Source: Gammaproteobacteria bacterium
Lineage (GTDB): Bacteria > Pseudomonadota > Gammaproteobacteria > Steroidobacterales > Steroidobacteraceae
DNA length: 36,492 nucleotides
Assembly: GCA_020029545.1 (NCBI GenBank)
Contig: JAIBJL010000001.1
Coordinates: 1 to 36,492, forward strand
Reading direction: 5' to 3'
The number at the start of each line of letters is the position of its first letter. The stretch's first letter is position 1. The position numbers and the translations under genes were made by a program. The notes beneath the pieces are model-generated. The model did not search any database, was not told the DNA's origin, and saw only the letters and a program-made list of their open reading frames with translations. Positions 1 through 36,492 of this stretch are shown here, in pieces.

Positions 1-193
1 CGGCATCGTCGAGCAGTACGGCGTCATATCCCATAGCCGTGAACGCTGAATGCAGATGTCCGGTGCTGCGTGGCGAGTACACTCGGCAATCGGCGTCCTG
101 CCAGACAATCGACACGTGATGTTCCAATGCGCGTGCCAGCCGCGTGTCATCGGTAATGATCAGGATGCGCGGCGCGATCGAAGAGTGGGTCAC
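1..193 (-). CDS. Response-regulator receiver-like domain protein (N-terminal fragment, runs off the window)
   Basis: Reverse-strand reading from GTG at 191-193: (M)THSSIAPRILIITDDTRLARALEHHVSIVWQDADCRVYSPRSTGHLHSAFTAMGYDAVLLDDA; receiver-like beta1 strand with DD and a VLLDD motif. Confidence 0.55.
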   Translation of the reverse strand, partial: MTHSSIAPRILIITDDTRLARALEHHVSIVWQDADCRVYSPRSTGHLHSAFTAMGYDAVLLDDA

Positions 194-256
194 GGCGGCG
201 TGCCGACCGCTGCGGGCTGCTTCCGACAGCGCCATGCAGTCAGCCGCCTGCAGCGG

Positions 257-1768
257 TCAAACTGCGCGAATGGCCCGCAATCCGCCCTTGTGGGTCTGGC
301 GGCGCAGTGCCTTCGCCTGATCCGAGCGTTCTTCCTGCAGACGCATCAGGTAGTCGCGTGAGATATCGCCGGTGACATAGTTACCGGAGAAACAGGAAGT
401 ATCGAATTCGTGAATCTCCGAATCGTGATGCTGGCAGGCACGCACCATGTCCTCGAGATCCTGATAGATCAGCTTGTCGGCACCGATCAGGCGCGCGACT
501 TCTTCCTCGGAACGATCCGCCGCCACCAGTTCGGAGGCTGCCGGCATATCGATGCCGTACACATTCGGGTATCGCACCGGCGGCGCGGCCGAAGCGAAAT
601 ACACACGCCGCGCACCGGCTTCGCGAGCCAGGTCGATGATCTGCGCAGACGTCGTACCTCGCACGATCGAGTCGTCGATCAGCAGCACGTTCTTGCCGCG
701 GAATTCCAGGTCGATGACATTGAGCTTGGAGCGAACCGACTTGGCGCGCTGTTCATGGCCGGGCATGATGAATGTGCGACCGATGTAGCGGTTCTTCACA
801 AAGCCCTCGCGGTACTTGATGCCCAGCAACTGCGCCACCTGCACGGCTGCGGTACGACTGGTATCCGGAATCGGAATCACGACGTCGATGTCGTGATCGG
901 GCCAGATGCGACGGATTTTTTCCGCGAGCAGATCGCCCATGCGCAGTCGCGCCTTGTGCACCGAAATATTGTCGATGATGGAATCGGGACGTGCGAAGTA
1001 AACGTATTCGAAAATGCAGGGGGCATGTACACCGGCCGGTGCGCATTGCTGCGCATGGAAGCGGCCCTGCTCGTCGATGAACACCGCTTCGCCCGGCGCC
1101 ACGTCGCGCAGCAGCTTGAAACCCAGCATGTCCAGCGCCACGCTTTCGGAAGCCAGCATGTATTCCGAACCCTGCGACGAATCGCGTCTGCCGATGATCA
1201 ACGGCCGGATGCCGTTCGGATCGCGAAAACCGATCAGCCCGTGACCGACGATGATGGCCACGACGGCAAAGCCACCGCGACAGCGCTTGTACACCGAGGA
1301 GAGTGCGGCAAAGATGTCGCCGGCCGAAGCACGCGGCGTCCCGGCGCGGGACAGTTCGCTTGCCAGCACATTCAGCAGCACTTCGGAATCCGAACCGGTA
1401 TTGAGATGCCGCCGATCGTCGCGGATCAGAACTTCCGCCAGTTCTGCGGCATTCGTCAGGTTGCCGTTGTGGCCCAGACAGATGCCGTATGGCGAATTCA
1501 CAAAGAAGGGTTGCGCTTCGGAGGAGGTATCGTAGCCCGCGGTCGGATAACGCACATGACCGATACCGATATTGCCCTTGAGCGCCAGCATGTGTCGATG
1601 CTGGAACACATCGCGGACCAGGCCGGTCTGCTTGCGCAGGAACAACTCGCCGTCGTGGCAGGTCATGATGCCGGCGGCGTCCTGACCGCGATGCTGCAGC
1701 ACCGTCAGCGCATCATAGATCTGCTGATTGACCGGTGTGTGGCCAACGATTCCGACAATTCCACACAT
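257..1768 (-). CDS. purF: Amidophosphoribosyltransferase
   Basis: Begins [34 protein letters not shown] (class II Gln amidotransferase, Cys2); PRPP motif [14 protein letters not shown]. Confidence 0.98.
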
Positions 1769-1790
1769 ACGTTCAGGACCTCTGGAGCAA

Positions 1791-2324
1791 TCAGATCGCT
1801 GCCGGCGCCGACAGCGAGGGGCGGGACATTTGCGCCTGTTCGTCGAGCATCTTCATGCCGGTTTCGGCAAAACTCTGAATCCAGCCCGAGTACTCGCTGG
1901 TGAACGGCAGCAGCTTCGACTTCTTCCACCAGGGCATGTCGTTGAGCTGCACGAATTGCGCGAGCATGACGACCGCGGCGATGACGACGGCGCCGCGCAC
2001 CAGGCCGAAGAGAAAACCCAGCAAGCGATCGACCATGAGGCTGAGCGATGAATTACGCAACACATAGTTCAGTACGCCGGCGACGAGCCAGCCAAGCATC
2101 AGAACGGCAATCACGATAATGGCACGCGCCGCCCAGGTGCTGACGGGGGGATTTTCCAGCGCGCCGCCGAGCAGCGGTTCGATCACCGGCGCGTAACGCC
2201 AGGCCAACCACAGTCCGCCCAGCCAGGCGATGACGCCGATCGCTTCGCGCAGAAAGCCTCGTAACAGACCAAGCAAAGCGGAGAACGCGAGCACGCCAAT
2301 GATCAGGTAGTCGGCACCATTCAT
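1791..2324 (-). CDS. cvpA: CvpA family membrane protein
   Basis: [44 protein letters not shown], typical CvpA N-terminus; directly upstream of purF. Confidence 0.95.
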
Positions 2325-2560
2325 ACGTAGGCTTTCAGTCCTGCGACAAGTTGACGGATCAGCGGATCGGTCAACGCAATGATTCGGCGAAACGAATGAT
2401 GCAATTCACTACTGGAAGCGCCAAAGAAATCGGGGAAATCCGGGAAATCCGGCCGCTGCGGTTGCCCGCGTTGAATCCTGCGCCCACCGTCACGTTGCAA
2501 CATCGGTCACCCGCTTCGTCTCTGGCCCCGGCAGCGCGAGCGCGATTCTACCAGTCGCAA

Positions 2561-3424
2561 TTAAGGAAGTGCCACGATCGCCGCACCATTCACGCTGGCC
2601 CGGACTTTCCGTAATGTCTCCTCCGCCTCCTGGCGGTCGGCAAATGGACCCAAGCGCGCACGGTACAGCGTTCCGCTTGCGGCCTGAACGGGTGAGACCG
2701 AACCACGCTGCCCGCGCCCTTCCCACTCTTGCACCAATCGCTCGGCATTGGCTTTGCTGGAGAAACTACCCAGCTGCACGGCCCATTGCTTCGCTATGGG
2801 GGGCTTCGAGGTAGGGGGCTTTAATATGGGGGCTCCGACGACAGACGCAACCGGCTTGGGCGAGATTGGCTGCGCTGCCTGCGGCGGCGGTTTCTTGTCG
2901 ACGGCGGCAATCGCCGGCGTGGGCTTGACCGGCGACCGTACCGGTGTCGACGATTTGACGGCCGCAGATTCAGGCTTTGTCTCAGGCCGGGATGCGGCAG
3001 GTTGCGGCTCGAATCGCGCGGCTGTCGCCTGTTCTGCGGCAGATTGCGCAGGTGGGGTCGCAGGCTTTGGCAGCCCGGGCTCGGCAGCAACGCTTGCCTG
3101 CGGTTCAGCAGCAACAGCTTCAGTGTGGCCTGCTGCGCCGGACGTAGCTTTGTCGGCCGCACGCTGGGCATCCGGCGCGGATTGGTTTTCCGACGGCAAG
3201 GCTTCCTGCGGCGGCGCCTGTTCTTCGACAGCGGCAGCCGCTGGCGCATCCGGCGAGTGATTCAGATCGATCGTGTACGTTTTCATCGGCGCTTCGCCCG
3301 CACGTGCAGGCGCTGGCGCGGCCGGCGGTCCCTTCGGCCCCGACAACAGTTCCGGGATCAGAATCACCGCAGCGGCGACCAGAACCGCGGCGCCGACCAG
3401 ACGTTCTTTGACTTGGCGTTCCAC
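2561..3424 (-). CDS. SPOR domain protein (DedD-like), Ala/Pro-rich linker
   Basis: Likely GTG start at 3424 (VERQVKERLVGAAVLVAAAVILIPELLSG), single TM, low-complexity linker, C-terminal SPOR domain WAVQLGSFSSKANAERLVQEW...YRARLGPFADRQEAEETL. Confidence 0.88.
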   Translation of the reverse strand: MERQVKERLVGAAVLVAAAVILIPELLSGPKGPPAAPAPARAGEAPMKTYTIDLNHSPDAPAAAAVEEQAPPQEALPSENQSAPDAQRAADKATSGAAGHTEAVAAEPQASVAAEPGLPKPATPPAQSAAEQATAARFEPQPAASRPETKPESAAVKSSTPVRSPVKPTPAIAAVDKKPPPQAAQPISPKPVASVVGAPILKPPTSKPPIAKQWAVQLGSFSSKANAERLVQEWEGRGQRGSVSPVQAASGTLYRARLGPFADRQEAEETLRKVRASVNGAAIVALP

Positions 3425-3455
3425 GATGGAATTATAGAGGCAATCGCCAACCTGC

Positions 3456-4859
3456 TCAGAGAATCGACTGTCCCCGTGATGCCAGCCAGTCGAGGGCACC
3501 TCCCACCGTCAGAAACGAGCCGAATACAACGACTCGATCACCAGGACCCGCAAGGGCGCACGCCCGATCGCAAGCCGCCGCAACTGACTCATCACTTGCG
3601 ACCTCCTGCGCTCCCCCGCGCTGCAGACGGTCTGCCAATGCCTCGGCAGGCACGGCTCGCGCACCCGGCAATCCAGCCACGAGCCATTGATCGACGCTGC
3701 GCAGCAATTCGTTCAACACCCCTTCGATGTCCTTGTCGCCGAGAATGCCGCATACCGCAATCGTACGACCGCCATGCGCGCCTCTGGTGGCCGCTAGTTG
3801 CGTGGCGAGTGTGTGTGCTGCCGCCGGATTGTGCGCGACATCGAGTATCCATGGCACGCCCGACACCATCAGTTGTTGAAAACGTCCCGGCAGACTGACT
3901 GTCGACAAGCCCTGGCGGATAGCCGCCTCGCTCACCGGCAGCCGCGAGTGCAGCGTGGTCAGCACCGCGAGCACCGCAGCCGCGTTGTCGAATTGGATGT
4001 CGCCGATGAGCGCCGGCCATGGCAGGTCCTCGATGTGACGCTTGCCGAGACTGTCGCCCGCACGCCATGACCAGCGCCGGTCACCGCGTTCATAGTCGCC
4101 CCGTTCGTAGTCGCCCTGTTCGTAGTCGCCCTGTTCGTAGTCGCCCTGTTCGTAGTCGCCCTGTTCATAGTCGAAATCCACGCCCAATCGCAGCAGCCCG
4201 GCACCGGTCTCGCTCGCCACCGTCGCAATCGAGTTCGGCATGTCGCGCGAACCGAACACCGCGGGTCGGGCATTGCGGAAAATACCGGCTTTCTCGCGAC
4301 CGATCGTATCGAGGTCGTTACCAAGCCAGGCGCAATGATCGAGCGCTATCGAGGTGACGAGCGCCACGTCGCAATCCACCGCATTCACTGCGTCGAGCCG
4401 GCCGCCCAGTCCGACTTCCAGCACGATGACATCCAGGCAGGCGGTTTCGAACACCAGCAGCGCAGCCAGCGCATTGAATTCGAAGAACGTCAGCGTATCG
4501 GCGCCGCGAGCGCGATCGATGCGTTCAAACGCAGCGACCAGCGAGGCATCCGACACTGCTTCGTCGGCGACGGTAATGCGCTCGTTGTAACGCAGCAGAT
4601 GTGGCGAAGTGAACGTGCCGACACGATAACTGGCGCAGGTCAGCATCCGGTTCAGCAGTGCGACGCTCGATCCCTTGCCATTGGTGCCCGCGACAGTGAT
4701 CACAGGGCACGCGGGACGACGCCATTTGAGCGCGTGCAAGGTGCGATTGAATCGCGTCAACCCGAGGTCGATCGGATTCGGATGCAGCGACTCCTGCCAG
4801 GACAGCCAGTCTGCGAGGGAGGAAATAGTGAGTGGTGAGTGGTGAGTGGTGAGTGGCAA
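3456..4859 (-). CDS. folC: Bifunctional folylpolyglutamate synthase/dihydrofolate synthase with an internal pentapeptide repeat
   Basis: LADWLSWQESLHPNPIDLGLTRF, VAGTNGKGSSVALL, HLLRYNERI, ILDVAHNPAAAHTLA. Start uncertain: the only conventional in-frame start is a TTG at the edge of a heptamer array. Confidence 0.95.
   Translation of the reverse strand: MPLTTHHSPLTISSLADWLSWQESLHPNPIDLGLTRFNRTLHALKWRRPACPVITVAGTNGKGSSVALLNRMLTCASYRVGTFTSPHLLRYNERITVADEAVSDASLVAAFERIDRARGADTLTFFEFNALAALLVFETACLDVIVLEVGLGGRLDAVNAVDCDVALVTSIALDHCAWLGNDLDTIGREKAGIFRNARPAVFGSRDMPNSIATVASETGAGLLRLGVDFDYEQGDYEQGDYEQGDYEQGDYERGDYERGDRRWSWRAGDSLGKRHIEDLPWPALIGDIQFDNAAAVLAVLTTLHSRLPVSEAAIRQGLSTVSLPGRFQQLMVSGVPWILDVAHNPAAAHTLATQLAATRGAHGGRTIAVCGILGDKDIEGVLNELLRSVDQWLVAGLPGARAVPAEALADRLQRGGAQEVASDESVAAACDRACALAGPGDRVVVFGSFLTVGGALDWLASRGQSIL
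4081..4170 (-). repeat. In-frame 15-bp tandem repeat x6 inside folC (DYEQG x4, DYERG x2)
   Basis: Six contiguous 15-mers of type tcgccctgttcgtag on the + strand, with few substitutions. Confidence 0.97.
4828..4855. repeat. Tandem heptamer array GTGAGTG x4
   Basis: gtgagtggtgagtggtgagtggtgagtg, perfect 7-bp periodicity. Confidence 0.97.
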
Positions 4860-4897
4860 GAATCGTCAGCCTTTCGACAGCTATCGGTGCGGGCAAA

Positions 4898-5066
4898 GGG
4901 TAAGAACCGCGCGGACGCGGCTGGTCAGCTGGTAAGAACCGCTGTACGGCTGGTCAGAACGAACTGCCGGATATTGATCTGTTCCGGATCTTTTATCTGG
5001 CCAGCTTACCCGCCGCATCCGCGGTTCTTACCCGCTTGCCAGCTTACCCGCCGCGTTCGTGGTTCC
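4898..5066 (-). repeat. Palindromic dispersed element, copy 1 (GGTAAGAACCGC / GCGGTTCTTACC), between accD and folC
   Basis: Its reverse complement aligns along most of its length to 17252-17370; each copy is itself an imperfect inverted repeat. Confidence 0.9.
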
Positions 5067-5070
5067 CAAA

Positions 5071-5934
5071 TCACTGTGCGGGCGCCGGTTGTCGCATCAA
5101 CATCGCGCACAACCCGGCAAGCTTGTCGCGCATTTCGCGACGGTCGATGATCATGTCGAGCGCACCGTGTTCCAGCAGGAACTCGCTGCGTTGAAACCCT
5201 TCGGGCAAGGTCTCGCGCACGGTCTGCTGAATCACACGTTGACCGGCAAATCCGATGAGCGCTTTCGGCTCGCCCACATTCACATCGCCCAGCATCGCCA
5301 GGCTTGCCGATACGCCGCCGGTGGTCGGATCGGTCATGACGGAAATATACGGCAGCTTCGCTGCAGCCAGCCGCGCCAGCGCGGCACTGGTCTTTGCCAT
5401 CTGCAGCAGCGACAACAAGGCTTCCTGCATGCGCGCGCCGCCACTAGCCGAAAAGCACACCAGCGGTTTGCCAAACTCCAGGCAATGCTCGACGGCGCGC
5501 ACGAAGCGCTCGCCGACGACCGAACCCATCGAGCCGGCCATGAACTCGAATTCAAACGCGCAGGCGACGATGGGCATGCCGTGCAGCGTACCGCTCATTA
5601 CGATCAACGCGTCCTTTTCCTGAGTGCTCTTCTGTGCCAGCAGCAGGCGGTCGCGATATTTCTTCTGGTCGCGAAACTTCAGCGGGTCCTCGGGCTCGAT
5701 ATTGGCGGCGAACTCGGTGAACGACTCCGGATCGAGGAACTGTTCCAAGCGTTCGCGCGCGCCAATGCGCATGTGGTGTCCGCACTTGGGACAGACATTG
5801 ATATTGCGTTCCAGCTCGGCGCGATACAGCACCGCATCGCAGGCGGCGCATTTCATCCACAGGCCTTCGGGCACCGAGCGCGTACGGCGTTCGGTCTTGA
5901 TGCGCGAAGGCATGATCTTTTCGAACCAGGTCAT
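5071..5934 (-). CDS. accD: Acetyl-CoA carboxylase carboxyltransferase subunit beta
   Basis: [55 protein letters not shown] (CxxC zinc motif) and [25 protein letters not shown]. Confidence 0.98.
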
Positions 5935-5977
5935 CGAGTCTCTCGGTGAACGTCAAAGAGGCGCATCTATACGCGGT

Positions 5978-6012
5978 CCGTATTCCGCGGGCAAGCGGCC
6001 CGCGGAATACGG
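5978..6012. terminator. 14-bp perfect inverted repeat (7-nt loop) just after the truA stop; candidate hairpin without a U-tract
   Basis: CCGTATTCCGCGGG-CAAGCGG-CCCGCGGAATACGG. Confidence 0.5.
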
Positions 6013-6015
6013 CGG

Positions 6016-6816
6016 CTACGTGGCGCTGCCGGCTGGCCCTTCGCCGGACAGTGCCGGCTCGCTCGGCAAACCGAACGCCGCCGGGTAGCGCACCCCGGCA
6101 AGATAGAGCCCGCCCGCAGGCGCCGTCACTCCCCCCTGTTTGCGATCCCGGACGGCCAGCACTTCGGCCACCCAGGACACAGGCCGTACGCCGCGGCCTA
6201 CGGCGATCAGCACCCCTGCAATATTGCGGACCATGTGGTGCAGAAACGCATTTGCCATGATCGACAATTCGATGACCTCGCCACGGCGCTCTACGCGAAT
6301 GTCATATACGTGGCGCACGGGGCTGCGCGCCTGACACTCGGCGGCACGAAACGAGGTGAAGTCGTGCTGGCCGATCAATGCGGCCGAGCCCTGGCGCATC
6401 AACTGTTCATCCAGCGGGTCGCGCACCCAGCTCATGCGTTGCCAGGCGATCGCCGGACGCGGCCCACGATTCAAAATGAAGTACCGATAGCTGCGTGCCT
6501 GCGCGCTGAAGCGCGCGTGAAAGGAATCGACGACTTCGCGACTCCACAGAATACTGATGGACGGCGGCAGATAAGCCGCTCCACCGAGCATCCAGTTACG
6601 CTCGGTACGCTGCGATGACGTATCGAAATGAACGACTTGCATCGAGGCGTGCACGCCGGCATCGGTGCGCCCGGCAGCCACCACGTCCACCGGATGATCT
6701 GCGACGCGCGACAGTGCCTGCTCCACGACGGATTGCACACCGAGGGCATCGGTCTGCGCCTGCCAGCCAGCAAAATCGCTGCCGTCGTATTCGAGGCCGA
6801 GCGCAACGCGGGACAT
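6016..6816 (-). CDS. truA: tRNA pseudouridine synthase A
   Basis: Start at 6816: MSRVALGLEYDGSDFAGWQAQ; catalytic AAGRTDAGVHA; HHMVRNIAGVL. Confidence 0.97.
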   Translation of the reverse strand: MSRVALGLEYDGSDFAGWQAQTDALGVQSVVEQALSRVADHPVDVVAAGRTDAGVHASMQVVHFDTSSQRTERNWMLGGAAYLPPSISILWSREVVDSFHARFSAQARSYRYFILNRGPRPAIAWQRMSWVRDPLDEQLMRQGSAALIGQHDFTSFRAAECQARSPVRHVYDIRVERRGEVIELSIMANAFLHHMVRNIAGVLIAVGRGVRPVSWVAEVLAVRDRKQGGVTAPAGGLYLAGVRYPAAFGLPSEPALSGEGPAGSAT

Positions 6817-6833
6817 GGATAGAAAAGTGACTT

Positions 6834-6910
6834 GTGAGTGGTGAGTGGTGAACGCAAAGGCAAGGAAGATGCCTCCTCCTACCAATCACGATTCACTACT
6901 CACGACTCAC
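6834..6910. repeat. Inverted heptamer arrays between truA and fimV
   Basis: Left arm GTGAGTG-GTGAGTG-GTGAACG (6834-6854); right arm CAATCAC-GATTCAC-TACTCAC-GACTCAC (6883-6910). Confidence 0.9.
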
Positions 6911-6920
6911 CCATTCCGCC

Positions 6921-9908
6921 TCAACGAATGGAATCGAGCAGGCGCCCGGCTTCCTGCTTCTGGTTCGAGTTACCTTCCTGCACGACTTCTTCGAGAATGC
7001 TGCGTGCGCCGTCAGGATCGCCCATGTCCATGTAGGCACGCGCCAGGTCGAGCTTGGTGCCAACCTCGCTCATGGTCACGGGCTCCAGTTCCGACAGCTC
7101 CATCTCGTTGGTGACGACCTGTCGATTGGTCGGTGCGCCGTCGTCGGCGTTCAGCGCATCGCCGACATCCAGATCGACACGCGAAAACTGTGCAGTACCT
7201 TCATCGGTGAACACGTCCTTGGAGAAATGATCGATGGCATCTCGATCGATCGCGTGGCGCAGGGTATCGTCGGTACGCGAGCGCTCGGCGTCCGCCGTCT
7301 TTTCCGCTTCGTCCAGGCCGGAGAAATCCACATTCATTTCGACATCGGACAGCCGCTGCAATGATGCAGTCGAGTCCATGTCGTCCGGACGAGCCTGCTC
7401 CACCGTATCGCCGCCATGGCTGTTCTGCGCCAGGTCGACCTGGTCGATATAGATCGTACCGGTGCTGTCGATATCGAACTTCTCGACGCGCGGCGCTTCC
7501 ATGGTGCGATCGAAGCTGCTGAGCGACGGCGCCAGCTGCGTCATTTCGTCGTCCCCGATCGGACGGGCCACCCGCGTCGAATCATCCTCGCGAGTCAGCG
7601 CGTGCGTCTCCTCGAGCGAACCGGTGGCCTCCAGCGCGTCGACATCGAGACCGAGATCGTCGAGCGACAGTTCGGCGGTCTGATCGGCCTTGGACAGCTG
7701 CGTCTTGTCGACCTTCTCGCGAATGGTCTGCGAGATGCGATCGATTTGCGGCGACTCGATCGTCGGCGTTTCCTGCGTGCGGGCGAGCGGATCGAGTTCG
7801 CGGGTCGGCTCATCCGCTTTGATATCGGCGTAGCGATCCGCCGTGGATTCCAGATTCAGATCCAGATCGCCTTCCGACTTAGGCGGACTCTTGCGTTCGC
7901 CGCTGCCGAATTCCAGATCCAGTGCCGATGCCTTCTGCGCTTCCGGCTCGGCGAACAGGTCGACATCGACGCGGTTTTCACCACCCTCCAGATTCACATC
8001 GACCAGGTCGACATGCGAGGTGTCTTCGCCCTTGAAGATCGGATCTTCGGACGCGATCTGCCTGCCCATGATCACGACTTTGTCCCATTCTGCCGGCGAC
8101 GCGGCCGCTCGGCTGCGATGCAGGTCGCGCGCCGTATCGAGGAACAGATCGCGATTGCCCCAGACGAAGTAGATCTCCAGCAGTTTCATCTTGAGGTCGC
8201 GACGTCCGGGCTCGCGATCGATCGCGATCTTCACCAGATCGGCGGCTTGGTCGTACAAGCCGTAAGCCATGTGGAAGTCGGCTTCCGCCAAGGCGTCCTG
8301 GTGATCGAAGCGCACCGCGCTTTCGCTGCTCAGCGTGTCGTCGGCAACCGCCGTAGCCGCAGCCACCGCGGCCACCGGCGGCTCGGCACGCACGCGCGTC
8401 GGCTCCGGGCGGCGCGTCGTCAGGGGCGGCTCGTCAATATTCGGACGCGTTTCATCGGTATCGTCGGCTGCGACGAACGCCTCGGGCGTGCGGCTGGTCG
8501 CCGCCATACGATTCGCCGGTGGCTCGTAATCCAGTGACGACAGCGAATCGACCGTGTCCGGGTCGCCTGAGTCGCGGCGGCGTTTCGACACAGCAAGCCA
8601 AGCGACAACCAGCAGGCCAAGGACCACGAACACCCACCAGAAATCGCCCAGGCGCGAGAGCAGCGACGGGCCTTCTTCTTCGGCAGGTGCAGCGGCTGGC
8701 GCAGGCGCTGCCGGCGTTTGAGCCGCGGGTGCCGGCGGCGTTTCAGCCACCGGCGGTGTCGGTTCTGCAGTGGGTGCCGGCGGCGCGACTTCGGGCGTGG
8801 CAGCCGGTGGCGTTTCGGCAGCGTTACGTTGCGCGCTGGCCAGCCCCGGATTGGTCACTTCCAGTCGCTTGTCCGGCGCAGCGGGCGCTGGCCGTGCAGG
8901 CGCCGTAGCGACCGGCGGCGTCGTTGCTGTCGGTCGTTCGACCGGCGTTGCCGGCGCGGGCGCTGACGCCGGCGGGGTTTCCGCTGGCGTCACCAGACGC
9001 AGGCGATTGGCCGCATCGGTAGATTCCGTGCCGCCGCGCCAGGCGTCCTGCTGGCGCGCGACTTCCGCGGTGGCATCTCGACTCGGGATCGAATCGATCT
9101 CCGCCGATTCCGGAATGCGCAGAATCGATCCGGCACGCAGGCGATTGATGTTGCCGCCGAACGCCGCTGGATTGGCACGGAACAACGCAATCATGGTCTT
9201 GTTGATGACGCTCGGCGATGAACCCGGTCGTGCCTTGCTGGCGATGCGCCACAACGTGTCGTTGCGCTCGACGGTGTACGAGCCGGTCGTCGGCACGTCG
9301 CTCGAGACTTCCGGAGCTTCGTTGCGCGGTCGGTCGCGTGCCTCGGCACCGGTGGACCCAGCACGGGGCGACGGTACCGTCGCTGGTGCGGAAGGGGCCG
9401 GTGTCGCGGCGGGTCGGCTCGGCTGCTCGGCCGGCGCGCGCTCGATGCGTTCGTTGCGCGCACCGGAAGCCGGTGCAGCAACCGGCGCAGTGGCTTCGGG
9501 TTGGGAGGGCGAGAATGCCGGTGGATCGAGCAGTACCGTGTATTCGCGCAACAAGCGACCGCGACCCCAACTCGCTTCCACCAGCAGGGTCACGAACGGT
9601 TCGGTGACCGAGCGATTCGAGGTGACCTTGATCGAGGCGTTGCCGTCGCGACGACGGGCGACCGAGAACTCGAAGGTCGACAGGAACTGGGGGCGGTCCA
9701 GTCCGTAACGGCTGAACAGATCGTTGCTCGCCAGTCCGATCTTGAGGTTGGACAGTTCCTCATTGGTCGGTGCGATGAGTTCGATGTCGGCATCGAACGG
9801 CTGATTCAATGCCGAGTTCAGGCGAATCTCGCCCAGACCCAGCGCGTACAACGACGCAGGGGACAGCAGTGCGCCCGTCATTAGCAGGCGCGGCAAATGT
9901 CTTCTCAT
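6921..9908 (-). CDS. fimV: FimV/HubP-family polar/pilus assembly protein
   Basis: Start at 9908 (MRRHLPRLLMTGALLSPASLYALGLGEIRLNSALNQPFDADIEL); LysM-like YTVERNDTLWRIASKARPG; Pro/Ala-rich linker then TM; C-terminal LDLARAYMDMGDPDGARSILEEVVQEG. Confidence 0.92.
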   Translation of the reverse strand: MRRHLPRLLMTGALLSPASLYALGLGEIRLNSALNQPFDADIELIAPTNEELSNLKIGLASNDLFSRYGLDRPQFLSTFEFSVARRRDGNASIKVTSNRSVTEPFVTLLVEASWGRGRLLREYTVLLDPPAFSPSQPEATAPVAAPASGARNERIERAPAEQPSRPAATPAPSAPATVPSPRAGSTGAEARDRPRNEAPEVSSDVPTTGSYTVERNDTLWRIASKARPGSSPSVINKTMIALFRANPAAFGGNINRLRAGSILRIPESAEIDSIPSRDATAEVARQQDAWRGGTESTDAANRLRLVTPAETPPASAPAPATPVERPTATTPPVATAPARPAPAAPDKRLEVTNPGLASAQRNAAETPPAATPEVAPPAPTAEPTPPVAETPPAPAAQTPAAPAPAAAPAEEEGPSLLSRLGDFWWVFVVLGLLVVAWLAVSKRRRDSGDPDTVDSLSSLDYEPPANRMAATSRTPEAFVAADDTDETRPNIDEPPLTTRRPEPTRVRAEPPVAAVAAATAVADDTLSSESAVRFDHQDALAEADFHMAYGLYDQAADLVKIAIDREPGRRDLKMKLLEIYFVWGNRDLFLDTARDLHRSRAAASPAEWDKVVIMGRQIASEDPIFKGEDTSHVDLVDVNLEGGENRVDVDLFAEPEAQKASALDLEFGSGERKSPPKSEGDLDLNLESTADRYADIKADEPTRELDPLARTQETPTIESPQIDRISQTIREKVDKTQLSKADQTAELSLDDLGLDVDALEATGSLEETHALTREDDSTRVARPIGDDEMTQLAPSLSSFDRTMEAPRVEKFDIDSTGTIYIDQVDLAQNSHGGDTVEQARPDDMDSTASLQRLSDVEMNVDFSGLDEAEKTADAERSRTDDTLRHAIDRDAIDHFSKDVFTDEGTAQFSRVDLDVGDALNADDGAPTNRQVVTNEMELSELEPVTMSEVGTKLDLARAYMDMGDPDGARSILEEVVQEGNSNQKQEAGRLLDSIR

Positions 9909-10037
9909 CAGCTCTCCCGGTCCTGTTTCCTGAGCATCCGTCGCAGCCCAAAGCTTGTACTCAGCTTTCCTCTTCAGAGCCATGCAACGGTTAGTCAATG
10001 CTCATGTGCTAGATGACTTAAGGCGCGCAACTATAGC

Positions 10038-11060
10038 TCACAGGTAATTTTTCACCAATATTTCGGCGATCTGTACGGTATTCAGTGCCGCGCCCTTACG
10101 CACGTTATCCGACACCACCCACAGATTCAGACCGCGCTCATGACTGATGTCGTCGCGGATGCGTCCCACGTAGACGGGATCGGTCCCCGCGCCTTCGGTC
10201 ACCGGCGTCGGATAACCGCCCGGTTGACGCTCGTCCATCACCACGACACCCGGCGCCTTCAGCAGGATTTCGCGCGCCTGCGCGGCCGACAGCTTGCGAC
10301 GGGTTTCGATATGTATGGCTTCGGAATGGCCGACGTAAACGCCGACGCGCACCGCCGTCGCATTCACGCGGACCGTTGAGTCCTCAAGGATTTTCTGGGT
10401 CTCCCAGAACATTTTCATCTCTTCCTTGGTATAGCCATTATCCAGGAAGACGTCGATTTGCGGCACGCAGTTGAACGCAATCTGCTTGGCGATCACTTGC
10501 GCCGTGACGGGTTCACCTTTGCCCAGTGCGGTCGTCTGGTGGGTGAGTTCATCCATCGCCTTCTGGCCGCCGCCCGACACGGACTGGTATGTCGCGACGT
10601 TGATGCGCTCGATCTGCGCCACATCGTGCAGCGGCTTGAGCGCCACCAGCATCTGCATGGTCGAGCAGTTCGGGTTGGCAATGATGTTGTGCTTGCGGTA
10701 GCCCGCAATCGCATGCGGATTGACTTCGCTCACCACCAGCGGAATGTCATCCTGGTAGCGGAACTGCGAGGTGTTATCGACCACGACACAGCCCGCTGCA
10801 CCGGCCCGCGGCGCCTGGACCTTCGACACGCCGGCACCGGCGGAGAACAGGCCGATCTGGGCGCGCGCAAAATCGAACTGATCGACATCGATGACCGGGA
10901 CATCGCGTCCCTTGAATTTGATCGAACGGCCGACGGAACGGGCACTGGCCAGCGGAAAGATTTCGCCGACCGGGAAATTGCGTTGTTCGAGAATCGACAG
11001 GATGGTGCTGCCCACCAATCCGGTCGCGCCAAGTACGGCGACGTTCCAGCTTCTGCTCAT
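10038..11060 (-). CDS. asd: Aspartate-semialdehyde dehydrogenase
   Basis: WNVAVLGATGLVGSTILSILEQRNFP; active-site ANPNCSTMQMLVALKPLHD; SVSGGGQKAMDEL. Confidence 0.97.
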   Translation of the reverse strand: MSRSWNVAVLGATGLVGSTILSILEQRNFPVGEIFPLASARSVGRSIKFKGRDVPVIDVDQFDFARAQIGLFSAGAGVSKVQAPRAGAAGCVVVDNTSQFRYQDDIPLVVSEVNPHAIAGYRKHNIIANPNCSTMQMLVALKPLHDVAQIERINVATYQSVSGGGQKAMDELTHQTTALGKGEPVTAQVIAKQIAFNCVPQIDVFLDNGYTKEEMKMFWETQKILEDSTVRVNATAVRVGVYVGHSEAIHIETRRKLSAAQAREILLKAPGVVVMDERQPGGYPTPVTEGAGTDPVYVGRIRDDISHERGLNLWVVSDNVRKGAALNTVQIAEILVKNYL

Positions 11061-11100
11061 GTCCTCAATGTCTCTAAGTTACGATGCTTCAAAGGTCGAT

Positions 11101-12264
11101 CTAACTGCTAGCCGCCGGCCGGCTGTCCAGCACCGTTCCGCGCAGGCCCAGGATCGCAAGAACGGCTGCCAACACTACAATAAAGGCTGCACTGACATAA
11201 GATGCACGCGGCGAAAAACCCACCCAGATCACACCGGCGAGCAGATTGCCCAGCATTCCGCCGAGCCCATACCCGACGCTACTGAACAGCGCCTGCCCGC
11301 GGCTTGCCAGACCGGCAGGGAACAGCCGCTGCGCCGAAAGCACCATCGCGAAATGCAATACGGCAAACCCCAAGCAGTGCAGTAGCTGCGCAACTACCAG
11401 TGCCAGAGGGTATTCCACCCACCAGGCGACGATCAGCCAGCGAACGCAGGTCCCCAGTGCAGCGACCACAAACAGCATGCGAATGCTGAACCGTCGCAGC
11501 AGCGCAGAACCCGCGGCGAACACCACCACTTCCGCCAGCACACCCAGCGCCCACAGCAATCCCGTCGCCTGCTTGCCATAGCCGTGCAAGCCAAGGTACA
11601 TCGAAAAAAATACGTAGTAGGCACCGAAGCTGACCGCCAGCAATGCGGCAATCAGCAGCGCCACGATCGTGGCACGCGAGAGCAACGTGCTGCCGAAGGG
11701 GGCGTACTGCGTCGCCGCACCTGGCACGCTCGTCAGGGGCCGAATCAGCAGGGTCGCGATCAATGTCAGTCCGACCAGCGTCGTCATGAGAACCGGAAGC
11801 GCGCCGTAGCCGGTGCGTTCGAACCCTGCCCCACCCAGCCACGACGCCAGGATGAAACCCACCGAACCCCACAGTCGAATCCGTCCATAACGGGCTGAGC
11901 CACCACCCTGACACGACAGCGCATGCACATCGAATAGCGGCGACACCGAATTCCAGCTCAGGCTGAACAGCAAGCTGAACGCCACGACGCCGGACAAGCG
12001 AGCCTCTTTGGGAAGGATAGCGAAGCTGGCGAGCGCGACCAGCGCCATCAACCGCAGGACACGCGTCGGATGATGCAGATCGGCCAACCATCCGATCAGC
12101 AGCGGCCCAACGGCGCGAACGGCCGCGGCGCTGGCCAGCACCCAGCTGATTTCCAGCGCGCTGAAGCCGCGCGAGGCGAGATAGGGACTCCAGAACGGCG
12201 TGAACACGCCAACGGCGCCATAGTAGATCAGATAGCTGCCTGCCAACCGCGCGGCGGCGCTCAT
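11101..12264 (-). CDS. MFS transporter, phenylpropionate permease (HcaT/PPP) family-like
   Basis: Twelve-TM-like hydrophobic profile; LIYYGAVGVFTPFWSPYLASRGFSALEISWVLA and YGRIRLWGSVGFILAS resemble the PPP/MFS_1_like family. Confidence 0.8.
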   Translation of the reverse strand: MSAAARLAGSYLIYYGAVGVFTPFWSPYLASRGFSALEISWVLASAAAVRAVGPLLIGWLADLHHPTRVLRLMALVALASFAILPKEARLSGVVAFSLLFSLSWNSVSPLFDVHALSCQGGGSARYGRIRLWGSVGFILASWLGGAGFERTGYGALPVLMTTLVGLTLIATLLIRPLTSVPGAATQYAPFGSTLLSRATIVALLIAALLAVSFGAYYVFFSMYLGLHGYGKQATGLLWALGVLAEVVVFAAGSALLRRFSIRMLFVVAALGTCVRWLIVAWWVEYPLALVVAQLLHCLGFAVLHFAMVLSAQRLFPAGLASRGQALFSSVGYGLGGMLGNLLAGVIWVGFSPRASYVSAAFIVVLAAVLAILGLRGTVLDSRPAASS

Positions 12265-12320
12265 CGCAGGGAGGTCAGACGATTGTGACGCAGGCTCGCG
12301 ATGTGGGGTCTCGATCGCGG

Positions 12321-13460
12321 TTACGCAGCGGATCCATCGGTAGCCGGATCGTTTGCCCGATCGTCTACTTGGGCCGCGATGACGGGCGTTGCACTGCGCA
12401 CATCGGCATTCTGGGCGCGATGCCGCAGACAGTGATCCATCAGCGTCAGCGCCAGCATGGCTTCGGCAATCGGCGTCGCGCGGAGCCCGACGCAGGGATC
12501 ATGTCGACCGGTGGTCACCACTTGCGTCGGATTGCCGTCGACATCGATCGTGTTGCCCGGCACCGTGATGCTGGAGGTCGGCTTCAGTGCAATGCTGACG
12601 ACAATGTCCTGACCGGTAGAAATGCCCCCAAGCACCCCGCCCGCCTGGTTGGAACGGAAACCCCGCGGCGTCAATTCATCGCGATGCACGCTGCCCTTCT
12701 GTTCGATCGCGGCAAAGCCGGCGCCGATCTCGACACCCTTCACGGCGTTGATGCTCATCATGGCGTAAGCGATGTCGGCATCGAGTCGATCGAACACCGG
12801 TTCGCCCAGCCCCGGCGGCACGCCGGTCGCAATCACGTTCACCCGCGCACCCACCGAATCGCCTTCGCGACGCAGGTCCACCATATACGCTTCGAGTTCG
12901 GCGAGGCGCGACGGATCGGGACTGAAAAAGGGATTGTCGTAGGCCGCCAGCGCATCCTTCACCTCAAGCCGCAGCGGGCCGAGCTGCGCGAGATACCCGT
13001 AAATCGTCACACCGAGTCGTTCGCGCAGATACTTGCGGGCAATCGCGCCGGCCGCGACGCGCATGACGGTTTCGCGCGCCGATGATCGCCCACCGCCGCG
13101 ATAGTCGCGAAAACCGTACTTCTGCTGATAGGTGTAATCGGCGTGGCCCGGGCGGAATCGATCCTTGATCTTCTCGTAATCGCGCGAGCGCTGATCTTCG
13201 TTCTCGATCAGCAGGCCGATCGGCGTGCCGGTCGTCCGCCCTTCGAATACGCCAGACAGGATCTTTATCCGGTCGCCTTCCTTGCGTTGACTGGTGAAAC
13301 GCGAGGTGCCGGTGCGACGGCGTTCCAGGTCGGGCTGAATGTCCGCTTCCGACAGCGTCATGCCCGGCGGACAGCCATCGACGATGGCGCCGAGCGCAAT
13401 GCCGTGGCTCTCGCCGAAGGTCGTGACCGTGAACAGCTTGCCGAACGTGTTTCCTGACAT
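12321..13460 (-). CDS. aroC: Chorismate synthase
   Basis: [72 protein letters not shown]. Confidence 0.98.
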
Positions 13461-13577
13461 ATCGATCGCAATTTAAGACCTCAGCGTCGGCCGACATGAT
13501 ACTGCGGCGCCCCCGCCCGGTGCCGGGTTTTCCGCGGCCCTTCACGAGACCGTGCTGCAGGTCGTCGCGGCCATCGA

Positions 13578-14537
13578 TCAAGCGGCGGAACCTGCCGCAA
13601 AGTAGTCGCGATAAGCGGTGAGTTGTTCGGCGGTCAACACGAACACACCGCCATCGCCACGCTCGAATTCCAACCACACGAAAGGCGCTTCAGGATAGGT
13701 CTGCTCCAATGCGTCTGCAGAATTGCCGACCTCGACGATCAGCACGCCGCGCGGCTGCAAGTGGTCCGCTGCCTCGACCAGAATCCGTCGCACGATATCG
13801 AGCCCAGTGGAGCCGCCGAACAAACCCACTACCGGTTCGCAGTGATATTCCTGCGGCAAACCGGCCATTTCCTCGCTGCCCACGTACGGCGGATTGCTGA
13901 CGATGACGTCGTAACGCCGGTCGCTCACAGCGCTGAACACATCGGACGGTACGCCGCGAACCCGATCCTGAAGTCCATGCCGCTCGATATTGATGGCGGT
14001 GACTGCCAGCGCGTCGGTCGAGATATCCGCGGCATCCACTCGCGCGTCAGGCAACGCCAGGGCCGTTGCAATCGCAATACAGCCAGAACCGGTACCGATA
14101 TCGAGTACCGTCGCGATGCGCTGCGCATCGATCCAGGGTTCGAAGCGACGATCGATCAGTTCGGCAATCGCCGAGCGCGGCACCAGCACTCGCGCGTCTA
14201 CGAAGAACTCATGGCCGGCGAACCACATGCGATTCGTCAGGTAGGCTGCCGGCACACGCTCCGCGATCCGACGGTCGAACAACGACAGCACGCGGGTGCG
14301 CTGCGCCTCGCTCAGCACTTGCCCGTAGATCGCTGGCGCGTCCTCATGCTTCAATCCCGCTCCGAACAACACCAGCTCCGCAGCTTCGTCCGCGGCATTG
14401 TCGCTACCGTGGCCGAACCAGAGCCTTGCCTGGGTGAATCGCTGCGCACCCAGGCGAATCAATTGCGCCACGGTCTGCGCTGTGACTGAGGTGTCGGTAC
14501 GCGTTCCTGAATTGGCGGGTCGGGATTTGTCGGGCAC
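13578..14537 (-). CDS. prmB: Ribosomal protein uL3 (50S L3) N5-glutamine methyltransferase
   Basis: VLDIGTGSGCIAIATALA and DVIVSNPPYVGSEEM (NPPY); adjacent to aroC; likely GTG start at 14537. Confidence 0.92.
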   Translation of the reverse strand: MPDKSRPANSGTRTDTSVTAQTVAQLIRLGAQRFTQARLWFGHGSDNAADEAAELVLFGAGLKHEDAPAIYGQVLSEAQRTRVLSLFDRRIAERVPAAYLTNRMWFAGHEFFVDARVLVPRSAIAELIDRRFEPWIDAQRIATVLDIGTGSGCIAIATALALPDARVDAADISTDALAVTAINIERHGLQDRVRGVPSDVFSAVSDRRYDVIVSNPPYVGSEEMAGLPQEYHCEPVVGLFGGSTGLDIVRRILVEAADHLQPRGVLIVEVGNSADALEQTYPEAPFVWLEFERGDGGVFVLTAEQLTAYRDYFAAGSAA

Positions 14538-14591
14538 GGTGTTTCCGATGGGATCGCATGCGATACTTGTGGGCTGTTGACAGGAGTGCTG

Positions 14592-15236
14592 ATGTCCCGC
14601 GCACGATCCCTTGTTGTGACGGCAGTTGTCGCCATTGTAGCTATTGCCGCAGGGATGCTGGTGGCGCGCATGCTTTTGGCTCCGGGTCGACAGGTCGATC
14701 TGGGCCTGGCGAAGGCGACGCTGTTGCAACCGCCCCGTCCGCTGCCGGCGTTTTCGCTGCTCGATCAATCCGGCGCGGCATTCGACAACTCGAAGCTCGA
14801 CGGCCACTGGTCGCTGCTGTTCTTCGGCTTCACCCGCTGTCCTGATGTCTGCCCGACGACCCTCGGCATGCTGGCCCAGGTGGAGAAGCGCTTGATGGAG
14901 AAGTCTGCGGCATCGAGCGCACCACCCGTGCCGCAAGTGGTGCTGGTCTCGGTCGATCCGGAACGCGACACACCCGCGCAGCTCGCTTCGTATGTGAAGT
15001 TCTTCAGTCCGACCTTCACCGGCTTGACCGGCACGCCCGCAGCCGTCGCGGAACTAACTCGCGCCATGGGCGTACCGGTCGCCAAGAACACCCTGCCGAA
15101 CGGCGACTATTCGGTGGACCATTCGGCAGTGATTTTGGTGCTCGATCCGCAAGGTGCGATGCGCGCGGTATTTTCCGCGCCGCATGTCACCGACCTGATC
15201 GTCGCCGACTACAGCCGCATTGCGTCCGCAAAGTAG
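14592..15236 (+). CDS. SCO1/SenC family copper chaperone/thioredoxin-like protein
   Basis: N-terminal TM; FFGFTRCPDVCPTTLGML (CxxxC); VSVDPERDTPAQLASYVKFF; DYSVDHSAVILVLD (conserved His). Confidence 0.92.
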   Translation: MSRARSLVVTAVVAIVAIAAGMLVARMLLAPGRQVDLGLAKATLLQPPRPLPAFSLLDQSGAAFDNSKLDGHWSLLFFGFTRCPDVCPTTLGMLAQVEKRLMEKSAASSAPPVPQVVLVSVDPERDTPAQLASYVKFFSPTFTGLTGTPAAVAELTRAMGVPVAKNTLPNGDYSVDHSAVILVLDPQGAMRAVFSAPHVTDLIVADYSRIASAK

Positions 15237-15350
15237 CCGGCGCTCATTAGCGACTCTGCAGCGACTTTGCACCCTCTGCGCGCGGTTCTTAGCCTTTGCT
15301 CCCCAGCCGGCACCCTTCCCTCCCAGCCCCATTTCCTATCAAGGATACTC

Positions 15351-16235
15351 ATGCCCGAAGTCGTTTCTGACGTCACCCTCGGTGATCGCCTGTTTGCCGC
15401 CCTACAATACGTGCTGCCCAAGCAAGCCCTGTCACGGATGATCTATCGGGTGATGCGTATCGAGTCGCCGAGGATCAAGCGTTTGCTGATCGCGAACTTC
15501 CTGCGCGGCTACCAGGTCAACATGGCCGAGGCGGCGCAATCGGACCCGCTGGCCTATCGCAGCTTCAATGATTTCTTCACGCGTCCCTTGCGTCCGGGCG
15601 CGCGCGCGATCGCCGGTGAGCCCGACGCCATCGTCAGTCCGGTCGACGGCACCGTCAGTCAATGCGGTCCAGTGCATGGCGAAACGCTCATCCAGGCCAA
15701 GGGCCAGACGTACGCCCTCGCTGAACTGCTGGCGGCGAATGCCGAAGCGGTCGCCGCCTATCGCGACGGCAGCTTCGCGTGCATCTATCTCGCCCCGTAC
15801 AACTATCATCGCATTCATATGCCGTTCGCCGGCAGCTTGCGCAGCACGGTCTATGTGCCAGGCGACCTGTTCAGCGTGAATGCGTCGACGGCTCGCGCCG
15901 TGCCACGAGTGTTTGCGCGCAACGAACGGGCGATCTGCGAGTTCGACACCACGATCGGCCGCATGGCCGTGATCCTGGTCGGCGCGTTGTTCGTGGGCAG
16001 CATGGAAACTGTCTACTGCGGTGAAATCAATCCACCGCCGCGACCGCGTAAAAGCGCACGCGTGATCACCGCCGGCGTCGGTCGCGACTTTGCGAAAGGC
16101 GATGAGTTGGCGCGTTTCAACATGGGCTCGACCGTCGTGCTGCTGTTTCAGCGCGATTGCGTGCAATGGCTGAGCACCATGGTGCCGCAGGCCACGGTGC
16201 AACTCGGTCAGACGATCAGCCGTGCCCGCTCGTGA
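15351..16235 (+). CDS. psd: Phosphatidylserine decarboxylase proenzyme
   Basis: MPEVVSDVTLGDRLFAALQYVLPKQALSRMIYRVMRIE; YRSFNDFFTRPLRPGAR; YNYHRIHMPFAG; processing site FNMGSTVV. Confidence 0.96.
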   Translation: MPEVVSDVTLGDRLFAALQYVLPKQALSRMIYRVMRIESPRIKRLLIANFLRGYQVNMAEAAQSDPLAYRSFNDFFTRPLRPGARAIAGEPDAIVSPVDGTVSQCGPVHGETLIQAKGQTYALAELLAANAEAVAAYRDGSFACIYLAPYNYHRIHMPFAGSLRSTVYVPGDLFSVNASTARAVPRVFARNERAICEFDTTIGRMAVILVGALFVGSMETVYCGEINPPPRPRKSARVITAGVGRDFAKGDELARFNMGSTVVLLFQRDCVQWLSTMVPQATVQLGQTISRARS

Positions 16236-16261
16236 CGTCCGCAGCGAATAAGCGTGAGCCC

Positions 16262-17215
16262 ATGACGCTCTGGCAGCCCACCGCAAGCATCGCCACGCTG
16301 GAGGTCCGGGCCCGCATGTTGCGCGCCGCACGCGAATACTTCACCGCAACGCGTGCACTGGAAGTCGAGACACCGACCCTGAGCGTGGCCGCGGTGACGG
16401 ATGTGCATCTCGCCAGCATCGAAAGCACGGCGTCGCACCAACGCCGATTCCTGCAGACCTCGCCCGAATACGCCATGAAACGGCTGCTGGCAGCAGGTTG
16501 CGGCGACATCTGGCAAATCTGCCGGGCCTATCGCGATGCAGAGTCGGGACGCTGGCACAACCCGGAATTCACGCTGGTGGAGTGGTACCGCGTCGGTATC
16601 GATCATCACGCGTTGATGGCCGATGTCGAACGGCTGGTCGCCACGTTGCTGCCGCCCTCCCGGCATTTCGACCGCGCCGAGCGCCTGAGTTATCGCGATG
16701 CCGTGCAGTTGCATGCCGGCGTCGACGCACTCGACGATCCGACGGCCGTATTGATCGCGCGACTGCAAAGCGCGGGCGTCGATGTACCTGCATCGCTACA
16801 GGCCGATCGCGATGGTTGTCTGGATCTGATCATGAGTACGCTGGTCGGACCGCAGCTAGGCCACGATCGTCTCACGTTCATTTACGACTATCCGGCATCG
16901 CAGGCAGCGCTGGCGCAGATCCGCGGCCGCGTGGCCTCACGCTTCGAGGCCTATCTCGACGGCATCGAACTCGCCAATGGCTTTCACGAACTGGCGAACG
17001 TCGCAGAACAACGGCGGCGCTTCGAACAGGACCTGGTCGAGCGCGACCGGCGCGGCTTGCCGGCGGTGCCCATCGACAAGGCGTTCCTTGCCGCATTGAA
17101 TGCCGGCATCCCAGATTGCTCCGGCGTGGCCTTGGGCTTCGACCGGCTCGTCATGTGCGCCATCCAGGCACAGCACATCGACGAGGTGCTGGCGTTTCCG
17201 TTCGATCGCGCGTAA
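16262..17215 (+). CDS. epmA: EF-P lysine lysyltransferase (GenX/PoxA)
   Basis: Class II LysRS-like core without an anticodon-binding domain: RRFLQTSPEYAMKRLLAAGCGDIWQICRAYRDAESGRWHNPEFTLVEWYR; SGVALGFDRLVM. An alternative GTG start at 16232 overlaps the psd stop. Confidence 0.95.
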   Translation: MTLWQPTASIATLEVRARMLRAAREYFTATRALEVETPTLSVAAVTDVHLASIESTASHQRRFLQTSPEYAMKRLLAAGCGDIWQICRAYRDAESGRWHNPEFTLVEWYRVGIDHHALMADVERLVATLLPPSRHFDRAERLSYRDAVQLHAGVDALDDPTAVLIARLQSAGVDVPASLQADRDGCLDLIMSTLVGPQLGHDRLTFIYDYPASQAALAQIRGRVASRFEAYLDGIELANGFHELANVAEQRRRFEQDLVERDRRGLPAVPIDKAFLAALNAGIPDCSGVALGFDRLVMCAIQAQHIDEVLAFPFDRA

Positions 17216-17251
17216 GTCTCTCGCCATGGCGAGCCAGGTCAGACACACGGT

Positions 17252-17370
17252 GGGTAAGAACCGCGGACGCGGCTGGTAAGCTGGCCAGATAAAGATCCGG
17301 AAGGTCGTTCTGACCAGCCGCGACAGCGGTTCTTACCCGCTTACCAGCCGCGTCCGCGCGGTTCTTACCC
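17252..17370 (+). repeat. Palindromic dispersed element, copy 2, between convergent epmA and efp
   Basis: gggtaagaaccgcggacgcggctggtaagctggccagataaagatccgg...ttctgaccagccgcgacagcggttcttaccc; near-identical blocks to the reverse complement of 4898-5066. Confidence 0.9.
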
Positions 17371-17393
17371 GCAGCCCGGCAGCTCCGCTGCCG

Positions 17394-17963
17394 TTATCCT
17401 TTCGCTCGCGCAATGTACTCACCGCTGCGGGTGTCGACGCGGATCACTTCGCCTTCGCTGATGAACAGCGGTACGCGAACCGTCGCGCCGCTCTCAAGCT
17501 TCGCCGGCTTGCTGCCGCCGGTGGCGGTATCGCCGCGCGCACCAGGATCGGTCTCGATGACTTTGAGTTCGACGTGCGATGGCGGTGTCACGTTGAGCGG
17601 CACACCATTCCACAGCATGACCGTGCAGCTCATGCCATCCTTCAGCCAGATGGCACCGTCGCCCAGCGCTTCCTTACCGGCGGTGTATTGTTCGAAGTTG
17701 TCCGGCACCATGAAGTGCCAGAATTCACCGTCGGTATAGAGATACTGCATCTCGGTCTCGACCACGTCGGCGGTTTCCACCGAATCGCCGGACTTGAACG
17801 TGCGTTCGATGACCTTGCCGTTCTTCAGATTGCGAACCTTGACGCGGTTGAAGGCCTGGCCCTTGCCGGGCTTGACCATTTCGTTCTCGACGATCGAATA
17901 CGGATCGTTGTCGAGAATGATCTTGACGCCCGACTTGAATTCACTGGTAGAGACATTGCCCAT
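17394..17963 (-). CDS. efp: Elongation factor P
   Basis: [59 protein letters not shown], with the modifiable Lys in KPGKGQ. Confidence 0.97.
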
Positions 17964-18062
17964 TTGGAACCATCGTCCATTGCTGAGAAAATACGGGTCG
18001 AGATCAACTGCGGCCCGCGAAGGGCGCAGATGATAGCCGCAAGCTCCTCCACAGGGAAATTT

Positions 18063-19097
18063 ATGCCGATGCCACTGGCGGAACCGAGTTCGCCGACACC
18101 GATCACGCCGACTCCACCGCCTGTGCGCTGGCAACAATTGCTCGCGGATGCGGTCAGCAGCCCGGCCGAACTGTGCGAGTTGCTGAAGCTTGATCCGGCG
18201 CTGATCGCACCGGCGATCGCCGCGAGCGCACAGTTTCCGTTGCGGGTACCGCGTAGTTTCGTGGCACGCATGCGTCAGGGCGATCCGTACGATCCGTTGC
18301 TGCTGCAAGTACTGCCGATGGCGCCGGAACTGCAATCCGTGGCCGGCTATGTCGCCGATCCCGTGGGCGATATGGCGGCCCGCACCGGGCCGGGGATGCT
18401 GCATAAGTACCAGGCTCGCGCCCTGGTCGTGGCCACCGGCGCCTGCGCCGTTCACTGTCGCTACTGCTTTCGGCGTCACTTCCCCTACGACGAGGAATCG
18501 GCACTGGGCGGCGGCTGGCAGACGACCATCGAGCAGTTGCGCCGCGATCCGTCCATCACTGAGATCATTCTGAGTGGCGGCGACCCCCTCAGCCTGAGCG
18601 ATCGGCGGCTGACCCAGCTGACGGAGGCGCTGCGCGACCTGCCGCAGGTCCGACGACTGCGCATTCACACTCGCTACCCGATCGTGCTGCCCGAGCGCAT
18701 CGATGCGGGCCTGCGGCGCTGGCTGTCCGGCGTGTCGCTGCAGAAAGTCGTGGTGATCCACGCCAATCATGCCCGCGAACTGGATGTCGAGGTCGAGCGA
18801 GCCTGCCGCGATCTGGCCGATGCGGGCGTGACGCTGCTGAATCAATCGGTGCTGCTGCGCGGAGTCAACGACTCGGTCGACGCTCTGGCGGAATTGAGCG
18901 AACGCCTGTTCGCCATGCATGTTTTACCTTACTACCTGCACATGCTGGACCGGGTCCAGGGCGCTGCACATTTCGACGTGGAAGAGGCTGGTGCGCGATC
19001 CCTGTATGCCGGCCTGCTGGCCCGCCTGCCCGGGTATCTGGTCCCGAAGCTGGTCAGGGAAATCGCGGGCGAGGCATCGAAGACGCCGCTTGTGTGA
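18063..19097 (+). CDS. epmB: EF-P beta-lysylation protein (radical SAM, lysine 2,3-aminomutase-like)
   Basis: Radical [48 protein letters not shown]; divergent from efp. Confidence 0.95.
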
Positions 19098-19206
19098 CGC
19101 AGCATGGATACCGCTAACGCCGCGGACCGTAGAATCGGGCCCCGAATCGACCTTTAAGGTAGGCTTCGCAGCCTGACACCGCTTAAGTCATTTCGAGGAG
19201 TTTCGC

Positions 19207-21258
19207 TTGGCTGAGCAAGGCGCCGTGCCGATGATTGTCCTGACCCGCCATCAGGACAACGTGGAGGCCATCAACAGTACGCTGCGCAATGCCGGTCACG
19301 CGGTGCGTTGTACCTGGATTCGCGACCTCAACGAACTGGGCGATGCGCTGGGCCATGTCACTGCCCACATGCTGATCGCGTTCGTCGGGCCGGACGCTGC
19401 CGACACGGCCAAGGTGATGGCGGTCCGCAAGCAGTTCGATGCCACCATCCCGGTATTGATGGCGCGCGAACAGGTGGATGAGGACATCATCGCTGCCGCG
19501 ATGGCCCAGGGGGCTCGCGATGTCGTCACGCTCAAGAACACTGCGCGCCTGCAGGCCGTGGTCACCCGCGAACTCGAAGCCCACCGCCAGGCACGCACGC
19601 TCAACAGCACCTTGAGTTCGGCGCGCGAATACCGCGATCAGCTCAAGTCGTTCATGGCCGGTTCGGCGGATGCCATCGCCCATGTGCAGGAAGGCATCGT
19701 CGTCGACGTGAATCCGGCCTGGCTGGAACTGTACGGCTTTCCGGATGCCGACTCGATCGTCGGTACGCCATTGATGGATGCCTTCGACAGCGAGGCGCAT
19801 GCAGCGATCAAAGGAGCGCTGGTCGCGTGCCTGCAGGGCAAGTGGCAGGACCACTCGCTGCGTGCCGGCGCCTTGCTCAGCGATGGCTCCACTGTGCAAC
19901 TCGAACTCGAACTCTCACCTGCCGAATTTGACGGTGACCCGGCGGTGCGCCTGTGTGTGCCCGCCAAGAAACGCGACAGCGGCACGTTGAATGAGCAACT
20001 GAACGATGCCCTCGAGCACGACGCCGCGACCGGTACGCTGCAGCGGCGCTTTTTTACCGAGCGCGTCCTGCAGGCGCTGACCCAACCGATCAAGGCGGGT
20101 GTGCGACAACTGGTGTCCGTCGAGCCGGACAAGCTTGGCGCGATCTGCGACGACATCGGGCCCTTGCACACGGAAGAATTCGCCGGCCAGTTCGCCGGCA
20201 TCGTGAGCGAGACCCGACAGACGAACGATCTCATCGGCCGCTTCGGGGACGGCGCCTTCATGATTCTCATGGAACGCGGCACCGCGCGCGACATCGAGAT
20301 CTGGGCTACCAACCTGATGCGCAAAGTCGCCCTGACGGTATTTCGCGTGGGTGACAAGCAGATTTCATGCACGTGCAGTGTCGGTATGGGCAGCATCGAT
20401 CCGCGCAACCCGGACCCGGCGGTCTCGCTGACCGACGCGATCGCCGCACGCCGCGGTGCGCAACAGGCCGGTGGCAACCGCTTCCAGCTGATCGATCACC
20501 AGGACGAAGACACCAAGCAGCAGGCGGCCGATGAAATCTGGATGAAACGCATCAAAGCGGCACTCATGGAGAATCGTTTCCGCCTGATGCAGCAACCGAT
20601 CGCGAGCCTGCTGGGCGAAGACCACGGCATGTTCGACGTCCTGGTGCGCATGGTCGATGAGCAGGGCGACGAGCTGCTGCCCGCCGAATTCATGGCAGCG
20701 GCCGAACGCAACGACCTGATGAAGAATATCGATCGCTGGATTCTCGCCTCCGCCATGACCGTCTGCGCCAACCGCCCTGTCAAGGAATTGTTCGTGCGCC
20801 TGTCGCGCGATTCGGTCCGCGACAAATCCCTGGTGCAATGGCTTTCCAACCAGCTCAAGGCCACGCGCATCGAGCCCTCGCGCATCGTGTTCCAGGTGAG
20901 CGAACAGGTCGCCACGGAATATCTTGCCGATACCAATGAGCTGGCGAGTGCGCTGCGCAAGGCAGGCTTTCAGTTTGCCTTGGAGCATTTCGGCGCCGGG
21001 CGCGACCCCTCGCGATTGCTCGCCCAGCTCCCGGCCAACTACATCAAGATCGACGGCACGCTGATGCAGGGACTCGCCGTCGATCCGGCGATTCAGCAGA
21101 AAGTTCGTGAACTTGTCGATCAGGCTCGTGGGCAGAGCGTAAGAACGATTGCCGAACGCGTCGAAGACGCCAACACCATGGCCGTGCTGTGGCAACTCGG
21201 CATCGAGTTCATCCAGGGCTACTTCGTGAATGAACCCGAACAGGTGGTGATGGGGTGA
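19207..21258 (+). CDS. FimX-like protein: receiver-like, PAS, degenerate GGDEF and degenerate EAL domains
   Basis: TTG start; PAS-like ADAIAHVQEGIVVDVNPAWLELYGFPD; GGDEF site replaced by FGDGAFMIL; EAL replaced by DVL (MFDVLVRM); DDFG replaced by EHFG; KIDG and QGYF kept. Length 683 aa. Confidence 0.85.
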   Translation: MAEQGAVPMIVLTRHQDNVEAINSTLRNAGHAVRCTWIRDLNELGDALGHVTAHMLIAFVGPDAADTAKVMAVRKQFDATIPVLMAREQVDEDIIAAAMAQGARDVVTLKNTARLQAVVTRELEAHRQARTLNSTLSSAREYRDQLKSFMAGSADAIAHVQEGIVVDVNPAWLELYGFPDADSIVGTPLMDAFDSEAHAAIKGALVACLQGKWQDHSLRAGALLSDGSTVQLELELSPAEFDGDPAVRLCVPAKKRDSGTLNEQLNDALEHDAATGTLQRRFFTERVLQALTQPIKAGVRQLVSVEPDKLGAICDDIGPLHTEEFAGQFAGIVSETRQTNDLIGRFGDGAFMILMERGTARDIEIWATNLMRKVALTVFRVGDKQISCTCSVGMGSIDPRNPDPAVSLTDAIAARRGAQQAGGNRFQLIDHQDEDTKQQAADEIWMKRIKAALMENRFRLMQQPIASLLGEDHGMFDVLVRMVDEQGDELLPAEFMAAAERNDLMKNIDRWILASAMTVCANRPVKELFVRLSRDSVRDKSLVQWLSNQLKATRIEPSRIVFQVSEQVATEYLADTNELASALRKAGFQFALEHFGAGRDPSRLLAQLPANYIKIDGTLMQGLAVDPAIQQKVRELVDQARGQSVRTIAERVEDANTMAVLWQLGIEFIQGYFVNEPEQVVMG

Positions 21259-21309
21259 GAGCGCCTGTCGGCGCTGGTGACGGGCGACGGGCTACAGGCG
21301 ACGGCCAGA
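21255..21309 (+). repeat. 55-bp direct repeat, copy 1 (GCGCC/GGCGC hairpin plus GACGGGC heptad array), starting on the stop of the fimX-like gene
   Basis: gtgagagcgcctgtcggcgctggtgacgggcgacgggctacaggcgacggccaga. Confidence 0.95.
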
Positions 21310-21426
21310 TCTTTACCTCTCCTTGGGGAGAGGTCGTGCGTAGCGCGGGCGAGGGGTTGCGCACAGCGCTCTTTCGCAGCAACTTGCTGCGGTCTCGCCT
21401 CACCCCAACTGCTTTGATGCGTACGT

Positions 21427-21480
21427 GTGAGAGCGCCTGCGGCGCTGGTGACGGGCGACGGGCTACAGGCGACGGCCAGA
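21427..21480 (+). repeat. 55-bp direct repeat, copy 2 (one 1-nt deletion relative to copy 1)
   Basis: gtgagagcgcctgcggcgctggtgacgggcgacgggctacaggcgacggccaga. Confidence 0.95.
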
Positions 21481-21541
21481 AGAACGAGATCACTCCTCGC
21501 GCTGTGTAATACCGGGTGCTTCGACCGTCAGAGAAAATTCT

Positions 21542-21583
21542 GGCCGTAGCCCGTAGCCCGTTACCCGTAGCCTATTCCCCGTC
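21542..21583 (-). repeat. Inverted partner heptad array GCCCGTN x6
   Basis: GGCCGTA-GCCCGTA-GCCCGTT-ACCCGTA-GCCTATT-CCCCGTC, opposite orientation to 21279-21306 and 21450-21477. Confidence 0.9.
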
Positions 21584-21602
21584 GCCGGGCTTGCGCGATG
21601 CG

Positions 21603-23852
21603 CTAGCCCTCCGTCTCCAGTCCTTCCACCTTGCGCCAGCCTCTAGGCAGCACCGCGCCGCGCTGCGCGCGTTCGCCCTGGTAATCCTTCAGCTCGCTGA
21701 ACTTGAGCGTCATCTTGCGTTCGCCCGAGCGCACGATGAGATTCTGTGTCGGCGCGACGACGGCAATCGCGGCAAGGAATTCCTCGCGCGTTGCCACTTT
21801 CTTTGCCGACAAACCAAAGATCTTGTTGCCCTTGCCGCGCGGCAGCTCGGGCAGATCCGTCACTTTGAAGGCCAGCAGCTTGCCATCGTTGCTGACGGCG
21901 CAGAGCAGCGCGTCATCGGTAGTCACCGGGGCGGGCGCGAGGACGCCGGACTGTTCCGGCACTTTCAGCACCAGCTTGCCGGCGCGATTGCGCGAGTGCA
22001 GTTCTTCGAGCTTCACGACGAAGCCATAACCGGCATCGGAAGCGATCACGTAGCGATCCTGCGGTTCGCCGATCATGACGCCCGCAAACGTCGCGCCGTC
22101 CGGCGGATCCAACCGACCCGACAGCGGTTCGCCCTGTCCGCGTGCCGATGGCAACGAATGCGCAATCAGGCTGTAGGCGCGGCCGGTACTGTCGAGAAAT
22201 ACGGCGAGCTGGGTACTGCGGCCACGCGCGGCCGACTGAAATGCATCGCCGGTCTTGTACGACAGCGAACGCGGATCGAGGTCGTGTCCTTTCGCGGCAC
22301 GCACCCAGCCGCGCTCCGACAAGACCACCGTCATCGGTTCGCTGACGACCAGGTCGGCTTCGCTGATCGCCTGTGCCGCGGCGCGCTCGACGATCTTGCT
22401 GCGGCGGGCATCGCCGTACGTCGCGGCGTCGCTGGTCAGTTCCTCGCGTACCAGCTTCTTCAAGCGCGCCTTGCTCTGGAGAATCTTGTGAATCTCATCG
22501 CGTTCGTCCGACAGCTGCTTCTGCTCGCCGCGAATCTTCATTTCCTCGAGCCTGGCGAGATGACGCAACTTGGTCTCGAGAATGGCTTCCGCCTGGATCT
22601 CCGAGAGTTCGAAGCGCTGCATCAACACCGGCTTCGGCTCTTCCTCATGACGAATGATGCGGATCACCTCATCCAGATTCAGATAGGCGATCAGCAAGCC
22701 ATCCAGGACGTGCAGGCGGGCATCGAGCTTCTGCAGGCGCCAGGTCAGTCGGCGGGTGACCGTATCGACGCGAAACTTCAGCCACTCCTCCAGCAACTCC
22801 TTCAGACCCATGACGCGCGGACGCCCGTCGAGACCGATGATGTTCAGATTGACGCGATGCGTGCGTTCGAGATCCGTGGTCGCGAACAAATGCGCCATCA
22901 GCTGCTCGACATCGACGCGATTGGAGCGAGGCACGATCACCAGGCGCGTCGGATGCTCGTGGTCGGACTCGTCGCGAATGTCCTCGACCATCGGCAGCTT
23001 CTTGGCGTTCATCTGCGCCGCGATCTGCTCCTGAATGCGCGCTCCCGACACCTGGTATGGCAGCTGCGTGATGATGATGTCGCCGTCTTCCACTTCGTAG
23101 ACGGCACGGGCGCGGATCGAACCGCCGCCGGATTCGTACAGCTGCTTGATCTCGGCACGCGATGAAATGATCTCCGCGCCGGTGGGGAAGTCCGGACCTT
23201 TCACAATCCGGCACAGCTCGCTCAACGTCGACTCCGGCTCATCGAGCAACAGGATCGCCGCGTTCACGACTTCGCGCAGATTGTGCGGCGGAATGTCCGT
23301 GGCCATGCCGACGGCAATACCCGATGCGCCGTTGAGCAGCACGTTGGGCACGCGTGCCGGCAGCAAGAGAGGCTCTTCGAGCGTGCCATCGAAATTGGGC
23401 GCCCAGTCGACCGTCCCCTGTCCGAGTTCCGAGAGCAGCAGCGCTGCATACTTCGTGAGTCGCGATTCGGTGTAACGCATCGCGGCGAACGACTTCGGGT
23501 CGTCCGGCGAACCGAAATTCCCCTGTCCGTCCACGAGCGGATAGCGGTAGGAGAACGCCTGTGCCATCAACACCATCGCCTCGTAACACGCCGAGTCGCC
23601 ATGCGGGTGAAACTTACCGATGACTTCGCCGATCGTACGCACCGACTTCTTGGGCTTGGCGCCCGCCGCCAGTCCCAACTCGCTCATCGCGTAGACGATG
23701 CGACGCTGCACCGGTTTCAGCCCATCGCCGACATGCGGCAGCGCGCGATCGAGAATCACGTACATCGAGTAGTCGAGGTACGCCTTCTCGGTAAATGCCT
23801 TAAGTGGCTGGCGCTCGATGCCTTCGAAATTCAATGGCGGTTGACTGGGCAT
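21603..23852 (-). CDS. parC: DNA topoisomerase IV subunit A
   Basis: [79 protein letters not shown]. Confidence 0.98.
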
Positions 23853-23880
23853 GTCTGTGTGTTGGAAGAAGAAGTGCTAT

Positions 23881-23964
23881 GTGAAAAGTGAATCGTGAGT
23901 GGTGTGTGGCGGAGTCGGAAGAGATGGGCCGCTGCCCATTCACGACTCACCACTCACGACTCAC
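23881..23964. repeat. Inverted heptamer arrays between parE and parC
   Basis: Left GTGAAAA-GTGAATC-GTGAGTG-GTGTGTG (23881-23908); right CATTCAC-GACTCAC-CACTCAC-GACTCAC (23937-23964). Confidence 0.9.
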
Positions 23965-23971
23965 CTTCTGC

Positions 23972-25864
23972 TCAAACCAGGATCTGCGCCAGGTTACCTT
24001 TGGACTCGAGCCACTCGCGACGGTCACCGGCCCGTTTCTTCGCCAGCAGCATGTCGAGCATCTGATCCGCTTCGTCTTTCGCGTCGAGGGTCAGTTGCAC
24101 CAGCCGCCGCGTTTCCTGAGCCATCGTGGTCTCGCGCAGCTGCAACGCACTCATTTCGCCAAGCCCCTTGAAACGCATGACGCTGGGCTTCGCGCGCGGA
24201 TTCTCCGCAGTAATCCGATCCAGAATGCCGGCACGCTCGGCATCGTCGAGTGCGTAGTACACCTGCTTGCCGACATCGACGCGATACAGCGGCGGCATCG
24301 CGACGTACACGTGGCCCGCCGTCACCAGTGGCCGGAAGTGACGCAGGAACAGTGCGCACAGCAGGGTGGCGATATGCTGCCCGTCCGAATCGGCGTCGGC
24401 GAGAATGCAGATCTTGTGATAGCGCAGGCCCGCGATCTTCTCCGATGCGGGATCGACGCCAATGGCGATCGCGATGTGATGCACCTCCTGCGATTGCAGG
24501 ATCTCGCCCGATTCGACTTCCCAGGTATTCAGAATCTTGCCGCGCAACGGCATGACCGCCTGAAACTCCCGATCGCGCGCCTGCTTGGCCGAGCCGCCAG
24601 CCGAGTCGCCTTCGACGAGGAACAGTTCCGAGCGCTCGGGATCCTGCGCCGTGCAGTCGGCGAGCTTGCCAGGCAGTGCCGGGCCGCTGACGACCCGTTT
24701 GCGCGCCACCAGCTTCGACGCCTTGAGACGCGCCTGCGCGCCGGAGATCGCGAGTTGCGCAATCTTTTCACCCGACTCGGGATGCTGATTCAGGTACAGG
24801 CCGAACTGGTCCTTCACCACACCGGAGACGAAGGCCGCGGTTTCGCGCGATGACAAACGCTCCTTCGTCTGCCCGGCGAACTGCGGTTCCTTGATCTTGG
24901 CCGACAGCACGTAACTCACGCCGTCCCACACATCCTCCGGCGCCAGTTTCAATCCCTTGGGCAGCAGGTTGCGGAATTCGCAGAACTCGCGAACGGCATC
25001 GCTCAGACCGATACGCAGCCCGTTGACATGCGTGCCGCCTTGAGGCGTGGGAATCAGGTTGACGTAACTCTCTTCCACACGTGAGCCGTCGTCGAGCCGC
25101 CAAGCAAGCGCCCACTCCGCGGCTTCATGATCGCCTTCAATGCTGCCCGCGAACATCTCCGGTGGCAGCCACTCGCCCTCGCCCAGCGATTCGCGCAGAT
25201 ATTCGGTGACACCGCCGGTGTACAGCCACTCTTCCTGTTCGCCGGTCTGTTCGATCTTCAGCGTTACGCGCAGTCCCGCACACAACACGGCCTTGGCGCG
25301 CAGCATGTGGCGCAGCTTCGGAAGCGCAAAAGCCGGCGTTTCGAAATACTGCGGATCTGGCCAGAAGCGCACCGTGGTGCCGGTGTTGTTCTTGCCGACA
25401 TCGCCGACGACCTGCAGCTTCGAATGCGGTTTGCCGCCGCGAAAACTGATGTGGTATTCCTTGCCGCCGCGCTTGATCCAGCATTCCAGATTCTTCGACA
25501 GCGCATTCACCACTGAGACGCCGACACCATGTAAACCGCCCGAGAACTTGTAGTTCTTGTCGGAGAATTTTCCGCCCGCGTGCAGGCGCGTCAGGATCAG
25601 CTCCACGCCGCTGACTTTTTCTTTCGGATGAATGTCGACCGGCATGCCGCGGCCATCGTCCGTCACGCTCAGCGAACCATCCTTGTACAGCACGACGTCG
25701 ATGCGCTTCGCGTGCCCCGAGAGCGCTTCGTCGACCGAGTTGTCGACGACTTCATGGGCCAGGTGATTGGGACGACTGGTGTCGGTGTACATGCCTGGAC
25801 GGCGGCGCACGGGATCCAGTCCACTCAGTACTTCGATATCGGCGGCGTTATATGACTGGGCCAT
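23972..25864 (-). CDS. parE: DNA topoisomerase IV subunit B
   Basis: Start at 25864 MAQSYNAADIEVLSGLDPVRRRPGMYTDTSRPNHLAHEVVDNSVDEALSG; ELFLVEGDSAGGSAKQARDREFQAVMPLRGKILN; RFKGLGEM. Confidence 0.98.
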   Translation of the reverse strand: MAQSYNAADIEVLSGLDPVRRRPGMYTDTSRPNHLAHEVVDNSVDEALSGHAKRIDVVLYKDGSLSVTDDGRGMPVDIHPKEKVSGVELILTRLHAGGKFSDKNYKFSGGLHGVGVSVVNALSKNLECWIKRGGKEYHISFRGGKPHSKLQVVGDVGKNNTGTTVRFWPDPQYFETPAFALPKLRHMLRAKAVLCAGLRVTLKIEQTGEQEEWLYTGGVTEYLRESLGEGEWLPPEMFAGSIEGDHEAAEWALAWRLDDGSRVEESYVNLIPTPQGGTHVNGLRIGLSDAVREFCEFRNLLPKGLKLAPEDVWDGVSYVLSAKIKEPQFAGQTKERLSSRETAAFVSGVVKDQFGLYLNQHPESGEKIAQLAISGAQARLKASKLVARKRVVSGPALPGKLADCTAQDPERSELFLVEGDSAGGSAKQARDREFQAVMPLRGKILNTWEVESGEILQSQEVHHIAIAIGVDPASEKIAGLRYHKICILADADSDGQHIATLLCALFLRHFRPLVTAGHVYVAMPPLYRVDVGKQVYYALDDAERAGILDRITAENPRAKPSVMRFKGLGEMSALQLRETTMAQETRRLVQLTLDAKDEADQMLDMLLAKKRAGDRREWLESKGNLAQILV

Positions 25865-26113
25865 TGAGATCCGGATAAAAACTTGAGGAACGTGAGAGCG
25901 CGGCGCCGGGTGTGGCGTTTGCCGTTTGCTTGTTGCAGCGGCGGTTCGACGGTGCTTCGCTGCAGACCGGGCGCCGGGCGCGGGGGATTCTAACGAATCT
26001 GGCGCGACAGACAATCCACAACGATTCGTCGTCCCAGGCGCCCGCGCGCCGCGACAGACGGCAAACGTCGCGAACGGTGCCGGGAAGCTCAGGACTCTAG
26101 GAGCCTGTCGGAC

Positions 26114-26701
26114 TTAGGTGAGATCGCGTGCCAGCGAGTCGCGGAACAGCGCCGGCAGCGGTCGCACTTCGTACCGATAGTTGTCGTGATCGATGCCGAC
26201 ACTGATGGCACCACCCGCCTTCACCTTGGCGGCCATCGACGGCGTCAGCTCGAAGCGCAGAAAATGCACTGCCGAGGTCTTCTCGTCGTTCTCGCGCTCC
26301 AGGTCTTCATCGGCGACCGCCCAGACACGCGCCTCGGACTCCACCTGCACCCAGCAGCGATCCTCGATGCCTTTCAGCATGCCCAGACGCACGCGACGCT
26401 CCTCGGCATCGGGAAACTCGATCAGGAAGGTCGCCTTCCAGTTGCCACCGTCGGGCACCAGGGGGTTATAGGCATTGAGTTCGTCCTCGATGCCGGCAGA
26501 TTCGAAAATGCGCTCGATCCGCAGCATTTCCTGCACCTGGTATTGGATCGTCATCCGGTCTTCGAAACACCACGTCGCGTTCGGACCGATGCCGACATTG
26601 CGCGCCCGCTTGTGTTCGAGTACCTGGGCACGAAATGCCTTGCGCGAACTCGAGTACTGCTCAAGGCTCATCAGATCGGTGCGGGTGAGTTTGTGCGGCA
26701 T
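26114..26701 (-). CDS. DUF3501 family protein
   Basis: MPHKLTRTDLMSLEQYSSSRKAFRAQVLEHKRARNVGIGPNATWCFEDRMTIQYQVQEMLRIERI; next to a Fe-S protein and rubrerythrin, as recalled for this family. Confidence 0.85.
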   Translation of the reverse strand: MPHKLTRTDLMSLEQYSSSRKAFRAQVLEHKRARNVGIGPNATWCFEDRMTIQYQVQEMLRIERIFESAGIEDELNAYNPLVPDGGNWKATFLIEFPDAEERRVRLGMLKGIEDRCWVQVESEARVWAVADEDLERENDEKTSAVHFLRFELTPSMAAKVKAGGAISVGIDHDNYRYEVRPLPALFRDSLARDLT

Positions 26702-26746
26702 GGGGCTTAAGCGATCACAAGCAATGCAGTCCCAGTCTGCTTATAG

Positions 26747-28114
26747 TCACAGTCCGTAGGCCATCCGCAACAATTTCATCGGATGCTCGGGTGCGGTGGG
26801 CTGTTCCAGTCCGGACTCGATCTGATGGCCGGCCATCGGGCAGTCGCTGGCATAGTGATCGGCGCCACTGTCGGCGACGCGTCGAACCACCGGTTTGCCG
26901 ATTTTCATCGACACCTCACGGTACTCGCTTTTCACCCCGTAGGTTCCGTTGTGACCGGAGCAACGTTCGATGGCATCCACCTGCGTACCCGGCACCAGCA
27001 TCAGCACATCGCGGGTTTTGAGGCCGATATTCTGCACGCGCAGGTGACAGGCGACGTGATAGCTCACTTTGCCGATCCGTCGCGGGAATTCGGTCTTCAA
27101 CAGGCCGGCTTTGTGGCGTGCCCACAGATATTCGAACGGATCGAACATGGCCGCGCGCACCTTCCGTACCTGTGCGTCGTCGGGAAACAGCAGCGGCAAT
27201 TCCTGCTTGAACATGAGCGTACACGAAGGAATCGGCGTCACGATGTCCCAACCTGCATCGACCTGGGCCGCCAGTTCAGGAATGTTGCTGTCCTTGAACG
27301 CAGCGATCGCTTGCAGGTCGCCGAGTTCCAGCTTCGGCATGCCGCAGCACCGTTCCTGCTGCAGAATCTTCACTGCGATGCCATTGTGCGCAAACACCGC
27401 CGCGAGATCCTCACCCAGATCCGGCTCGTTACGGTTGCCGTAGCAGGTCGTGAACAACACCACGCGGCCGCGCGTGCGGCCTGCGGCCTGCGGCGTGGCG
27501 GACGGCGTGCGATCGACGTGCCGTTGACGATACGTGCGACTGTGATACTCGGGGATCGGCGCCTGCGGGTGCACGCCCAACGCCTTGTCGAGCAGCTTAC
27601 GACCCGTCTGCGTGCGGTTCACTGCGTTGACGATTTGCGCGACGACCGGAATGCCGGCGATATTGCCGACCGTGTCGGTCGAACTCAGGATGCGATCGCG
27701 CGCCGATACCGGCTGATTGTTGAACTTGAACGCCTTGGCCCGCAGCATCAGGTGCGGAAAATCGACATTCCAGGGATGCGGCGGCACGTAGGGACACTTG
27801 GTCATGTAGCACATGTCGCACAGATAACAATGATCCACGACATCCCAGTAGGCTTTCTTGTCGACGGCCTCGACTTCACCGCTGCTGGATTCGTCCACTG
27901 CGTCGAACAGCGTCGGGAATGAGTTGCACAGGCTGAAACAACGCCGGCAGCCGTGACAGATATCGAAAACCCGTTCCAGCTCTTTGAAGAGCGACTGCTC
28001 GTTCAGAAAATCGGGATCTTGCCAGGCAATGGGGTGACGCGTGGGCGCCTCGAGACTTCCTTCGCGCGCGCCAGCGGCCTCACGGGTTGCGGATACTGGT
28101 GGATTTTCTGGCAC
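26747..28114 (-). CDS. GlpC/heterodisulfide reductase-like (Fe-S)-binding protein with CCG domains
   Basis: Two ferredoxin-type clusters CHGCRRCFSLC and CYLCDMCYMTKCP; CCG-type ERCCGMPKLELGD; second CCG-like copy ERCSGHNGTYGVK. Confidence 0.9.
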   Translation of the reverse strand: MPENPPVSATREAAGAREGSLEAPTRHPIAWQDPDFLNEQSLFKELERVFDICHGCRRCFSLCNSFPTLFDAVDESSSGEVEAVDKKAYWDVVDHCYLCDMCYMTKCPYVPPHPWNVDFPHLMLRAKAFKFNNQPVSARDRILSSTDTVGNIAGIPVVAQIVNAVNRTQTGRKLLDKALGVHPQAPIPEYHSRTYRQRHVDRTPSATPQAAGRTRGRVVLFTTCYGNRNEPDLGEDLAAVFAHNGIAVKILQQERCCGMPKLELGDLQAIAAFKDSNIPELAAQVDAGWDIVTPIPSCTLMFKQELPLLFPDDAQVRKVRAAMFDPFEYLWARHKAGLLKTEFPRRIGKVSYHVACHLRVQNIGLKTRDVLMLVPGTQVDAIERCSGHNGTYGVKSEYREVSMKIGKPVVRRVADSGADHYASDCPMAGHQIESGLEQPTAPEHPMKLLRMAYGL

Positions 28115-28135
28115 TTTGTTCGGGCGATTTAGGCG

Positions 28136-28206
28136 GTGGGCTGTGGGCTGTGGGTCGAACGAAGATGGGGACTGAGGTAAATCCGCCTCTACCTACAGCC
28201 CACAGC
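28136..28206. repeat. Inverted heptamer arrays GTGGGCT / AGCCCAC
   Basis: Left GTGGGCT-GTGGGCT-GTGGGTC (28136-28156); right CTACAGC-CCACAGC (28193-28206). Confidence 0.88.
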
Positions 28207-28243
28207 CTTTCCAGCGTCGCAAGCGGGTCATCACCGACGCGCT

Positions 28244-28347
28244 CCGACCTACATGGATGTAGGAAGTGCCGAACTGTGTCAGGAACACACGTCGGCCGAC
28301 CTACACGGATGTAGGAAGTGCCGAGCTGTGTCTGGAACACAGATCGG
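28244..28347. repeat. 52-bp tandem repeat x2; each unit encodes two adjacent hairpins
   Basis: 28244-28295 and 28296-28347 differ at 5 of 52 positions by hand alignment; unit = CCTACAnGGATGTAGG + AAGTG + CCGAnCTGTGTCnGGAACACAnnTCGG. Confidence 0.95.
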
Positions 28348-28377
28348 CGGACGCTGAGGACTGCGGTAACTTCCTAC

Positions 28378-28405
28378 CTACAGCCCACAGCCTCCAGCCC
28401 ACAGC
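28378..28405 (-). repeat. Heptamer array (AGCCCAC family) x4 downstream of rubrerythrin
   Basis: CTACAGC-CCACAGC-CTCCAGC-CCACAGC. Confidence 0.88.
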
Positions 28406-28416
28406 CCTTTTTTCAG

Positions 28417-28833
28417 TCAGAGCGCGTCGAGCGCCTTCTGAAAGCGATTGGCGTGCGAGCGCTCGGCCTTGGCCAGCGTTTCGAACCAGTCAGCGATTTC
28501 TCCAAAGCCCTCGTCGCGGGCCTGGCGTGCCATGCCAGGATACATGTCCGTGTATTCATGGGTTTCGCCGGCAATCGCCGCCTTGAGGTTCAGCGAAGTC
28601 TCGCCAATCGGCAAACCGGTTGCCGGGTCGCCCACCGCTTCGAGATATTCGAGATGACCGTGCGCGTGGCCGGTTTCGCCTTCGGCAGTCGAACGAAACA
28701 CGCTCGCGACATCGTTGAAGCCCTCGACATCGGCTTTCGCCGCAAAGTACAGGTAACGCCGGTTGGCCTGTGACTCGCCGGCGAACGCGTCCTTCAGATT
28801 TTTCTCGGTGCTGCTGCCTTTCAGATTTTTCAT
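28417..28833 (-). CDS. Rubrerythrin family protein without a C-terminal rubredoxin domain
   Basis: STEKNLKDAFAGESQANRRYLYFAAKADVEGF; STAEGETGHAHGHLEYL; AGETHEYTDMYPGMARQARDEGFGEIADWFETLAKAERSHANRF (Glu/His di-iron ligands). Confidence 0.95.
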   Translation of the reverse strand: MKNLKGSSTEKNLKDAFAGESQANRRYLYFAAKADVEGFNDVASVFRSTAEGETGHAHGHLEYLEAVGDPATGLPIGETSLNLKAAIAGETHEYTDMYPGMARQARDEGFGEIADWFETLAKAERSHANRFQKALDAL

Positions 28834-28982
28834 CGCAATGCCCCTTCAATGAAGACGTGGAAGAAAACCCACAGACACACCAATGTGCGAGTGCAAAACT
28901 TGTCGCAATTCGCTGCCTCGCGATCGTGTGAAAAAACACAGGTAGCGGAATTTTCACAAAGGCCCTGCTTCGCAAAGGCCTT

Positions 28983-28999
28983 GTTAGACATGGTCTAAC
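28983..28999. promoter_or_regulatory. Candidate operator: perfect 7-bp inverted repeat upstream of rubrerythrin
   Basis: GTTAGAC-ATG-GTCTAAC, about 150 bp upstream of the rubrerythrin start. Confidence 0.4.
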
Positions 29000-29162
29000 C
29001 TGAGCAGGAATCTAGTCCTTCGCTGCCGGCCAAGTCAACGTCACCGGAGTGGCGTGCGGCGCGTCGTGAAGCGGCAGCGGCGATTGACCGCTCCGGACGC
29101 GACGTGCAAGCTTGCCGCCGCCTGATCCCACCCCCTTCTAAACTACCGATATCGACGGACTC

Positions 29163-29471
29163 GTGAGCAAGAACCCCAAAAACGCCGCACCGGATACAGC
29201 AACGGCAGTTACGGCAAGCACGGATGCCGGCCCTGCAGACTTTGAGCGCTCGCTGACCGAACTGGAGTCCATCGTCGAGCAACTCGAGCAAGGGGATCTG
29301 TCGCTGGATGAATCGCTGCGCCAATTCGAGCGCGGCGTGCAACTCACCCGCGTGTGTCAGGGTGCGTTGAAGCAGGCGGAACAGAAAGTGGAGGTCCTGC
29401 TGCGCAAGACCGGCCAAGCGTCGGGCGATGGCGATGAATTTGCCACCGCGCCGTTCGACGCCGACCAGTGA
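29163..29471 (+). CDS. xseB: Exodeoxyribonuclease VII small subunit
   Basis: [58 protein letters not shown] start. Confidence 0.95.
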
Positions 29472-29481
29472 CCGCACAACT

Positions 29482-30390
29482 GTGAGCATTCCCCGCGATC
29501 CGGATTTCAGCCGGCAATTGGACACCTGGCGCGCCCGCGTCGAGACTGAAATGGCGCGCCGGCTGCCACCGGCGACCGTCCAACCGACACGCCTGCACGA
29601 AGCACAACGTTACAGCGTGCTCGGTGCCGGCAAGCGGGTGCGACCGGCCCTCGTTTATGCCACCGCCTGCACGCTCGGTCTGAACGAGGCTGTCGTCGAC
29701 GATGCCGCCTGCGCCGTCGAATTCATTCATGCCTATTCGCTGGTGCATGACGATCTGCCGGCCATGGACGACGATGACCTGCGCAGGGGGCGTCCCACCT
29801 GCCACAAAGCCTTCGACGAAGCGACCGCCATTCTGGTCGGCGATTCGTTGCAGGTGCTCGCCTTTCAGGTGCTGGCGAGCGAATCCGGCATTCCGCGCGA
29901 TGCCAGCATCCGGCTACGCCTGGTGGAGTTGCTGGCGATCGGCAGCGGCACGGGCGGCATGGCCGGCGGTCAGGCCCTGGATCTGGAAGCGAACGGTAAG
30001 CAGTTGTCGCTGGCCGAGGTCGAGGAGATGCACGCCCGTAAAACGGGCGCGCTGATTCACGCCAGTGTGATGATGGCGGCGGCCTGCGTACCGGATCTGA
30101 ACGATGCCGTACGTCGCGCACTCGACTCCTATGCGCGCGACCTGGGGCTCGCCTTTCAGATTCAGGACGACCTGCTCGATATCGAAGGCGATGCGGCGCT
30201 CCTGGGTAAGGCAACCGGCGCCGATCAGGTGCATGCAAAACCCACTTATCCGGCCGTGGCGGGCGTCGAGGCCGCGCGCGCCCGCATGATGTCGCTGCAT
30301 CGCCGGGCGCTGGAGGCGTTGGAAACGATCGGACCCGCGGCCGCGCCTCTGGCTGCGCTGTGCGACTGGCTGGTACTGCGGAAGAATTAG
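29482..30390 (+). CDS. ispA: Polyprenyl synthetase (farnesyl diphosphate synthase)
   Basis: GKRVRPALVYATA; first Asp motif DDLPAMDDDDLRRGRPT; second motif DDLLDIEGD; between xseB and dxs; GTG start at 29482 preferred. Confidence 0.95.
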   Translation: MSIPRDPDFSRQLDTWRARVETEMARRLPPATVQPTRLHEAQRYSVLGAGKRVRPALVYATACTLGLNEAVVDDAACAVEFIHAYSLVHDDLPAMDDDDLRRGRPTCHKAFDEATAILVGDSLQVLAFQVLASESGIPRDASIRLRLVELLAIGSGTGGMAGGQALDLEANGKQLSLAEVEEMHARKTGALIHASVMMAAACVPDLNDAVRRALDSYARDLGLAFQIQDDLLDIEGDAALLGKATGADQVHAKPTYPAVAGVEAARARMMSLHRRALEALETIGPAAAPLAALCDWLVLRKN

Positions 30391-30404
30391 TTTAGGAAAT
30401 AGGC

Positions 30405-30490
30405 CACGGGCGACGGGATTACGGGCGACGGCCGGAATGATCGGTGCGCCTTTTCGGCTGTTGCCTGTCGCCCGTTGTCCGTTGCCCGTT
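30405..30490. repeat. Inverted heptamer arrays between ispA and dxs
   Basis: Left CACGGGC-GACGGGA-(T)-TACGGGC-GACGGCC (30405-30433); right GCCTGTC-GCCCGTT-GTCCGTT-GCCCGTT (30463-30490). Confidence 0.9.
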
Positions 30491-30515
30491 TGAGATTGCG
30501 GTACACTTGCGCGGC

Positions 30516-32399
30516 ATGACGCAGCCCTCCATTCCGTTGCTTCCGGGCATCCACTCGCCGGCCGATTTGCGTGCGCTTGCCGCCGCCGATCTGCCGGTGG
30601 TGGCGGACGAATTACGACAGTATCTGATCGATACGGTCAGCCAGATGGGTGGCCATTTTGCCGCCGGGCTCGGCACGGTCGAACTCACCGTCGCGTTGCA
30701 CTATGTCTACGACACCCCACACGATCGGCTGGTCTGGGATGTGGGACATCAGGCGTATCCGCACAAGGTACTGACCGGGCGCAGCCAGCGGCTGCGCACC
30801 ATCAAGTTCAAGGACGGCCTGGCCCCCTTCCCGACGCGAACTGAAAGCACCTACGACACCTTCGGTGTTGGGCATTCCAGCACCTCGATCAGCGCGGCAC
30901 TGGGCATGGCGATTGCCGCAGCACGCGCGGGCATCGATCGGCGCTGCGTCGCTGTGATCGGCGACGGTGCATTGAGTGCCGGAATGGCGTTCGAAGCGCT
31001 GAATCACGCCGGCAGCATGGATGTGAACATGCTGGTGATCCTCAACGACAACGACATGTCGATCTCGGAGAACGTCGGCGCTTTCTCCAACTACTTTGCG
31101 CGTGTGCTGTCCGGCAAGTTGTACGCAAGCCTGCGCGAAGGCGGCAAGAAAGTGCTGCGCCGCGTACCGACAGTGTGGGAACTGGCGCGGCGCTCCGAAG
31201 AGCACGTCAAGGGCATGGTGTTACCCGGGACGATTTTCGAAGAGTTGGGTTTCAACTATATCGGACCGATCGACGGTCACGATGTCGCCGCGCTGGTGGC
31301 GACGCTGAAGAATCTGCGTGACCTGAAGGGACCGCAATTCCTGCATGTCATCACGCGCAAAGGCAAAGGCTATGCACCGGCCGAAGCCGATCCGATCAAA
31401 TGGCATGGTCCCGGTCCGTTCGATGCCAAGAGCGGCGTGATCTTCAAGGACAAGGCCAGTGGCCCGAGCTATTCCCAGATCTTCGGGCAATGGCTGTGCG
31501 ACATGGCTGCCCAGGAGCCGCGACTGATGGCGATCACGCCAGCGATGCGCGAAGGCTCGGGCATGGTCGAGTTCTCGAAGCAGTTTCCCGATCGCTACTT
31601 CGACGTCGCCATCGCCGAGCAGCATGCCGTGACCTTCGGCGCAGGCCTTGCCTGTGAAGGCATGCTGCCAGTCGTTGCGATCTATTCCACGTTTCTGCAG
31701 CGTGCATACGATCAACTGATTCACGACGTCGCCTTGCAGAATCTGCCGGTGACTTTCGCGATCGATCGCGCCGGCCTGGTGGGCGGCGATGGCGCCACTC
31801 ATCAGGGCAGTTACGATTTGTCCTACCTGCGCTGCATTCCGAATCTGGTTCTCATGGCCCCGGCTGACGAAAACGAATGCCGCCAGATGCTGTTCACCGC
31901 GACCCAGTGCCGCAAGCCGGCAGCCGTGCGTTACCCGCGCGGGCAGGGTCCAGGGGTCGCCATCCAATCGACCATGACGGCTCTGCCCATCGGCAAGGCG
32001 CAATTGCGCCGCGAAGGGCGCAGCGGGCTGGTCATCATCGGAGTCGGGTCGATGGTGGCAATGTGCGAACGCATCGCCGAACGACTGGATGCGACGTTGG
32101 TCAATCTGCGCTTCGTCAAGCCGCTCGATGAAGCTTTGCTGCTGCAACTGGCGAACTCGCACCGGGCGTTCGTCACGGTCGAAGAGAATGTCATCGCCGG
32201 CGGCGCCGGCAGCGCGATTGCCGAATGCCTTGCTGCCCATGGGCACGCGCTGCCGATGCTGCAACTGGGCATTCCCGACCAGTTCATCGAGCATGGCTCG
32301 CGCGACGACTGTCTGGCGATGGCGCGTCTCGATGCGAGTTCCGTGGACAATGCGATTTCGCGCTGGTGGAACGTACCGGCGCGCGCTGCCGCTTCCTGA
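30516..32399 (+). CDS. dxs: 1-deoxy-D-xylulose-5-phosphate synthase
   Basis: [65 protein letters not shown]. Confidence 0.98.
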
Positions 32400-32416
32400 A
32401 GCGCTTCGCGCAGGCG

Positions 32417-33724
32417 TCAGTTCGGACTCTGCAGCCGGCTGATGAGGCTGTGCAGGAACACTTTGTTGAAGCGCAGTTGGCACGCCGCCGACGACTGCTC
32501 CAGCAGCGTCGAACTCACCTTCATCAGCGTCACATTGGTGAGCGCCTTGATCGTCGCGAGCCGTTTGGCGCCGCGCACGTAACTGGTCTCACCGAAGCAA
32601 TCGCCGGCGTCGAGCTGGCCCATGGCATGCGCATTGCGCACGACCGCCACACTGCCCGAGACGATGACGTAGAAACGATCGTCCATCTCGCCTTCCTTGA
32701 CGATCTCCTCATTGGCCTCATAGTCCTGCCAAGTGCTGGCGCGCAGCACCTCCAGGATCTCGGCCTGTGAAAAATCATGGAAGAATTTCAGCGTGCGCAG
32801 AATCGAAAACTGCTCCTGACGATCGAATTTCGACGTCCCCTCCCGCAGCGCCTGGTGGACACGCGTCAGATCGGCGGCCAGTTCGAGACCGTTGCGATAG
32901 CGCTTGGCCGGATCTTTTTGCAGCGACTTGGCGACGCTGTCTTCCAGCAACTCGGGAATCTGCGGCCGCAGTGAGTGAATCGGCTGCGGGGTCGCGTAAA
33001 CAATCTGATGCAACAGCTTCGACAGGTTGCCGCCGCGGAATGGACGATAACCGGTGAGCAGTTCGTACATCACCGCACCGAGCGAATACAGATCGGAGCG
33101 ATTCGTGATCTCCGCCGACTGCACCTGCTCCGGCGACATGTACGACGGACTGCCGGCGATGCCTTCGATGCGAGAGATCTCGGAGTCGGCGACCAGCGCA
33201 ATGCCGAAATCGATGATGCGCACGTCGTTCGCCTGCGTCAGCATGAGGTTCGATGGCTTGATATCGCGATGGATCACGCCGCGACTGTGCGCATAGTGCA
33301 GCGCCTTCGCGCACTTGTAGACGATTTCGACCACGTCATCGAGCGGCAGCAGATTGTCGGGCTTGCAGTAAGCTGCGAGCGTGCGCGCGCCATGCACATG
33401 CTCGGTGACGATGTAGTAGTGACCGTTTTCTTCGCCGGCATCGAATATGGGCAGGATGTTCGGATGCTGCAGCATGCCGACCATGTGCGCTTCGGATAGG
33501 AACATCTTGCGAGTGACGCGCGCGCGTTCTTCGTCGTGCGACTCGAGGTTATAGACCTTGATAGCGACGTCGCGCCGATAGTACGGATCGTGCGACAGAT
33601 AGACGACACCGGTGCTGCCGCGACCGACTTCTTTCACGATGACGTACTTTCCGACTTTGTCGGGAATACGCTTCTCGCGTGTCGCACTGCGCTGTGCCAT
33701 CAGGCCACTCGGGGAATTCGCCAT
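32417..33724 (-). CDS. Ser/Thr protein kinase with C-terminal cyclic nucleotide-binding-like domain
   Basis: Kinase motifs GRGSTGVVYLS, VAIKVY, HRDIKPSNLML, DFGIAL, YMSPEQ; C-terminal NEEIVKEGEMDDRFYVIVSGSVAVVRN...LDAGDCFGETSYVRGAKRLATIKALT (cNMP-type cassette). Confidence 0.93.
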   Translation of the reverse strand: MANSPSGLMAQRSATREKRIPDKVGKYVIVKEVGRGSTGVVYLSHDPYYRRDVAIKVYNLESHDEERARVTRKMFLSEAHMVGMLQHPNILPIFDAGEENGHYYIVTEHVHGARTLAAYCKPDNLLPLDDVVEIVYKCAKALHYAHSRGVIHRDIKPSNLMLTQANDVRIIDFGIALVADSEISRIEGIAGSPSYMSPEQVQSAEITNRSDLYSLGAVMYELLTGYRPFRGGNLSKLLHQIVYATPQPIHSLRPQIPELLEDSVAKSLQKDPAKRYRNGLELAADLTRVHQALREGTSKFDRQEQFSILRTLKFFHDFSQAEILEVLRASTWQDYEANEEIVKEGEMDDRFYVIVSGSVAVVRNAHAMGQLDAGDCFGETSYVRGAKRLATIKALTNVTLMKVSSTLLEQSSAACQLRFNKVFLHSLISRLQSPN

Positions 33725-33741
33725 TGCGGATCGGTGAACGT

Positions 33742-34230
33742 TCAGAGAATCAGCTGGATTCCATACAGAATCAGTGCAGCCAAAACGCCTGCAATGACGT
33801 CATCCAGCATAATTCCCAGTCCCCCGGTGAGACTGTGATCGGCCTCCCGGATCGGCGAGGGTTTGACGATGTCGAAAAAGCGGAATAACACAAATCCCGC
33901 CAGCAGCCAGTACCAGCGTGGCGGAGCTGCCAACATCGTCACGGTATATCCGCAGATCTCATCCCAAACGATGCCGCCGTGATCGTGAACCTGCAACCGC
34001 CGCGCGCTCTCGCCGCAGAGATAGATGCCCGCTGCAATGGCCAGGCAGGCAAACACGCAATGAACGATCAGGCCGAACTGCATGACGACCAAAACGATGG
34101 GCACGGCGATCAGCGTGCCCATCGTACCTGGCGCTACCGGACTCAAGCCCGAACCGAAACCGAACGCAAGAAAATGCACCGGATCGCGCAGGATTATATG
34201 TGGCTCCGCACTCCATTTGATGCGCGCCAT
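33742..34230 (-). CDS. pgpA: Phosphatidylglycerophosphatase A
   Basis: FLAFGFGSGLSPVAPGTMGTLIAVP; VWDEICGYTVTML; FRFFDIVKPSPI. Confidence 0.96.
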   Translation of the reverse strand: MARIKWSAEPHIILRDPVHFLAFGFGSGLSPVAPGTMGTLIAVPIVLVVMQFGLIVHCVFACLAIAAGIYLCGESARRLQVHDHGGIVWDEICGYTVTMLAAPPRWYWLLAGFVLFRFFDIVKPSPIREADHSLTGGLGIMLDDVIAGVLAALILYGIQLIL

Positions 34231-34258
34231 AGATGAGTACTTGTCCTTAACTATTGAA

Positions 34259-35203
34259 TTACATGTCGAAGTGATCGTAACCGCGACGCCGCGGCACGAA
34301 CGGGTTGCCGTCGCGCCAGCATTGCACCTCGCGCTCCGTCATCACGCCGATCTGCGTGCACGCAACGTCGGACGGCAATTCGACCACGCGCTGCGGCGGA
34401 ATCGTGAACAGCAGCTCATAGTCATCACCACCCGCCAGCGCGTAATCGATGCACGCATCGCGCGCGAAAGTATCGAGCAATGCCGAGGACAGCGGCAACG
34501 CATCGACGTCGATGCGCGCACCGCAACCGCTCGCACCGGCGAGCTTGTCGAGATCGGTGAGCAAGCCATCCGAAACATCCATCGCTGCCGTAGCCATATT
34601 GCGCAAGCAGCGTCCGAGCGACACGCGCGGTTCGGGCCGCAGGAAGCGTTGCCGCAGATGCCGCGTGGCGGAAGTGACAGGCAGACTGCCTTGAATCACG
34701 GCAAGACCCGCCGCGGCCTCTCCAGGGACTCCCGACACAAACAGCAGATCGCCGGGACGCGCACCGGCGCGCGTCAGCCAGCGATCGGCTTCTACGGTGC
34801 CGGCGATCTGTACCGTCACGGCCAGCGGCCCCTTGACGGTATCGCCGCCGACCAGCGCCACCTGGTATCGATCAGCCAGCTCGAACAAGCCGCGGGAAAA
34901 TCCATCGAACCATGCCGGGTCCGAGACCGGCGCGCAGAGCGAGAGTGTCATCCACTCAGGCTGCGCACCCATCGCGGCGAGATCGCTGAGATTAACGGCA
35001 AGCGCGCGATAACCGATATCCGCAGCGGCGGTTCCTTTAGGGAAATGCACGCCATCGACGAGGGTATCCATCGCGATCACTAGTCGTCGATTGGCCGGCA
35101 GCGACAGCACCGCGGCATCGTCACCGATGCCGAGCAGCACATCCTCTCGCGCCACGTGCCGGTCGAAATATCTCGCGATGATGTCGAATTCGCCGTCGCT
35201 CAT
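34259..35203 (-). CDS. thiL: Thiamine-monophosphate kinase
   Basis: GEFDIIARYF; GIGDDAAVLSLPANRRLVIAMDTLVDGVHFP; LAVNLSDLAAMGAQP; MDVSDGLLTDL. Confidence 0.97.
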   Translation of the reverse strand: MSDGEFDIIARYFDRHVAREDVLLGIGDDAAVLSLPANRRLVIAMDTLVDGVHFPKGTAAADIGYRALAVNLSDLAAMGAQPEWMTLSLCAPVSDPAWFDGFSRGLFELADRYQVALVGGDTVKGPLAVTVQIAGTVEADRWLTRAGARPGDLLFVSGVPGEAAAGLAVIQGSLPVTSATRHLRQRFLRPEPRVSLGRCLRNMATAAMDVSDGLLTDLDKLAGASGCGARIDVDALPLSSALLDTFARDACIDYALAGGDDYELLFTIPPQRVVELPSDVACTQIGVMTEREVQCWRDGNPFVPRRRGYDHFDM

Positions 35204-35233
35204 GAGTGCAACGCCGTCACCGCCGTCACCGTG

Positions 35234-35686
35234 TCATCCCTGCTCGGCGCTGCGAAATTGCTTTGCCGCGCGGTCGAGCACCGCGTTGACGTACTTGTGC
35301 GCATCGGTGCCGCCGAAACGCTTGCACAAATCCACTCCTTCATTGATGACCACGCGATAGGGCACGTCGAGACGCTGCTGCAATTCGAACGTACCCAGCA
35401 TGAGGATGGCCCGCTCGACCGGATCGAGCTGCTCCAACGGGCGATCGATCAAACCGCCGATCGCTGCGTCCAGTTGCGCGCTCCCGGCGATGCAACCGCG
35501 TACCATTTCACCGAAGTACTCGCGATCCACGCCGCGCGCTTCATCACCTTCCAGGTACTCGCGCACGATCAGCGGCGCATCCTGAGCGTTCAGCTGCCAC
35601 TGATACAGCGCCTGCATCGCCAGCTTGCGCGCGATCGATCGACCGCGCGTACCACGCGTCGACTTCTTCTCCACCGGTGTGTTCAT
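35234..35686 (-). CDS. nusB: Transcription antitermination factor NusB
   Basis: RSIARKLAMQALYQWQL; ERAILMLGTFELQQRLDVPYRVVINEGVDLCKRFGGTDAHKYVNAVLDRAA. Confidence 0.97.
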   Translation of the reverse strand: MNTPVEKKSTRGTRGRSIARKLAMQALYQWQLNAQDAPLIVREYLEGDEARGVDREYFGEMVRGCIAGSAQLDAAIGGLIDRPLEQLDPVERAILMLGTFELQQRLDVPYRVVINEGVDLCKRFGGTDAHKYVNAVLDRAAKQFRSAEQG

Positions 35687-35745
35687 GAAGGACCTGTGAG
35701 GCTCCTAACCACAGCGCGACGTCTTTTCACCGCATGGCGGAGCAA

Positions 35746-36219
35746 CTACTGCCCGATCCTGCGCAGCAGATTGGCGAGTTCGATCGCCGTCACTGCGGCA
35801 TCCGCACCCTTGTTGCCGGCCTTGGTGCCGGCGCGCTCGACGGCCTGCTCGATCGTATCGGTGGTCAGCACGCCAAACGCGACCGGAATGCCGGTGTCAT
35901 GCGCCACTCGCGCCAGGCCGCCGGCGCACTCGCCCGCCACGAAATCGAAGTGCGCAGTCGCCCCTTTGATGACCGCGCCGAGCGCAATGATGGCGTCATA
36001 ACGCTTGGTCAGCGCCAGCTTGCGCGCGACCAGCGGCAGCTCGAAAGCCCCGGGCGCACGCACGATTTCGATCTGCTTGTCGGTCGCTCCGTGCCGGCGC
36101 AACGAATCGACCGCACCGCGCACCAACTGGTCCACGATGAAATCGTTGAAACGTGCGGCCAGGACCGCAAAGCGCAGTTCGCGGGCCTGCAGGTCGCCTT
36201 CGATTGTCTTGATGTCCAT
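35746..36219 (-). CDS. ribH: 6,7-dimethyl-8-ribityllumazine synthase
   Basis: [88 protein letters not shown]. Confidence 0.97.
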
Positions 36220-36244
36220 GGATGAGAACCGGGTAGGAAGGGAA

Positions 36245-36258
36245 GTGAGTGGTGATTA
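36245..36258. repeat. Short GTGAGTG-type heptamer array upstream of ribH
   Basis: GTGAGTG-GTGATTA, followed by GCGAATG. Confidence 0.55.
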
Positions 36259-36414
36259 GCGAATGGTCAGAAGGCTACTTTCATCGCTCTAGCTGATGAG
36301 CCAGAGATGATTTAAGGGTCAGCAGTATAACGGGTCCGCCAGCTCGATCGGTGACACCAGTCATGCCGTGACCTAGCACGGCCACGCACCCGGGTCGTTT
36401 ACGCCCTCTACTCT

Positions 36415-36442
36415 GGCCGTAGCCCGTCGCCCGTGGCCCGTC
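36415..36442 (-). repeat. Heptamer array GCCCGTN x4 overlapping the stop of the upstream (ribBA-like) gene
   Basis: GGCCGTA-GCCCGTC-GCCCGTG-GCCCGTC. Confidence 0.88.
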
Positions 36443-36492
36443 AGCTGTCGACGTACTCCACCACTTCCAGATCGAAGCCCGACAGGCCATGC
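36441..36492 (-). CDS. C-terminal fragment, probably RibBA/RibB-type riboflavin biosynthesis protein
   Basis: Reverse-strand reading HGLSGFDLEVVEYVDS*, resembling the end of RibA-like domains (xxGxxxEVVExV), immediately upstream of ribH. Only 16 residues visible. Confidence 0.4.
   Translation of the reverse strand, partial: HGLSGFDLEVVEYVDS

Follow-up and report, generated by a model that had tools for sequence, protein, structure and literature searches.

We tentatively interpret the repeat island situated between a fimX-like gene and parC as one copy of a dispersed intergenic bracket that occurs in some Steroidobacter-clade genomes and that putatively serves as a REP/BIME-like stem at gene 3' ends, a reading to which we assign a probability of roughly 0.45. 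The term bracket is used here for a G-rich short-period array that reads inward, followed by a loop and then by the inverse, C-rich array; the period is 7 nt, or less often 8 or 9, and the loop measures approximately 20–300 nt. As relatives carry a different short word at the same gene boundary, the data suggest that the paired arrangement is more important than the sequence of the word. The window (the whole stretch of DNA analysed, 36,492 nt) corresponds to a single contig of a draft genome that totals 5.1 Mb in 619 contigs, and the closest named relatives of its FimX-like protein belong to Steroidobacter metagenome genomes, Povalibacter and Peristeroidobacter. The island and its neighbours are arranged as follows:

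19207–21258, + strand: FimX-like gene (PAS, GGDEF and EAL domains), upstream neighbour of the island, TGA stop codon at 21256–21258
21255–21309 (55 nt), + strand: copy 1 of the left (G-rich) arm, overlapping the fimX-like stop codon
21310–21426, + strand: stretch separating copies 1 and 2, with hairpins at 21316–21333 and 21376–21392
21427–21480 (54 nt), + strand: copy 2 of the left (G-rich) arm, with one T fewer than copy 1
21481–21537, no strand given: loop from copy 2 to the right arm
21538–21586, + strand: right (C-rich) arm, inner end TTCTGGCC, six heptads outward
21603–23852, − strand: parC (topoisomerase IV subunit A), convergent neighbour of the island, stop codon at 21603–21605

The two left-arm copies have two identical blocks in common, of 13 and 41 nt, offset by one base, and each is composed of an AGCGCC/GGCGCT hairpin, four heptads (GGTGACG, GGCGACG, GGCTACA and GGCGACG, at 21276–21303 in copy 1) and a GCCAGA end. 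Copy 1 starts one base 5' of the fimX-like stop codon, and the right arm, which corresponds to the opposing array TTCTGGCCGTAGCCCGTAGCCCGTTACCCGTAGCCTATTCCCCGTCGCC with six heptads (the fifth being degenerate), ends 16 nt from the parC stop codon. The hairpins at 21316–21333 and 21376–21392 read CCTCTCC-TTGG-GGAGAGG and CGCAGCAACTTGCTGCG, respectively. The first-pass annotation had described two 55-bp direct repeats differing by a 1-nt indel, a hairpin plus four-heptad array within each, the CCTCTCC hairpin between them, an opposing six-heptad array downstream and a first repeat that begins on the stop codon of the gene, all of which were located as described. Its treatment of the island as a single locus was not upheld, as the heptad half recurs genome-wide in head-to-head arrays and proximity to a stop codon is a rule of the class. 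With regard to further copies of the 55-bp unit in the genome, the heptad part does have other copies while the whole unit is local, its nearest relative elsewhere being one place that matches at 89% over 47 bp. A second match to the loop (21481–21537) was not found in the sequence searched.

Over 31–35 nt, the right arm shows 83–87% complementarity to each of the left-arm copies, and the island folds far better than dinucleotide shuffles of it (z = −4.96 for the + strand and −5.84 for the − strand). The lowest-energy fold accommodates both copies simultaneously: copy 2 is paired over 22 bp to the near half of the opposing array and copy 1 over 18 bp to its far half, and the two copies are thus not forced to compete. 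The earlier suggestion that the opposing array could pair with either repeat was consequently sustained with respect to complementarity, but not with respect to mutually exclusive structures. A local switch, in which the array would pair with one or other direct repeat, is hardly credible in spite of this complementarity, since the best fold employs both copies and since a single left arm is present in the fimX-parC brackets of relatives and at most other sites.

The middle stretch is a degenerate fragment of a MITE-like repeat that resembles the whalefall-1 RNA. Positions 21310–21369 are 82–87% identical to a half-element of this repeat (L002–L011), which is recurrent in the window's genome, measures approximately 190 bp and possesses GAATGGCACTAAGTTAAG ends and inner CCTCTCCC hairpins; the copy in the window is without the GAATGGCACTAAGTTAAG ends. 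Two other copies (L080 16131–16276 and L095 5975–6174) lie inside the loops of heptad brackets. The CCTCTCC hairpin and the ensuing GGGCGAGGGG (21313–21356) fit the full-length Rfam whalefall-1 model (RF01762) with 28.5 bits, below the cut-off of 37, and this was the only match to a known RNA family in the island. Apart from being sub-threshold, the match differs from whalefall-1 in that it constitutes, in the window's genome, half of a repeated MITE-like element, and both halves of one intact copy (L002 1459–1502 and 1535–1578) likewise resemble whalefall-1 below the cut-off. The whalefall-1 family, which was reported from environmental sequence only (PMC2864571) and which both halves of a repeat resemble below its cut-off, may thus partly consist of dispersed-repeat fragments. 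A plant miRNA-family match on one MITE-like copy was considered a fortuitous hit on a long hairpin. In the draft assembly, duplication of the left arm appears to have taken place around the degenerate MITE-like fragment.

The genome of the window contains 151 occurrences of the heptad triplet ACGGGNNACGGGNNACGG, well beyond chance as judged from a reversed control pattern, which occurs twice. When 60 genomes were searched, 334 matches were obtained in one same-genus genome (among the matches listed, all ACGGGTG) and 44 in another, and the triplet was absent from 55 of the 60. When tandem repeats were sought irrespective of their sequence, period 7 stood far above other periods, with 10.8 arrays per 100 kb in the window's genome and 13.9 in genome G060, densities that rest on samples and need caution because many of the sampled contigs were chosen for holding matches; a small random sample of the window's genome held three period-7 arrays in 156 kb. 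Period 7 was the commonest in every genome sample with more than a stray array, and samples of three other relatives contained no period-7 arrays. Near-perfect (GGGTGAC)n arrays of approximately ten or more units were observed in G060 and Povalibacter (L122 17645–17773, L129 17222–17318, L134 152–235 and L171 8820–9117), some of them at contig ends, and these arrays probably break assemblies.

Polarity of the arrays is pronounced. Among 70 pairs of neighbouring arrays within 250 bp, detected by periodicity only, 58 run G-rich then C-rich and three C-rich then G-rich, the remainder having the same direction (seven) or no assigned polarity (two). Several units coexist in each genome, yet both arms of one site share their unit: the arm match within a site was 0.905 in G060 versus 0.64 (sd 0.025) when arms were re-paired, and 0.88 versus 0.76 (sd 0.025) in the window's genome. 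The latter genome employs GGGCNAC, GGTGAGT, GGGATTC and GTGGGCT, and G060 employs the period-7 units GGGTGAC, GGTTGAC, GGGGATA, GCGGATA, GCGGTTA and AGTCCGC in addition to the longer GTGACGG (period 8) and GTGATGNAR (period 9). Independent of the unit, the inner ends of brackets tend to read GGCCAGAA, GGCAAGAA or GGTCAGAA. No second match was found for 47 of 51 G060 loops in 390 kb of sequence. One intergenic region (L203 9260–9548) holds three nested or chained GGGC-unit arrays, including one pair of opposite polarity. A GGGGCCT/GGGGCGT-armed dispersed element of the window's genome (L076 7558, L080 10584, L081 121, L088 6605, L103 3260, L105 4749 and L205 5608) was left out of the bracket class as an ordinary small dispersed element on account of its conserved loop (ACACGCTGGCACATTCGAGTCTC).

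In 24 GGGCNAC pairs anchored at the inner end, the variable base of the unit showed no covariation between arms (P 0.1–0.66); the arms of one such site agree in unit and not in detail. Precise pairing is thus not under visible selection, and the idea that it is selected was rejected. Alternatively, the arrays could consist of sites for a DNA- or RNA-binding protein to which both opposed arrays are necessary. This would be in keeping with the lack of covariation, with a unit that combines a fixed ACGGG core and a free position, and with the fixed opposed orientation; the explanation is nevertheless unlikely, as the many units per genome would call for many specificities. Four or more GGG tracts in one arm are present in 20 of the 44 brackets of the window's genome, and the G-rich arms of brackets resemble in layout the Xanthomonas and Nostoc GGGAATC repeats (PMC4692102), for which G-quadruplex elements were proposed. 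In G060, however, four GGG tracts in either arm are seen in just 11 of 52 brackets (29 of the 52 have none or one), although neither layout nor position differs, and the quadruplex reading, already weakened, appears quite improbable here.

With respect to genes, 59 of 69 inverted pairs are intergenic, and brackets fill most of the space between two genes. The median distance from the outer edge of a bracket to the stop codon is 22 nt in the window's genome and 4.5 nt in G060, based on gene models from a simple coding-potential script in which starts are approximate and stop codons are fixed by the reading frame. Brackets were found in 89 of 341 spacers touching a gene 3' end versus 13 of 106 divergent spacers (P = 0.003 pooled; P = 0.13 for the window's genome and 0.005 for G060). 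No T-tract follows the C-rich arm on its 3' side (T content of 0.22–0.25 versus a background of 0.20–0.22), and for this reason an intrinsic terminator was ruled out. Together with the lack of covariation in GGGCNAC pairs, this makes a loose REP/BIME-like stem more plausible than a finely tuned structure or an intrinsic terminator.

Such a stem could arise as follows. The whole arm-loop-arm block would be gained as one unit, and upon transcription from either side its arms would pair into a long stem at the mRNA 3' end, which may act in a REP/BIME-like manner as an exonuclease barrier and as a transcript boundary for both convergent genes. By virtue of the repeated short unit, arms could gain or lose copies through slippage and would still pair. 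At the fimX-parC site, the left arm would later have been duplicated around the degenerate MITE-like fragment. This reading draws support from the polarity and within-site match of the arms, the proximity to stop codons, the junctions compared below, the strong folding on both strands and the transcript ends reported for similar Xanthomonas repeats (PMC4692102). The lack of covariation, the length of the loops and the 13 bracketed divergent junctions argue against it.

Further arrays were identified in the window:

23884–23968: second bracket, unit GTGAGTC, at the parC-parE junction
28132–28406: third bracket, unit GTGGGCT, with a loop of 229 nt
30402–30491: fourth bracket, ACGGG unit
36414–36442, + strand: C-rich arm, ACGGG unit, near the contig end

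The loop of the third bracket contains another dispersed repeat, approximately 90% identical to L105 9809–9913. GTGAGTG arrays were seen in two further junctions of the window (4820–4861 and 6827–6854), one of which ends in GGCAAGA. In addition, an inverted repeat family with no clear periodicity (GCGGCTGGTAAG) is present twice (4912–5059 and 17250–17340), the two loci having a 45-nt match at 93% in common.

Comparison of junctions between relatives indicated how brackets are distributed. In 19 relatives without a bracket the fimX-parC gap measures 1–74 nt (median 25), while bracketed gaps measure 344 nt (GGGCNAC, window), 134 nt (GTGTAGA, L031), 126 nt (GGTTGAC, L032) and 117 nt (GTGGCTA, L064), a count that omits a few relatives with a different repeat or a rearranged junction. 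Since the unbracketed gaps are so short, the arm-loop-arm block is extra DNA, apparently gained separately. At the parC-parE junction three genomes carry three units (GTGAGTC, GGGGATA and a GCGGATA type), and most others have a gap of near 30 nt. The window's genome and G060 have 31 junctions in common, of which three are bracketed in both, five and eight in a single genome and 15 in neither; bracket presence is accordingly uncorrelated between the two (Fisher P = 1, in a small sample), and the units differ at each of the three doubly bracketed junctions. The cleanest example is a junction with a 0-nt gap in the window's genome and a 92-nt bracket in G060. An ancestral bracket with turnover of its unit was rejected on the basis of this uncorrelated presence, the 31 junctions being a small sample.

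The same distribution brings forward a close rival to the REP/BIME-like role, namely a neutral or selfish origin, which is a real possibility: units of 7–9 nt grown by slippage would be template-switched across, or inserted as a non-autonomous mobile unit, and arrays would persist by stop codons only since insertions are harmless there. Lineage-specific presence at common junctions, the lack of covariation inside a unit family, the nesting of MITE-like repeats in bracket loops, and the long near-perfect arrays of G060 and Povalibacter, which look freshly expanded, are all consistent with such an origin. Less easily accommodated are the nearly universal inward-G polarity, the loop, which slippage alone does not yield and which the short gaps of relatives cannot supply, and the fact that most G060 loops (47 of 51) are without family likeness, unlike ordinary mobile elements. 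At long odds, brackets may represent a new insertion class, in which both cut ends would receive inward 5'–3' G-rich repeats by telomere-like templated synthesis with unrelated filler between them. If this were true, the template word would differ by family or lineage, and gene boundaries would be marked by interchangeable words of 7–9 nt.

Bacterial heptameric repeats have so far been interpreted as quadruplex sequences or as simple repeats. In brackets, the unit varies by family and genome, while the opposed arms, the inward G-rich strand and the contact with a stop codon are constant, so that the question becomes what maintains the layout, instead of what the sequence binds. The fimX-parC boundary, being one natural junction that occurs with four different units and with none, makes this question testable.

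The nearest known system is that of the GGGNATC heptads in two Xanthomonas species, for which Rehm et al. (2015; PMC4692102) reported convergent pairs and a preference for stop codons and proposed quadruplexes. Convergent inverted pairs number 70 in Xcc and 75 in Xac, transcripts start or stop in the heptad repeats more often than in controls, and 83% of sites kept a G-rich repeat at the same position between the two species (PMC4692102). Brackets share with these repeats the heptad period, the intergenic location, the convergent inverted pairs with inward G-rich strands and the depletion between divergent genes, as well as the placement of the G-rich strand directly after a stop codon and of the C-rich strand just before the next gene. 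They differ in that they employ GGGCNAC and many other units, with periods 8 and 9 too, in that four-GGG quadruplexes are not possible for most G060 units, and in that, in contrast to the positional retention in Xanthomonas, the unit changes between relatives at the same junction. The GGGNATC unit itself was detected in one of 143 Gammaproteobacteria searched, the window's own genome, where three such units in succession occur once, the unit of the window being GGGCNAC.

Similar to REP/BIME elements, brackets are dispersed intergenic stem-loops near gene 3' ends that are usable by both strands; REP, however, is a short palindrome of conserved sequence, whereas a single bracket arm is a non-palindromic tandem array that pairs with the opposite arm, its unit varies and the loop is long. 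Cyanobacterial STRR heptanucleotide repeats are likewise tandem 7-bp units in intergenic DNA but form few inverted pairs in Nostoc (PMC4692102). MITEs also have inverted arms around a short interior and vary in presence or absence at a given junction, but the bracket interior is not conserved between copies, as is evident from the G060 loops (47 of 51 without a second match in 390 kb). The literature searched yielded no report of the bracket class in Steroidobacter. Relative to Rehm et al. (2015), the many interchangeable units, the lineage-specific gain at shared junctions and the apparent lack of a general need for G-quadruplex tracts are new; brackets have the layout of the Xanthomonas repeats but occur in the Steroidobacter clade and with free choice of unit.
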